Part shown: one piece after another, positions 1 through 55,513 of the stretch
Position numbering within the stretch: position 1 is the stretch's first letter
Layout: each line of letters begins with the position of its first letter
Assembly: GCA_023255965.1 (NCBI GenBank)
Contig: JAGDWE010000009.1
Coordinates: 1-55,513 of the forward strand
Source: Desulfurococcales archaeon
GTDB lineage: Archaea; Thermoproteota; Thermoprotei_A; Sulfolobales; NBVN01
DNA length: 55,513 nt
Reading direction: 5' to 3'
Program-made: the position numbers and the translations under genes
The notes under the pieces: generated by a model
Database searches by the model: none
Seen by the model: the letters and a program-made list of their open reading frames with translations, nothing else
What the model was told of the DNA's origin: nothing

Positions 1-111
1 AACCGAGGCGCTTATATAACAGGGCCACCATGTACGCGTTGGGGCCTGTGAGCTGCTGCCCGCCGATGGCCGGGGCCGCGGGCAGGAGGGGATCGAAAGG
101 TGGGGTGAACC
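1..111 (+). pseudogene. Possible 3' end of a TnpB/OrfB (IS200/IS605 family) gene, truncated by window edge
   Basis: + frame reads ...PRRLYNRATMYALGPVSCCPPMAGAAGRRGSKGGVNPWKQK*, GC-rich low-complexity tail resembling crenarchaeal TnpB C-termini; composition differs from surrounding AT-rich sequence. Confidence 0.35.
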
Positions 112-157
112 CATGGAAGCAAAAATAGCAAAATAATGGGCATGGGCAACCACTTCT

Positions 158-841
158 TTACGGACTCATTAATAATTTATTTATAATGTGGGTTAATTCC
201 CTTAAATTATTTATCTCATAATAATTGGTGATCTTTAGTTCGCTAAGTAATTTACTGCATGAGCTACAATTAAATAACACAGGATATCCGACGACCTTAA
301 AGGCGCTTACATCCCAATCAGCATCACCTACATAAATAAAGTACTTAGGTGACATCCCAAATAATGTAGCTAATTTGTAAATGACTGCATCCTTCCTAAG
401 CGGATTAACGACTTCGATTCCGTAGGGAAGCAAACAGCCGTTATTATCGAAGAGCAACTTATTAGCGTATATCGTTGTAATACCTAGTTTGCTTCCAACA
501 AGCTCTGCTAGAATATCTATCCCACCGCTAACTATAGCTGTTTTAACGCCTAAGTTATGGAGGTAGTTACATAATTCATCTGCACCGTCATTTAAGGTCA
601 GTACTTTAAATGCCTTAATCACCTCATCACGTTGTATGCACCCCTTCGACGTAAGTAATTTCAAGTCCCTACGCATCCACTCATCATACGTTATTACTCC
701 CTTGTAGAATAGTTCCACATTAACCCTCCTGTAGTCGTCATCCTGAACTCCGAAGTAGCTATGTAGGTACTCCCACGAACTCTTAATAGGTACGAGGACG
801 CCGTCTAAGTCAAAAACCACTGCTAGCCTCCTCTTCAACAT
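158..841 (-). CDS. HAD-superfamily phosphatase (SerB-like)
   Basis: VFDLDGVLVP motif I, IVSGG motif II, YVGDADWDVSAF motif IV. Confidence 0.85.
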   Translation of the reverse strand: MLKRRLAVVFDLDGVLVPIKSSWEYLHSYFGVQDDDYRRVNVELFYKGVITYDEWMRRDLKLLTSKGCIQRDEVIKAFKVLTLNDGADELCNYLHNLGVKTAIVSGGIDILAELVGSKLGITTIYANKLLFDNNGCLLPYGIEVVNPLRKDAVIYKLATLFGMSPKYFIYVGDADWDVSAFKVVGYPVLFNCSSCSKLLSELKITNYYEINNLRELTHIINKLLMSP

Positions 842-919
842 GCACTATCACGATTTATATAGTTATAGACGTAGAATAAATATGTTAATTGCGCTGAAGA
901 GCCTACCACATCAGTATAG

Positions 920-1765
920 TCATTCTCGGCGCGCTACCTTATCGCGAAGGGCGTTCATGAAGTTAATTAAGAACTCATCGATTGATGCGGGAGCTCCCTT
1001 GCTCTCCAACGAGTTAATTAGTAAGCCACATAAGTTAGTACCGCTTTTATCAAGTACTCTAAGATATATTTCGGAGATACATAGATTGTTCAACTCTGTT
1101 AATGCCTCTATCATCTCTAATCTCTGCCTCATAATCCGTGCTAATTCAGCCGTATACGCAAGTACTAGGATATCTACTAAGCACTCTAAATTCTCAAACT
1201 TAAGTAAAGACCTAATCACATTCTTACTGCTGCTTACGATATTGAAAATCGCCTTCTTAATTAACTCCTTAATTCCCGCAACGTTTCTTAGGTAATGCAA
1301 ATGCTTTAATTCATCTATTAATTCATCTATATTAATTCCATAATTCATCAACCATTTATTCACGCCTTCAAGCTCCGTAATTGCTTCCCCTAGGGCACTC
1401 CATCCACTTGATAAATTGATACTTAATTCAGTAAGTGCTGTAATTAATGAGTTAAAAGCCTTAGATATTAAGGGGATTAAGTGGCTAAGGGTTTCAACTA
1501 CGGAGGCATAGTTGATCCTTAACTCTACAACTCTACATACATCCCTAATTAGATTCATGTAGGGTTCTGAGGCGCTGACCCTTAGCTCCTTTCCATCAAC
1601 TATAAGTAGTAGTTCATTACCTACGAGTTCAATTCTCCTTATGGACTCGATACTGACATCGCTTACTATATTACCCTCTAAGCTATACACCAGCAATTTA
1701 TTGTTCAATATAGAGATACTACATTGAATTACCTCCCCATCTAAGTAGCATCTAGCTAGTACCAC
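920..1765 (-). CDS. Uncharacterised protein: N-terminal beta-rich (PH-like?) domain plus helical C-terminus
   Basis: 281 aa ORF overlapping the upstream gene; N-terminal ~75 aa alternates short beta strands, remainder helical. Confidence 0.6.
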   Translation of the reverse strand: MVLARCYLDGEVIQCSISILNNKLLVYSLEGNIVSDVSIESIRRIELVGNELLLIVDGKELRVSASEPYMNLIRDVCRVVELRINYASVVETLSHLIPLISKAFNSLITALTELSINLSSGWSALGEAITELEGVNKWLMNYGINIDELIDELKHLHYLRNVAGIKELIKKAIFNIVSSSKNVIRSLLKFENLECLVDILVLAYTAELARIMRQRLEMIEALTELNNLCISEIYLRVLDKSGTNLCGLLINSLESKGAPASIDEFLINFMNALRDKVARRE

Positions 1766-3914
1766 TTAATTCCCTCTTAATGACTCTACCATCATAAACA
1801 ACGCCCCCTCTACTACTTAAATATATGCTTAGAAGCCAGCTAAGTACGTTACTCGGTAGAGGTATTTCATCGACATTAATGGAACCATCTATAGAGAGCC
1901 TATCATCAAGGTATTTAATAAAGAGAGATAAATACTTCGCTCTCTTAATGGTAATGTCGATTAGCTTAACATATCCAAGTAACTCACTTAGAGGCTTCAA
2001 TTTACTATTCACTAGGTACTCCACCAATTCCCTGCAAGGTCTATCGATGTAAGTCAGCAATTCATTAACAGCAGCACTTACATCGCTTTTACGTGTTGTG
2101 AGGTAATCTAATTTAATGTCCTTAAGATCGATTAAATTACTCATCTCCAATTCCCTAACATGGACTTCGTTATTAACTGCATCTAAGAACCTAGTCAAAT
2201 TATCTCTCAACGCCATACATACCTCCCTAATATTGAATAACGCTCTAATCGGAGTTACCCCGAACTCTGGCAACACCTTAAATGTTTCACGTAGGTTGTT
2301 TAGAGCGGTTAATACTTCCGAACTACTCATGTCCTTGAACGAATTAATCAACGCCTCTAAATCCCTGCCTAACTTAGTTAAATTGCTGTAGGTGGTCATC
2401 ACCTCATCTTTAAATTCACTATGTACCTTATCGATGAATTCCATGTAGATCTTAATGACGTCGAGCATGACCAAATCCTCAGAGCACTTTATCGGCGCAT
2501 TAACGCTATATGCTTCCTTCCCCAGGACCTCGCGATAATATGTTGATATAACGCTTAATACATTTCCGCATAAGTCGCATAATCTCTTTAGTACTTTCTT
2601 TAATTTAAGTAATGCATCGGGCAACGCCTCTAAATCATTAACTCCCTCTAAGTGTTTAAGCATGTCCGATACATGGCTATCCATCAACCCTGAGGTAAGT
2701 GCGATGCTATTGTATAAATTCTTAACATCATTAACTAAGCTCGCGAATTTATTTAATAAAGAATTCTTAATGCTATTTAAGGACTTACTTAATTCGGTAT
2801 CTAACCTGTTTAATACTTCATTGATGCGTCTAGCTGTTGTCAAGGACTTACTTAATTCCCAACTAATGTTGTCTAATTCCTTAGAGATTTTAGTTAATGA
2901 ATCCTTAACCTCGTTAATGCTTAGCCTCGTTGAGGCGTCGCTAACTTCCTCAATAACTGAGGCATATAAATTTAAATCGCTTCTTAAGCTATTAATCATC
3001 GACATAGCCTTAGATCTCAGTACGTTCGATCTTGTTAGCATTTCATTAAAGGCATTAAGTAGGGCGAATATCGATGCAGTTAAAGGCACAACCACTAAGT
3101 ACCCATAGCGGGTTGCCTGCGGAACTGAAATGACGTTTTGAGAAACTATAACCACGGTTAATACGGCCGCCACGCATAGTACGTACGATGTAGCGGTACG
3201 AATTAGTATGTCCCTAAGCCCATAGGCTTCCGGTAAGAACCTCTTTTTAATGAGTAAGTACATGCAACCTACTAAGGTGTATATAAGTATTATCGACATG
3301 AAGAACATAGCAGGCTTTAATTCAAAGCCAGGTAACATGTAGGTCATATTAAGCATGCTTATATTTGGTACGAACTTGATGTTGGTTATTAGGAGGGGTA
3401 GGATTAGGTAGGGCGCATATATAGACATTAATGATACGGCATATATTATTAAATCCTCTAGACTATTAGACAACACTATATAAGCAGCTATTAAGGCTGG
3501 TGAGGCATAACCCGTAGGATCTAACATAGCCACTGGTAGTGATGCAATTATAAGTATATGGGGCACTATAAAGCCATGTCGCTGTCTCATTACTAAGAAT
3601 GCTGGGATGAAATTAGTTGCCGATATTGCCGCCAATATTAATGAAATGTAGTATGGATCTAATGGACTTCTAAATGCCACTCCTGATACGCTATAACCGA
3701 AGATAAGAGCTACAGATAACGAAATGTACGATAATGCTACACTCTTCCTTATATCTTGGGAGAAAATGTAAAAGTAGGTGATTATCAATATGACAGCATA
3801 TGCTGTGGAAAACAACATTAGCTGAGCCGTACTTATGCCTCCGCTTAATACGTATAGTAGTAGCTCAAACACCAAGACAAATACTATTAGCTGCAGCAGC
3901 TCTATAAATCTCAC
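1752..3914 (-). CDS. Uncharacterised polytopic membrane protein with large cytoplasmic coiled-coil/helical domain
   Basis: 720 aa; N-terminal ~290 aa with multiple hydrophobic TM segments, then ~430 aa of amphipathic heptad-like helices; GTG start overlaps upstream stop (GTGA). Confidence 0.7.
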   Translation of the reverse strand: MRFIELLQLIVFVLVFELLLYVLSGGISTAQLMLFSTAYAVILIITYFYIFSQDIRKSVALSYISLSVALIFGYSVSGVAFRSPLDPYYISLILAAISATNFIPAFLVMRQRHGFIVPHILIIASLPVAMLDPTGYASPALIAAYIVLSNSLEDLIIYAVSLMSIYAPYLILPLLITNIKFVPNISMLNMTYMLPGFELKPAMFFMSIILIYTLVGCMYLLIKKRFLPEAYGLRDILIRTATSYVLCVAAVLTVVIVSQNVISVPQATRYGYLVVVPLTASIFALLNAFNEMLTRSNVLRSKAMSMINSLRSDLNLYASVIEEVSDASTRLSINEVKDSLTKISKELDNISWELSKSLTTARRINEVLNRLDTELSKSLNSIKNSLLNKFASLVNDVKNLYNSIALTSGLMDSHVSDMLKHLEGVNDLEALPDALLKLKKVLKRLCDLCGNVLSVISTYYREVLGKEAYSVNAPIKCSEDLVMLDVIKIYMEFIDKVHSEFKDEVMTTYSNLTKLGRDLEALINSFKDMSSSEVLTALNNLRETFKVLPEFGVTPIRALFNIREVCMALRDNLTRFLDAVNNEVHVRELEMSNLIDLKDIKLDYLTTRKSDVSAAVNELLTYIDRPCRELVEYLVNSKLKPLSELLGYVKLIDITIKRAKYLSLFIKYLDDRLSIDGSINVDEIPLPSNVLSWLLSIYLSSRGGVVYDGRVIKRELSGTS

Positions 3915-4909
3915 TTAAGGCCCACCATATATGTCAATTTATCGACATTTATATGTAGACGAAGCTCTCCAGATACATCATATATCTTATGGATGTACCT
4001 CCTGAGGGATTTAATTAAGTGCCCTCTGGGCTCTATGGTTATTACCATGGATTCGTATTGGCCCTTAATCTCCGAAATCCTAATTAAGTCCCTAGATATC
4101 CTTCTAAAGGCCTCAGAATCAACATGTAGAATAAGATCCTTGGTTATAAGGAGTAATGATTCATTAATGTAGGGCTCATAATCGCCTATCAAGTGATGTA
4201 AGAATTTAATGGTATTCACTAAATTCCCAAAGACCTCTAACTCAATGCCGGGAAAACATAAAATCATACCTAATTTACCATAGGCGTCTAGGTAAGTACT
4301 AATCTCACTATAGTTGTCTAATAATGCATTAATACACGATCTTAAGGGATCTATGCCTTTAATTAGCCTCAAATACGTGAATAATTTATCGCTCGTAACT
4401 AATATCGAGTTACTAAGTCCCCCCTCAAGAACCATGGCGATGTAGATTAAGGCATTTAAGGCATCATTATCACTTAACATGCTCGGAAGCCTCATTAAAG
4501 TAAGTACATTACATCTACTATTCAAATCTTTAACTTCCTTAAGCAACTCATACGTTACATATAGGCTATACGGTTCGGTGCTGATTATCACCAAGGCATT
4601 CATGATATCGCTAATGATGTGCGGCTTAACTTTATTAATCGAATCAATTATGAGATGGTTCTTGGAAAGATTGATCCATAGGCCATCTAAATTAAGCTTA
4701 GGTAATGTAATTACGTTACCCTCATTTGGTGTTACGTTATCTAACAATATATATAATGTACTACTACCTAGGCGATCTCTTAAAACCCTATACTCATCTA
4801 AGGATGAGGTTATTACGACATTAACATACGACTTAACATCAGTGGAATCTATTAGGCGAAATAATCTGTCTAGATACTGACTCATCAACATCACCATTAA
4901 ATAATTCAA
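3911..4909 (-). CDS. Uncharacterised protein, possible divergent FtsZ/tubulin-superfamily member without the G-box
   Basis: 332 aa; segment ALVIISTEPYSLYVTYELLKEVKDLNSRCNVLTLMRLPS...DALNALIYIA...SNSILVTSDKLF...INALLDNYSEI follows the order of FtsZ core elements but lacks GGGTGTG. Confidence 0.55.
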   Translation of the reverse strand: MNYLMVMLMSQYLDRLFRLIDSTDVKSYVNVVITSSLDEYRVLRDRLGSSTLYILLDNVTPNEGNVITLPKLNLDGLWINLSKNHLIIDSINKVKPHIISDIMNALVIISTEPYSLYVTYELLKEVKDLNSRCNVLTLMRLPSMLSDNDALNALIYIAMVLEGGLSNSILVTSDKLFTYLRLIKGIDPLRSCINALLDNYSEISTYLDAYGKLGMILCFPGIELEVFGNLVNTIKFLHHLIGDYEPYINESLLLITKDLILHVDSEAFRRISRDLIRISEIKGQYESMVITIEPRGHLIKSLRRYIHKIYDVSGELRLHINVDKLTYMVGLK

Positions 4910-5064
4910 TAATACATTAATAACTCCACATCCTTATTTTTCCTCTAAATGCTTTTATTACTTAGATGTGTGATGCATTCCTAAAACACGATAATGCTTA
5001 AGAGTATACGATCTACTATCTAAATTAGATGATGAGGGAGGTGATCTCAGATGGGTGAAGATGG

Positions 5065-5745
5065 ATGCAACCGCCTGATTTCTTAGACAAGTTAATGGCG
5101 CTCTATGAAAGGCTCAGCAAAAGGCATTGCATCAACCTAGATGATGTAGGGGTGTATGAGGTAATTAATTACCTGCTTGAAAACGGTGTATTACATAGAG
5201 GCCTTAACCGTGAGTTATGCGTTAAATCTAGGGTTAAGTTCGCCTTAGAGTTAATTAGATTAGGTAGTGATGTAGAGAGGGTAGCCCTCTCACTCGACTG
5301 GCGGGATTTTGAGGAATTAATTAGCGAGTGCTTAATCATGAATAATTATCTAATCATTAAGAACCTTAGGTTCGGGGTTAAGAGGAATGAGGTAGACGTT
5401 ATTGGCGTTAATACGGCATCATCCATCGCTGTCGTAGTGGACTGCAAACATTGGAGTCCAGGATACAGTAAGAAAGGGAAGTTAATTAGTGTATGCCGTG
5501 AACATAGACGTAAGGTTGAGGAATTAAGTAGCCAATGTTCATCGCTTATGGGCACGTACTTACAGTTAGCTAAAGCCAAGTACTTAATACCAGTGGTAGT
5601 GACATTAACTGACGTAATACGTGGATACTTTAACGGGGTATTTATAGTGCCCATATATAGATTTAATGACTACATAGTAAATATCAATTACTATGTAGAA
5701 TTGCTGGGCAGGTCTGAGTTGGTAAGGAATAAGTGTTTTAGCTGA
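5065..5745 (+). CDS. PD-(D/E)XK nuclease-like (restriction endonuclease-fold) protein
   Basis: DFEELI ... NEVDVIGVN ... IAVVVDCKHW matches E...D...(D/E)xK arrangement. Confidence 0.6.
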   Translation: MQPPDFLDKLMALYERLSKRHCINLDDVGVYEVINYLLENGVLHRGLNRELCVKSRVKFALELIRLGSDVERVALSLDWRDFEELISECLIMNNYLIIKNLRFGVKRNEVDVIGVNTASSIAVVVDCKHWSPGYSKKGKLISVCREHRRKVEELSSQCSSLMGTYLQLAKAKYLIPVVVTLTDVIRGYFNGVFIVPIYRFNDYIVNINYYVELLGRSELVRNKCFS

Positions 5746-6032
5746 AAAGCCATAATCATTTACAGGTGTGTACCCGAGTAGATGGAACGAAGCCTCCGCC
5801 TTCTAGAGCGGGGGAGAGGTTAGAGCTAAAGTCTAAAAACTTAAAAGCTTCAGCGAATCTATCTTAATCACGGTGATGAGGGTCCGTAGCCACATCCCTA
5901 AAGCGATGTATGATGTATCGGCCCTCCGTAATAGTCCTAAAGATTATATAGTATATGAATCAATGGGAGACGGCATGCTGGGACCCTAGTTCCTTAGGTT
6001 AGGGGGAGATTAGGTAGGAGTGATAGGTAATC

Positions 6033-7205
6033 ATGGTTATTGAGGTATTGTTGGCGGTATTAGTTGCTGAGTTAATCATTTACTTGCTGAGTAACTATCA
6101 TAAGGGGTTCTCGGCAAGGATTAGGAGGACCGGCTTAAACGTAGGTCTATTTACGTTAATGATCGATGTGGGCAAGTTTGCTGGGCTTAAGGTTAGGAGG
6201 TTTAATACCGTGAGTCGCATAGTGGGATTCGTAGGGATAGCTAACCTCATATCTTTAATAGCGTTATTTTACTGGATTGCTATTCCGTCCCTACTTAACA
6301 TAATTAAGTCCGTGACCTCCGCCGGCGTAGTAGGTGAGTCCCCCTTCGTCCCAGTGGTGCCTGGGGTTACGATTAAGGGCCTAAGCATCATCTACTTCCT
6401 CTTAAGCATAGCGATAGCCATAGTCGCACACGAACTATCCCACGCATTAATAGCGATTAACGAAGGCATTGAGGTCCAATCATGGGGGTTAGGGATTTTC
6501 CTGATATTTCCATTCGCATATGTTAGAATCGATGATGAATCATTTAATAAAGCATCACTGTCGAGTAAGGTTAGGGTACTATCGGCCGGCATACTATCTA
6601 ATACCGCGCTAGCCATAGTCGTTCTCCTATTAATGAACTACGTATCTGGGATCCTATATCAGCATATAGCGGTAGTCATATGCGGTTTAGATCGTAGCCT
6701 AGGTCCAGACGCGCCAGCTATATTAGCTAATATACCCGTTCCTTCAGTGATTAACAGCATTAACGGTACTCCGATTAAGATATTAAGTGATTTGAGGAGC
6801 TATTTGATTTCTATAGCTAATAAATCAACGTCGCTTGTGCTGAACGTATCTAAATTTAATTACCTCATAGACGACTCGATAGTTGACTCCATAGACGGTT
6901 ATCAATTAATCGAAGTATATAAGCCCTCATACTATCCTAGGCTAGGTATCTTAGTCGTTGAAGCATATCTACCATCAGTCCCTAAGGAGCTATATTACCT
7001 AGCTAGGGCCTTCTTCTGGATATACCTCGTAAACATAAGCCTAGCAGTGTTTAATGCAGCCCCATTAATTATAACTGACGGAGGTAGGATAATAGATGAA
7101 TTCCTTAGGAAGTACGGCCTACGTAAGGTCAGTAATGTTATTCAGGCATTAACCATAATAATTGTAGTCGTATTACTTATTACTGGTTTTGTGAACTTCA
7201 TTTAG
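6033..7205 (+). CDS. Site-2 protease-like membrane metalloprotease (peptidase M50)
   Basis: IVAHELSHALIA (HExxH) inside TM helix; C-terminal NAAPLIITDGGRI motif. Confidence 0.85.
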   Translation: MVIEVLLAVLVAELIIYLLSNYHKGFSARIRRTGLNVGLFTLMIDVGKFAGLKVRRFNTVSRIVGFVGIANLISLIALFYWIAIPSLLNIIKSVTSAGVVGESPFVPVVPGVTIKGLSIIYFLLSIAIAIVAHELSHALIAINEGIEVQSWGLGIFLIFPFAYVRIDDESFNKASLSSKVRVLSAGILSNTALAIVVLLLMNYVSGILYQHIAVVICGLDRSLGPDAPAILANIPVPSVINSINGTPIKILSDLRSYLISIANKSTSLVLNVSKFNYLIDDSIVDSIDGYQLIEVYKPSYYPRLGILVVEAYLPSVPKELYYLARAFFWIYLVNISLAVFNAAPLIITDGGRIIDEFLRKYGLRKVSNVIQALTIIIVVVLLITGFVNFI

Positions 7206-7764
7206 TGCTTAATGACTTCCTCATTAAGTACATCTCCGCAACATCCTCTAAGGCCTCAACAGCATTTAACGCTGTATATATGTCCTTGGCAGCTGATACA
7301 ACTCCATGGCCCTGAAGCACTACTACGGGACATTCATCTACAGCCTCATTAACGGCGTTAGCCAGCTCATCAGAGCCCGGCGGATACCTACCTACTACCT
7401 CAATACATGGTATAGAGACCGCTGACTCCACATAAGCACTTAGGTCTATGTTTTCAGTTAAATCAAATAATAGGGTAGTTAGGGGGCTGTGTGCGTGGAT
7501 TACTGCCTTAACCCATTCATAGTTCTTATATAGGTTTAAATGCATCTTATACTCTATAGAAGGTTTAGTTCTACCAACCCACCGACCATCTAGGAATATG
7601 AGCACTATGTCGTCAGGTGTCAACCTATGTTTGGGTTCCTTAGATGGCGTAATCCATATGTAGTCGCCGTTACCTCTAATGCTCGCATTACCTCCCTTAA
7701 CGTTAAGCAGTCCTCTATCATGGAGAACCCTCATTACATCGCATAATACCTCCCTAGTATCCAA
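7198..7764 (-). CDS. Class II aldolase / L-fuculose-phosphate aldolase family protein
   Basis: GNASIR, VIHAHSPLTT, VVLQGHGVVSAA motifs. Confidence 0.85.
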   Translation of the reverse strand: MDTREVLCDVMRVLHDRGLLNVKGGNASIRGNGDYIWITPSKEPKHRLTPDDIVLIFLDGRWVGRTKPSIEYKMHLNLYKNYEWVKAVIHAHSPLTTLLFDLTENIDLSAYVESAVSIPCIEVVGRYPPGSDELANAVNEAVDECPVVVLQGHGVVSAAKDIYTALNAVEALEDVAEMYLMRKSLSTK

Positions 7765-7809
7765 ACTGACACCCTTAGTTACTGGGGGGCATGGTTAATA
7801 AGCTTATAA

Positions 7810-7846
7810 CTGAAGGCCTCGCTCTTCAGGTCTGGTAGGAGGTCAG
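7810..7846. repeat. Decayed IS200/IS605-type terminal sequence
   Basis: ctgaaggcctcgctcttcaggtctggtaggaggtcag resembles CTGAAAGCCTCGCCCTTCAGGGCGGGGAGGAGGTCAG (intact version at 23948-23984, reverse orientation). Confidence 0.55.
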
Positions 7847-7874
7847 CAGGGCTTTTACGCCCTTCTTAGTGCCT

Positions 7875-8083
7875 AACTTGCTTCTAGTCGTCTCTAAACG
7901 CCTTTAGTAGCTATTAGGTACGCTGAGGCGGTGTCGAGGATCATTAAACCGTATTGGCCGCTGGTTCCATAGATCCGCGGGGCTCTGGGTCCTAAGCAAC
8001 TGCGGTGAGGGCTCGCGGGCGGCGCGATGAGCTACATGCAGCGATCAAAGGTAATTAAAAATGACGAGAGGTCGCGGTATGTG
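7875..8083 (+). repeat. Copy 1 of ~208 bp inverted repeat (other copy 18073-18279), likely TnpB 3'-end relic
   Basis: Reverse-complement identical to copy 2 except one substitution (gagcTaca/gagcCaca) and a 2-bp indel (cgtctctaaac/cgtctaaac). Confidence 0.9.
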
Positions 8084-8246
8084 GGGAACGCTAGGTTGTA
8101 TAGCTGTGGAATGCTATAAGATTTTCGATCAGGATAACGCGTAAGAGTTTATTAACCCTTTTAACTCTATAGTATTGTGGAGGGTTGAGGAGAGGCCCTC
8201 CAGCCCCGGCGGTAGTTGGGGTTTGTCTAGCTAGCCCCCAACGCCG

Positions 8247-9353
8247 CTACATTATAGATTTAATTGATACGTTGCTTAGGAACTTTAATGCTAAATTAAT
8301 GTTGCCGTAACTCGATATATAGATCCCGTCAATTAAATCTCTTACTTCCTCTAGCATCTTCCTAATAATTAGCTCGTTGGCTACTATTACGTCATTACTC
8401 TTCAATAAGCTAGTTAGATATTCCTTCTCAGAATGGCTTAGCTTTATACCTAATCCATCAATGATCTCCAACCTCTTAACGCTATCTAATATTGCGTACG
8501 TAGCTAGTACTTTAATATCCAGATATAAGGACTTAACCCTCCGTATAAACTCCCTGAACCTACTTACGCTATATATTGGCTGAGTGGCTATGAATTCTGC
8601 ACCGCATTTTAACTTCCTCACCGTTCTTAAGACCTCTAAGTCAATGTAATCACTATATTGGTTTGCAGCAACCCCTACATGTGCTGCCTTACCGCCAATA
8701 CCTACTCTCCTACCGGAGTGATTAATGCCCAAGTCGCTTAGTAATCTAATTAAGTAGATTAACTGTGTTGAGTCTAAAGCGAATAAAGCGTTACCTGCAT
8801 TTCTAGGCCAGTCACCAGTAACCACGATAAAGTTACTTACTCCAGAATTAACAGCAGTTACTATGTACTTAGATAACTCATCTAACGATTTATCACGAGC
8901 GCTTAGATTCAATATCACGTCGACGTTGCTAAAGTGAGTCCTAGCGATCGAAGCCAATGTAAGTTGATCGTATGTTACTAGACCCATGGGTGAGTCAACT
9001 AAGACGTAGGCATCAACATAATTAGCTAACCTCCCTAACAACTTAACCAATACCCTTAAGTCTAAATCCACCGGCCGGCTAAATACCTCATAAGCTAATG
9101 CACTGCCCCTATTGAGCAATTCGATAAATTTAGACGATATACGTAATGGTGGGGGTACGTAGTCCCTAATCTTGAAGTAAGGACCTAAGTTAACCTTAGT
9201 GAATACTTCAAGGCACTTACTTCCATCTTTACATAATTTTTTATATACATCAACCCATACGCACTCTCCTGCGACCTCACAGTAATCGCCTCTATAACCC
9301 CCGCATGGCCCGTTTAGCATGCCCTTCGGACATCTACCCACGCTACTTAGCAC
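8247..9353 (-). CDS. Methylenetetrahydrofolate reductase-like protein with MTHFR_C-type Cys domain at the N-terminus
   Basis: CPKGMLNGPCGGYRGDYCEVAGECVWVDVYKKL followed by MetF-like barrel (VTGDWPR..., FIATQPIYS). Confidence 0.75.
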   Translation of the reverse strand: MLSSVGRCPKGMLNGPCGGYRGDYCEVAGECVWVDVYKKLCKDGSKCLEVFTKVNLGPYFKIRDYVPPPLRISSKFIELLNRGSALAYEVFSRPVDLDLRVLVKLLGRLANYVDAYVLVDSPMGLVTYDQLTLASIARTHFSNVDVILNLSARDKSLDELSKYIVTAVNSGVSNFIVVTGDWPRNAGNALFALDSTQLIYLIRLLSDLGINHSGRRVGIGGKAAHVGVAANQYSDYIDLEVLRTVRKLKCGAEFIATQPIYSVSRFREFIRRVKSLYLDIKVLATYAILDSVKRLEIIDGLGIKLSHSEKEYLTSLLKSNDVIVANELIIRKMLEEVRDLIDGIYISSYGNINLALKFLSNVSIKSIM

Positions 9354-9408
9354 CTAAATCAGTAATTACATTACATATTTAAAACCGCTATCCAACTGTT
9401 CAATAGCT

Positions 9409-10530
9409 ATGAAGGTAGGTATTGTTGGTGCAGGATTCAGCGGATTGCTTAGTGCCCTTAAGATAGCCAAGTACATGGATGTAGAAGTTTTCGAGGAACA
9501 TGCGAGGATAGGATACCCTAGGCACTGCACCGGCTTGGTAAGCGAGTATGTATTTAATTACCTAGGTAGCGAGGTGGGCGAATGCACCTTAAACTCCTTC
9601 AATAGATATATTGTGAGGCATGTATCAAGACCTAATGATGAGATAGAATTAAGGTTTAAGGAGAGGGTTTACCTCATAGATAGACCTAAGGCTGAGCAGT
9701 ACTTTGCGGATGTGGTACAATCATATGGCGGTATTATTTACTTAAGTCACGGCGTTAAATCCGTAGATGCTCGTGACACCTCGATATCCTTAATGGACGG
9801 CAGCAAGAAACGCTATGATTTAATAATATTGGCTGAGGGGTCTAGGGCAAACATAGTTAGAAAGCTAGGACTATGCCGAGAAATTAAGTATCTAATAGGT
9901 GTTCAGGCCGTTTTAAGGGTTCAAAACGAGCTGGATCATCCATATGTGCTATTTGGTGACGATCTAAGTAATGAGTTCTTCGGGTGGTTAGTTCCTATAG
10001 ATGAGAAGAATCTAATAGCCGGCTTAGCAGACGCTGTCGAACCATATAATAAACTAAAGCGCTTAATAAGTAGGTACTTAAGGCAATTCCTAAATGCGTC
10101 ACAGTTAAGTTATGAGATCACTGAGATCTTCGGAGGATTAATACCTATGTCTAAGCCATGTAATCAAGTCATTAATAAAGTTATAGGTCTAGGGGATGCA
10201 GTATCAGTTACTAAGCCATTAAGTGGTGGCGGGATCTACGGTATATATAGGCAGGTAAGAGAGCTAGAGAGTTTGAAGAGTTTATGCAGTCCAGAGGATT
10301 TAGTTAAGGAATACTCATCAAGGGTAAAGCGCTTACTACATGAACTAAGGCTCCAACACTTAATTAAGGATTTAATTAATAGAAAATTTAATAGCATAAA
10401 TAACTTGATATTAAGGATTATCGACTCTAGAATTAACTGCATTAAGGTAGTGGATTATGATAAGCTAGTGATCGGTCCCTCAGAAATCCTTAAGGTCTTG
10501 AAACTCATTACGCTGAGCGTCTATAATTGA
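9409..10530 (+). CDS. Geranylgeranyl reductase family FAD-dependent oxidoreductase
   Basis: VGIVGAGFSGLLSALKIAKYMDVEVFEEHARIGYPRHCTG; IIGLGDAVSVTKPLSGGGIYG-type motif. Confidence 0.85.
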   Translation: MKVGIVGAGFSGLLSALKIAKYMDVEVFEEHARIGYPRHCTGLVSEYVFNYLGSEVGECTLNSFNRYIVRHVSRPNDEIELRFKERVYLIDRPKAEQYFADVVQSYGGIIYLSHGVKSVDARDTSISLMDGSKKRYDLIILAEGSRANIVRKLGLCREIKYLIGVQAVLRVQNELDHPYVLFGDDLSNEFFGWLVPIDEKNLIAGLADAVEPYNKLKRLISRYLRQFLNASQLSYEITEIFGGLIPMSKPCNQVINKVIGLGDAVSVTKPLSGGGIYGIYRQVRELESLKSLCSPEDLVKEYSSRVKRLLHELRLQHLIKDLINRKFNSINNLILRIIDSRINCIKVVDYDKLVIGPSEILKVLKLITLSVYN

Positions 10531-10559
10531 AGGCGTTATATTGGTGATGAAGCTAGATA

Positions 10560-10596
10560 CCGACCTCCTTCCGCCCTGAAGGGCGAAGTTTGTCCT
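10560..10596. repeat. IS200/IS605-type terminal hairpin-like sequence
   Basis: accgacctccttccgccctgaagggcgaagtttgtcc, similar to 23948-23984. Confidence 0.5.
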
Positions 10597-10641
10597 TCTT
10601 TTATCAAGCCCTATTAATCTCCGAACTCTAATTATTTCGAG

Positions 10642-11604
10642 GTGTGTATAACGACTAAATGCCATAAATGTGGGATTAGAGAAGCTGTAATCCTTCAAAG
10701 ACATAGCGGGAAGTTATTGTGTGCTGAGTGTTTTATAGATGATATTAAGTCACGCGTACTTAACGAGGTACGTAAATACCATATGTTCAACTACAACGAT
10801 AGGCTATTACTAGCTCTCTCAGGAGGTAAGGACAGCTACACATTGCTTGATACGATATTAGGTATTCACGAAGCAAGCAAGTTGGGTGTCATAACGATTT
10901 CTGAGGGTATTCAGGGCTATAGTAGGGATGAGGATGTAGTGTGGATAATGTCTAGGTGTAGGGATTTAGGTATAGACATAGTTAGGGTTAGTTTTAAGGA
11001 GGCTGTGGGATATACGTTATTTGAACTAGTTAATATGTCGAAGGTCTCGGACATTGATGTAAGTCCGTGTACTTTCTGCGGTATGATTAGGAGAAGGATA
11101 ATAAATAGATATGCTAGGGAATTGGGTTACGATAGAGTGTTGACTGCTCATAACTTAGATGATGAATCGCAGACAGCATTTATAAACATATTAAGAGCTG
11201 ACTTAAGTAGGCTTATTCAATCGCATCCGGGGGGTCCTAAGTTAAGTGATTTATTTGTTAGGAGGGTTAAGCCGCTTAGGAAGGTTTATGAATGGGAGTC
11301 AGCTCTTTATGCATATTTAAAGGGGTTTAAGTTCCAGGAAGCTGAGTGCCCGTACATAACTACTGAGCCTACATTAAGAGCTAAGGTAAGGGACTACTTC
11401 CGTAGGTTAGAGGCTCTAGAGCCCGGAGTATTACTTAGATTTCTTAACTTCATTGACGATCTGGTATCGAAGTTCATTGATGAATCTCTTAAAATACCCA
11501 GCCTACCTCTATGTAAGTTATGTGGCGAGCCAACAGCACATAATAGAAGCATTTGTAAGACATGTGAGCTACTTATTAAGGTAGGTGTTATGAGGTGGGC
11601 GTAG
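10642..11604 (+). CDS. tRNA 2-thiolation protein (TtuA/NcsA/Ctu1 family)
   Basis: CHKCG/CAEC zinc motif, LALSGGKDSYTLL PP-loop, TAHNLDDESQT, C-terminal CKLCGEPT...CKTC. Confidence 0.85.
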   Translation: MCITTKCHKCGIREAVILQRHSGKLLCAECFIDDIKSRVLNEVRKYHMFNYNDRLLLALSGGKDSYTLLDTILGIHEASKLGVITISEGIQGYSRDEDVVWIMSRCRDLGIDIVRVSFKEAVGYTLFELVNMSKVSDIDVSPCTFCGMIRRRIINRYARELGYDRVLTAHNLDDESQTAFINILRADLSRLIQSHPGGPKLSDLFVRRVKPLRKVYEWESALYAYLKGFKFQEAECPYITTEPTLRAKVRDYFRRLEALEPGVLLRFLNFIDDLVSKFIDESLKIPSLPLCKLCGEPTAHNRSICKTCELLIKVGVMRWA

Positions 11605-12197
11605 ATAGGGAATTATGGCTCCGGAATAAGGAGGTAATGTATAAGCGCTTACTTAATGATCTACATATTGGGTATTTAGATGAGGATATTGAGGAAGTTC
11701 TTTTGGAGATATTTAAGAGGCGTGATTCATATACTGTGAGCTCATGTAGCGGTAGAATAGTTATGGTGGATTGCGTGTTACCGTGGATTAGGAGGAATTC
11801 AACAGTAGTCTTCAAGAAACATAAACCAATAAGTAGAGAGGAATTCCTGGATCTACTAAGCAAGCCCATACTATATAATCTATGGGTGGTAATTACCAGT
11901 CCTATAATTCACGTAGTTACAGCTGATCTTAAAGAAGCGCGCAGGATCCTAGTAATTGGTAGGGAAGCTGGCTTCAAACATAGCGGCATAATAAGTATTA
12001 GGAGGGACGGGATAATCCTTGAGTTAAGGAGTGGTGTAGGTCTCACTCAGATCGTTAAGGCTGGGAGTAAGATACTGGTAGACATCAGTAACGTTGATGA
12101 ATTAGTATCTATGTATAATAATGTATTAACGAGCGGTAAGGAGAGATTAGAGAAACTTAAGGAGCTGCTAAGGAAGTACTCTGAGGAAGAGCATTAA
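11595..12197 (+). CDS. taw3: tRNA wybutosine-synthesis protein Taw3
   Basis: YTVSSCSGRIVMVD, GFKHSGIIS, LELRSGVGLTQIV characteristic of TYW3/Taw3. Confidence 0.85.
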   Translation: MGVDRELWLRNKEVMYKRLLNDLHIGYLDEDIEEVLLEIFKRRDSYTVSSCSGRIVMVDCVLPWIRRNSTVVFKKHKPISREEFLDLLSKPILYNLWVVITSPIIHVVTADLKEARRILVIGREAGFKHSGIISIRRDGIILELRSGVGLTQIVKAGSKILVDISNVDELVSMYNNVLTSGKERLEKLKELLRKYSEEEH

Positions 12198-12201
12198 ATG
12201 G

Positions 12202-13119
12202 GTGCTAATAATGGGCAGATTACTATGGCGTTTCAGCGGCTTTATAGAGATCTTAAGAATACATAATCTGCTGGCTTCCGCAGTAGCTACGTTACTTGGC
12301 TTTATGACTGTGTATGCAGGCTCACGTAGTGAATTAAGCCTTTCAACCTCGTTGATTCCCATATCAGTGGTCGTCTTAGTCGCGGGCGGTGGCTACGTGA
12401 TTAATGACTACTTTGACGTAGTAACCGACTCGATCAATAAGCCTACGAGACCTATACCTTCAGGTAGAGTCCTCAAGGATGAGGCGCTGCTACTGAGCAT
12501 AGCTCTAATGACTTTAGGAATCATACTAGCTACTCTTATCGGCGTAGTATCTTTCGCTTACGCATTAATTAATGCATTACTACTCATAGTCTATTCCAAG
12601 AACCTAAAGAGGGCAGGACTAGTAGGTAATTTAGTGGTTAGTACTGCAAGCGCCAACTCGATATTATACGGCGGCTTAGCGGCATCAGAATACTTAGGCA
12701 GATTTCAACTCATTTCTTATACAGCACCACCAGTTGCATACGCATTCATATTTACGTTGATGAGGGAGATAATAAAAGGCGTTGAAGACTACGTTGGTGA
12801 CCTCAAAAGCAATATTAAGACCTTGGCAGTAATTAAGGGCGTTAAATACGCCTCTAACATCTCAATATCCCTAATGATACTAATAATTACCTCATCTCCT
12901 ATACCCTACATACTTGGCTTATACGGAATCATGTATTTAATTCTAACAGCATGTATGGATGTGATTTTAATGTTATCCATAATAACCCTAATTAGGGGGT
13001 CTAACACAGATGAACTTATTAGGAGGGCCGCACTAGTCAGGAGTTATACTAAAGCAGCCATGTTCCTAGGCATACTTGCATTCCTGACAGATATTTCACT
13101 CTGTGTATTAACTAGCTAG
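12202..13119 (+). CDS. UbiA-family prenyltransferase (digeranylgeranylglyceryl phosphate synthase-like)
   Basis: NDYFDVVTDSINKPTRPIPSGR motif and multiple TM helices; ATG at 12211 is an alternative start. Confidence 0.85.
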   Translation: MLIMGRLLWRFSGFIEILRIHNLLASAVATLLGFMTVYAGSRSELSLSTSLIPISVVVLVAGGGYVINDYFDVVTDSINKPTRPIPSGRVLKDEALLLSIALMTLGIILATLIGVVSFAYALINALLLIVYSKNLKRAGLVGNLVVSTASANSILYGGLAASEYLGRFQLISYTAPPVAYAFIFTLMREIIKGVEDYVGDLKSNIKTLAVIKGVKYASNISISLMILIITSSPIPYILGLYGIMYLILTACMDVILMLSIITLIRGSNTDELIRRAALVRSYTKAAMFLGILAFLTDISLCVLTS

Positions 13120-14155
13120 GTAGTTGGGTTTTAACCTCGGATACTTCCTGCCCATGTAGGCCCTTATATATAGCCCTTAATACCATCAACTTATTTGCTT
13201 TTTTAGCATCTACATCATAGCTTTTAGAGAGCTCCTCGCCAGGTTTTAATGACCTAATTACGTCCCTTATAAATAGATTGCCTCCAGATAAGGCTATTAA
13301 GGTAAGGGTATCGCATACTAAATCACCTTCATTCCTTAAAGTTGCAGTAATACTGATGTTGTTACCCTTGCGTCTGACGTCGCTAACTACTATGCTTATC
13401 TTAGGTCCTTCCTTATTCATCTTGTATCGTAATATCGAGTATATGGGTATGAATGGCGGATGGTATTTCGCCCCCGAGTCCCTATGATATATTGATAAAG
13501 TGCTATTACCTAAAGATTCAAAGCTATTTATTACCGTATTAATCAACCCTATGTAGTTATTTAACGTTTTAACCACCCTTTCATTAAGTACTATATCTAC
13601 CTTAGCATTTTTCGACGGCATGTTTAAAAGTATTGAAGTACTCACCCTACCGTCATACTTTGAACTATACTGAACCGCGTAATTCTCCGTTTGGTTTATT
13701 AGAATGCACCCACCTCTATAATCTACCTCAGTAATTAGGCCTGAATCCCTCTTAACTCCAACTAATTCTACGCCATCTATTGTTATCGGATGAGGTGAGT
13801 CGCATGATATGGTTAGTGTGTACGTCTTCCCTCCCTTAACTACCTTACTCAGATCAAATAGATGTACCGCATATAGGTAACCCCCACACTCTACGACAAC
13901 CTGAGGTTTAAATTCGCGTGTTATGCTTAACTCCTCGATGCCCACCCTCCATGAAACTTTACCTAAGCCTTCATTAGCTGCCGTAATAATAATTAGGTAA
14001 ACCTCATCCAGGGGGTATTCATCTACTTCTAGCAAGTATTCACCAGCTCTGGGATAAGACCTACCTCCTAGCCTTAATTGACTTGAGATGCTCGTATGAT
14101 ATATTCTGCCGTTAACCTCATTCTTAATGAGTCCTAGTAAATCCCCTTTAGACAT
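13112..14155 (-). CDS. Hypothetical protein, beta-rich
   Basis: 347 aa intact ORF with beta-sandwich-like composition; no family recognised. Confidence 0.6.
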   Translation of the reverse strand: MSKGDLLGLIKNEVNGRIYHTSISSQLRLGGRSYPRAGEYLLEVDEYPLDEVYLIIITAANEGLGKVSWRVGIEELSITREFKPQVVVECGGYLYAVHLFDLSKVVKGGKTYTLTISCDSPHPITIDGVELVGVKRDSGLITEVDYRGGCILINQTENYAVQYSSKYDGRVSTSILLNMPSKNAKVDIVLNERVVKTLNNYIGLINTVINSFESLGNSTLSIYHRDSGAKYHPPFIPIYSILRYKMNKEGPKISIVVSDVRRKGNNISITATLRNEGDLVCDTLTLIALSGGNLFIRDVIRSLKPGEELSKSYDVDAKKANKLMVLRAIYKGLHGQEVSEVKTQLPS

Positions 14156-14193
14156 TAATCCACCACTAGTTAAGTTAATCAGAAGTATTAAAG

Positions 14194-15384
14194 TTAAAGT
14201 CGATCAAGGACTTCATCTTTGGGAGCGTATCTCCTTAAGTTCCTTAAAGCAATTAATTTCTCCTTGCGTCCCATTTCAGCCTCTTTAATGATGTCATTTA
14301 ATTCCCTAATCACCTTAACCATCAATTCTCTCTTTATTGGAAAAGGTATACCATCCTTACCACCAACGGTAAATGCGTATTTGAATGGATCGTATGGATC
14401 GGTTACCGGATCATCTAATGATGGCGGCTCCCTATAGATCAGCTCGGATACAAGGCTTAACGCCCTATAGACTTCACTACCTACGTTAGGTATTAGTAGT
14501 GCTTCCTCGATACTCGATGGCTTTATCTCATAAACCTTCATAAGCCTACTTAATAAAGATCTATCCAGCCTTACTGGCCTGTAATACGTTGTATTGAACG
14601 TTATAACATTGCCTCTAAGATTATGCGCCTCACTTTTTATGCCTATGAAGTAATCAAGAGTCTTAACTCCCTTAAGAACGTTATTGATCTCCGTAATCAT
14701 CCCCACAACCTTCTTGGGGTTTTCATTCATCAAATCTAATATGACCTCCTTACACCTCCTTGAAGCTATATCTACTAGATTTAACGCTGTTCCTTTATAA
14801 TTAGATGCTATTCCTGAATGCGGGCTCTCATCTATTTTAGGGCTAGTAAACCAAGCTATATGATACCTACGAGCCAATTTAACGTCCAGATTCATGCCCT
14901 GCTGAATAACCACCCACCTCCCCTTATCGTCGAATACTATGACATGGTGATATAGTGAGAAGCCATCCTGAAGTAGGGCTGAATCAACCTTAGCAGATAA
15001 CTTAGAATATCTGATCAATTCATTAATTACTGACGAATTAATGCCTAATTCATCACCATACCCTACAATTTCATCAGGCGTTCTTAAGGCTAACCCGCCT
15101 TTACCGCCTGCAACCCTAACATTAACTCCTAAGTCATTTAACGACTCCTTAATGATGGCTGTGGTTACCGTTGTCGACCCGCTACTATCCCAGTCCATGC
15201 CTATAGCATTATTAAATGCCTGAAACCATAATGGATTAGAGAGCCTTCTTAGTAACCCCTCACTGCCTAACTCCATAATAACTATCCTTAATATTTCCTT
15301 ACCTAATTTCTTCATAAGCTTCGCTAACCATTGCGGGACATGACCATCATGTAGCGGTAGATCAGCATAACCGCTAAGAACCAT
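14194..15384 (-). CDS. DUF763 family protein
   Basis: MVLSGYADLPLHDGHVPQWLAKLMKKLG..., AHNLRGNV, HDPFKYAF-like segment typical of DUF763. Confidence 0.8.
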   Translation of the reverse strand: MVLSGYADLPLHDGHVPQWLAKLMKKLGKEILRIVIMELGSEGLLRRLSNPLWFQAFNNAIGMDWDSSGSTTVTTAIIKESLNDLGVNVRVAGGKGGLALRTPDEIVGYGDELGINSSVINELIRYSKLSAKVDSALLQDGFSLYHHVIVFDDKGRWVVIQQGMNLDVKLARRYHIAWFTSPKIDESPHSGIASNYKGTALNLVDIASRRCKEVILDLMNENPKKVVGMITEINNVLKGVKTLDYFIGIKSEAHNLRGNVITFNTTYYRPVRLDRSLLSRLMKVYEIKPSSIEEALLIPNVGSEVYRALSLVSELIYREPPSLDDPVTDPYDPFKYAFTVGGKDGIPFPIKRELMVKVIRELNDIIKEAEMGRKEKLIALRNLRRYAPKDEVLDRL

Positions 15385-16687
15385 GCTTACGCACCACTAA
15401 GTATCTCTCCTCCTGCTTAACTACGTAAATGAGCTCCCCTGGCTCAACAATTTCATCAGATCTAGCCAGCCAGTACTCACCATCAACTAACACATATCCG
15501 TAGGTACCTGGCGCCAGTCTATCAAGGGCCTTACCAACCTTACCCTCAAGGCTAAATATACGACTTCTCATCTTCTTTGCCTTAATTACTTTCACCAACA
15601 TGAATGAAGTAAGTGAAGTAAATAAAACCCCTACAATAATACTAGTGATTCTAAGCATTTCTATTTGCCGAGGAGTTAGGATCAAGGTCGATGGAATGGA
15701 TGTAGGAATTAAAATTAATCCTAGGACTAATAGTACGATGCCTGAAACTCCAGTGACCCCGAATCCAGGTATTACGAATAATTCTAGGGCGAGTAGTAAA
15801 GAACCCAACAATATCATGAGCAATGACGCTATGTTGGGGTTGAAGCCGGATCCTATTAAACCTAGTATTAAGAATACCAATGCTAATGGTATAGCATGTA
15901 GATTAGCTGATGCTAATGCAAATATTAATGACATCACACCAACAGTAACTAATATACTACTTACCAGAGTGTTGGTAAGTATGGATAAAGCTCTAGATCT
16001 TAAACTGCATGTAAAGTAAGTATAGCTACGTATGTTGATGATATAATTACCTGAAGATGTATTGATTATCATGCCATTCAGCTTAGCTATCAATTCATCT
16101 AAGTTACTTACCTCAAAATCGGCAACGCCTAATTCAACAGCTTTACGTGAATCCAACACTAAATTGCTCCTTATGAACTCCTGGACAACAGATTCGTTCC
16201 TGCCCCTAGCACTGGCGTACATTAAAGCCTTTTGAATTATTGGATTTAAGACCTTACTCTCGTTAACGTACTCAACAGCGCCTGTTAGCGGATTGTAGGT
16301 TACCGGCTGCATGGCGCCAATTATAGAATTACGTGATAAGGATACTACATGCATCGGTAGTAGGATTAATGTGCCGGCACTTAAAGCCTTACCGCCCGCT
16401 ACATAACCTATCACTGGAACATGCGTTGTATAGATAGCATCGCCTATGGTAAATGCCGAGTCAAGCCATCCACCATAGCTATCTACCATGACAATAAGTG
16501 CTTTATTAGATGCTTCAGCTTCGCTTAGTGCATCAACTACACATTCAGCTATACCGGGATCTATAGTATCCCATGGTGGCATTACCTTAACTATCAATGC
16601 GCTATTTATTGATGGCGGGTCGGCAAGTACGTTAGCTGGTGTTAGTATAATAATGAATACTGCCGTTAAGAGCAAGTAATTCCTCAT
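15374..16687 (-). CDS. NfeD/ClpP-like membrane-bound serine protease
   Basis: Signal peptide, IVMVDSYGGWLDSAFTIGD, GYVAGGKALSAGTLIL, C-terminal NfeD domain; adjacent to SPFH gene. Confidence 0.85.
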   Translation of the reverse strand: MRNYLLLTAVFIIILTPANVLADPPSINSALIVKVMPPWDTIDPGIAECVVDALSEAEASNKALIVMVDSYGGWLDSAFTIGDAIYTTHVPVIGYVAGGKALSAGTLILLPMHVVSLSRNSIIGAMQPVTYNPLTGAVEYVNESKVLNPIIQKALMYASARGRNESVVQEFIRSNLVLDSRKAVELGVADFEVSNLDELIAKLNGMIINTSSGNYIINIRSYTYFTCSLRSRALSILTNTLVSSILVTVGVMSLIFALASANLHAIPLALVFLILGLIGSGFNPNIASLLMILLGSLLLALELFVIPGFGVTGVSGIVLLVLGLILIPTSIPSTLILTPRQIEMLRITSIIVGVLFTSLTSFMLVKVIKAKKMRSRIFSLEGKVGKALDRLAPGTYGYVLVDGEYWLARSDEIVEPGELIYVVKQEERYLVVRKHGS

Positions 16688-17502
16688 GGACTGCTTTCCT
16701 GCTTCCCGCTACTTTCTAGTTGTCGCCTTACAACACCTAACGATGATGCGATGGCATGTGCTGAAGCACTTGCTGTCTCAGTAACCACTATCAATGCCCT
16801 CTCCTTAGCTATCTCCGTTAAAGTCTGGAGCTCCCTTAATCTAATGGCGGCAACATGCTTCTCGTACTCCTCAGCTGCCTCTGCGAGGATTTTAGATGCC
16901 TGTTTTTCGCCTTCAGCCTCAATGATCCTAGCTCTACGCCATCTCTCCGCCTCAGCCTGCTTAGCCATAGCCCTCTTCATAGCCTCCGGCAACTCGACGT
17001 TCTTTAACGTGACGGCTACTACCTTAATGCCCCAAGGCATTGTTATTTCGTCAATGTTGCTTTGAAGCCTCTTATTTAATTCCTCCCTCCTCATAAGTAA
17101 ATCATCTAATTCAACCTGACCTAGAACATCCCTTAAAACGGTCTGACCTAATAGCGTTATTGCGTAGGGATAGTTAGCTACCTTAACTATCGCCTTCTCA
17201 GGGTCTACGACTCTATAGTAGATCACTGCATCAATATTTACAGTGACGTTATCCCTAGTTATTATTTCCTGCCTAGGCACATCTACGGTGACCACCCTTA
17301 AGTCAACCTTAGCCAGACTATCAATAAATGGGATAATAAAGAATAACCCAGGACCCCTAACTCCTACCAACCTACCCAACCTAAATAGTACCGCCCTTTC
17401 ATACTCCTTAATTATCTTAATGCTTGCGCTAAGTAATGAAACTGCTATCAATGTTATGATTAAAATTAGAATTAATGTAAATATATCCAAACCTCTAATC
17501 AC
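16684..17502 (-). CDS. SPFH/band 7 (stomatin-like) protein
   Basis: KEYERAVLFRLGRLVGVRGPGLFFIIPFID ... EAERWRRARIIEAEGEKQAS. Confidence 0.95.
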   Translation of the reverse strand: MIRGLDIFTLILILIITLIAVSLLSASIKIIKEYERAVLFRLGRLVGVRGPGLFFIIPFIDSLAKVDLRVVTVDVPRQEIITRDNVTVNIDAVIYYRVVDPEKAIVKVANYPYAITLLGQTVLRDVLGQVELDDLLMRREELNKRLQSNIDEITMPWGIKVVAVTLKNVELPEAMKRAMAKQAEAERWRRARIIEAEGEKQASKILAEAAEEYEKHVAAIRLRELQTLTEIAKERALIVVTETASASAHAIASSLGVVRRQLESSGKQESSP

Positions 17503-17566
17503 CCTTATTACTTAAGTATCACGCAATTTAAACCTAGCTACATATAATATCACTTGGTGTGAAGAG

Positions 17567-18022
17567 CTGAGTAAGTCTAAGGGGTTTAGAGCTGAACGTG
17601 AATTAGTTGCTAGGCTATGGAAGCTAGGGTTTGCAGTCATGAGGGCTCCTGCAAGCGGCTCTAAGATAAAGAAAGCTAAGTACCCAGACGTCGTGGCAAT
17701 TAAGTCGGGTAAAGTCTTAGTACTTGAGGTTAAGTGTAGATCCAAGGTGGAGTCGATCTACATTAAGGAGGATCAAATTAATAAATTAAGGGAATTTGCG
17801 AATAGATCTGGTGGCTACGCATTCATAGCCATTAGGATACCTAAAGGAGTTTGGAAGCTCGTATCGATAGATAGCATTGAGAAGGTATCTAACAATACCT
17901 ATAGATTAAGTAGGGAGTTAATAATTAACAGCAAGGAATTAAGTGAAGTCCTTAAGGAGTTAAAGCTGATAACCACTCTTGAAGAATTCATTGCTAAGCA
18001 TGATAGTGGTTCTATCTCCTAG
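17567..18022 (+). CDS. hjc: Holliday junction resolvase Hjc; start uncertain (ORF track begins at internal ATG 17639)
   Basis: In-frame upstream SKSKGFRAERELVARLWKLGFAVMRAPASGS...YPDVVAIKSGKVLVLEVKCRSK matches Hjc. Confidence 0.85.
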   Translation: MSKSKGFRAERELVARLWKLGFAVMRAPASGSKIKKAKYPDVVAIKSGKVLVLEVKCRSKVESIYIKEDQINKLREFANRSGGYAFIAIRIPKGVWKLVSIDSIEKVSNNTYRLSRELIINSKELSEVLKELKLITTLEEFIAKHDSGSIS

Positions 18023-18072
18023 TTAGTTATATTGGTTGTAGAATTTTCATCTGGCTTCCAGTTAGCGCTTCT

Positions 18073-18279
18073 CACATACCGCGACCTCTCGTCATTTTTA
18101 ATTACCTTTGATCGCTGCATGTGGCTCATCGCGCCGCCCGCGAGCCCTCACCGCAGTTGCTTAGGACCCAGAGCCCCGCGGATCTATGGAACCAGCGGCC
18201 AATACGGTTTAATGATCCTCGACACCGCCTCAGCGTACCTAATAGCTACTAAAGGCGTTTAGACGACTAGAAGCAAGTT
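18073..18279 (-). repeat. Copy 2 of ~208 bp inverted repeat (other copy 7875-8083)
   Basis: See copy 1; near-identical reverse complement. Confidence 0.9.
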
Positions 18280-18301
18280 AAGGCGTTGAGAAGTGTGTAG
18301 C

Positions 18302-18390
18302 AGGCCTAAAGAGCGGGGATCACGCATCAATCTGGCCCTACATCCCCATTTGAGGGGCAGTTAAGGGCTTGAATTCCCTCATCCGTATTC
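18302..18390. repeat. Family-A dispersed repeat, partial (left part)
   Basis: gcctaaagagcggggatcacgcatcaatc...catttgaggggcagttaaggg shared with 24950 and 52726. Confidence 0.55.
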
Positions 18391-18495
18391 TTAATCCGAG
18401 TCGCCGACTCCGCATCAACTCCTTTGGGGGAGATCCGCCATCAGGTCATGCGATTCCTAGCATATCACTATAACACGATAGGTGAGGCAGCTTAG

Positions 18496-18654
18496 TTAGG
18501 ATGAGTACTTCATAAGAACCCTATATTTTACATATTTATTTGTTGGAGAGTATCTATGGGGATGAGCGCTTACTGTTTCCTTTCCACATTTTAGGCATTT
18601 ATCAGATAATGTGTATACCTTACAGTTAGTGCATTTATGTATAAGCCACTTCAT
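18496..18654 (-). CDS. nop10: Ribosome biogenesis protein Nop10 (H/ACA RNP), 52 aa; not in ORF track
   Basis: Translates to MKWLIHKCTNCKVYTLSDKCLKCGKETVSAHPHRYSPTNKYVKYRVLMKYSS*; ATG overlaps eIF2alpha stop (ATGA). Confidence 0.93.
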   Translation of the reverse strand: MKWLIHKCTNCKVYTLSDKCLKCGKETVSAHPHRYSPTNKYVKYRVLMKYSS

Positions 18655-19457
18655 CCTCTCTCCCTCTCAAAAGCAAATACCATGTTGAGTGATTTAGCTA
18701 TCGTACTAACTAAATCTAAGTACTTACTTAGCACTTTCTCTGCCACCTTATAGTCCGTAGCTATAACCTCAACCCTATATCTAGGAGCACCAACAGTATA
18801 TACTCTTATCAGAGTATTTTCATTTAACTCGCTACTTAATTTTTTAAGCGGCTGTGTTAATGCTTCCTTAATTCTGTTAATTCCATCCGACCCATAGGTA
18901 GTTAACGTTATTAAACCCTGGACCTTTACTTTCTTAACTTCGATATGCCTCTTTAGCTCCTCGATTATGGGATCTATCCATTCGTCAGGTACACCGGCCT
19001 TCCTCAACACATCCCGCCCCTGATATGCTGCGAGCTCTAAACCGGCGTAGATCTCCCCATAAACATCCTCTAACCTCCAGCCAACTTCCCTGTACGCGTC
19101 GTCTAGCGTCTTACCTAGCTTAGAGGCCGCGATCTCAAGTAATTTCTCAGCCCTTTGACTTCTCTTCCACTCAAGTAGCTTCCTTCTCTGCTCACCTTCA
19201 CTTACACGTTTAAGGGATACATCTACCTGCTTCTTCCTTCTATCAACTCTAATTACCTTAGCTATTATTCGTTGATTTTCTTTAATGACCTCCTTAATAT
19301 CCTTAACCCATTTAGAACTCACCTCGCTCCATGGTAGGTAAGCCTCGAGTCCTCTATACTCTTCTAGACGTACGTAGGCACCATACTCAAATATCTTAAT
19401 AACTGTGCCTATAACTAATTCCCCGACCTCAGGTAGCTCACTACGCTTTCTAACCAT
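18651..19457 (-). CDS. Translation initiation factor aIF2 subunit alpha
   Basis: S1 domain GELVIGTVIKIFEYGAYVRLEEYRGLEAYLPWSEVS; ribosomal protein context. Confidence 0.93.
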   Translation of the reverse strand: MVRKRSELPEVGELVIGTVIKIFEYGAYVRLEEYRGLEAYLPWSEVSSKWVKDIKEVIKENQRIIAKVIRVDRRKKQVDVSLKRVSEGEQRRKLLEWKRSQRAEKLLEIAASKLGKTLDDAYREVGWRLEDVYGEIYAGLELAAYQGRDVLRKAGVPDEWIDPIIEELKRHIEVKKVKVQGLITLTTYGSDGINRIKEALTQPLKKLSSELNENTLIRVYTVGAPRYRVEVIATDYKVAEKVLSKYLDLVSTIAKSLNMVFAFERERG

Positions 19458-19462
19458 CTACT

Positions 19463-19660
19463 TCAACCCAAGATTCTGACTATTTCGCCTAGTATCTTGG
19501 CCTTACCGCCGGTAGGTACAACCAAGACTGTGCCACATACTAGGCACCTGGATGGGAATGTTGCATGGTCGTATACTACTTGTTCGTTACCGCAGGAAAG
19601 GCATCTAACCTTAATGAACTTTGATTTAGGCATAGGTATTAATATCTTCGACCTCTTCAT
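19463..19660 (-). CDS. rps27e: Ribosomal protein eS27
   Basis: [40 protein letters not shown]. Confidence 0.93.
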
Positions 19661-19947
19661 TACTTTACAACCTCCACGAGCTCTGCCTTCTTAAGCCTAA
19701 TACCCCTCCTATGCTGTATATAGCCGCACTTAGAGCATTTAAGCTTTAACACCACCTTCTTAGTTGTCTTAGCAAACCTCTTCTGTTCAGGCTTTCTCTT
19801 ACTGCCATAACCTTTCTGCTTACGTCTATACCTTCTCTCACCCTCAGCAAGGCTCCTACGCTTACCATGCTTATATAAAGTCACTGTCTGCTCAGTATGC
19901 TCCTTACATCTAGGGCAGTAGGTCCTTAATTTCTTGGGGATCTTCAT
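19660..19947 (-). CDS. rpl44e: Ribosomal protein eL42 (L44e)
   Basis: [52 protein letters not shown]. Confidence 0.95.
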
Positions 19948-19957
19948 TAATCATCAC

Positions 19958-20254
19958 CTACTTCAAAGGCCTCGGAGTCTTCCTCTCATCCTCTGATCTA
20001 ACCTTAATTATGCCCAGGAATATAGCGCAACTAACGCAGTAGCATTTAGTCACTGGATATCTAGCTATTATGGCTCCCTTCTTCTCTAGCTCATCAGCTA
20101 GCTGAGGATCCACTGGTGAGTACATCTTAGTCACACACACGGCTTTATCCTCAGGAATTAACCTACCGCATTGATCGCAGTGCACTAGGTCTACTGAACC
20201 CTTACTGCCCTTATGCCTCCCTCTACTCTCCCTCTTCTTAGGCGTAACTAACAC
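19958..20254 (-). CDS. rps26e: Ribosomal protein eS26
   Basis: HCDQCGRLIPEDKAVC ... KCYCVSCAIFLGIIKVRSEDERK. Confidence 0.9.
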   Translation of the reverse strand: MLVTPKKRESRGRHKGSKGSVDLVHCDQCGRLIPEDKAVCVTKMYSPVDPQLADELEKKGAIIARYPVTKCYCVSCAIFLGIIKVRSEDERKTPRPLK

Positions 20255-20435
20255 CTCACTACATTACCATAGCATTTAAGGATTTTTAATTTTTAGCTTG
20301 TTAGTTCCTATATTCGAATCAACTATTTACATTAAGTGTGAGCCGCCATTAAATTGAAATAATTTAATCGATGTTAAGCAATTTTAAGAAATATTTAAAA
20401 TTAAATGTGATCTTTAAGATTACTGGATATCTGCG

Positions 20436-21896
20436 ATGACCATGGGCGAAGTTCATGTATACAGGGACCTAGGGAGATCGTTCTCTGAGTGGTTCGACAA
20501 TGTATTAGAGGCCGCTGAAGTATACGATTACGGTAGATATCCAGCTAAGGGTATGGGTGTATGGCTACCTTACGGGTTTAAAATCAGGGAGAACGTCATT
20601 AGGATAATTAGGGAGCTCTTAAATAGCACTGGCCATGAGGAAATACTACTTCCTTTACTCATACCTGAGGGGATCTTAAGGAAGGAGTCGGAGCATATTA
20701 GAGGATTTGAGGATCAAGTTTACTGGGTTACCCATGGAGGTCTAGAGCCCCTTGACGTTAAACTAGCTCTAAGACCCACCAGCGAGACCTCCTTAACATA
20801 CTTAGAGAGTTTCTGGATTAAGAGCTATAAACAGTTGCCTAAGAAGTACTATCAAATCGTAAGCATATTCAGATATGAAACTAAGGCGACGAGGCCTATG
20901 ACCAGAGTTAGAGAAGTAACTACGTTTAAGGAGGCACACACGGTTCATGAGGACTTCATTGACTGCGAGAGGCAGGTTCTAGAGGCTGTCGAGATATATA
21001 GTAAGTTGTTTGATTACTTAGGTATACCCTACATAATATCTAAGAGGCCTGAATGGGATAAGTTCGCTGGCGCAATATACACTATAGCTTTTGATACGTT
21101 ATTGCCTGACGGTAGGGCATTACAGATAGGTACAGTCCATAATTTAGGGCAGACCTTCACTAAGGTGTTTGAAGTGAGGATTCAGAAGAGGGATGAGAGC
21201 ATAGATTATGCTTGGCAGACTAGCTATGGGATTTCAGAAAGAGTGATAGCATCAGTGATAGCTATACATGGAGATCGAAGGGGTCTTGTACTGCCCTTCT
21301 CTATAGCTCCGATCCAGATAGTCATTATCCCATTATTCACGGCTGATGCCTATAATGATGTAATTAGCTACTCCCATATGTTATACGAGATGCTACGTAA
21401 TAATGGATTTAGAGTCCATGAGGATCTACGCAACGAGTTAAGGCCTGGTGAGAAGTACTATTATTGGGAGCTTAAGGGGGTCCCTCTAAGGATTGAAGTA
21501 GGTATTAGGGAAGTAAGTAATAAATATGTAACATTATTTAGACGGGATACCTACGAAAGAACTAGAGTAGGATTAAATGAACTCATAGAGGTCGTTAAAA
21601 AGATTAGTGTTGAGTACGATGAAAACCTCAGGAATAGGGCATGGAGCGCATTTAAATCGAGGATCGCTAGGTTCAATAACTTAGAGGACGCTAGGGAATA
21701 CTTAAATAGCAGTAGAGGAGTCGTGGAATTGCCGTGGTGTGGTAGACATGAATGCGGCATAAAAATGAGTGAGCTAGTTGATGCTGATACCTTGGGAACC
21801 CCATTAAATTTAAGTATGGATGAGGTATCAAATGCCAAGTGCGTGGTATGCGGTTCCAACGCAAACACATTAATGAGGCTAGCTAAGAAGCACTGA
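20436..21896 (+). CDS. proS: Prolyl-tRNA synthetase
   Basis: [32 protein letters not shown] ... [11 protein letters not shown] ... [25 protein letters not shown]. Confidence 0.95.
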
Positions 21897-21993
21897 AGCA
21901 TTGATCCAATCCCCCCGGCGCTAGGGTACTAAGGCGTCGATACGGACTACAATGAAAGTCCGACCTCTCTATTTACTAACCAACTCTCTAAAG

Positions 21994-22533
21994 CTACCAG
22001 GGTACCTCCTTAAATCCAAGCATATACGCCATGAAGTTAGTTAGCGGGTGAAGTATTAGTGATATAAGCATAGCTAGTACCAGGTGCTCTAAAGTTAATT
22101 CAACCCCCATGATTAAGTCTATGTTAAGACTTTTAATTGAAACGTAGGAGCCCAGTAGGTAATCTACTTGATCTAATGGCGGAAACGGAGATCCCTGCTT
22201 TAGCCCTACCCTACGTTTGATAAAGGCGTTAATTAGGTCACCTAATAGTGCCCCCACGCTCATAATTAATGCATACATGATACATGAGGCGGTGTTAAAT
22301 ATCAACGTATATGCTACACCCGTAAGTAGTCCTGCGAGCAGGCCGGCTATGAGGCCCTCCCAAGTCTTACCATCACCGAATACTCTCCTTCCATCCCTAA
22401 GCACTCTACCTCCATCTATTGGATGCCTGTATCTAAAGACTCTAGTTAGTACTGGGGCTGCATTACAGATCATCGCTGGCGCAAAGTATATTAGAGCCTC
22501 AGTAAATTTATTAGCTAAGTACTCAGTGCTCAT
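21994..22533 (-). CDS. carS: CDP-archaeol synthase (CarS family)
   Basis: AMICNAAPVLTR, DGRRVFGDGKTWEGLIAG, KRRVGLKQGSPFPPLDQVDYLLGS. Confidence 0.9.
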   Translation of the reverse strand: MSTEYLANKFTEALIYFAPAMICNAAPVLTRVFRYRHPIDGGRVLRDGRRVFGDGKTWEGLIAGLLAGLLTGVAYTLIFNTASCIMYALIMSVGALLGDLINAFIKRRVGLKQGSPFPPLDQVDYLLGSYVSIKSLNIDLIMGVELTLEHLVLAMLISLILHPLTNFMAYMLGFKEVPW

Positions 22534-23122
22534 CCTCAGCCCACTTAATACCCTCTTTATCTATACTGTAATAAAGAGTTAAGCCGATACTTTCAGGGAA
22601 CTCGATAGTCAGCTTTCTAATAATACCCTTGACCCTCTGGAGCCTAATTATGGTATCGCACCAATACCTAAGTAGTGATATGCCGCTTACAGTTATATCC
22701 TCGTCGGAACTACTTACTTGTGCGGTCAATATGCATGTGATGCCATTATTGAGAACTAAGTCATTTATGAGCGATAGCATCGAGTTATAGATCCTATTTA
22801 TTCCAGGGGTAAGGGTAGAGTCTGACCTGTAGAAGCTATTAATACTATCTATGACCACGATTTTTAATTCCTTAGCGTACCTAAAGTAAATATCAATAAT
22901 TAGTTGAAGTAGGTCGCTACTGCTGTAGGCAGTAACGAATAGCTCATTACCGTAGAATCCATATCTATCGAGTACGGACGCGTATGACGTACCCTCAGTA
23001 CTTATGTAAATAGATCTTGAGCTGCCGTTAGCTAAGGCACTCATTAACCATAAGGATAAATTGGTCTTCCCCACACCTGCCTCACCGTATATTAAGTTGG
23101 TTTTGCCAACGATTAACGACAA
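22523..23122 (-). CDS. RecA-superfamily ATPase, RadB-like
   Basis: NLIYGEAGVGKTNLSLWLM Walker A; IVVIDSINSFYR Walker B; ~200 aa. Confidence 0.75.
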   Translation of the reverse strand: MSLIVGKTNLIYGEAGVGKTNLSLWLMSALANGSSRSIYISTEGTSYASVLDRYGFYGNELFVTAYSSSDLLQLIIDIYFRYAKELKIVVIDSINSFYRSDSTLTPGINRIYNSMLSLINDLVLNNGITCILTAQVSSSDEDITVSGISLLRYWCDTIIRLQRVKGIIRKLTIEFPESIGLTLYYSIDKEGIKWAEDEH

Positions 23123-23229
23123 TAAATCATCTAATGAGCGTATCCTCCCACCTAACTAAGAAAACTTATTACTTAAGTCAAATTAACTATTGTGGTGATT
23201 AAATAGGCCTAGCAAGGGATAATAGGGGC

Positions 23230-23883
23230 GTGGCTCTCTTCATCTATAATCCTCGAGTACTTAAGTATGTGAAGGATGTGCTTAGAAATTATGACCTGAG
23301 GTTCTACGTCCCACGCGATGTAAGTAAAGTAAAGGATAGCGATGTGTTAATTGTTGATAGCGAAGGTTTAAGGATATTACATAGTACTGTGGGCAACAAC
23401 CTACCAAGATACTTCCTAGTAAATGGCGATGACGCTTCCATATACAGGCCTATACTTAATGCCTACGGCATTAAGGAAGTAAAGGTCATTCAAGTAGGTA
23501 TAGACGTTGGTAAGAGGTTGGCCTACGTAGTACTTTGCGATGGAGTGCTGCTTAGAGCTGGCTATGCTGGAAGTTTAAGGGAGTTGATCAATTCCATTAA
23601 CTTACTTAATAACTACCTAAGACCTAGTAAAGTTATCATAAAGATAGGTGGCTATGTGGATGAGCTTGAAATTCACCTCCTTAAAAACCATCTTCAAAGA
23701 AATTGTGAAGTATTCCTAATAGATGAGCAAAAATCATCAGCGAAATCACAATTAAATCTATGCGGCTTGAAGATCAAATTTACCGATGATATTCACGCAG
23801 CTTTAAACATAGCCCTTAGGGATGGTATTAAACTAGAATTCGCAGCTGAAAATCCAACCTCTAGGGCGGGAACGTATACCTAA
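23230..23883 (+). CDS. Predicted RNase H-fold (RuvC/DUF460-like) protein
   Basis: VIQVGIDVGKRLAYVVLCDGVLLRAGY (beta1 Asp), VIIKIGGYVDELEIHLL, C-terminal DDIHAALNIAL acidic motif. Confidence 0.5.
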   Translation: MALFIYNPRVLKYVKDVLRNYDLRFYVPRDVSKVKDSDVLIVDSEGLRILHSTVGNNLPRYFLVNGDDASIYRPILNAYGIKEVKVIQVGIDVGKRLAYVVLCDGVLLRAGYAGSLRELINSINLLNNYLRPSKVIIKIGGYVDELEIHLLKNHLQRNCEVFLIDEQKSSAKSQLNLCGLKIKFTDDIHAALNIALRDGIKLEFAAENPTSRAGTYT

Positions 23884-23947
23884 TTCCACCTAAAACACAT
23901 CCCGTTGAATGAAGGAATATCCTCGACAGAAGCGATACGCAAGATGC

Positions 23948-23984
23948 CTGACCTCCTCCCCGCCCTGAAGGGCGAGGCTTTCAG
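23948..23984. repeat. IS200/IS605-type terminal sequence, intact
   Basis: ctgacctcctccccgccctgaagggcgaggctttcag, imperfect hairpin typical of archaeal IS605/TnpB element ends. Confidence 0.75.
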
Positions 23985-24026
23985 TTGTAATTAAAGGGTA
24001 TTTAAATGCATCGTTAAATCATAAAC

Positions 24027-24058
24027 AGCCTCGCCTTCTAAGACGGGAAGGGGGCCAG
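24027..24058. repeat. IS200/IS605-type terminal sequence in inverted orientation, overlapping dim1 3' end
   Basis: agcctcgccttctaagacgggaagggggccag; similar to 5790-5822. Confidence 0.55.
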
Positions 24059-24871
24059 CTTACGGAAGACTTCGATTAGAGTATTTACTGGTAGTTGATA
24101 CACTCTTCTATCGCCTACCAAATTAATTAAATCATATATATCTCCATAAATTCTTAACTCATTTAAACATCTGCTTAGGACCTTCTTAGCTAGTCTCCTT
24201 CTCTGATTGAATAAGCACTTAACGATTCCTTCATATACCTCCCAATCGTAACTCCATCTCCTAACCCTCCTTAGTACAACTACCCTAGAGCTAACTTTTG
24301 GAGGTGGATAAAAATCCTCCGGTAAGTATTTACCTCCCAACTCCACATCCATAAACGTATTCACCATAACCGTTAAACGGCTGTACTCACGACTACCCGG
24401 AGAAGCCTTTAACCTCAACGCTACTTCATCCTGTATTGTTAGGACTGCTGCCCTACAATTTGACTTAATTACCGACATAATTAAAGGCCCTGTAATCCCG
24501 TACGGTACGTTAGATACTACAACATCTACGGATCGTAGAGCGTTGATAAGGAAGTTAATACCCTCACCAACTACTATATTAACATTTGATTTACCTCTAA
24601 GGAGTTCTAAAGCTGCCCTAGCCAACCTACGATCTAACTCGATAGTGACTACGTTCTTGAATGCATCACATAAATGCGTAGTTAGAAAACCTAAGCCGGT
24701 GCCAATCTCAACAACGTATTCAGGCCTTAAATCCATTGCATGCATCATTAACTCATTAATTAAGGCATCATTAACAACGAAATGCTGGCTTAACCTCCTC
24801 CTAATCTTAACTCCATACTTGCGTAGTAACATGATAGTAAGCTTAACTAAATCCTTTGACTGCAATTTCAT
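24038..24871 (-). CDS. ksgA: rRNA adenine dimethyltransferase KsgA/Dim1
   Basis: QHFVVNDALINELMMHA ... VVEIGTGLGFLTTHL ... VVSNVPYGITGPLI. Confidence 0.93.
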   Translation of the reverse strand: MKLQSKDLVKLTIMLLRKYGVKIRRRLSQHFVVNDALINELMMHAMDLRPEYVVEIGTGLGFLTTHLCDAFKNVVTIELDRRLARAALELLRGKSNVNIVVGEGINFLINALRSVDVVVSNVPYGITGPLIMSVIKSNCRAAVLTIQDEVALRLKASPGSREYSRLTVMVNTFMDVELGGKYLPEDFYPPPKVSSRVVVLRRVRRWSYDWEVYEGIVKCLFNQRRRLAKKVLSRCLNELRIYGDIYDLINLVGDRRVYQLPVNTLIEVFRKLAPFPS

Positions 24872-24949
24872 CCTTCCAAATACCTTAAAGAGTCTTAGAG
24901 TAAAATATTAACTAATAAAGCGTTATCTTAAATCCAGCCCCCTACGGGC

Positions 24950-25110
24950 CTAAAGGGCGGGGATCCCAACACCCAGTTTGAAGGGCGGTTAGGGCCAGAG
25001 CTCGACCTAGGCTACTAGCTGGGGATCGATTCCCTAAGGCAAACCACCACCAAATACTTTAGAGGGCGTTTATCTATAGGCACTTACGCCTCAAGGAGGT
25101 AGGGCTTTCA
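24950..25110. repeat. Family-A dispersed ~160 bp repeat
   Basis: gcctaaagggcggggat...tttgaagggcggttaggg...attccctaaggcaaaccaccaccaaatactttagagggcgttta, aligns with 52726-52885. Confidence 0.7.
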
Positions 25111-26955
25111 GACGTAATCAGCGTACTCAGCTAGTCCTAGCTCAATCAACTTATCCCTTGTAGGAATCCCATTTAAGTCCCATCCCCTTAGCCTGTAGTA
25201 CTCCATTAACGCGTTATCGAATTCATCCCTCCTTAAAACCACACCTTTAACTACATCATCTGGTAGTGGATCCTCAAATACCCTCGGTGGCAAGGTGTCA
25301 TCCTTCCGCCTAATACCCTCCCTGACATTAAATATCCTAATTAAGTTCCATATTCTTTCACCGCATTTTAGATACTCCTCAACAGTGTAGTTAAAGCCTG
25401 TTGCAGCATTTAGTAGATTTACCGCAGGTATTGGTGCGAAATCACAGATAACTAATGAGAAAGCTGCTGCCCTCTCATCCTGTACTTCCTTGACATACTT
25501 AGCCTTGTCGCTTAGTGAGAATCTATGTAACCTTCCCTCGATCTCAGCTCTAGTCGTCCAAGCGCGTTGATGGCATGCGCCTCTATCAGCCGTTGCGTAT
25601 GCTAGAGCCATACCACTGGAACTCCTTGGATCATATCCAGGCATTTCCAAGCCCTTAACATGCATTGCAAACCTTTCGGAACCCCTACCTATGGTCTTTG
25701 AGGCCATAGCAACACCTTCAGCTAATAAATTGCCCAACCAGCCCTCCCTATATGCGATGCGTCTAATTAGCTCCCTCTGAGCTGCCGCGTTCCCGAACCT
25801 TATATCTAATTCGCTGCACTCTTTACCCGCTAATATACCTTTCTCGCAGCATTCCATGATCCATCCAATGACATTGCCCGTTGAAATAGCATCTAACCCT
25901 AACTCATTGCATAGGTGTACGGCCTTAATTACATCGACTATATCCTTCACTCCATTATTCGTACCTAGCAGGGCTATCGTCTCATATTCTGGCCCCCTAA
26001 CGATTACTTCCTTACCATCTATTATTACGTGGCTTAATTTACTGCACGATATTATGCAGTTAAAACATGTAATATCCTTAATCACATAATTAGCCCTCAA
26101 ATGGTCGGCATACAGCTTTTCGGCGTCTCTTAAAGATCCCCTTTGGAAGTTGAGGGACGGTATTATACCGTGTTCATTCATAGGCTTAACCCAGTAGGCA
26201 GTGCCGTATTTCCTCCTAAATTGCATGAATGGATTATCATTAATAGATTTAACAGCCTCTAAGACCGCCTTCTTAAACCCTTCAGGATCAGCTACCTCAA
26301 TCTTATGCGAACCCTTAATAGCTATTGCCTTTAGGTTCTTAGAACCCATCACAGCGCCTGGACCGCCTCTAGCTGCTATACCATTCCTCTCCTCCTCCTT
26401 ATCAAACACTATACATGCGTACCTAACTAGCTTCTCACCCGCAGGACCTATGACACCTACATGGGCATCACGACTCGTCTCACTCCTAACGACGTCCACA
26501 GCTTTACTTACAGTTAAACCCCATAAATGAGTTGCTTCCCTAAACTCCACTAAGTCATCATTTACCCATAAGTAAGTAGGATGCTGTGCACGTCCCCTGA
26601 TGACGATGGCATCATAACCCGCCTTCTTAATTTCTGGACCCATATAACCGCCTACATGGGAGTCCGTGAATATACCGGTTAGTGGCGACTTAGTAACCAC
26701 TACAAACCTACCTGAAGTCGGTGCCGAAGTCCCTGTTAATGGTCCAGTAGCAATTATAAGTACGTTTTCAGGACTTAGTGGATCTACATGAGGCCTTAAA
26801 TTATCAATTAATAACTTAGCCCCCAAGCCTTTACCACCTATGAATAATCTTAAATACCTCTCATCGATACCGTATGTCCTTACCTTCTCACTACTTAAGT
26901 CCACATCCAAGATCCTTCCCATGTAACTACTCAAAGATTGGAACCCAGGTATCAA
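25108..26955 (-). CDS. aor: Tungsten-containing aldehyde:ferredoxin oxidoreductase family protein
   Basis: GRILDVDLSSEKVRTYGIDERYLRLFIGGKGLGAKLL, GGYMGPEIKKAGYDAIVIRGRA, CFNCIISCSK. Confidence 0.95.
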   Translation of the reverse strand: MIPGFQSLSSYMGRILDVDLSSEKVRTYGIDERYLRLFIGGKGLGAKLLIDNLRPHVDPLSPENVLIIATGPLTGTSAPTSGRFVVVTKSPLTGIFTDSHVGGYMGPEIKKAGYDAIVIRGRAQHPTYLWVNDDLVEFREATHLWGLTVSKAVDVVRSETSRDAHVGVIGPAGEKLVRYACIVFDKEEERNGIAARGGPGAVMGSKNLKAIAIKGSHKIEVADPEGFKKAVLEAVKSINDNPFMQFRRKYGTAYWVKPMNEHGIIPSLNFQRGSLRDAEKLYADHLRANYVIKDITCFNCIISCSKLSHVIIDGKEVIVRGPEYETIALLGTNNGVKDIVDVIKAVHLCNELGLDAISTGNVIGWIMECCEKGILAGKECSELDIRFGNAAAQRELIRRIAYREGWLGNLLAEGVAMASKTIGRGSERFAMHVKGLEMPGYDPRSSSGMALAYATADRGACHQRAWTTRAEIEGRLHRFSLSDKAKYVKEVQDERAAAFSLVICDFAPIPAVNLLNAATGFNYTVEEYLKCGERIWNLIRIFNVREGIRRKDDTLPPRVFEDPLPDDVVKGVVLRRDEFDNALMEYYRLRGWDLNGIPTRDKLIELGLAEYADYV

Positions 26956-26996
26956 AGGATAATTGAGGTTAAAAACATTGATGCACGCATTACCTG

Positions 26997-27053
26997 AAAA
27001 TCAGCTGAGACAGGTTTAATCACCTGGTCATCTAATTTTCGTCATCATCTACT
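26997..27053 (-). ncRNA. C/D-box sRNA
   Basis: Minus strand: ATGATGA (C) - N10 - ATGA (D' variant) - GTGATTA (C') - AACCTGTCTCAG - CTGA (D). D guide complementary to TGAGACAGGT, a conserved 23S rRNA segment. Confidence 0.65.
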
Positions 27054-27061
27054 AAATACAA

Positions 27062-27095
27062 CTGAAAGCTCCGTCCTTTACGGCGAGGATGAAAG
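27062..27095. repeat. IS200/IS605-type terminal sequence, decayed
   Basis: ctgaaagctccgtcctttacggcgaggatgaaag. Confidence 0.45.
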
Positions 27096-27258
27096 TTTAT
27101 AAGCTTTTCTACGTTCCCGATGGTTTGGAGGCGCTTTACGGACTCCGGCGGTGGGGGCCGGGGGACCGTGAGGAACCCAAGGGCGGGTAATCAACAACCA
27201 CCAAAGAACATCAAAGATCGCTCCCGGGTGAACGGCTGGGGGCCGGATATAATAGTGA

Positions 27259-27315
27259 TCAGATGATGTGACGACGGTCTCCTGAGGTGTGATGCATCTT
27301 CTCTTCACTGAAATG
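27259..27315 (+). ncRNA. C/D-box sRNA
   Basis: ATGATGT (C) - GACGACGGTCTC - CTGA (D') - GGT - GTGATGC (C', partly overlapping spacer) - ATCTTCTCTTCA - CTGA (D). D' guide complementary to AGACCGTCGT of 23S rRNA. Confidence 0.72.
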
Positions 27316-27363
27316 GCAATATTATTTATTAAGTTAATAACGTATGTAATCTAATTAGATGAT

Positions 27364-30300
27364 ATGATGCCAGTGTATGATGAGGTACGAGATGCTGAGC
27401 TGGGAATCTACAGCGGTTCATGTCCTAATTGCGGCGGCGTAATAAGCGACTCTAGACTAAGGAGCTCGCTTCCATGTACTACATGTCTTCCCATCTTTAA
27501 AAAGGACATTAGCTTGAGTAATTTAATTAAGTTGTTGGAGGAATTAGGTACGCTAAATAGGCTAAGGGAGCGATATCTAACCGAGCTAAGCGTTAACGAG
27601 ATGGTGGATATCTTTGAAAAATGCGTCGGTAGTAAGCCGTGGAGCATCCAAATGCTGTGGATGCGCAGACTAGCTAGGAATATTTCATTCGCTATGATCG
27701 CTCCTACCGGCATAGGTAAGACCACCTTCGGCATAGCAATTAGCATTTACTATGCATCTAAGGGCTATAAGACGTATATCATAGTACCAACCACGATGCT
27801 TGCAATGCAACTAGAGAGGAAGTTTGAGGAGGTAGCAAGGAGACCTAATGTCCCGTTAATTAACTACTTGGTGATACATTCCAAGGTACCTAGGAAGGAG
27901 CGTGAACTAAGGGAACGGAGACTGGATGAAGGGGCTTTCGACGTATTAGTAACTACCTCTAGATACTTGCTAAATAACTTTGAGAGGATCTCAAGGAACA
28001 ACTTTAAATTCATATTCGTTGATGACGTTGATGCTGTTTTAAGGGGATCCAAAGCCATAGATATGATACTTAAGTTAGCTGGATTTGATGATGATGACAT
28101 CGAGTTAGCGCTTAAGCTATTAAGGCTACGTAGTGAGTTAACGTTCAGACGTGACGACGAGAAATTGGTTGAGGAGATATCCAAAATTGAGGAGCACATT
28201 AAGTTAAGGAGGGCTCGGAACAATAAGGTAGTTGTTATAGCTAGTGCCACGGGGAATCCTAGAGGAGTTCGAGTTAAGCTATTCAGGGAGTTATTGGGCT
28301 TCGAGATAGGTGCTAGACCGGAGTTTATACGGAATGTTGCTGATCTATATATCAAGCCAGGAGGCGCCCCCATAGAAGAGATTGTAATTAATATGGTTAA
28401 GAAGCTGGGTAGTGGCGGTCTAGTGTACGTTCCTGTAGATAAGGGCGTGGAATTTGCAGAAGCATTAGCTAAGATATTAAATAGTCGTGGAATACATGCA
28501 GAAGCATTACATAGTAGAAACGTTAAAGTAATTAATGAATTCGTGGAGAGGAAATTAGACGTCCTCATAGGCGTCGCTACATATTATGGGGTACTAGTTA
28601 GGGGTTTAGACCTACCTGAGGTAGTGAGGTATGCGATATTCGTGGGTGTTCCAAGACATAAGATACCGTTGAGGCTTAACAACATAGGGCCATACGATGT
28701 ATTAAGACTTTTAACGATAGTGAGGGACGTTATTAGGGATCAAGACCGTAAGAGGGATTTAGATAATTTACTGATGGTCATTAGGAGGGGGTTAAGGAGG
28801 GCTTCAATAACAGCATTATCTAAGGCTAAGGAGGTATTAATGAATTTAAGAACTGCTGAGACATCATTTGAGAAGAACCTACTTAAAGCGTATGAAGCGC
28901 TTAGGAGCTACTTAAACGATTCGTCAATCGTAAACGAGATTAAGAAGTACGGTGAGGCAACTATTATTGAAGAGAACGGCGAGCTCTACATATTAATACC
29001 TGACGTACCTACATATATTCAAGCTAGTGGTAGGACTTCAAGGCTGTTTATTGGAGGTATAAGTAAAGGGCTGTCCATAGTAGTAGATGATGATGAAAGG
29101 CTGCTTAAGGGGTTGGAGTCTAGGGCCAGATGGTTAATTGATGATTTCAAATTCTCTAGCATAGATGAAGTCGACTTAGGCAGGCTAGTTAATGAGGTTG
29201 ATAGGGATAGGGAGTTAATTAAATCGATACGATGCGGACTAGTAGATGTATCGGAATTGAGTAAGTTGGGTAAGGAATTCATAGCACCTAAGACGATATT
29301 ATTAGTTGTTGAATCACCTAATAAGGCTAGAACTATAGCTCGTTTCTTCGGTAAACCAAGTATACGTGATTATGGTGGATTAAGGGTTTATGAAGTCAGC
29401 ATAGGTAGATATACGCTATTAGTAACCGCTAGCGGGGGGCATATATATGACCTAATAACAAATACCGCTGCAACTGACAACATTTACGGAGTTGCTTATG
29501 AGAGGATGGACGGCAGGTTTAAGTTCATACCTATATATTCATCCATAAAGAGGTGCCTGAAATGCGGCTATCAATTCACTGATGAATTAAGTATGTGTCC
29601 CATATGTGGATCTGCTATTGTTAAAAATTCGATAAATATTGTAAATCTACTTCGAGATTTAGCTTATGAGGTTGATGAGGTCTACATAGGAACAGATCCA
29701 GATACAGAGGGAGAAAAGATCGGATATGATATATACCTGGCATTAAGTCCGTACGCAAGGATTATAAGAAGGATAGAGTTTCATGAAGTTACTAGGAAGG
29801 CCATACTCAATTCATTAAGTAATCCAAGGGACATAGAGTTAAACCTAGTTAAAGCTCAGGTAGTTCGTAGGATTGAGGATAGATGGCTTGGATTCTCACT
29901 ATCCTCCCTCCTTCAGGTGGACTTCTGGAAGGAGTACTGTAGGGGGAGAGGACGCTCAGATGCTAGGTGTGGTGAGCCCGTTAATAGGAATTTAAGTGCT
30001 GGTAGAGTTCAGACGCCAGTCCTCGGATGGATTGTAAAGCACTATGAGGACTACGTCAGCAGTAAGAGGAAGTTCCTCATATTAAACCTAAACAATATAC
30101 GTCTTGAAATAGCTCTTACTGATGAATTCGCTTCATTAAGTACTGAGGATATAGCTGAGGTCGTAGTTAAGGTTTTAAGTAGAGATGTTGTTAGTGAGGA
30201 GTTAAAGCCCTTGCCGCCTTATACGACCGATAGCGTGCTATCGGATGCATCGCTGTTTCTTGGATTACCTGCCCCCCAAACAATGCAAGTACTTCAGGAA

Positions 30301-31161
30301 TTATTTGAGATGGGATTCATAACGTATCATAGGACGGATAGTACCAGGGTGTCTGAGGTGGGTCTAGCTATTGCGAGGGAGTATTTGAGTAGTCTATTAG
30401 GGGGTGAATTCGGTAAGTACTTCGCCCCAAGGGTATGGAGTTCTGAGGGAGCACATGAATGTATAAGACCGACTAGACCAGCTGATGCAGACATGATTAC
30501 TAGGCTTATTAGTGAGGGGGTCATAGAGCCAGTGAGAAGGTTAACCCGTAAGCACTTAAATATATATAACTTAATATTCAGTAGATTTATAGCTAGTCAG
30601 TCTAAGGAGGCCATAGTTAGGAAGGGGAAGTATGAATTAATGATCGAATTACGCCTAACGAACGGCCGAACCCTGAAAATTACCGAATCGCCTCTAGTTG
30701 CAGAGGGCGTAGTTGACGTTATGTTCGACGGGTTTTCAAGATTTTATAAGTACTTTAAATTAATTAATGATTTAATGCCTGGTTCCTACATCCTCACTAA
30801 GGACAACTTTAGAGTTATTACCAAGGGAGTTACCCCGCTACTTACTCAAGCACGTTTAATTAGTATGATGAGGGAGAGAGGTATTGGTAGACCAAGCACC
30901 TACTCAAAGATCATTGAGACATTATTTAAACGTAACTACGTGATTGAGAGCAGGAGAAGAGGTTATCTAATACCTACTCAGCTAGGTATAGAGGTTTACT
31001 ACTACCTCAGTAATTCATTTAAGAGCTTGGTGTCTGAGGAGAGAACCAAGGACTTGGAAATGAAGATGGATCTGATAGAGGCAGGTAAGCAGGATTACAG
31101 CGAAATACTTAATGAGCTTTACAACGAATTAATTACACAGGGATTAGTAAGGGTGCGCTAA
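27364..31161 (+). CDS. rgy: Reverse gyrase
   Basis: N-terminal zinc finger CPNCGG..CTTC, helicase APTGIGKTTFGIAI, Toprim VVESPNKARTIARFFGKPS, second zinc finger, topo IA active site FITYHRTDSTRVS. Confidence 0.97.
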   Translation: MMPVYDEVRDAELGIYSGSCPNCGGVISDSRLRSSLPCTTCLPIFKKDISLSNLIKLLEELGTLNRLRERYLTELSVNEMVDIFEKCVGSKPWSIQMLWMRRLARNISFAMIAPTGIGKTTFGIAISIYYASKGYKTYIIVPTTMLAMQLERKFEEVARRPNVPLINYLVIHSKVPRKERELRERRLDEGAFDVLVTTSRYLLNNFERISRNNFKFIFVDDVDAVLRGSKAIDMILKLAGFDDDDIELALKLLRLRSELTFRRDDEKLVEEISKIEEHIKLRRARNNKVVVIASATGNPRGVRVKLFRELLGFEIGARPEFIRNVADLYIKPGGAPIEEIVINMVKKLGSGGLVYVPVDKGVEFAEALAKILNSRGIHAEALHSRNVKVINEFVERKLDVLIGVATYYGVLVRGLDLPEVVRYAIFVGVPRHKIPLRLNNIGPYDVLRLLTIVRDVIRDQDRKRDLDNLLMVIRRGLRRASITALSKAKEVLMNLRTAETSFEKNLLKAYEALRSYLNDSSIVNEIKKYGEATIIEENGELYILIPDVPTYIQASGRTSRLFIGGISKGLSIVVDDDERLLKGLESRARWLIDDFKFSSIDEVDLGRLVNEVDRDRELIKSIRCGLVDVSELSKLGKEFIAPKTILLVVESPNKARTIARFFGKPSIRDYGGLRVYEVSIGRYTLLVTASGGHIYDLITNTAATDNIYGVAYERMDGRFKFIPIYSSIKRCLKCGYQFTDELSMCPICGSAIVKNSINIVNLLRDLAYEVDEVYIGTDPDTEGEKIGYDIYLALSPYARIIRRIEFHEVTRKAILNSLSNPRDIELNLVKAQVVRRIEDRWLGFSLSSLLQVDFWKEYCRGRGRSDARCGEPVNRNLSAGRVQTPVLGWIVKHYEDYVSSKRKFLILNLNNIRLEIALTDEFASLSTEDIAEVVVKVLSRDVVSEELKPLPPYTTDSVLSDASLFLGLPAPQTMQVLQELFEMGFITYHRTDSTRVSEVGLAIAREYLSSLLGGEFGKYFAPRVWSSEGAHECIRPTRPADADMITRLISEGVIEPVRRLTRKHLNIYNLIFSRFIASQSKEAIVRKGKYELMIELRLTNGRTLKITESPLVAEGVVDVMFDGFSRFYKYFKLINDLMPGSYILTKDNFRVITKGVTPLLTQARLISMMRERGIGRPSTYSKIIETLFKRNYVIESRRRGYLIPTQLGIEVYYYLSNSFKSLVSEERTKDLEMKMDLIEAGKQDYSEILNELYNELITQGLVRVR

Positions 31162-31973
31162 TGAATCTCGAGGGCGGTAAGGCCGTTATAGCTGTTCCTC
31201 ATATAAATGTAGATATAACTGCTAAGGAATTCCTAAGAAACGTTGAGGTAATGGTTGAAGGCGCTAAGGAAAGGGGAGCACATCTCGTGATCCTCCCATC
31301 ACCATTACATCCATTAATTGATGTCTTAAAGGGTACTAAGAGGATTTCATCCTACGAGTCATCTAATGAGGAGTTGATCAATAGGCTTCTATACTTAAGT
31401 AATAAGTTCCTACTCTACATACTTATATCGCCGATCATCCGTAGGGCTGGAAGTAAGAGATATCTAACGTCAGTACTTCTAACCCCACAAGGCGGGGAAA
31501 TATACGTTAAGAAGATCTTCAGCGATAGCAGCTTGCAGGGTATTATAAGCCCTGGTAGGGACATAGACTTGCTTGAGATCGATGGTGAGATCGGCACTAA
31601 GGTATGTGTGCTAATAGGCTCCGACATACTTATCCCTGAGATATCTAGGTTATGTAATTTCCTAGGGTCAGATATCATGATATCAATTCAACTACCGCTA
31701 ATAACGTCCATAAAACCCGATATAATAAAGTCAATAGCTATAACTAGGGCTGTAGAGAATTCTATTCCCTTTATCAATCTAGGAAGCTATACACGCGATA
31801 GGAGTAACTTGATACCCACATTAGTGGTTAGCAGTGCTGGTGATGTTATTGACTTATGTGAGGACTTTGAGTCGAGCCTACTAATAGTTGAGGTAGGTAG
31901 GAGGAATATAGCTAGCGGTGAATCCTTTATTATAAGAAATTTAAAAAACTTGATTAGAAAAATAGTTATTTAA
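31161..31973 (+). CDS. Nitrilase-superfamily protein lacking catalytic Cys and Glu (predicted pseudoenzyme)
   Basis: GEIGTKVCVLIGSDILIPEISRL...AITRAVEN aligns with nitrilase G.iGvlICyD.rFPE.aR...raRAiEN; Cys to Gly, first Glu absent (LVILPSPLH). Confidence 0.75.
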   Translation: MNLEGGKAVIAVPHINVDITAKEFLRNVEVMVEGAKERGAHLVILPSPLHPLIDVLKGTKRISSYESSNEELINRLLYLSNKFLLYILISPIIRRAGSKRYLTSVLLTPQGGEIYVKKIFSDSSLQGIISPGRDIDLLEIDGEIGTKVCVLIGSDILIPEISRLCNFLGSDIMISIQLPLITSIKPDIIKSIAITRAVENSIPFINLGSYTRDRSNLIPTLVVSSAGDVIDLCEDFESSLLIVEVGRRNIASGESFIIRNLKNLIRKIVI

Positions 31974-31980
31974 TCTAGAT

Positions 31981-32931
31981 TTAACCCTCGACAGGTCCTA
32001 TTACTTCCTTGCCAATCAACTTATTGATCCTCTCTACTTCAGCATCAACTAGCTGCTGTATCTTCTTTATCTCCTCTTCACTTAGATGCCTAAACCTCCC
32101 TTGAAGCCTTAAGTACTCCCTCACCGGCTTCCTCTTAGGCACCGGTGTAGTCACTCTGTAGACTCCGTTCTCATATTCATAGTTAATCCACATACCTGTT
32201 AGTACCGCTAATTTACCGACCGCGACCGACTTATCGGGCTCTATCCTCCACCCTGGAACACAAGGCGATAGTACATGGATTAGCTTGGGTCCCCTAATAG
32301 ATAATGCCTTCTTAACCTTTGCATACAGGTCTAAGGGGAATGCTGGATTAGCCGTTGCTGCATACGGTACGTTATGAGCTATGGCTATGGCTACCAAGTC
32401 CTTCCTCTTCTTAGGCCTCCACTCACCGCGCCATATCTTACCAACAGGCGTCGTCGTTGTCCAAGCGCCCATAGGTGTTGAACCGCTTCTCTGGATACCC
32501 GTGTTCATGTAGGCCTCATTATCATAGCATATGTAGAGTACGTCATCACCTCTCTCTAAAGTGCCTGATAATGCCTGTAAGCCTATATCGAAGGTACCTC
32601 CATCACCACCAATCGCTACCACATTAATCTGTCTATCCTTAGGTATTACTCCTTTCCTCTTCAATACCTCAATACCAGCCCTTATACCTGAGGCCACGGC
32701 GGCTGCGTTCTCGAACGCTACATGAATCCATGGAACTCTCCAAGCATTATCGGGGTAAACCGTAGATGTTATCTCACCACAACATGTAGGCATGACCACT
32801 ATCGTGTCCTTACCAGCTGCCTTAAGTATATGTCTAAATGCTATAGCCGCCCCGCATCCCTGACACATCCTGTGCCCAGGTGCTAGTAGTTCATCCCTAG
32901 GTAGGTCCCAAACGGTTATAGGCTTGCTCAT
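31981..32931 (-). CDS. porB: Pyruvate/2-oxoacid:ferredoxin oxidoreductase subunit beta
   Basis: LLAPGHRMCQGCGAAIAFRHILKA, VAIGGDGGTFDIGLQALSG. Confidence 0.95.
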   Translation of the reverse strand: MSKPITVWDLPRDELLAPGHRMCQGCGAAIAFRHILKAAGKDTIVVMPTCCGEITSTVYPDNAWRVPWIHVAFENAAAVASGIRAGIEVLKRKGVIPKDRQINVVAIGGDGGTFDIGLQALSGTLERGDDVLYICYDNEAYMNTGIQRSGSTPMGAWTTTTPVGKIWRGEWRPKKRKDLVAIAIAHNVPYAATANPAFPLDLYAKVKKALSIRGPKLIHVLSPCVPGWRIEPDKSVAVGKLAVLTGMWINYEYENGVYRVTTPVPKRKPVREYLRLQGRFRHLSEEEIKKIQQLVDAEVERINKLIGKEVIGPVEG

Positions 32932-34109
32932 TCTCTCACCCCAATAAATATTGGTTCCTTAGGTAATTCCCTAGCATCCTTATACTTAATTAACGCGCTC
33001 ACCATCTGCTTAACGTTATCCATAGTCAGCAATCTACCACCTAGTCCGGCTATGAACCCTATTGTCCTTACGTCCAGCCCCCTCTGCTTAATCGCTGCGA
33101 TTACATCACTATGTAGATGACCGCCTGTCGGTGATCCAGGGACCAACGCCCTATCCATGACGCCAACTAACTTGACATTACTTAACGCCTTAGCTACATC
33201 ATCTGCTGGGAATGGCCTATATAACTTGACCCTCAACGCACCTACCTTAATTCCCTCCTTTCTAGCTCTATCTACGTAGGCCTTTATAGTGCCCATGAAA
33301 CTGCCCATACCAACTATAGCTACTTCAGCGTCGTCTAACATGTAAGTCTCTATAGCTGAGTACCTCCTCCCGAACTTCTTAGCGAAATCTACCACCACTT
33401 CATCAAATACCTGCCTAGCCTCCTTCATGGCCTCCCACTGTTGGCGCTTGAATTCATAGTAGTAATTTGGATCCCCAACAGAACCCATAGCTACAGGTTT
33501 ATCTGGATCAAGTACATACCACGTCCTCCTCTTAGGCGCAAAGCTTAATACATCTTCATCGCTCTCCACCTCAACCGGCTCCACTACATGGCTCTGTATA
33601 TATCCATCCATCGAGGTTATAACCGGCAGTAGGACCCTCGGATCCTCAGCTATTCTATACCCAATAATTACCTCGTCATATGCTTCCTGATTAGATGCTG
33701 ACATCATCATCACCCAACCGGCATCCTGCACCGACATGAAGTCGCTGTGGTCATTCCATATGTTTATAGGTGCTGATAAAGCCCTATTAACTATCGTTAG
33801 AACCATAGGTAGCCTCATAGCTGACATGATGTAGAGTAATTCGTTCATTAACGCTAACCCCTGAGAACACGTTGCTGAATACGCCCTAGCACCTACAGCT
33901 GCGGCACCTATCGCTACACTTAGGGCTGTGTGCTCTGACTCCACATGCAGGAACTCTGCGTCTAATTCGCCATTGGCCACGAACTCAGACAGCCTTTCAA
34001 CGATAGTTGTCTGAGGTGATATAGGATATGCCGTCATTACATCCACATCACATGCTTTTACAGCGTATGCCACTGCATAATTGCCTCCTAATGGTACGAC
34101 CTTACCCAT
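32928..34109 (-). CDS. porA: Pyruvate/2-oxoacid:ferredoxin oxidoreductase subunit alpha
   Basis: GNYAVAYAVKACDVDVMTAYPISPQTTIVERLSE; ESEHTALSVAIGAAAVGARAYSATCSQGLALM. Confidence 0.95.
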   Translation of the reverse strand: MGKVVPLGGNYAVAYAVKACDVDVMTAYPISPQTTIVERLSEFVANGELDAEFLHVESEHTALSVAIGAAAVGARAYSATCSQGLALMNELLYIMSAMRLPMVLTIVNRALSAPINIWNDHSDFMSVQDAGWVMMMSASNQEAYDEVIIGYRIAEDPRVLLPVITSMDGYIQSHVVEPVEVESDEDVLSFAPKRRTWYVLDPDKPVAMGSVGDPNYYYEFKRQQWEAMKEARQVFDEVVVDFAKKFGRRYSAIETYMLDDAEVAIVGMGSFMGTIKAYVDRARKEGIKVGALRVKLYRPFPADDVAKALSNVKLVGVMDRALVPGSPTGGHLHSDVIAAIKQRGLDVRTIGFIAGLGGRLLTMDNVKQMVSALIKYKDARELPKEPIFIGVRE

Positions 34110-34110
34110 A

Positions 34111-34428
34111 TTATATCACCTCCTCCACCATACTTATTGCCTTAACCGGGCATTCATTTGCGCAGATGCCACATCCCTTGCAATGATCGTAATCTATTTT
34201 ATATGTAACCTTATACTCCCTACCAGCCTTAGTCTTATACGGTTCATCTACCTCTATGATAGATCCCTCAGGGCAATACATCCAACAAGTCCTACATCTA
34301 ATACATTTTTCCTGATCTATTTCAGGTCTTAAGGTCCTCCACTCACCGGTCTTATATGAGACGCTGCTACCAGGCACTAGATTAACTGCCCCTATAGGTA
34401 ATTGCCTCCATCCGGGCAATGCGCTCAT
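34111..34428 (-). CDS. porD: Pyruvate/2-oxoacid:ferredoxin oxidoreductase subunit delta (2x4Fe-4S)
   Basis: CIRCRTCWMYCPEGSI ... CKGCGICANECPVKAI. Confidence 0.95.
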   Translation of the reverse strand: MSALPGWRQLPIGAVNLVPGSSVSYKTGEWRTLRPEIDQEKCIRCRTCWMYCPEGSIIEVDEPYKTKAGREYKVTYKIDYDHCKGCGICANECPVKAISMVEEVI

Positions 34429-34429
34429 T

Positions 34430-35002
34430 TCACTCCACCTTGACTAATTCGTAGGCCTGCTTAATAAGCTGTATGTTTGGCTGCACCAGACGCTCCGGGA
34501 ACATGTCTTTAACCGCCTCGAAAGCGTACTCTACAGGTAAGATCTTAGTAGCCGCAAGCATCGCACCTACTACTGCCGTATTAACTATAGGTGCCTTTAG
34601 CACGTCCATGGCTAACTTAGTAGCATTAATTACGCCTATCTTAACATCACTCCTACCAATTATACTTCTAATCTCTTCGACGGATTTCGTGGTATTTATG
34701 ATTAGATATCCATTAGACTTTAAACCAGCCACTAAAGGCTTTGGATTAGCTAGGAGGTGTGGATCAGCTACCACCACCGCATCTGGCTCAACAATCGGCG
34801 ATCTCTCATAAATAACTTGGCGATCAATTCTATTATACGCAATAACTGGGGCGCCCCTTCTTTCTGTACCGAAGGTGGGTATGGATTGAGCGTAAAATCC
34901 AGCCTTAATAGCGGCTGTAGCAGTTAAGTTGGCGGCTGTTACAATGCCTTGACCTCCCCTCCCGTGCCATCTGATTTCGAAGCGACTGGTTAAGGTGCTC
35001 AC
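34430..35002 (-). CDS. porG: Pyruvate/2-oxoacid:ferredoxin oxidoreductase subunit gamma
   Basis: EIRWHGRGGQGIVTAANLTATAAIKAGFYAQSIPTFGTERRGAPV. Confidence 0.95.
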   Translation of the reverse strand: MSTLTSRFEIRWHGRGGQGIVTAANLTATAAIKAGFYAQSIPTFGTERRGAPVIAYNRIDRQVIYERSPIVEPDAVVVADPHLLANPKPLVAGLKSNGYLIINTTKSVEEIRSIIGRSDVKIGVINATKLAMDVLKAPIVNTAVVGAMLAATKILPVEYAFEAVKDMFPERLVQPNIQLIKQAYELVKVE

Positions 35003-35050
35003 TCGATCACCGTTAACGTATGCTTCGAAGAATTTATAAGTATTTATGGG

Positions 35051-35458
35051 GTGATTGTTAATTATGCGTTTATAAGAGCATTTAATTACTTGAATTTAGG
35101 TGATAAATTGAGTGAATTAAGGCGTGTCATTAAATTGCGTGTTAAGTCATTAAATGATTTAGCGAGGATGGCTGCATCCGTCGTGGCGCTAGGCCAGCCA
35201 ACTTACATTATCAAGTACAGGAACTCGGGTAGGGTGGTTTATGGATTGCTTGCAATATTTAGGGATTATTTTAACTTATATGGGCTACCCCTCCTATACT
35301 ACTATACCGATGATGAAGGTAGGTATCCTGAAGGTAACTACATATTAATTAAGGGCGATGAAGGCGGTGAGAGAGTAGAGATAAGTAAAAGCATGAAGGC
35401 AGGATATATATCAATACCTATAGTTGAATTAGTTGAAGTACCTGAGTTCCTTGTATAA
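35051..35458 (+). CDS. Hypothetical protein
   Basis: 135 aa intact ORF, divergent from porG with TATA-like tttataag upstream. Confidence 0.6.
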   Translation: MIVNYAFIRAFNYLNLGDKLSELRRVIKLRVKSLNDLARMAASVVALGQPTYIIKYRNSGRVVYGLLAIFRDYFNLYGLPLLYYYTDDEGRYPEGNYILIKGDEGGERVEISKSMKAGYISIPIVELVEVPEFLV

Positions 35459-35553
35459 GTTTATAGGTTGCTAGGAAACGTCTTTAAGCTTGCTAGGAGC
35501 TGATACCAGCTTAGGAGTGAAAATTTAAATTCTAAGTATCTTAATAGTTGATT

Positions 35554-35608
35554 AGATGATGATGCCGACGTAGTCCAATAGGATGAGGATGGGACGATGC
35601 TCTGATGG
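35554..35608 (+). ncRNA. Candidate C/D-box sRNA
   Basis: ATGATGA (C, 35556-35562) ... ATGAGGA (C') TGGGACGATGCT CTGA (D, 35602-35605); TATA-like aaaatttaaat ~25-30 nt upstream; D' box not clear. Confidence 0.35.
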
Positions 35609-35774
35609 AGCTGCCATCATTAATGTCTAATGACGTCGGATCCTGGTATTAAATTGGATTTACTGGTTGTGCCCATCGTTATGATCATATAACACTGAGG
35701 TTGGGATTATGCGTAGCGTTATTGATGCAAACAGTGAAATAACACGATATCTTTAATGGCTTTCCATATTGTGG

Positions 35775-35863
<89 letters not shown>

Positions 35864-35985
35864 TACACTAAATTAGTAGAGATAAGTTGGATTTAAATTT
35901 ATTTTGCTTGAGCAATTCCAGATATCCATAGCCCGAGCTCTCAAGAAGCTGGAGACGTTGCATCCAAAACATGACAGGAGCTAGG

Positions 35986-36393
35986 CTATGTCATTTTATC
36001 GATGAGGACGTTGATCACGCTTTTAACCGCTTCTATGTCATTTAGTACTTCATTTAATTGTATGGAGGTTATTTTACCGTTACGTACATATTTACATACG
36101 ATGTTCAGTATTTCTAGCTCATTATTAAGTCCTATTATAGCGCTATACTCAAGCAATGTGAACAATTGATCATCATCTACATTCATCAAGTTCTTATCTA
36201 TATTCACTACTACGTTAACATACTTCCTCCTGCTCTCCCTTAAGTCCTCTATCAAGTCCCTTACGAGGTCTTCATTACATGAGCACTTACTGAACCTAAT
36301 TAGCTCTCTCCTAAGCTTTTGGAGTATCCTCTCACGTCTTAACGTGAACTCCTGAACCTCGTTTAGAACGTTAAGGTAATCCATCTTACGCAC
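35986..36393 (-). CDS. Hypothetical helical protein
   Basis: 135 aa ORF overlapping upstream ORF start. Confidence 0.55.
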   Translation of the reverse strand: MRKMDYLNVLNEVQEFTLRRERILQKLRRELIRFSKCSCNEDLVRDLIEDLRESRRKYVNVVVNIDKNLMNVDDDQLFTLLEYSAIIGLNNELEILNIVCKYVRNGKITSIQLNEVLNDIEAVKSVINVLIDKMT

Positions 36394-36733
36394 CCCTAAC
36401 CGTGACCACGCTATTGTCCGCTATACCCCTTAGCTTCATGATGTCAGGGTGTCCCCACACCTCGTTATACGGTACATCATCCCTAATCACAGCCTTAAAT
36501 TTCATCGACTTCCTGCCCGGTACAGCAACGTATAGGAAGTCCTTAATCCCTAATTCATCAGCTAATTTCTTAGATATGTGTATTTCATCCTCCTTAACTC
36601 CTTCATTATACCTTAACTTAATTCTTTTCTCTTTAACCTTAGACTCCTTAGCCCTAAGGGACTGAGGCGACGGTACAACCGATACCAAGGACTTAATCCT
36701 CTCTAAGGTTTTACTCTCGTTAGAGTCCGACAC
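36386..36733 (-). CDS. Hypothetical protein, small beta-barrel-like C-terminus
   Basis: 115 aa, GTG start; overlaps next gene. Confidence 0.55.
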   Translation of the reverse strand: MSDSNESKTLERIKSLVSVVPSPQSLRAKESKVKEKRIKLRYNEGVKEDEIHISKKLADELGIKDFLYVAVPGRKSMKFKAVIRDDVPYNEVWGHPDIMKLRGIADNSVVTVRGA

Positions 36734-36914
36734 ATGATCGCCCCATTTTACCTTGTAGGTCCTAGTCTTCCATATACTGATGATTCCATTATCAATTACA
36801 CCCCATCACTAGGGGATTTGAAGTTACAGATCCAATCTTCATAGCCTGGGAGGGTTGGTATTTAACCCTACCGTACATATTATGCATCACCTGAGAGCGG
36901 GCACCGAGGCTCAT

Positions 36915-36990
36915 GAACGCTAAATCCATCACCAAATAAATTAGAGGGCGCTTACTTATAAGTATTCATCGCACACCTCATGAAGCTGTT
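36915..36990. repeat. Family-A dispersed repeat, right part
   Basis: ccatcaccaaataaattagagggcgcttacttataag...cacctcatgaagctg shared with 25050-25100 and 52830-52885. Confidence 0.55.
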
Positions 36991-37256
36991 TTGGACTTCT
37001 ATGGGTCTGTGATGGCTGCCGTAATTCCCCAGGCTATGGGGCGAAGGCCGTAAATGCCCTCAACGCAGGTGGGGTTGAGTATGCAGTGGATGTAGCGCTC
37101 TGGGCCGCCTAAGCTCCCTAAGCCAGATGAAAACCCGAGTGGAATGTGGGGAAGGAAGGTGATGGGATGACATATCACTATAAAACTCCATTAAACCTAA
37201 ACCCCTTAAAAAGACCTGAATCCCATAATGTGAAATACTCAAACGATTATGGCCTA

Positions 37257-39023
37257 CTATTCTATGTTGAGTTTGTAGTTAAGGAAGTCAGTTACTGCCT
37301 TAACTACATAGTTAGCACGAACTCTAATCTGCTTCCTACTATCCCTATCACGTAACGTTACGGTGGAGTCATCTAAGGTTTGATAATCGACGGTTATGGC
37401 TAGTGGAACCCCTATTTCATCAGCTCTGGCATACCTCCTGCCGATAGACCCCGAGTCGTCATATATTACATAGAAGCCATTATTAATCAGCTCATTGTAT
37501 ATCTCCTTAGCCTTAACTTCCAATGCATCATCATTTACCAACGGAAATACAGCTACCTGAATTGGTGCTAGATCCCTAGGTATTCTTAGTACTACCCTAT
37601 CGCCCTCCTCATGATAGGAATGATCAAGAATTACCAGCACTAACCTCTCAGCACCGAATGATGGTTCAACCACATGCGGTATTATACGTTTCCCGCTAAC
37701 CTTCTCAACAACTTCCCTAATACTTATTGATGACTTAGGTATTAGATATTGGCCTATTTCTATATAATCACCTCCAACCCCCAACAACTTCTCTAAATCT
37801 TCAATATTAGTAGATAATATTGAATTTATGACCTCATCGGCTTTATCCTTAAATAATCTACCTAGCAACGCCCTATTAACTAATACTTTTTTAGACTTAA
37901 TCACTATTGGCTCCTTAAATTTCTTGAACACCGTGAACTCTTGACCGCTGAACTTCATATGCATCGATAAGTCGTAGTCTCCTCTATAGGCATGCCCGGA
38001 GACCTCGATCCAACCCCACCTACTAATCCTAACTAATTGATCGAACGTCTGGAGCGAGTAGTGGGCTCTCTCATGCGATAACTTCTCCTCGAAGTACATG
38101 TCGCTACTTGGAATACCTAAGTCGAGTATGAAGTCCCTAGCAACGCACATCCAATAAGCTAACCAAGGCGTCTTAATTACCCCCTCGGATATCGCCTCAT
38201 TAACGTCGTACTCGGATGGCTCTTCAATGCCCTCAGCCCTATCGCTTGCTGGTAATATCCTTAACTTACCTTTACATTCATTGATTAAGTTGCACTCCGG
38301 TTCTTCAGGATCGAAGAAGAACTCTACCTCCATGATGGTGAACTCCCTAAGCCTCACCATGCCCTGCCTAGGCGATATCTCGTTACGTGCAACCCTACCT
38401 ATCTGAGCTATGCCTATAGGTAATCTCTCTCTAAATGCTTCATATATACGCTTAAACGATACAAAGATCCCTTGAGCTGTCTCAGGACGTAGATAGCCCA
38501 CGTCCTGGGCGTAGGGACCTATCGTAGTAGTAAACAATAAATTGAACAACCTTACCTCCCCCAACTCCCCACCGCACATCGGACATCTAACACCGTATTC
38601 CCTTAATATTCTATTGAGCGCATCAACGCTTAACCCTTCGACCTTAACTTTAGAGCTTTCCTCAATTAGCTGATCCGCCCTATACTTCCTGCCGCATTTA
38701 AGGCATTCAACTATAGGATCAGTGAAGTGCTTTACATGACCGCTAGCTTCAAGAACTTTATATGGCGTTATCACCGGCGTTTCAACCTCAACAACCAAGT
38801 CTTGGTGCTTCTTTACGAACCAATTACGCCACTTCTCAATAATTCTTTGTTTGAGTAAGGTCCCTAAAGGGCCTAGGTCGTAGAAGCCTGCAACCCCCCC
38901 ATAAACCTCGTATGATGGCCAGTAGAATCCTCTCCTCTTAGCTAGCTCGACTATCTTTTCATATTTATCGTAGTTCATTAATTCAAACCACCTATGTATT
39001 TTTAAGAGAGTTAAAAATTTCAA
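37257..39023 (-). CDS. glyS: Glycyl-tRNA synthetase (class II)
   Basis: YEVYGGVAGFYDLGPLGTLLKQRIIEKWRNWF, LRPETAQGIFVSFKRI, FGAERLVLVILDHSY. Confidence 0.95.
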   Translation of the reverse strand: MKFLTLLKIHRWFELMNYDKYEKIVELAKRRGFYWPSYEVYGGVAGFYDLGPLGTLLKQRIIEKWRNWFVKKHQDLVVEVETPVITPYKVLEASGHVKHFTDPIVECLKCGRKYRADQLIEESSKVKVEGLSVDALNRILREYGVRCPMCGGELGEVRLFNLLFTTTIGPYAQDVGYLRPETAQGIFVSFKRIYEAFRERLPIGIAQIGRVARNEISPRQGMVRLREFTIMEVEFFFDPEEPECNLINECKGKLRILPASDRAEGIEEPSEYDVNEAISEGVIKTPWLAYWMCVARDFILDLGIPSSDMYFEEKLSHERAHYSLQTFDQLVRISRWGWIEVSGHAYRGDYDLSMHMKFSGQEFTVFKKFKEPIVIKSKKVLVNRALLGRLFKDKADEVINSILSTNIEDLEKLLGVGGDYIEIGQYLIPKSSISIREVVEKVSGKRIIPHVVEPSFGAERLVLVILDHSYHEEGDRVVLRIPRDLAPIQVAVFPLVNDDALEVKAKEIYNELINNGFYVIYDDSGSIGRRYARADEIGVPLAITVDYQTLDDSTVTLRDRDSRKQIRVRANYVVKAVTDFLNYKLNIE

Positions 39024-39035
39024 ATTAGGATCTAC

Positions 39036-39944
39036 ATGAAGGAGCTATATGTAGTTAGAACTCCATACATTTTCAATGGAGTAGTATCCCGTCATGAGAG
39101 GAATTTATTCGCAGTAGTAGGGGTACCCCTAGACTCGACATCTAGTTTTAGAGGTGGGTGCAGATTCGCTCCATACTACATTAGATTAGCGTCCCAGACG
39201 CTAGAACTACTTTCATTAAGGACTTTAGTTAACGTTGAGGAGGTCCCAATAGAGGATATCGGTGATGTAGCAATACCTCATGGCGATGTGGTTAAATCAT
39301 TAAGTATTATTGAGAACGTTATTTCGGAGATAGTTGGTGGAGGGTTAAGGCCTGTAGTCATTGGAGGGGAGCATACGTTATCCTTAGGAGTTGTAAAGGG
39401 GGTTATTAAGGCTTTAGGGAGCGATATTTGCTTCTTATGCTTTGATGCTCATAGCGACTTCAGGTATGAGTATTTAGGTGTGAGGTACAGCCATGCATGC
39501 GTTACTAGGAGGATTTACGAGGTATTAGGTAGCCAAAGGATTTACTTAGTCGGCGTTAGGGCTATATCTAATGATGAGTATAAGGATATGAAGAACTCTA
39601 ATATAAGGTATATTACATCTCATCAGATTAGATCCCTAGGTTTTAGGGAGGTCGGCAGAAGCATTACTAGATCCTTAGATCCATGCCGTAGGGTCTATAT
39701 AAGCATCGATCTGGACGTGGTAGACCCGGCATATGCTCCAGGAGTAACTACGCCAGAGCCTGAAGGAATCTCACCTACCGAGCTATTGGATGTTCTTCAG
39801 GCCTTAATTGATGAAAGGGTGGCGGGCTTCGATTTAGTTGAGGTAACCCCAAGCTATGATATCTCCATGATCACTTCAATACTTGCAGCCAAGGTTATAA
39901 ATGAAGTAATAGGAATGATTTATCGTAGCATTAAACCCACTTAA
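39036..39944 (+). CDS. speB: Agmatinase / arginase-family ureohydrolase
   Basis: VIGGEHTLSLGVV, CFDAHSDFR, YISIDLDVVDPAYAPGVTTPEPEG. Confidence 0.9.
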   Translation: MKELYVVRTPYIFNGVVSRHERNLFAVVGVPLDSTSSFRGGCRFAPYYIRLASQTLELLSLRTLVNVEEVPIEDIGDVAIPHGDVVKSLSIIENVISEIVGGGLRPVVIGGEHTLSLGVVKGVIKALGSDICFLCFDAHSDFRYEYLGVRYSHACVTRRIYEVLGSQRIYLVGVRAISNDEYKDMKNSNIRYITSHQIRSLGFREVGRSITRSLDPCRRVYISIDLDVVDPAYAPGVTTPEPEGISPTELLDVLQALIDERVAGFDLVEVTPSYDISMITSILAAKVINEVIGMIYRSIKPT

Positions 39945-39954
39945 CAGTAAATAA

Positions 39955-40110
39955 TTAAACAGCCTTAACTACCTTCCACGAACTACCCCTAATTTTAACT
40001 ATTACCTTAGATGAGCAGTATGGACAACTTATTCTCTCAATTAACTCTATTTCCTTATTTGAGAAAGTCTTACCACACATCCAGCACTTATAAGTTATCT
40101 CCTCACTCAA
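39955..40110 (-). CDS. rpo12: DNA-directed RNA polymerase subunit Rpo12 (RpoP), 51 aa, TTG start; not in ORF track
   Basis: (M)SEEITYKCWMCGKTFSNKEIELIERISCPYCSSKVIVKIRGSSWKVVKAV*; CxxC-CPYC zinc ribbon and VKAV terminus of Rpo12. Confidence 0.85.
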   Translation of the reverse strand: MSEEITYKCWMCGKTFSNKEIELIERISCPYCSSKVIVKIRGSSWKVVKAV

Positions 40111-40163
40111 GTGATTCGCCCCTTATTAAAGTCACACTAATTTCAGTATTAAATTTTCTAATC

Positions 40164-40200
40164 TTGAATGCCGACCCCCTCGTCCTGAAGGGCAAGCCTC
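40164..40200. repeat. IS200/IS605-type terminal sequence, decayed
   Basis: ccgaccccctcgtcctgaagggcaagcctccttta. Confidence 0.45.
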
Positions 40201-40389
40201 CTTTATATATCTAGTTCTAAAATGCTTCATCTGGAGAGCGGTCAACTGGGCTAGAACCCCCTCCATAGTATTTTGGAGTTGCCGACCCTTCATTAAGTCC
40301 TTGGGACGACCCATCATTAAATAGATGTAATCCGCCGAGTGAGATTTACTAAATTCTACATCTACTACGAGGAAGGATGTCGAGTTAAC

Positions 40390-40700
40390 TAGGAAATGCG
40401 TTGGTAAAGTTATGGCCTAGGGTAAATAGCGATATTTGTTTAAACTCTTTAGACTATGGTTTAATTGCTGTCTTTAATCTGAATAGTGATGGGTTGAACG
40501 TCGTGACAATCAATAAGAATGGTGAAGCTATTTTCAAGACTTAGTGGTATAATGAGGTTGTTTTCCACGGTTTTCCTAAGGATATGGAAGACCTTATCCT
40601 TAGGAAAAAAGTCTTCCGTCGAATTAGCATGTGGAAGTACATTAAACAGACTAGTAAAGGCATTTGGCTACGAAACCTTATTTTGAAAACGCTAAATCCG
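40390..40700 (+). pseudogene. Decayed transposase/TnpB-like gene fragment
   Basis: One frame reads LGNALVKLWPRVNSDICLNSLDYGLIAVFNLNSDGLNVVTINKNGEAIFKT*WYNEVVFHGFPKDMEDLILRKKVFRRI, protein-like but stop-interrupted. Confidence 0.4.
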
Positions 40701-40738
40701 ACCTTTACGAAATCAAAACAACTCGCCGAGGCATATGG

Positions 40739-40812
40739 CGCCGGGGGGAGGACTCGAACCTCCGACCACCGGGTTAACAGCCCGGCGCTCTACCAGGCTG
40801 AGCTACCCCGGC
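40739..40812 (-). tRNA. tRNA-Asn (anticodon GTT), no intron; CCA encoded
   Basis: 74-nt cloverleaf GCCGGGG-TA-GCTC...GAGC-G-CCGGG-CTGTTAA-CCCGG...GGAGG-TTCGAGT-CCTCC-CCCCGGC-G. Confidence 0.95.
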
Positions 40813-40903
40813 TCTTAGTCCACGTTATGTATAATGTTGTAGGATTTTAAACTTTAATAGCGAGCTAGATATTCTTGGAAAAATATTGTTTACATTTAAA
40901 TAC

Positions 40904-41242
40904 CTATTCAACGGTTTCAATAAATATTATATTCTCTGGTGGTATGCCGAATTCATTAATTAAGATGTTCTTAACTTTATTCCTATGGTCACCTTGGAGC
41001 TCTAGATGACCATTTTTAACGGTTCCCCCGGTAGCCAACTTACTCTTTAAATGAGATACAACTTTCTTTAGATCGTACGCGTTTGGATCTAGCCCCTCAA
41101 TAACAGTTACCTCCTTACCGAATTTGCGTTTCTCAAGTTTTATCTTAACTACTTGTTGCTCAACACCCAACTGAGCACATAACTCTGGCGGTAAGCCACC
41201 ACATAGTGCCTCTAAATCACCTTTACTATTCCTCCCCTTCAT
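40904..41242 (-). CDS. Translation initiation factor SUI1/aIF1
   Basis: [57 protein letters not shown]. Confidence 0.95.
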
Positions 41243-41371
41243 TCCACACCCTTACATGTGATCGTTAATAGTCAAGACTAATAAATTTTTATATTTTATA
41301 CATTTTTCGTAAGCTGAAACCTGTTTTAAGAGCGGGGATTATTTAAACGCGTTTCCCTGCTCACGGCACTT

Positions 41372-41593
41372 CTAATTTTTAATTACTTTTAACCCCGTGA
41401 GCGGGGTTGGCCCCTGGTGTGGGATCACTAGCTTCACCTGCACTCCACGGGCTCGTAGGGCCCAACGCCGCAGGCCCCCACCTGAGGACAAGCACCTTAA
41501 CCCAATGTTCACTGCTCCCACGAAGTCCCTGTTCAGGATCAATCCGCTACTTAGCCTCGCTAGCCTCAAAGCGATTTTAATTACTTTCACCAT
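41372..41593 (-). pseudogene. TnpB (IS200/IS605) C-terminal remnant
   Basis: SGLILNRDFVGAVNIGLRCLSSGGG... contains the RuvC-III-like NRDFxxAxNI motif; no N-terminal part upstream. Confidence 0.7.
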
Positions 41594-42007
41594 TCTACCC
41601 GCATAGCGGATCTCGGAGGGGTGTAATTGGATATAGATCTCCTCGTGAACGGCTCTATGCTTGATATGTAGGCTAATAGCCTATTCTTAAGTAATATCAT
41701 GATCAACGCTATAATTGACTAACTTATGGCATTTGATGATAAATTTAAAGATAAAGTCGTGGGTCATTATACGCTTTAAAACCGAGTTTAACGGTAATAC
41801 CTTAAATTATATCATTTAGAATTTTAAGATGTCTGATTTAACGATTTCGTTGCTATAAGTGCTCTATATACGATATTCATCGGTCATTTATAAAGTATTC
41901 CTTTAAAGATTATTAAGGAATTTTTTATTTGTAATAATTATTCCATTTTAAAGGACTTACATAACATTTAAACCCATTACACATTACTAATAGTCATGGT
42001 GATGTAG

Positions 42008-42193
42008 ATGAGTAAGAAGCCAGCGATAAAAGTTAAGGATCCAACTACCGGTAAGGAAGTAGAGTTAACGCCTGAAAAGGTATGGACGCTAGCTCCTAAG
42101 GGAAGGAAGGGAGTTAAGATAGGGTTATTTAAGAGTCCTGAGACCGGTAAGTACTTTAGGGCTAAAGTCCCTGACGACTATCCAGTAAGCTAA
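42008..42193 (+). CDS. creN7: Chromatin protein Cren7
   Basis: [52 protein letters not shown]. Confidence 0.95.
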
Positions 42194-42284
42194 CACGCAG
42201 GTAACGTACAGGGACTATTAAAGTAAAATAATTTTTTACCTTATTAATTCTCGTCATCTTTTTATAGTTGCTTAGTTAAAAATC

Positions 42285-42851
42285 TTGCTGGGTGCCCTAA
42301 TAATGCACATCATAGTGATTTCCGACACTCACGATAATCTAGCAATGATAGATAGATCTTCATCGTTGATCTTTAAATTAGATCCAGAAATGATTATACA
42401 TTTAGGCGATTACGTATCCCCATTTACGTTGAGGAAGATATTGGATTTAGGTATAAAGTTCTTGGGAGTCTTCGGTAATAATGATGGTGATAAGTTATTA
42501 TTGAAGTTTACCTTGGGAGGTCGAGGCGAGCTTCATGAACCTCCCTACGAATTATCTATTGATGGACTAAAATTCTTATTAATCCATGGATTCGGAAGTC
42601 GTGAGTTAACTAACAAGTTAGTTAACTCCATAGCATCGGGAGGTGAGTACGATTTACTGTTATATGGTCATACTCATATACCTAGACTTGAGAAAGTAGG
42701 GAATACGGTAATATTAAATCCCGGAACTCTATCAGGATACTTAAGTGAGCTCCCGACCTTGGCTTACATCGATACAAGAGAATTAATTCCTAGAATTTTA
42801 AATGCATTAACTGGGGATCAGATTAAATATATCAAAATGCACGATACTTAA
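42285..42851 (+). CDS. MJ0936/YfcE-type metallophosphoesterase
   Basis: VISDTHDNLAMI, IHLGDYVS, GNNDGD, IHGFGSR, LLYGHTHIPRLE, LNPGTLSG. Confidence 0.95.
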   Translation: MLGALIMHIIVISDTHDNLAMIDRSSSLIFKLDPEMIIHLGDYVSPFTLRKILDLGIKFLGVFGNNDGDKLLLKFTLGGRGELHEPPYELSIDGLKFLLIHGFGSRELTNKLVNSIASGGEYDLLLYGHTHIPRLEKVGNTVILNPGTLSGYLSELPTLAYIDTRELIPRILNALTGDQIKYIKMHDT

Positions 42852-44590
42852 ATCTCGTGGTCAAGTTTGATCGGTATAGGTCTGGGGTCGGGCAGTATAC
42901 GTATTAATGCATCCCCCTTACTAAGTAATAACGTATAGTCCTTAATCTCTTCATAAGATATCCTCATATAGTTTGATAATTCCTTCCAGTAAAGGATGTC
43001 CGGCGATGGTAATGCTATAAATAAACCTATATTCTCTATGAGGTCCTTACCTAATTCGCCTAAGTCGTTAAGGGATTGCGTAGCCAGCGCTATTGAGATC
43101 CCATAACCCCTACCTAACTTAATTAACTTAATCAGTAATGGGACCTTATTAAACATGAATTGCCACGCCTCATCAATAACCACCTGAACCCTAGGTATAT
43201 GGCTTTCTCTAACCGTGTTCATATAAAGTAAGTTAATAACGTTAAAGAATGCGGCTACACTTAAATTTAGGTAATCTACGCCTAATGCACTAATATGCGA
43301 TAAATTAATTACCGTAATTGATTCTGAACTGCTTAATGCCTCAATAAGCGGTGGATCACATTCTAGCGTTTCTATGGTGTTAAATATACGCATTAATCTG
43401 TACTGAACATACTCATCATCAATACCTAATGTTAGATCCTTAGCAACCTCCCAGAAATTACTCAAGACCTCGTCCTGGAGTTCTGACGCCTCGCTAAGCA
43501 CCTTAAATAATGACGCCGTTAGCTCTCTGTCACCTTTTAAAATCATCGAATCACTTATTAATTCTGTGAGGAAAGCTGCCCTCAAGTTCTTAGGTATGTA
43601 TTTTAGTAAATCAACTATGCCTAGACCGATACTTACGCCCAGGTCAACTACCCAAGGCTTAAAACCCTTCATCAACAGCCTACCAACATACTCATTTTTA
43701 ACGTCAACGATGAACACCTTAGTTGAGTACGTAAGGTAAGTTCTCAGCAGTAGCGTTATTAAAGTCTCAGTCTTACCTATGCCTGAAGGACCTAGAACTA
43801 ATACGTGCGGGTTAAGGCAATTACCTATATTCCAGAAGATTTCCTCAGATGTAATTATATTATATCCTAGGTAAATTCCCTGGCTTCTTAGGTCAAATCT
43901 AGTCCTCGCATTTATTATGTGAGGGGCGAATAATGCTAATGTTGGTGATGCCATCTTAAAGGAGTACCTTAGCCTAAGTAATTTAGTAAGTATTAAATTA
44001 ACGAGCCTAGGTGGAAAACCTCGAAAAAATATGTGAAGTAATGCCATACCTTCAATGCCCTTTAGCTCAGAAGTAACTATGCCCAAGGATCCTAGGGTCT
44101 TCATAAGTAAATCCGCCCTAGAATTCAACGCGTTCACCACTTCGTCCTCAGAGGTACCACATGCTTCTACAGAGTAAAATACAATTAAATCGAATGGTTG
44201 TAGGCCATGCTTAGCTATTTTATCCCTAAGCTTACTGAGCTTCTCTAATTCCGTCTTAGCCTTAATGTTATTAGGGTTTACCTCAAGATCTATTAATAAG
44301 CTTTGAATCTTCTTATTTAACTCAGAGACAACTTTCTCCTTGCTTAATGGGGTAAATATCGATTTGATCTCTATAGGGAAGCCTAAATTCATGGAATTAA
44401 AGTATGTTTTTAAGTACTTTACTACTTCGTGATCGCTTAAGTCATTTATGGAAGTAACTACCTTATTTACCTTAATTACTTTCCTACCGCATAATTCGTT
44501 ATCTGGCCTACGAAACAGTATTATACCATTATTTAACACCTTAACTTCTTTTAAGCCTAAGTCTAGTACTGAGGCCTTCATATCTACCAA
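42848..44590 (-). CDS. VirB4/HerA-like ATPase
   Basis: HVLVLGPSGIGKTETLITLLLRTYL Walker A, VQVVIDEAWQFM Walker B, ALATQSLNDLG; VirB4-like N-terminal region. Confidence 0.85.
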   Translation of the reverse strand: MVDMKASVLDLGLKEVKVLNNGIILFRRPDNELCGRKVIKVNKVVTSINDLSDHEVVKYLKTYFNSMNLGFPIEIKSIFTPLSKEKVVSELNKKIQSLLIDLEVNPNNIKAKTELEKLSKLRDKIAKHGLQPFDLIVFYSVEACGTSEDEVVNALNSRADLLMKTLGSLGIVTSELKGIEGMALLHIFFRGFPPRLVNLILTKLLRLRYSFKMASPTLALFAPHIINARTRFDLRSQGIYLGYNIITSEEIFWNIGNCLNPHVLVLGPSGIGKTETLITLLLRTYLTYSTKVFIVDVKNEYVGRLLMKGFKPWVVDLGVSIGLGIVDLLKYIPKNLRAAFLTELISDSMILKGDRELTASLFKVLSEASELQDEVLSNFWEVAKDLTLGIDDEYVQYRLMRIFNTIETLECDPPLIEALSSSESITVINLSHISALGVDYLNLSVAAFFNVINLLYMNTVRESHIPRVQVVIDEAWQFMFNKVPLLIKLIKLGRGYGISIALATQSLNDLGELGKDLIENIGLFIALPSPDILYWKELSNYMRISYEEIKDYTLLLSKGDALIRILPDPRPIPIKLDHEI

Positions 44591-46944
44591 TTAATAATTA
44601 GGTTTTTAAGATGTAACGCAACACCGCACGCTAATTCCAGGCACTTTCTAAGTATCTCGCTATATTTAATCACGTATACATCCCTTACCCCGTTACCTAA
44701 TACTATTACCACTATATCATTAACTAAGTTATTTAAATCCAAAGATATCTCCCCAGCAAGCCCCTTAGATACATATGCGGCATTACCCACTAATGCTATT
44801 AAGGTGCTATCGTTCAAGAACTCATATATTAGTTTGATCTTAACTCCTTCAGATGTAATTGAGGGAACTAATAGTAGCTTCCTCAAGGGATTTACTTCGC
44901 TTATCTTTAGCTTAATTTCGTTGTCTACAAACCCATTAACGCACTTACGAATCAAATCCACCTTGACATTTAATTCGTTACTCGACTTAACATCAATAAG
45001 CACCAAATTGCTGCTATTAATTAATTGGCGCTTCACCCAGTGAAATGCGCCAATGCCGTAGCTGAATTCGAGAACTGCTGGAAGGCTACATTCCTCAATC
45101 ACTACGCTATTAATACCATTAAATTTCCTGCCATCTGCGCATGTAACTTGCACGCTAACGGGTATTTCCTTGTTAACAGAGTTGGTGAGGGTAAGCTTAT
45201 ACCTACATTCGTCTATGTACTCTAACGAATATGATATTATGCTGTAGGGATCGTTTATTAGATGTTCAGTAAGGTCTATGGTATATGCGGCGAGTACTTC
45301 GCTGCGATTAATCCATTCATACTCGATGAGCAATTGCAGGGTATTACTAAAAATCCGTAGCGAGTCCTCTAACTCTAACTCATTACGTCCAGGTCTAAGA
45401 ATATGTGAACGGGATTTAACTATTTGATTTCCTTCAACGTAATTTATAATTACCTTTAATTCCTCAGGCAAAGGATTGTATATTGATAGAAAGTACTTGA
45501 TGAGTAAGTTATCATCGCCATTATATAGCCTTCCATTGATTGAGTACTTAACTTCATTAATCTTCAAATCCAGGACTTCAGGCCTATTCACCATCACCTT
45601 AAAGATATTTGAGTACTTCGTTAGCATAAAGTCGATTATAGCCTTAAAACTGATTTCAACGCCCAGCTTAATAGGCTTTATGCTGTATTCCTTAATTAGG
45701 TCGTTATCTAGTGGGTTGCTTAGTAAGATTATAGGACCCTTAATAATTAACTGTGAAGGCTTACTCCACGGCATTATAACTAACCTCGGGTATCCCATGC
45801 TAGAATTAGCTTCTATACCCACGTATAGATCCCTTAAGTCCGTTAGATCGTAAATTAATACCTTACCTTCATACACACATACTAAGGCATCATTGATTAT
45901 ACTGCAATCCATCAATTTATATGATGCCATGTGGGCATTAACACTAAAGAGCTCTAGCGAGTTAGGAGTGCGGAATGCGATGTAGTTGGTTCCTACACTT
46001 CCATCAATAACCCTGAGGTCGCTAATTAACCTCCAAATGTTATTATTGAGTATGTAGGGGCGACTATTTAGTATAATAATCAATTCACCGCCAGGGAGGT
46101 AGCCTACAACCCTTGGACTGACGGCAAATATTAAAGGCCTTAACTCCTTTCCATTGAATTCCATGAGTAGGTTATGTTGCTGACTATGAAGCAAGTATCT
46201 ACCGCCGATATCTACTAACGGGAACGCATTAAGCGGTATCCTTAATAAATTGTTGAAAGATATTAAGTAAGATCCCTCAACGCAATTGATGAATCCAAGG
46301 CAATCACCTACTAGCACATCATTAACTTCATGACACTTACTTAACTCATACAGCTTATGTATATTTAAGTTCTTATGATTCAATAACGCAAATAACTTCC
46401 TATCACGTTTGAAGACGAGCAACGATGTAGTTTTTGATTCATAATATCTAACGTAATCTACCTCGATAGGTGATTTCCTGATCAAAGGTGATATTAGGTA
46501 CTTAGTTCCATTACTCTTCGTTAGAACCAGTGATGGACCATAGAAACCCTCCACGGCAACACCTTTAAATGATTTAAGGATCCATTCCTCCTCATTAGAG
46601 CGTAGGTCGTATAGCGACACGCCATCACTATATACGTTTATCAACATATCATTATATGCGAAGTAAGTCTTAGCGTAAAACCTTAATAATGATCCGTCAC
46701 CGAGAATTACCTTAGATGAGTCGCCTTCATGAAGGATCCATAATCCGCTAATGTATGTAGTTAAATTATCATTAATTACTAGCTTAGGCACTTCGGCAAA
46801 GCTCCTAAGATAAGGCTTAATTATTATCTTATTAAAGCTCATACTCTTTAATAAAAGCCACCTACTAAGCGCTCTATCATCTACGTATTGATTTTTAAAG
46901 TAATCACGTAGATCCAAGTGATGCTTAAGGATAGGGAGCTTCAT
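44584..46944 (-). CDS. Uncharacterised large beta-rich (propeller-like) protein of pilus locus
   Basis: 786 aa, repeated short beta motifs; overlaps start of VirB4-like gene by 7 nt. Confidence 0.65.
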   Translation of the reverse strand: MKLPILKHHLDLRDYFKNQYVDDRALSRWLLLKSMSFNKIIIKPYLRSFAEVPKLVINDNLTTYISGLWILHEGDSSKVILGDGSLLRFYAKTYFAYNDMLINVYSDGVSLYDLRSNEEEWILKSFKGVAVEGFYGPSLVLTKSNGTKYLISPLIRKSPIEVDYVRYYESKTTSLLVFKRDRKLFALLNHKNLNIHKLYELSKCHEVNDVLVGDCLGFINCVEGSYLISFNNLLRIPLNAFPLVDIGGRYLLHSQQHNLLMEFNGKELRPLIFAVSPRVVGYLPGGELIIILNSRPYILNNNIWRLISDLRVIDGSVGTNYIAFRTPNSLELFSVNAHMASYKLMDCSIINDALVCVYEGKVLIYDLTDLRDLYVGIEANSSMGYPRLVIMPWSKPSQLIIKGPIILLSNPLDNDLIKEYSIKPIKLGVEISFKAIIDFMLTKYSNIFKVMVNRPEVLDLKINEVKYSINGRLYNGDDNLLIKYFLSIYNPLPEELKVIINYVEGNQIVKSRSHILRPGRNELELEDSLRIFSNTLQLLIEYEWINRSEVLAAYTIDLTEHLINDPYSIISYSLEYIDECRYKLTLTNSVNKEIPVSVQVTCADGRKFNGINSVVIEECSLPAVLEFSYGIGAFHWVKRQLINSSNLVLIDVKSSNELNVKVDLIRKCVNGFVDNEIKLKISEVNPLRKLLLVPSITSEGVKIKLIYEFLNDSTLIALVGNAAYVSKGLAGEISLDLNNLVNDIVVIVLGNGVRDVYVIKYSEILRKCLELACGVALHLKNLIINW

Positions 46945-46948
46945 AAAA

Positions 46949-48451
46949 TTAACCCAGCATAAGTGCCAGGATTAACATAGCTATACCGGTAATTAGAGTG
47001 TTACCTAAGGAGTCATATAGTGTATAGTCAACGTATAGTGAGTACCAAGTAACAATCACGTAAATTAAGACCATGTAGTTCATTAACTTAACATTGGCTA
47101 AAGTCGCCATGGACGTAAGCAACCACGGCATTATCAATGACATCATCATGAGCGGGAGTAAACTCACTATATAGTGCTTAAAGTCCTCGATCATATCTAG
47201 GGTCAATGTTCTCAAATTAAGCAATTGCTCCTTACTTAGATTGCCGTTGACTAATGACCTAACTATTATGTAGTATGTATACCTTCCTAACCACGATCTG
47301 ATAGCTGGGAGATTATCCTTTAAATTGTTTAGGTTTAACTTAGATCCTAGCCTTCTTAAACTCCTCGATCTACACGTCATTAAAACTTCTTTAAAGCCCT
47401 TTAACGGGTTTACCAGGATATATGGTGTCTCAGCATATAATGAAATTACCTTAGGTAATTCGCTGACTTCTGTAATTACTTCAATAAAATCACGTAAATT
47501 GAGGATGCCGTTTATGATTAGAAGGACTGATGATGTAAGTAACGCGTGCTTGATTACTGGTTGATCAAGCATAGACAGCGATAGGGGGATGATAAATAGT
47601 GTTACCATGTATATGACTATGTTTTTTAGCTTAAAAATGATGCTATTATTATTTACTAATGTCTTAAGATGTAACGTCTTCCCGGGCATGAAAATCAATA
47701 TTGGTATGATGGTGGCTAAAAAGAATATTGATGGAACCGCTTCGATAGCTCCTGAAATTATTGATAAGGATACCATTAGTGAAGGTAAGTAACTTAACAG
47801 TACTCCGGCTATTAGCGAAATTGTAGTCCTTAATTGAATTGATGTCTTAGCATCGCCTCTTAATTTATGTAGCAATTCGTTAGACGTATTAAGTAGCCAT
47901 GCATTAACCACTCCCTTAGATAGCGCTAACACATAATCACTAAGTAACCTATTGACGTACTTCGAAGCTGAGTACTTAATATACGTATTTATAGCCTCCG
48001 TCACTGTTAAGAAGCTTCTAAATACCCTTAATCTCAGCCCCTCAACAACCAATTCCTTAAATACGTGCTCCCATCCGCTCAATTCGCATAGATCGTTTAC
48101 TAACTCCGTTGAATAAGTGTATATAGCTGCCTCTGAGATTATGAAGTAAGCTAATTCCTCCTCCACCTTCTTCCTCCTTACCCTCACAATATAGCTGTAG
48201 CTTAGGTAAGGAAGCATCATGGATGTTAGGGCTGCGGAAGGTATCGCAAGTGCGGTTAATGTTACATAGGTCGCTACTGTAAATCCAAGCATATAGTTTA
48301 ACACGATAATTAACACAGTGACTACTAGTACTGAGGCAGTGATGTATTTGAGAAGCATCGATTTTAAGTCTCTAACACCGGCCCTTGTTAACCCAGCTTT
48401 AACTCTAAGATCCTGTATTAACTCTAGGTATTTATTAATGTAATTCCTCAT
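46949..48451 (-). CDS. TadC/FlaJ-type type IV pilus platform protein
   Basis: 500 aa, two T2SSF-like halves with TM clusters; immediately downstream of TadA-like ATPase. Confidence 0.8.
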   Translation of the reverse strand: MRNYINKYLELIQDLRVKAGLTRAGVRDLKSMLLKYITASVLVVTVLIIVLNYMLGFTVATYVTLTALAIPSAALTSMMLPYLSYSYIVRVRRKKVEEELAYFIISEAAIYTYSTELVNDLCELSGWEHVFKELVVEGLRLRVFRSFLTVTEAINTYIKYSASKYVNRLLSDYVLALSKGVVNAWLLNTSNELLHKLRGDAKTSIQLRTTISLIAGVLLSYLPSLMVSLSIISGAIEAVPSIFFLATIIPILIFMPGKTLHLKTLVNNNSIIFKLKNIVIYMVTLFIIPLSLSMLDQPVIKHALLTSSVLLIINGILNLRDFIEVITEVSELPKVISLYAETPYILVNPLKGFKEVLMTCRSRSLRRLGSKLNLNNLKDNLPAIRSWLGRYTYYIIVRSLVNGNLSKEQLLNLRTLTLDMIEDFKHYIVSLLPLMMMSLIMPWLLTSMATLANVKLMNYMVLIYVIVTWYSLYVDYTLYDSLGNTLITGIAMLILALMLG

Positions 48452-48452
48452 A

Positions 48453-51116
48453 TCAAATCCTATTTGAAGTTATATCCTTATTAGGAGAATTAAAACCCCT
48501 GACTTTAACGCTCTTCCTAAATAACTCCTCCTCTGTAACTTCATCACCAAACGTGTATAGATTATTTAATACTATACTGTCAGTTTCCTCATCATATATC
48601 GGTTCATCAACGCTAACTACAGCTCTTTTAAGGCTCTTACCATGGTATACGTAATTAACTGTTATGAAGGTCCAGAACATGCTTACCTGATACGGGCTTA
48701 AATTTATCGGAGGCCCTGTAAGCCTCATCAATGCCTCCTTAACGTTCCCCCCATGAAATGTTGTATTATGTGTTAGTATGAGGGACCCTGATATAGCATA
48801 GATATGTGTTTCAGGTACCTCAATATCGTAGAGAAGGCTTTCCTTCTCCACTACTTCTACCTTCTTCACCCTTAATAGCAGGAGTTTTCCTCTCAACCCT
48901 TTATCATGCTTTGGCTTTCCATGCATCTTAATGTTCGCATAATTCATGTAAGCGATATTATCTACATTATCTAGGAGGTCGAGGATTTCAAATGCCTTTT
49001 GCTCGTATTCACCTCCACGGATATGAATGAGGTATGTAGCACCTCCGTTTACAGAGCATCCACGTTTCCTCAGACGAACATCTGCAACTATTCCTAAGCT
49101 CCTTAATATGAGATATAAGCTTTCAGCAAGCCTTCTATTAGCGGTCTTTACTGTAATACCACTGCCCTTCCTTGTACGAATGGCACCTGCATCGAAATAT
49201 CCCTCAATTATACCTACTCTAAAATCCTCAGGCGCTCTAAGAGCTAAATCCAGCGGTACACATCTATTGTGCTCATGTACCCTACCATCCAGTAACCCCA
49301 CCAGGAACCTCGTGAAAATCGATGAGCGAATGAGAATGCGAGCAACATTACCACTATCATAGATAGAGATCGCGTCCTTTAGCCCTAGTTCCTCCAAGGC
49401 ATGTAATATCTTCTTTTGCTTCCATGAAGCGTCTACACTCATATTGAACGTTACTCTGACGGGGATCCCATACTCGTCATGCTCTACATCACCACTTACG
49501 AGGAAGGACCCTATGAGATAGCCTAGATCCTTGCTTAACTTTACTATATATGGGAAGGGGGGTTCTTGACTAGATGTGTTAGCATGGATTACGAGGTCCT
49601 TAAGCTTACGCCCATCGTATTCCCTCCCCCTTAAGATCGCATCTGCATCCTTAGCAGACATGCATTTACTTTGAGTCTCACTTTTATCACAGATTACCAA
49701 AGATCTCTTGTAGTCGTCTTCTAAGTAATCCATTGTTATTACGTAGCGCATAGTTGTCGGGCCAAGCTGTGGAGGATGAGGAAGTGATATGAGTATGTCC
49801 CCAGGTTTAAGATCTTTTGCAGGTTTTGTAATAGATTTCCCTTTCTCGTACACTATGACCGAATGTTCCTCATGAACTTCGTGAACAACTCCCCCACTAA
49901 CATGTATTCTTACAAACCTACGGCTACCGTCCTTGATTATCGCCCTCGATATAGGTACCCATCTGGCAACTCCTTTCACGTCCCCAGTAACAACCTCCAC
50001 GTGTTTATACTTCCCATTAATCACACCCTCAACTACGTCGCCAATTTCATATAGATCTACTTTACCATCGACTTTTGCAAGGACAAGCTGATCCTTAGGT
50101 AAGCATAGTCCGCCTAAGCCCATGTTCATTGCTTGAACTAATACCTGAGCTTCGCTCCCCCTAGTCTCACCTATTACTATGTATCTACTTACCGATGCCC
50201 TTAGTGCTGCCTTAGATAACGTAAATTGATCTAAGAAATTATTTGGGACGGTTGATGTAGGCACTATATACCTAACCCAGTTACTCTTAGGCGGTGGATC
50301 GATCTCAGGAGTGTCTTCTATAATGACTATCTTCCAGGTCTGTGGTATGCATTCGTACAGTATCGCCCTAAGTAATGTCGTTTTACCCGAGCCCGGAGGC
50401 CCTAAAATTACTATACTACCCCTCGATCTGATCACGGCATTTATGTACTTAACTAAAGCTCTAGGCAAAGTTCCCTCACTAATTAACGAATTTAAACTTA
50501 TGCCGCCATAGTTTCTCTTCTTCCTAATGGTTATCTCAGGTCTATCTAAGCTTACCTCAGGTAGCACTAAGTGCACCCTATGACCTCCATCTACATCAGG
50601 GAGGTTGGCATCCAAAATGGGGTATGACTTAGATATTATCTTACCCGCCTTCTCCGAAAATAAATTGATATACCTAAGGACTTCCTCAACATCGCTTAAA
50701 ACTATATTCGTAGGTATATAATCAGCCTCCGGATCAATTCTTAAGACCTTACTATGTCTAACCCATATAGGGCCGGGACCTACGACTGTTATATCTTCAA
50801 TGTAGGGATCATCAATTAATACTTGGAACTTCTTATACTTAAGTTCCTTCCTTAGTACATAAAGGACGCTTATGAAATCTTCATTACTAATGCCCAAGAC
50901 CTCTGAAACAGCCTTAGATAATATTAAATCATTTAATTCGCAATTATATGGTATTGAGGTAAGTATCTTATCCATATTCCTAAGGACTAACTCCTCAACG
51001 TCCTTGCCCAGGAATTCCTCAACAACGTATTGATAGCTATTACCGTACTTAATTATCTTGATGTTAGATATGCCTACATTATATTCATCAATAACCTCAG
51101 CCTTGAGCCCGGTCAT
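48453..51116 (-). CDS. TadA/FlaI/GspE-type secretion ATPase interrupted by an intein
   Basis: VILGPPGSGKTTLLRAI Walker A, IIEDTPEIDPP, YIVIGETRGSEAQVLVQAMNMGLGGL | intein | TTFHGGNVKEALMRL. Confidence 0.95.
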   Translation of the reverse strand: MTGLKAEVIDEYNVGISNIKIIKYGNSYQYVVEEFLGKDVEELVLRNMDKILTSIPYNCELNDLILSKAVSEVLGISNEDFISVLYVLRKELKYKKFQVLIDDPYIEDITVVGPGPIWVRHSKVLRIDPEADYIPTNIVLSDVEEVLRYINLFSEKAGKIISKSYPILDANLPDVDGGHRVHLVLPEVSLDRPEITIRKKRNYGGISLNSLISEGTLPRALVKYINAVIRSRGSIVILGPPGSGKTTLLRAILYECIPQTWKIVIIEDTPEIDPPPKSNWVRYIVPTSTVPNNFLDQFTLSKAALRASVSRYIVIGETRGSEAQVLVQAMNMGLGGLCLPKDQLVLAKVDGKVDLYEIGDVVEGVINGKYKHVEVVTGDVKGVARWVPISRAIIKDGSRRFVRIHVSGGVVHEVHEEHSVIVYEKGKSITKPAKDLKPGDILISLPHPPQLGPTTMRYVITMDYLEDDYKRSLVICDKSETQSKCMSAKDADAILRGREYDGRKLKDLVIHANTSSQEPPFPYIVKLSKDLGYLIGSFLVSGDVEHDEYGIPVRVTFNMSVDASWKQKKILHALEELGLKDAISIYDSGNVARILIRSSIFTRFLVGLLDGRVHEHNRCVPLDLALRAPEDFRVGIIEGYFDAGAIRTRKGSGITVKTANRRLAESLYLILRSLGIVADVRLRKRGCSVNGGATYLIHIRGGEYEQKAFEILDLLDNVDNIAYMNYANIKMHGKPKHDKGLRGKLLLLRVKKVEVVEKESLLYDIEVPETHIYAISGSLILTHNTTFHGGNVKEALMRLTGPPINLSPYQVSMFWTFITVNYVYHGKSLKRAVVSVDEPIYDEETDSIVLNNLYTFGDEVTEEELFRKSVKVRGFNSPNKDITSNRI
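48765..50105 (-). other. Intein (aa 338-784 of host ORF, ~447 aa) with degenerate LAGLIDADG endonuclease domain
   Basis: Starts CLPKDQLVLAKVDGK, block B-like HEVHEEHSVIVY, ends YDIEVPETHIYAISGSLILTHN followed by +1 Thr. Confidence 0.95.
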
Positions 51117-51151
51117 AATCCCACTAAAAAATAGTGTTTATTTTTACCCTG

Positions 51152-51676
51152 CTACTTAACTACCACTTTGACTACGTAATTATTACCTAAAATGTCCTTA
51201 ACCTCAAGTATTACGACGGAGATCCTTGAAGTGATGTTAGGTAGTGTTATAAGCAACGTAGCTTCATCACCTGGGCTTAGTATTGATTTACCTGAGATTC
51301 TCGTTGCTGAAGTATTGATGGTGCCACCGTCTTCAAATACTATTGTGGCATTGACATGATTGCTTAGATCTAAGTCCTTACCTCCTTTATTAGCTAAGCT
51401 CAGCACCATGGTTACGTTGTTATTTCTGTAATCCATAGCCACGATGTTTGCAACTAATTCGGGCGCTACCGAATATCCATATGCCTTACTTACTTGTGAG
51501 GATAGCCAATTTTGAACTGCAAGGGTTACTGGAATAGCTACTGCTATTAGAGCAAGAACTATTATCAGGTCACTCACACCTAACCTGATTTTGTTGACTG
51601 AGCATTTGCGGGCTACCATATTAACACCCCCGTTACTTTCAATAAACTTATAAAGTGTTCTTGAATCCACAACCAA
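51152..51676 (-). CDS. Type IV pilin/archaellin-like protein with class III signal peptide; likely start at 51619
   Basis: MVARKCSVNKIRLG-VSDLIIVLALIAVAIPVTLAVQNWL prepilin-like N-terminus. Confidence 0.75.
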   Translation of the reverse strand: MVVDSRTLYKFIESNGGVNMVARKCSVNKIRLGVSDLIIVLALIAVAIPVTLAVQNWLSSQVSKAYGYSVAPELVANIVAMDYRNNNVTMVLSLANKGGKDLDLSNHVNATIVFEDGGTINTSATRISGKSILSPGDEATLLITLPNITSRISVVILEVKDILGNNYVVKVVVK

Positions 51677-52001
51677 CCTTACTAGCGGGATCTCAATTTA
51701 GCGAAGCGCCCATCCACATCATCTTATTGGAATTAGAGCTAAGGGGATCGCCATTTATTAGTAAGATAACTGAGATGAGCATCTAAATATCTAACTAAAG
51801 ATTTTGCTGGCGGTTCCCCAGGACGGAGCTCTATCCTCACAAACTCCGATGTAGCAAAAGCTTAGACAGGAGTTGAGCCCGAACCCTCATGGCAGATGGT
51901 ACAGCACTAAACCTCGTTGTAGGAGTCCGCGCTAAGGATTAAAGGAGGTTGGTTGAAAAGTACGGAACTTAATAAGACATCATAAAATTAAATTAGCTTA
52001 A

Positions 52002-52406
52002 CTATCTATATCTAGAGGATCTATCTGCGTAATGGACTTTAAACGTCTTAGGTTTTAATACCGTAACTATATACTCGAATGCCTTCCATGGATCACTTTT
52101 CTCTCCACAAGTGTATATATCTACTGTAGCATACCTGTAGTTGACCCATGTATGTATAGCTATATGTGATTCCATAACTAACGCGAGTACTGAAACTCCT
52201 CCCTTAACTCCCTCAACCTTCCACGACTTGACCTCAACTAGTGTCATATTAGCTAATTGAGCTGCCTTAATAACTACGTCCCTAAGTAGATGTTCATCGG
52301 AGATCGCGTCAATAAGCGGCTCATAAAGATTCGCATATATATGTCTGCCTATTATCGCCTCGTCCATTTGTTTTAATTCATTACCTGATTGAGGGATTAC
52401 CTCCAT
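52002..52406 (-). CDS. speD: Pyruvoyl-dependent S-adenosylmethionine (or arginine) decarboxylase, SpeD family
   Basis: VMESHIAIHTWVNYRYATVDIYTCGEKSDPWKAFEYI includes ESH self-cleavage site. Confidence 0.9.
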   Translation of the reverse strand: MEVIPQSGNELKQMDEAIIGRHIYANLYEPLIDAISDEHLLRDVVIKAAQLANMTLVEVKSWKVEGVKGGVSVLALVMESHIAIHTWVNYRYATVDIYTCGEKSDPWKAFEYIVTVLKPKTFKVHYADRSSRYR

Positions 52407-52565
52407 CTTATTATTACTTCCTCCTAATCAACTGCTTGTACCGGTCTAGGTTTATAAACTTAACGTATATAGGGTTCTACAAATGACATAATAAGGTACT
52501 AACCTAAGAGGAATACTTAACCGATCACACTTAGGATCATCAATTAAGGCATAATAATTTGATGG

Positions 52566-52666
52566 AGCCGCCGCCGGGATTTGAACCCGGGACCTCCGCC
52601 TTACCAGGGCGGCGCCTAGTACCTCAACCTACTTGGTTGAGGGTCCACCCGCTGAGCTACGGCGGC
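52566..52666 (-). tRNA. tRNA-Thr (anticodon GGT) with 28-nt intron at 52616-52643 in the D-stem; CCA encoded
   Basis: GCCGCCG acceptor, loop CTGGTAA, T-arm CCGGGTTCAAATCCCGG; insertion contains perfect 8-bp hairpin CCTCAACC/GGTTGAGG with a bulge-helix-bulge. Confidence 0.95.
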
Positions 52667-52725
52667 ATCTAACAATACCTTGAACTACTATATTTTAAAC
52701 TTTCATATATCTTCGACCTCCTGGG

Positions 52726-52885
52726 GCCTAAAGGACGGGGATAGGCATCAACCCGATCCTATACCCTGTTTGAGGGGCATTTGGGAACTTAAGCCCAAAC
52801 GAGCTTAATTTAATTCCTTAAGGCAATCAATCATCAAATACATTAAGATGTATTTATAAGCCTTCATCCACGTCTCAAAGAGCTG
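52726..52885. repeat. Family-A dispersed ~160 bp repeat
   Basis: gcctaaaggacggggat...tgtttgaggggcatttggg...attccttaaggcaatcaatcatcaaatacattaagatgtatttataag. Confidence 0.7.
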
Positions 52886-53005
52886 GACTACCATCATATT
52901 TCAGATTATTTAATGATGACAGCACTAAGATCCAGATAGGGGATCTCTGGCCACCCCGACTGCCCAGCAGATGACAAATGTAGCCACGAATAGATGCTGG
53001 GAACC

Positions 53006-53035
53006 CGCCCTTCGTGGCGGGGAGGAAGTTGGTGG
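53006..53035. repeat. IS200/IS605-type terminal sequence, decayed
   Basis: acccgcccttcgtggcggggaggaagttgg. Confidence 0.45.
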
Positions 53036-53081
53036 GTAGGGCCATTAAGGGAGGGTTAAGATGGCTAGTTGCAGTGGGCAG

Positions 53082-53828
53082 TTACATGTTTTCGCTTTCC
53101 TTTAGGTATTTATTAGATAGTTCTAAATCACCTTTAAGTCTATATACTTCGGCTAATTCCTTAAGTGCTTCAGGCGTTCTGTGGCACCTTAAGGCATTTT
53201 CATAGTTAGTAATTGCGTTATCTAAATCCCCTATTAACGTGTAAAGCCTAGCTAATCCTAAATAACCTTCGTAGCTATTTACATCCATGCTAATGACCCT
53301 CACAAATAAATCGTAGGCGTTCTTAAATGCTCTTTCGGATTGCTCTCTTAATGGGAAATTGCTCGTCCTCTCATATTCTTTAAGGATCTTTAAGTAATTA
53401 AGGTAGATATTGCCCCTGATAACATATGCCTCAGCATCCTGAGGGGCCAACAACCCTAGGATTTCGCTAAGTATGAATACGTTAGCTAATGGGTGTTCTT
53501 CTGCTCCGATGCTCTCTAAATGGTTTATGATGGTGTTAACGTTCCTTAACCATAGCCTAAGAACCTTCTTAAAGCAAGCTACTAAGCCGTCATACGACTT
53601 AAGTAGGTATTCAATAACCTCCACGTCTCGTAAGCCTAGCAAATCGTCTAAATTGATTAACAACAAATAAAGCACTGAGTAACGACCTTCGCTATCAGCC
53701 TCCATGGCATTCTTAAACAACTCCACTACATCCTTAATTAAACGCTCGTCGCGTTCACCTCCTAAGCTGATCTCACCTAATTTTATGAATAACTTTGATA
53801 GCAGCTCTTCGGCACTCATTCTACGCAC
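53082..53828 (-). CDS. TPR-repeat protein
   Basis: YLGLARLYTLIGDLDNAITNYENALRCHRTPEALKELAEVYRLKGDLELSNKYLKE. Confidence 0.8.
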   Translation of the reverse strand: MRRMSAEELLSKLFIKLGEISLGGERDERLIKDVVELFKNAMEADSEGRYSVLYLLLINLDDLLGLRDVEVIEYLLKSYDGLVACFKKVLRLWLRNVNTIINHLESIGAEEHPLANVFILSEILGLLAPQDAEAYVIRGNIYLNYLKILKEYERTSNFPLREQSERAFKNAYDLFVRVISMDVNSYEGYLGLARLYTLIGDLDNAITNYENALRCHRTPEALKELAEVYRLKGDLELSNKYLKESENM

Positions 53829-53972
53829 CTGATAATTTATCGTATAAAAGAATGTTTTAAATATCTACTTCGAGCTTAAACAATACAATGACGTGGCTGC
53901 CATGATACATGATGCGTTAGATAAATAAAACTCCTTACTTATAATCTCTTAAATTATCTTTTAATTAATGAT

Positions 53973-54611
53973 TTAGATTTTCTGGACTAGCTGTTTTACT
54001 AGTTTTACTGCTCTTACAGGGTTGAATATGCCGCAACTACAACAAGCAGCCATTACCTCAGCTGCTTCCTCAGCCGTTATTCTACCCCTCTTAACATCTT
54101 GAGCTAACTTCATAACTAGATGCCTTGATACGAACTGATGTCCACACATCGTACATATCTTAAGCACCTCCTCGTGCTTGGGCAATAATTCGGTCTTACC
54201 CCAGATGCCTAATGATATGTTAACGGTATGCGGCCTAGCAATCTTTTTAACTTCATCGTAAAGACCGCTAATAACCACTGACATACCTAAGTCGGCCTTC
54301 TTTAAATCGTCTACAACCTTCTTAACCGTCCCTAGGTCCGTAAATACACCATGGAATATCGATCTGTCATGCACTCCCTCAAGTAATTTCCCGACAGGAT
54401 CGATCCTGAAGCCCGCCCTATACCTGCTTCCTTGTGTCATATCACCTATGTTGACTGGATTATGTTTACTGATTATTCTTAAGGCTTCAGCTAACTTAGG
54501 GGCCGCGCCCTTGTCGTTAAATCCTCTAGCGGACATCACTAATACCACGAAGTCTTCCTTTAATTCCTCGTAAGTACCTTGCCTATGTAATGTGTGAGTC
54601 ATTACTCCCAC
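53973..54611 (-). CDS. Conserved redox-associated protein with C-terminal Cys motifs
   Basis: CTMCGHQFVSRHL ... CCSCGIFNP; overlaps upstream ferredoxin gene. Confidence 0.65.
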   Translation of the reverse strand: MGVMTHTLHRQGTYEELKEDFVVLVMSARGFNDKGAAPKLAEALRIISKHNPVNIGDMTQGSRYRAGFRIDPVGKLLEGVHDRSIFHGVFTDLGTVKKVVDDLKKADLGMSVVISGLYDEVKKIARPHTVNISLGIWGKTELLPKHEEVLKICTMCGHQFVSRHLVMKLAQDVKRGRITAEEAAEVMAACCSCGIFNPVRAVKLVKQLVQKI

Positions 54612-55354
54612 CCAATAAACGGCTTACCTAAACCTATGTTTATCTTCATATTCGGTCTGGGCTCTATACCTAATTGCCTAAGCACCTCAAAGGCCTCTGG
54701 CTCGCCATCAGGTTTCACCCGGCTTACTAATCCAACGGAGATGACCGTGTTTAACTCCTTGCTAACCTCCTTAACTATCTGTAAGACCTTAGATGCTAAC
54801 TCCTTAGGTGCCTTAGCCTCAACTACCGCTGAGAGTAGGTATACATTACGTAGCTTAGGGTCTCTGACCTCCCCCGTCCTAGGATCTATTAGTAACTTGG
54901 TAACTGGGTTCTCAGGTTCGAATGTAACGTAGGGGGCTATAGCCCTGCAGACCTTCTCGATATCTGATACACGGACCCCCACCCCAGTAGGTCTACCCAT
55001 ATCTAGTGAGAAGCCTATCTCACCGAACTTAAACCTACCTGTTACGTCATTAGTCTTCATCTCCTCAGTACCCCTGCCAGCCATACCTGTCTCAGGCCAT
55101 ACAGCAGTAGCTGATGCGAAGAAGAACTTCAGCCTCCGTTCAAATGGCATCTTCTCAGGTGGCGTAGGTTCAATAGCGTCCTTAGGACATCTAGCAACCC
55201 TATAGCAAATCCAGCACTCAACGCACTTATCCTCATCAACCCTAGCGAAGGACCTACCACCCTCACTAACTATTTGTATAGCGCCTGTAGGACAGAAGGG
55301 CACGCAATGCGTACATGCAACGCATTTAGAGGGATTTATGTACAAATGCATCAC
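54602..55354 (-). CDS. 2x[4Fe-4S] ferredoxin-domain protein with C-terminal extension
   Basis: CVACTHCVPFCPTGAI ... CVECWICYRVARCPKDAI. Confidence 0.85.
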   Translation of the reverse strand: MMHLYINPSKCVACTHCVPFCPTGAIQIVSEGGRSFARVDEDKCVECWICYRVARCPKDAIEPTPPEKMPFERRLKFFFASATAVWPETGMAGRGTEEMKTNDVTGRFKFGEIGFSLDMGRPTGVGVRVSDIEKVCRAIAPYVTFEPENPVTKLLIDPRTGEVRDPKLRNVYLLSAVVEAKAPKELASKVLQIVKEVSKELNTVISVGLVSRVKPDGEPEAFEVLRQLGIEPRPNMKINIGLGKPFIGWE

Positions 55355-55513
55355 CGGAGGATATATTTAGGCAGGGGTTTAAAAACATAACGTAAGAAAC
55401 CCCAGCTAGTATTTACCTGCCTTAGTAGGAGGTTAAAAGTAGAAAGATTTATAAGTAATGTTAAAGTAGATCTCAAGGTGTTATTGGTGTCGTTAAGGCC
55501 TTCAACCACGCTA

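Follow-up and report, generated by a model that had tools for sequence, protein, structure and literature searches.

Most targets assigned to archaeal guide RNAs have been predicted from short complementarity. Dennis et al. (2015) described helices 90-93 as a hotspot; C2864 of their pan-archaeal alignment is predicted to be methylated in Pyrobaculum calidifontis and Ignicoccus hospitalis, and where guides match the two opposing strands of a single helix the authors propose chaperone roles (PMC4644070). Since C2880 of that paper equals E. coli C2606, alignment C2864 corresponds to E. coli 2590 (PMC4644070), the predicted site of one of the guides reported here. All 23S positions below follow E. 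coli numbering, taken from rrlB. Yeast Cm2959 (snR73) and human Cm4506 are, so we assume, located at the same position as 2590.

The window, i.e., the whole stretch of 55,513 nucleotides that was analysed, carries two C/D-box sRNA genes on opposite strands, termed S1 and S2. Taken as a whole, the locus is best explained, and we say this with high confidence, by S1 and S2 being functional divergent methylation guides on helix 93 (H93) of the 23S rRNA which act by the steps proposed below. The features are as follows.

25108..26955, minus strand: gene for aldehyde ferredoxin oxidoreductase (AOR), by Pfam; downstream of S1 on the same strand
27001..27048, minus strand: S1, the partner C/D-box sRNA gene, core 48 nt; by relaxed pattern, relatives and covariation
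27001-27004, minus strand: S1 box D, CTGA
27005..27016, minus strand: S1 D guide, AACCTGTCTCAG; pairs with 23S 2596-2605 (H93 loop and 3' strand), predicted site G2599
27017-27023, minus strand: S1 box C', GTGATTA
27028-27031, minus strand: S1 box D', ATGA
27032-27041, minus strand: S1 D' guide, CGAAAATTAG
27042-27048, minus strand: S1 box C, ATGATGA
27057..27112, plus strand: copy of a dispersed repeat, about 50 bp, a hairpin plus TTTATAAG; many copies in the genome and in relatives
27113..27245, no strand assigned: GC-rich rest of the insert, by composition; the examined relatives lack it in the pair
27263..27311, plus strand: S2, dual-guide C/D-box sRNA gene, core from box C to box D; by box layout and 36 other distinct loci
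27263..27269, plus strand: S2 box C, ATGATGT
27270..27281, plus strand: S2 D' guide, GACGACGGTCTC; pairs with 23S 2587-2596 (H93 5' strand and loop), predicted site C2590
27282..27285, plus strand: S2 box D', CTGA
27289..27295, plus strand: S2 box C', GTGATGC
27296..27307, plus strand: S2 D guide, ATCTTCTCTTCA; in 23S fits GGGAGAGAAGA best (10 bp, one of them G-U), predicted site G2056
27308..27311, plus strand: S2 box D, CTGA
27364..31161, plus strand: reverse gyrase gene, by Pfam; starts 52 nt after S2 box D

As criterion for an archaeal C/D-box sRNA we used RUGAUGA, CUGA, C' and CUGA in this order within about 50-60 nt in total. S2 reads ATGATGT-GACGACGGTCTC-CTGA-GGT-GTGATGC-ATCTTCTCTTCA-CTGA (49 nt) and S1 reads ATGATGA CGAAAATTAG ATGA CCAG GTGATTA AACCTGTCTCAG CTGA (48 nt); both have boxes C, D', C' and D in order, and C and C' are variable at their last base, just as among relatives. 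A strict C/D'/C'/D pattern matches S2 alone in the 55.5-kb window and yields 0.00 matches per first-order Markov copy of it. When the pattern is relaxed S1 is the sole addition, at 0.01 matches per Markov copy. In a C/D sRNA the sixth base of C or C' is expected to pair with the first base of D or D' in the k-turn (PMC7994747). Read from the sequence, these pairs are G-C and G-C in S2, and in S1 G-C plus U-A for the variant C'/D' (GTGATTA/ATGA); S1 homologues mostly have ATGA as box D' and usually RTGATTA as C'. Both RNAs form guide duplexes of ~10 bp with the rRNA of relatives, Watson-Crick at N+5, and genes for fibrillarin, Nop5 and L7Ae are all encoded in the genome of the window organism. 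In an Rfam scan of the window only tRNAs passed thresholds, and S1 and S2 belong to no curated C/D family. Their weak matches all fall in C/D-box families, the best at 17.7 and 17.4 bits vs gathering scores of 40 and 50. The best match of S2, sR45 (RF01274), is of the same class and aligns over the full model, yet 17.7 bits are far under its gathering score of 40 and S2 was rejected as a member. The dual-guide C/D-box sRNA claimed in the first-pass annotation is thus borne out: the sequence is as described, chance matches are at 0.00-0.01 per copy and the gene is conserved in relatives. Anatomy, conservation and the covariation described below support the view that S1 and S2 are real, conserved C/D guide sRNAs.

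The assembly of the window organism is about 80% complete in 77 contigs and lacks a 23S gene; therefore, targets were checked in the 23S rRNA of relatives. In each guide position 1, next to box D or D', is unpaired and positions 2-11 form a 10 bp duplex. The S2 D' guide pairs with 23S 2587-2596, placing the N+5 site at 2590; the S1 D guide pairs with 2596-2605, placing it at 2599. The complementarity of the D' guide to AGACCGTCGT, noted earlier from the window alone, is exactly as it had been given. The sequence AGACCGTCGTGAGACAGGTC is present in the 23S of two relatives (G003 and G005), with a G-C variant in the Zestosphaera clade, and the 23S of the window organism itself should read AGACCGUCGUGAGACAGGU. 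The stretch, whose lack in the 23S had been named as grounds for refutation, was thus present in the relatives, the organism's own 23S being absent from its assembly. It folds as H93 with a GUGA tetraloop, a closing pair C2594-G2599, a bulged A2602 and a pair 2590-2604. Because the paired segments 2587-2596 and 2596-2605 cover this fold, the two guides tile the H93 hairpin and join at U2596, the single nucleotide shared by both duplexes. The suggestion that S1 and S2 have adjacent 23S targets is upheld in relatives, where the duplexes abut.

The target scan was weighted for Watson-Crick pairs; ranking by the longest pairing with G-U at full weight was dropped as it resulted in ties for the S2 D guide. 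In the weighted scan H93 is the best or joint-best 10-11 bp 23S pairing for each of the two H93 guides, and for S2 D' a second 23S site scores about equally in three G-C-type genomes. For the S2 D guide, no scanned 23S gene offers a better target than GGGAGAGAAGA with the site G2056, which ranks first or joint-first with 9-11 bp, one or two of them G-U. Since this target is invariant in the genomes seen, the assignment to G2056 lies beyond the reach of covariation. Positions 2056 and 2590 are distant in sequence, and both are in the peptidyl-transferase centre (PTC). C2590 and G2599 are well-supported predictions as 2'-O-methyl sites, and G2056 is the best-fitting candidate for the S2 D guide. 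Hypervariable between species, the S1 D' guide has no consistent target in rRNA; it matches about as well in shuffled rRNA, and this half of S1 looks free to drift. In two 23S genes (L039 and L124, of G009 and G003) the H74 and H93 target sites lie about 710-730 nt apart vs the usual 530, so rRNA introns may separate the two sites of S2 in these genomes.

Guides and rRNA covary at the pair 2590-2604. In five relatives (G001, G009, G017, G022, G041) the 23S reads AGAGCGTCGTGAGACAGCTC, i.e., C2590-G2604 is swapped to G-C. These five are the genomes of the Zestosphaera clade with rRNA at hand, and each of them has CGACGCTCTC as S2 D' guide and AGCTGTCTC as S1 D guide. Eight C2590-G2604 genomes possess both sRNAs; here S2 D' is CGACGGTCTC, but CGACGGTCTT in two, and S1 D is ACCTGTCTC. 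rRNA and guide agree as well in four genomes with only S2 and in two with only S1, and no disagreement at 2590-2604 was seen among the genomes with rRNA examined (5 + 8 + 4 + 2). The covarying base is guide position 5 in S2, which pairs with the methylated base, and guide position 10 in S1. In a 23S tree all five G-C genomes fall into one clade; consequently, one event is claimed, comprising four coordinated substitutions in three genes, and independent repeats of the covariation are ruled out by this tree. On the sequences at hand, H93 pairing appears to have been kept in relatives, with no exception, by joint change of the rRNA and both guides. Because a natural compensatory change in the PTC is matched in two separate guide genes, the sequences by themselves are strong evidence that both duplexes are important to the cell.

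Mechanistically, S1 and S2 would each bind L7Ae, Nop5 and fibrillarin. The S2 D' guide would open the 5' strand of H93 and direct 2'-O-methylation of C2590, the S2 D guide would direct methylation of G2056, and the S1 D guide would open the 3' strand and direct methylation of G2599, the base which closes the GUGA tetraloop. At first reading it had been suggested that the paired guides could compete or act in sequence. As the duplexes exclude a folded H93, the RNPs most likely act in turn on nascent pre-rRNA before H93 closes, and may serve as modifiers and folding chaperones of the PTC at the same time. The order of action, the chaperoning and the co-regulation of S1 and S2 are what we infer. 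One may go further and assign the chaperone role first place: the guides would hold the strands of H93 and the PTC strand at 2056 apart until domain V is ready, with methylation being secondary. Such chaperones were proposed by Dennis et al. (PMC4644070), the S1 and S2 duplexes jointly span the whole hairpin, and S2 bridges 2056 and 2590, two PTC positions a long way from each other in sequence. Further, the covarying base of S1 at position 10 is away from the methylated base, indicating that the entire duplex is kept. Yet the D' guide keeps its pair at position 5 too, as methylation needs, and about 10 bp is normal for methylation guides, so that duplex length does not discriminate. We consider primacy of chaperoning a possibility on the unlikely side, and retain methylation guidance on H93 as the preferred reading.

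Both genes are conserved across related Sulfolobales-type archaea. The best match of S2 in a related genome has E = 7.8e-16, that of S1 E = 2.8e-6. In a search of 40 relatives most members of the same family have S2, as do genomes from two other families; its guides are conserved across relatives, its flanks are not. Scanning 85,462 species genomes for the exact S2 pattern matched 30 contigs, whose labels are without exception those of Sulfolobales- or Desulfurococcales-type Thermoprotei/Thermoproteota (Zestosphaera, Ignisphaera and MAGs). When S1 is searched alone, matches in family members are mostly directly upstream of S2 on the opposite strand. A divergent S1 lies within 320 nt of S2 in 27 of the 36 distinct S2 loci, the window left out. 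Among the nine loci without a nearby S1 one is at a contig end, and seven of the remaining eight are alike: they belong to or resemble a genus-level group, g7, in which S2 is relocated, and in two of the g7-type genomes with a lone S2 an S1 was found elsewhere. In several other families of the order the S1 D guide occurs unlinked to S2 and with different D' guides; by this distribution the S1 D guide is older than the S1/S2 pair. One relative (G039, L026) has an S2-like homologue whose D' guide is CGACGGTCTC and whose D side has diverged; there, no S1 match was found at E <= 1. At two loci (L027 of G033, L028 of G036) S2-like D' guides are on unrelated D-side sequences, i.e., the predicted C2590 guide has stayed and the rest of the sRNA has been exchanged.

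The flanking genes had been named as AOR and reverse gyrase, and Pfam identifies both accordingly. Reverse gyrase follows S2 on the same strand at 60-180 nt in 18 of 36 loci, 17 of which also have S1. The proposed check, whether the pair also precedes reverse gyrase in relatives, gave a positive answer with these counts (27/36 paired, 18/36 with reverse gyrase). The order AOR-S1-S2-reverse gyrase is common to the window and two relatives, G003 (L008) and G013 (L005/L095). At an Ignisphaera-type locus (L024, G025) the pair appears inverted, with reverse gyrase beyond S1, not S2, and a gap of 232 nt. C/D sRNAs adjoin reverse gyrase in the window and in many relatives; in Nanoarchaeum equitans two C/D sRNAs flank NEQ434, the N-terminal half gene of the split reverse gyrase (PMC3491384).

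From box C to box C the pair is separated by 36-82 nt in 24 loci and by 232 nt in one, G025. A TATA-like peak is located 34 nt upstream of S1 box C (4.86 vs 4.64 for the best of 300 shuffles) and another one 32-33 nt upstream of S2 box C (5.29 vs 4.90 for the best of 300 shuffles). Because the short gaps put each TATA near the partner gene, the S1 and S2 promoters face each other and overlap. In most relatives two facing TATA boxes within a gap of about 36-82 nt would thus drive the pair, and the promoters may be co-regulated or mutually exclusive.

In the window the gap is about 214 nt and no TATA box exists at the usual distance upstream of S1 or S2; an insertion removed the normal TATA positions. 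It consists of a dispersed repeat, TTACAACTGAAAGCYYCGYCCTTTARGGCGRGGATGAARGTTTATAAG, whose left edge is sharp, at TTAC, and whose right flanks are element-specific, and of a GC-rich stretch. A second repeat copy lies in the window at about 23954-23992 on the minus strand; the insert as query has about 15 matches in the genome of the window organism and 19 in G001, often including the TTTATAAG box. One copy sits in a TnpB locus; the repeats are probably ends of IS200/IS605-type (TnpB) elements, and some copies may supply promoters. The IS-like GC-rich relic, which had been noticed between the two sRNAs at first reading, is therefore recovered as a repeat copy plus GC-rich insert, presumably the remains of an IS200/IS605-type element. 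The GC-rich part was dismissed as a structured RNA (fold z = -0.84 and 0.23 on the two strands, no better than shuffles), and the insert region has no non-C/D Rfam match. Transcription in the window genome might start from the insert's TTTATAAG box, which could drive either direction, or occur by read-through.

The wide gap, the empty TATA site and the T at the end of S2 box C, a departure from RUGAUGA, might indicate decay, i.e., that the insertion took the promoters and that the sRNAs are relics in this genome. We deem this improbable. The eight boxes are all intact, as are the two conserved guides, a box C ending in T is also found in several relatives with normal spacing, the gap of G025 is likewise long and the insert brings a box of its own. 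In addition, processing of longer transcripts can yield mature C/D sRNAs (PMC7994747). The earlier idea of duplication of one sRNA followed by divergence, with adjacent targets as a by-product, draws on the same size and box layout of adjacent genes with adjacent targets but is very improbable and was abandoned, since only the boxes are common, the guides are without similarity, H93 is matched by the D' guide in S2 but by the D guide in S1, the two being complementary to opposite strands, and S1 without S2 in other families means that each existed apart.

Functional, divergent methylation guides on H93 thus remain the preferred interpretation. That they form a single module of two RNAs, which are co-expressed from promoters that face and overlap each other and act in a set order on the H93 strands to control PTC folding and modification, and that this module was kept as one, often next to reverse gyrase, and re-tuned as one when the hairpin mutated, is a rather doubtful extension. 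S1 and S2 offer a defined test system for asking whether guide RNAs are modifiers, folding chaperones or both: a pair of RNAs would act on a single hairpin, methyl sites are predicted at two positions, and in one clade the specificity is swapped.

In the open literature, Breuer et al. included, we found no account of a divergent C/D pair, supplements and subscription papers being beyond reach; the head-to-head arrangement with adjacent targets might conceivably be new. Several known systems come close. I. hospitalis sR124/sR127 have the same predicted target as the S2 D' guide, 23S C2864, i.e., E. coli 2590 (PMC4644070). P. calidifontis sR30, with D' to C2864 and D to C2880, addresses both sides of H93 and shares the D' site with S2 (PMC4644070). 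However, a single sRNA does both sides there, whereas S1 and S2 split the work between divergent genes, and the 3'-side site of sR30 is 2606 vs 2599 for S1. In N. equitans sR15/sR17 guides are directed to opposite strands of one 16S helix, akin to the idea for S1 and S2 (PMC4644070); in that case both guides are in one sRNA and act on 16S, whereas S1 and S2 are two sRNAs and act on 23S. By sequence comparison, then, S1 and S2 belong to a known class, in an unusual gene arrangement and with a clean coevolution of three genes.

Follow-up and report, generated by a model that had tools for sequence, protein, structure and literature searches.

An operon outside Sulfolobaceae that joins Ups-like type IV pilus genes with the gene of a CedB-family DNA-import ATPase

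According to the prevailing view, archaeal DNA exchange requires two separate systems, Ced, which imports the DNA, and the Ups pili, which bring cells into contact and are described as lacking in archaea other than Sulfolobales. Sulfolobus cells are aggregated by their Ups pili, CedA and CedB are required solely for import (PMC11868833, PMC9905601), and the two systems cooperate (PMC9905601). The UV-inducible ups genes of Sulfolobaceae, which encode a mating pilus, are arranged in the order upsX-upsE-upsF-upsA-upsB, and the Ced components described in Sulfolobales are CedA, CedA1, CedA2, CedB and CedD. UpsX of Sulfolobus, whose importance for DNA transfer is all that has been known about its role since 2013, is a cytosolic protein that partially shifts to the membrane after UV, and deletion of upsX leaves pili and aggregation intact and cuts DNA transfer by about one half (PMC3892339; the corrigendum PMC5221435 is about another strain). 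Among open papers, UpsX and CedB were mentioned together only in PMC11868833, which describes the Ups genes as absent from other Crenarchaea and treats UpsX and CedB as belonging to separate systems, and the main text of the 2016 census of archaeal type IV pili contained no mention of VirB4 or Ced. In the searchable open papers, neither a joint operon nor its occurrence beyond Sulfolobaceae nor the pairing of UpsX with CedB appears to have been reported.

The window analyzed here, a stretch of 55,513 nt, is contig C1 of a genome of 1.22 Mb that is 80% complete. The first-pass annotation had spoken of Thermoproteales; the genome is placed instead in the GTDB order Sulfolobales, together with S. 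acidocaldarius. Genome G042, which we take to be S. acidocaldarius, represents family f11 (Sulfolobaceae). Among the genomes sampled, the order contains Sulfolobaceae and also Ignisphaera aggregans (G002; PMC3035270). Family f1 is the window's own family, the named members of which were hot-spring MAGs such as KUA_Bin18, SKW299 and SKW88 (six named MAGs in a CedB-alignment scan of contigs), and f2 and f4 are further families with an UpsX-like/CedB pair. As first described, five genes lie in close succession on the minus strand of the window, in the order pilin, TadA with an intein, TadC, a 786-aa UpsX-like protein and CedB; consecutive genes are spaced by 35 nt, 1 nt and 4 nt, and the last two overlap by 7 nt. 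We put at roughly 70% the probability that the locus is an intercellular DNA-exchange operon in which an Ups-like type IV pilus is combined with the Ced import motor. The DNA-uptake role suggested in the first-pass annotation thus remains the best reading of the operon; the accompanying idea of a previously unknown hybrid of two secretion logics was not borne out, the parts corresponding to Ups and Ced, two known systems that cooperate. Components of all these kinds have been described before; the novelty lies in the union of Ups-like and Ced genes in one operon, in its occurrence beyond Sulfolobaceae, and in a beta-rich protein that proves UpsX-like and linked with CedB.

The first gene encodes an UpsA-like type IV pilin (51152-51619, minus strand). 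It had initially been annotated at 51152-51676; the gene was confirmed, whereas its TTG start at 51676 is probably too early and the ATG at 51619 is very probably the true start, judging from the sequence. The product carries a class III signal peptide in which KIRLG is followed by VSDLIIVLALIAVAIPV, and the motif (R/K)G-(V/I/L)S(D/E)L is common to 17 operons. Located 28 nt upstream of this ATG is a TATA-like box, TTTATAAG (51647-51654, minus strand), which is conserved in both closest relatives having that stretch (L051 and L053; conserved block AACACTTTATAAGT) and is the probable single promoter of the operon. The UV-promoter hexamer of Sulfolobus, ANTTTC, showed no enrichment upstream of the operons (4 of 19 upstream regions versus 3.3 expected); induction may nonetheless occur without a Sulfolobus motif. 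The pilin profile matched Sulfolobaceae UpsA with 90.5% in hhalign (E = 1.4e-6) versus 7.5% for UpsB, and the window operon possesses one pilin, closest to UpsA, instead of the UpsA and UpsB pair.

The pilus assembly ATPase, of the TadA/FlaI type and UpsE-like (48453-51116, minus strand), scored 176 bits with the FlaI model, 104 bits with BasE and 50 bits with Pfam T2SSE. An intein of 447 aa (48765-50105, minus strand; residues 338-784), bounded by Cys1 and His-Asn/Thr and including a LAGLIDADG homing endonuclease (Pfam Intein_splicing and LAGLIDADG_3), was excised in silico for comparisons. Its site, between GG[L/M] and TT.HGG, is conserved and was occupied in 7 of the 16 operon ATPases of f1; the pilus ATPases of the close relatives L051 and L053 have no intein. 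All operon ATPases fell into one clade of the pilus-ATPase tree (100/100), and Sulfolobaceae UpsE was found on a long branch, a position compatible with orthology that constitutes no proof of it. With the operon TadA as query, UpsE was the best match in most Sulfolobaceae genomes, and the neighbors at the loci so reached were UpsX and UpsF by NCBIfam. With Sulfolobaceae UpsE as query, two paralogues of the source genome, on C16 and C14, outscored the operon TadA, so that orthology by reciprocal best hit failed; the pilus is therefore called Ups-like and not filed as Ups, and may represent a type sister to Ups instead of being Ups proper.

The TadC-type membrane platform (46949-48451, minus strand) is related to UpsF: its family profile scored 57.9 bits against Sulfolobaceae UpsF and no more than 3.5 bits against other Sulfolobaceae platforms, and the family aligned with UpsF over 447 columns (hhalign 97.2%, E = 3.4e-11; 93.6% when depth-matched). 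Aap pili, the bindosome and the archaellum share the TadA/TadC assembly pair with the window locus; unlike it, they have no UpsX or CedB, and the profiles of their platforms gave no match to TadC of the window (0.6% to 9% in hhalign).

The family of the 786-aa protein (44584-46944, minus strand) matched Sulfolobaceae UpsX, for which reference sequences verified with NF046072 were used, with 97.3% (E = 2.4e-11), and the enlarged family did so over 647 columns, the whole length, with 99.2% (E = 1.1e-19), unrelated controls reaching 0.1%. These profile comparisons identify the protein as a remote UpsX homologue. Its predicted layout comprises an N-terminal WD40-like beta-propeller (about residues 1-372), tandem beta-sandwich domains and a C-terminal helix (AlphaFold pLDDT 83.8). 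The propeller resembled many generic WD40-like propellers in the PDB with Z of 10-11, in a comparison that barely covered the C-terminal half; in the model it has a fold typical of scaffolds, such likeness in itself showing no function. Neither a signal peptide nor a transmembrane segment was found in the protein, which rules out a secreted UpsX, the Sulfolobus protein being cytosolic. The corresponding protein of f2 had weak sequence likeness to UpsX (93.9%, E = 1.6e-7) and the same predicted layout of propeller, beta-sandwiches and C-terminal helix. A phylum-wide alignment search for UpsX-like proteins was insensitive, the first look having missed UpsX of S. acidocaldarius and of most Sulfolobaceae; absence from its results therefore means little. 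The window operon thus resembles ups in having a full-length UpsX homologue, an UpsF-related platform, a TadA-type ATPase, an UpsA-like pilin and an operon organization, whereas it differs in gene order (pilin-E-F-X-cedB), in the single pilin, in an ATPase that is not the reciprocal best hit of UpsE, in including cedB and in lying outside Sulfolobaceae.

The product of the last gene (42848-44590, minus strand), a VirB4-type DNA-translocating ATPase, scored 263 bits with the NCBIfam CedB model NF041017 (residues 37-578 against 76-588 of 590), versus 21 bits with HerA, over the P-loop only, and at most 48 bits with VirB4 models; hhalign against Sulfolobaceae CedB gave 100% (E = 7e-70, 520 columns). 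The 263 bits lie below the equivalog cut-off of 700 bits (S. acidocaldarius CedB, 823), as all CedB, CedA and CedD matches of the source genome lie below the respective NCBIfam cut-offs, the models being trained on Sulfolobaceae. Since this appears to hold for the CedB model, the ATPase is termed a divergent member of the CedB family, and as such is assigned as CedB, the DNA-import motor of Ced. An ATPase-domain tree that took in CedB and CedD and left out HerA and VirB4 united the operon CedBs of three families with Sulfolobaceae CedBs in one branch (100/98), with CedD separate (100/100); Sulfolobaceae CedB was sister to the operon CedBs of f2 and f4 (96/96), and CedBs encoded beside cedA formed a clade apart.

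Given the generic DUF87/AAA_10 domains and the weak VirB4 matches, the ATPase could be read as a HerA-like repair helicase or as the VirB4 of a conjugative element, and the locus as unrelated to Ced. That is hardly credible: both identities were rejected on the scores and on the grouping with CedB in the tree, and there was no adjacent NurA or conjugation gene and no relaxase or mobile-element signature seen. Clustering with HerA, named in the first-pass annotation as the point to check, thus turned out against HerA, and its assignment of the ATPase to the VirB4/Ced group, in an operon with both motor parts of a type IV pilus, stands. The Ted system of Thermoproteales likewise has a VirB4-type ATPase and a pilus for DNA transfer; the Ted pilus, however, is built of the T4SS-type TedC without TadA/TadC, and the window ATPase is of the CedB and not the TedB type. 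In many genera of f2 and f4, two separate genes encode CedB, one for the VirB4-like N-terminal domain (about 190-210 aa) and one for the ATPase (about 350-400 aa), for example at L067 8487-10245, L048 9475-11179, L070 8965-10669 and L121-L127.

Other Ced components were found elsewhere in the genome. CedA is encoded at C16:5067-6434 (minus strand; L120) and scored 157 bits, and just upstream of it lies the gene of a CedA1-like pilin, an 87-aa two-helix protein matching the CedA1 structure of Aeropyrum pernix (8dfu; E = 9.1e-23). C17 encodes a CedD-like ATPase (100 bits) that begins with a membrane domain. CedA was present in nearly all tested relatives with the operon, usually beside a CedA1-like gene. 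The CedA of the source genome has about 455 aa versus 260, the same length recurring in relatives, and toward its C terminus it weakly resembles a carboxypeptidase-regulatory-like (beta-sandwich) domain (E = 8e-5). Compared with Ced, therefore, the window genome shares a CedB-family ATPase together with CedA, CedA1 and a CedD-like protein encoded elsewhere, and differs in this longer CedA, in a CedB without the N-terminal transmembrane hairpin of Sulfolobaceae CedB, and in the location of cedB in a pilus operon, whereas cedB stands alone in Sulfolobaceae and beside cedA in five other families.

The gene order, uniqueness of which to this genome had been raised as a concern, recurs with the same tight spacing in 20 further loci, one of them truncated where its contig ends, the proteins being about 15% to 60% identical, and its retention across loci so divergent is more than chance. 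The full operon, pilin-TadA-TadC-X-CedB on one strand with genes mostly overlapping, was present in 16 f1 and four f4 genomes, and a 17th f1 copy was cut by a contig end; in the L058 operon the pilin was not called. An X-like gene directly preceded cedB in all 30 inspected CedB loci of f1, f2 and f4, the downstream gene usually overlapping, and in f4 and f2 it still precedes the split cedB. It did so in none of six Sulfolobaceae loci, where ups is elsewhere, and in none of eight loci in f3, f7, f8, f9 and f10, where cedA precedes cedB. At these eight loci (L128-L135), in which cedA is directly before cedB, a CedD-like ATPase with many transmembrane segments was often nearby.

By analogy, the window operon would work like Sulfolobus Ups and Ced. 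Pilin, UpsE-like ATPase, UpsF-like platform, UpsX and CedB would be made together from one promoter, the pilus would keep like cells in contact, CedA1 and CedA, the genes of which lie elsewhere, would form a conduit and a membrane channel, and CedB would hydrolyze ATP so that DNA is pulled in for recombinational repair. As the window CedB lacks the membrane hairpin, something must bring it to the membrane. We infer that UpsX binds CedB as an adaptor, a cytoplasmic beta-propeller/beta-sandwich protein that would dock CedB at the CedA/CedA1 channel or at the pilus base. UpsX would thereby gain a concrete candidate partner, CedB, in addition to a predicted fold.

The pilus genes and the UpsX-CedB pair might instead be two functionally separate modules under a shared promoter, an adhesion pilus (pilin, TadA and TadC) and an import device that are co-regulated without physical cooperation. 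The modules do part in evolution, UpsX-like/CedB occurring without an adjacent pilus in Ignisphaera-type genomes and pilus with UpsX occurring without CedB in Desulfurococcus-type genomes. Thus, in nine f2 genomes, including Ignisphaera aggregans, the X-like gene either overlaps the split cedB or directly adjoins it, and adjacent pilus genes were missing in eight of the nine; conversely, pilus and UpsX without CedB were found in the Desulfurococcus-like genomes G041 (presumably Desulfurococcus mucosus) and G009 and in G008 and G012. As G041 and G008 have UpsX and pilus without a CedB hit, UpsX is not tied to CedB everywhere. Separate modules are nevertheless unlikely in our judgment, since the genes overlap in 21 operons across deep divergence, since an UpsX-family gene was present, mostly within about 40 kb, in all six genomes that have the pilus ATPase clade but no adjacent CedB (G008, G009, G012, G024, G041 and G124), and since Ups and Ced cooperate in Sulfolobus (PMC9905601). 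Judging from the counter-cases, UpsX accompanies the pilus in certain lineages and CedB in others; pilus and CedB are both present in the full operon. At L136 1709-9089 of G012, which has no CedB and no CedA, a VirB4-like ATPase (109 bits, CD1110 family) lies beside UpsX, pilin(s) and a pilus ATPase. G024 has two X paralogues in one genome, a cluster of pilin, ATPase, platform and an apparently shortened UpsX of 389 aa (L150 6047-10902) being located about 10 kb from an X-like/CedB pair.

Having a pilus and a DNA motor in one operon would also fit uptake of the natural-transformation type, in which the pilus captures free DNA and CedB takes the place of the usual ComEC route. Bacterial type IV pili do capture free DNA. 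This is nonetheless quite improbable for the window operon, as no second, retraction-type ATPase occurs in the locus, CedA1 and CedA, the conduit for cell-to-cell transfer, are present, and the Ups relatives act in aggregation. Exchange between cells by an Ups-like pilus and the Ced motor accordingly keeps our preference.

Because Sulfolobaceae CedB nests beside the operon CedBs of f2 and f4 in one tree, the linkage is probably older than Sulfolobaceae and was lost there. We infer an ancestral joint operon that Sulfolobaceae have since broken up. On the stronger proposition, that UpsX serves CedB as a dedicated partner and that ups and ced, now apart in Sulfolobus, arose when an ancestral operon encoding mating pilus and DNA importer as a single machine fell into two, our judgment is evenly balanced. 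In other families, Ups-like and Ced genes are physically joined, which points to a derived arrangement in Sulfolobus and to DNA exchange among uncultured relatives as well. Convergent with cedB in the window is a gene for a YfcE-type phosphodiesterase (42285-42851, plus strand), and the same neighbor is retained in seven other f1 genomes, indicating that the locus has long been in place.

Follow-up and report, generated by a model that had tools for sequence, protein, structure and literature searches.

A degenerate LAGLIDADG endonuclease domain retained in the inteins of an archaeal T2SSE-type ATPase

According to the homing-cycle model, the endonuclease of an intein decays and is then deleted once the element is fixed. 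A T2SSE-type ATPase gene of a Desulfurococcales archaeon raises the question of why an intein whose LAGLIDADG endonuclease appears to be dead has kept the domain. The gene lies in the window, that is, the whole stretch of 55,513 nucleotides analyzed here, which belongs to an incomplete genome assembly (1.22 Mb, 77 contigs, 79.9% complete). Dead intein endonucleases are already known, as in PhoVMA, the VMA-b intein of Pyrococcus horikoshii; what is new in this case is the lineage-wide, shared retention of one.

The intein and its host ATPase

A sequence-only reading had placed an intein of about 447 aa in this gene, with the junctions GLGGL/C...HN/TTFHGG (slashes mark splice or insertion points throughout), and both its coordinates and its junctions proved exact (Table 1). 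Three Pfam profiles score over their curated cut-offs, namely Intein_splicing (38.0 bits, cut-off 35.8), LAGLIDADG_3 (25.4, cut-off 22.5) and Hom_end (22.8, cut-off 21.1). In addition, an AlphaFold2 model based on an 11-row alignment (mean pLDDT 83.6, pTM 0.86) gave a confident, whole HINT fold together with a two-helix LAGLIDADG fold, the helices of which span residues 192-204 and 293-307. The model matches many inteins with Z of about 16 to 33, and Foldseek recovered I-DmoI and intein endonucleases. Among solved structures, VIA-align placed TliVMA, the VMA intein of Thermococcus litoralis, nearest (7qsu, 340 residues, Z 33.3); 2cw7, an intein endonuclease, scored 29.8, and PhoVMA, which is inactive, 28.0 (7QST, 315 residues, 17% identity). 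The profile scores, the model and these structural matches rule out a chance resemblance.

Table 1. Positions in the window of the ATPase precursor, its intein and their parts
Feature	Position	Strand	Basis
T2SSE-type (FlaI/TadA-like) ATPase precursor with intein, 887 aa	48453..51116	-	Pfam T2SSE; FlaI chain 4ii7; intein-free orthologs
N-extein, C-terminal end GLGGL	50106..51116	-	ORF translation and alignment
Intein, 447 aa, Cys1 to Asn447 (ORF residues 338-784)	48765..50105	-	Pfam, alignment, AlphaFold2 model
N-terminal splicing half (intein residues 1-110), Cys1 and block B HEVHEEH (His75/78/81 at 49863-49883)	49776..50105	-	Alignments; model strands
Variable linker (residues 111-186)	49548..49775	-	Linker-length comparison
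Degenerate LAGLIDADG domain (residues 187-376)	48978..49547	-	LAGLIDADG_3 over cut-off; model with both helices; dN/dS <1 in relatives
Ser204 codon at the catalytic Asp position, LAGLIDADG block C	49494..49496	-	Alignment
Block E GYFDAG (Gly302-Gly307), catalytic Asp column between Ala306 and Gly307 missing	49185..49202	-	Alignment
C-terminal splicing half (residues 408-447), blocks F and G, His446-Asn447	48765..48884	-	TIGR01443; alignment
C-extein, starting with +1 Thr (TTFHGG), stop codon included	48453..48764	-	ORF translation and alignment

The residues expected of the splicing blocks are all present, as that reading had listed them. Cys1, the block A nucleophile, is invariant among all aligned relatives, and blocks F and G read LYDIEVPETHIYAISG and LTHN/T, with the penultimate His, the terminal Asn and the +1 Thr in place (TIGR01443, 18.5 bits, cut-off 15.6). 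In block B, the Thr of the TxxH motif is usual, not obligatory; here His81 is present and His78 occupies the usual Thr position. The HEEH reported earlier is thus right in its letters, but it is ruled out as a sign of decay, as HE[VL]H[ED]xH is found in every one of the 15 aligned relatives, including those with intact catalytic Asp, which makes HExH a trait of the intein family. Judged from its sequence, the element is a complete class-1-type intein, and its intact blocks make it likely to be competent for splicing.

The ATPase portions of the 887-aa ORF (residues 1-337 and 785-887) match Pfam T2SSE (49.7 bits) and the FlaI structure 4ii7 (E 3.6e-33), in agreement with the TadA/FlaI-like host that had been proposed. 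Against NF058587, the NCBIfam model of the ArlI/FlaI archaellum motor, the host scores 176 bits, with a cut-off of 550, in a match that is split by the intein although the N-extein alone spans most of the ATPase core; the host is an archaeal T2SSE relative and, by this model, not the archaellum motor itself. The insertion is in frame at GLGGL/TTFH in the His-box, and three intein-free orthologs from the same archaeal family (G003, G005 and G013; 71-73% identity) read GLGGLTTFHGG without a break. The ATPase gene belongs to a same-strand cluster (42848-51676) that also encodes a 500-aa hydrophobic protein, which is TadC-like by position only, a 786-aa protein, neither of them with a Pfam match, and a HerA/TraG-like ATPase (DUF87, AAA_10). 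The cluster combines parts of pilus type with others of conjugation type.

Similarly, KlbA inteins interrupt a T2SSE-type ATPase just before the conserved TxH, and a comparison of the two sites had been called for. The Methanocaldococcus jannaschii example (MJ0781, 2JMZ), which reads MNTGHDG/ALAY...AVSA/SSGTLHH with an engineered C-terminal junction, is a mini-intein with Ala1, whereas the window intein has Cys1 and a domain derived from a homing endonuclease (HEN). Since GLGGL/TTFH lies two residues nearer to the conserved His than GHDG/..SGTLH of KlbA, the two are different sites, and a KlbA allele is ruled out both by this offset and by Cys rather than Ala at residue 1. The locus adds a T2SSE His-box intein site distinct from the KlbA site, and a search of the open-licence literature found neither this site nor this group of ATPases described as carrying inteins.

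Loss of the catalytic residues in same-site inteins

The alignment supports the combination, recognized in the sequence-only reading, of intact splicing blocks with a LAGLIDADG domain that lacks both catalytic Asp, while revising how one of them was lost. Block C (LGYLIGSFLVSGD) has Ser204 in place of the Asp of active relatives (FFLADG, MFLADG), as had been stated. Block E had been read as a replacement by Gly; it aligns as GYFDA-GAI with GYWDGDGS of active relatives, and the catalytic column was lost by a one-residue deletion, not by a simple Gly substitution. We also examined whether acidic residues might serve in a shifted register. Gly195, Gly199, Gly205 and Gly302, which by the LAGLIDADG pattern pack the two helices, are invariant in 15 of the 15 aligned inteins and therefore fix the register of the alignment. 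Of the neighboring acids, D206 is private to the window intein, the position being without Asp in every other member, and D305 is the ordinary non-catalytic first Asp of DxD, found in four of the five active relatives. A catalytic role of either acid in a new register was thus rejected, and none of eight same-site inteins has an acidic residue at the catalytic position of either helix end. From these residues we infer that the window intein would be unable to cut DNA or to home.

A survey of alleles showed that this state is shared. Relatives, family, order and class, as well as named genomes, were searched for inteins in T2SSE ATPases; the matching loci with public names are from metagenome-assembled genomes labelled Desulfurococcales, Desulfurococcaceae, Sulfolobales, Thermoprotei or Thermoproteota, and most genomes compared are draft assemblies. 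The window and seven relatives have an intein at this position of the same ATPase (group A); six of the relatives are species of one genus, g7, in the same family (G006, G014, G019, G023, G026 and G029), and the seventh is a species of another family (G073). Both catalytic Asp are absent in eight of eight, with S, S, T, T, G, A, S and C in block C and a gap, L, L, V, S, S, L and K in block E, and the alignment shows no alternative acid in block C common to the seven members other than the window. The total length varies from 370 to 447 aa; the domain comprises 172-190 residues, with both helices and all packing glycines in every member, and no mini-intein is found among the eight. The dead state is thus common to all same-site inteins and is old within one genus.

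A second group of inteins (group B) is found in a paralogous ATPase, at the corresponding site GHGG[LV]/[ST]T.H. Five of its members (G058, G012, G142, G145 and G146) resemble the window intein in their CLPxDQL start, HEVHExH block B and LTHN end (39-40% identity for G058 and G012) and differ in their intact LADG and GDG motifs and a longer linker (95-101 aa between splicing half and endonuclease, against 36-76 aa in group A). By eye, a segment of the group B linker looks like a helix-turn-helix (HTH), and one copy gives a weak Pfam hit to a YdaS-type HTH; in this respect the linker resembles the accessory domain of TliVMA (PMC8966425). Both Asp are intact in these five full-length inteins, so the loss in group A is not a family-wide variant of the motif. 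In a tree of full-length inteins, group A is set apart by a branch with support of 98/99. The sequence of a further group B intein, in G018, stops after block C, in which the Asp is present. The paralogous ATPase of G006 carries a degenerate copy, and that of G008 a 173-aa mini-intein without endonuclease (L019:1321-1839); other degenerate copies were found in another ATPase (G165) and in a class-level relative (G218). One intein family thus provides a natural experiment, with endonucleases active, dead and deleted at equivalent sites of paralogous ATPases.

Inheritance, selection and the fate of the dead domain

Within genus g7, intein branching is nearly that of the hosts, with G026 outermost and G019 grouped with G023, although some branches have modest support; the host tree was built from ORFs with Walker A and GETRG motifs, leaving out G043 and G053. 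Between G019 and G023, 4-fold sites have diverged by 0.40 (extein), 0.46 (splicing halves) and 0.29 (dead domain). The shared synonymous clock and the nearly matching trees point to vertical inheritance of the dead intein in this genus. The G+C content of each intein tracks its host (39 and 43% in the window, 62 and 67% in G029), in line with long residence. Between the three intein-bearing host lineages (window, g7 and G073), third positions are near saturation, and the intein may have been gained once, long ago, and then lost in places, or gained several times.

As most pairs are near saturation, the dN/dS estimate for group A comes from the one pair G019-G023, which has the least saturated synonymous sites in the group; dN/dS is 0.13 in the extein, 0.15 in the splicing halves and 0.44 in the dead domain (bootstrap CI 0.29-0.62); active domains gave 0.13 (G146-G145) and 0.11 (G142-G146). 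For the dead domain, the ratio of changes at codon positions 1 and 2 to those at position 3 is 0.70, and for active domains 0.53; the poorly aligned stretch near residues 377-407, which served as a rough internal yardstick, gave 0.89-1.03. By these sequence comparisons, purifying selection on the dead domain has weakened but persists. At matched splicing-domain identity (0.61 dead, 0.60 active), helix identity is 0.47 in dead versus 0.53 in active forms, and strand identity 0.25 versus 0.45. None of the five Asp columns shared by all active forms is preserved in group A, whereas 5 of the 11 Gly columns of this kind are preserved throughout. The DNA-binding saddle of LAGLIDADG enzymes is built from the strands; their divergence, with the helices kept, indicates that cleavage and DNA contact seem to have been lost and the core retained. 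The dead form is, in short, lineage-shared, vertically inherited in one genus and still under selection.

To account for this retention, we propose, with slightly more belief than doubt, that the domain is a pseudo-endonuclease turned splicing scaffold, which became so by a ratchet-like neutral path to dependence. The intein in the His-box of this T2SSE (pilus/secretion) ATPase would descend from an endonuclease-bearing intein; the sequences show that its endonuclease lost both metal-binding Asp, that its DNA-facing strands diverged and that its linker shrank. Splicing would proceed by the class 1 steps, with an acyl shift at Cys1, transfer to the +1 Thr and cyclisation of Asn447, and the precursor would self-splice to yield a 440-aa ATPase, with no homing. 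The two splicing halves, distant in sequence, may have come to rely on the dead domain as a folded bridge, and if they need this scaffold, the domain could not be deleted without harm to the ATPase. How an endonuclease may become necessary for splicing through neutral steps has been set out for introns and maturases (PMC1654191), and the proposed dependence on a dead scaffold is now directly testable.

The nearest precedents give a divided answer. PhoVMA, which like the window intein is archaeal and has the full HINT-HEN fold, lost both LAGLIDADG Asp in the same manner, with block E shortened by deletion, and is inactive (PMC8966425). Its host is the V-ATPase A subunit, interrupted at the P-loop, rather than a T2SSE ATPase, and it is a degenerate copy beside active VMA orthologs that splices without its HEN (PMC8966425), which by analogy would speak against a scaffold. 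In contrast, all eight same-site inteins described here are dead and their domain is under purifying selection. Deletion of the HEN impairs splicing in some inteins, and that of TliVMA falls strongly (PMC8966425); TliVMA (7QSU/7QSS) is the best structural match, but it has an active endonuclease, an HTH-like accessory domain and another host. As TliVMA is impaired without its HEN and PhoVMA is not, dependence is plausible but not certain. Moreover, the mini-intein of G008 at the equivalent paralogous site indicates that some members of the family can do without the domain; dependence, if real, would be lineage-specific.

Ordinary decay within the homing cycle has a substantial chance of being the whole explanation, though short of an even one. 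The endonuclease would have died after fixation and the domain would be drifting to deletion, the remaining constraint being to fold without blocking splicing; a dN/dS below 1 is also expected if the domain must merely fold without spoiling the precursor, and slow decay limited in this way fits much of the evidence for a scaffold. The model is standard (PMC1654191, PMC8966425), the dead domain evolves faster than its active relatives, several members of group A have a shorter linker and domain, and the mini-intein and degenerate copies of the paralogous gene could represent the next stages. What decay explains less readily is that a sizeable domain with both helices and all packing glycines persists in every group A member, in six species of one genus and two other lineages, with no mini-intein among the eight.

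A new activity, such as binding DNA without cutting it or making splicing depend on temperature or on contact with the ATPase, would also suit a catalytically dead fold that is still under purifying selection. The insertion in the conserved His-box, beside the nucleotide-binding core, should leave the unspliced protein inactive and would provide a setting for it. An intein-extein partnership of RadA is known in hyperthermophiles (PMC5790916). However, conservation is lowest in the very strands that would contact DNA (identity 0.25) and no conserved new surface motif was seen in the domain, and we regard this explanation as improbable. That the endonuclease is still active through D206 and D305, which adjoin the two lost positions in the window copy, is scarcely credible given the glycine-fixed register, the uniqueness of D206, the non-catalytic nature of D305 and the want of a common alternative acid in block C of the other members.

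The scaffold that we favor may be extended further, namely that the dead domain is obligatory for splicing across the archaeal lineage and that the intein is permanently locked into the motor ATPase, possibly with a regulatory role; this stronger form seems doubtful. If true, it would be the protein-splicing counterpart of intron maturases derived from LAGLIDADG endonucleases.

Other inteins in the genome and in related ATPases

Two further inteins were noted in the same genome (L004, G000:C37, and L001, G000:C12): an MCM intein of 452 aa, the LAGLIDADG motifs of which look degenerate (LYINGHI, IYIVSGG), and a RadA mini-intein. Of the three inteins found in the genome, the dead one of the window included, none appears capable of homing. 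As to a viral source, a single scan of viral contigs using alignment A1 returned no relative.

In the class-level relative G218 (L110), a degenerate intein at the same site ends in SN/C instead of HN/T, with a +1 Cys and no penultimate His. In addition, the paralogous ATPase contains, at L014 (junction at 2878-2895, minus strand), L016, L092 and L094, two inteins only six extein residues apart (TGHGG[LV]), as in LLHN/TGHGGL/CLPRDQ, and both sit just upstream of the conserved TxH of the ATPase. ATPase genes of the same group at L093, L110 and L020 also carry Walker A inteins (NHN/TTLLN, VHN/TTLLN and LHN/TSTLN), so that the T2SSE ATPases of these archaea have three intein sites clustered around their nucleotide-binding core.
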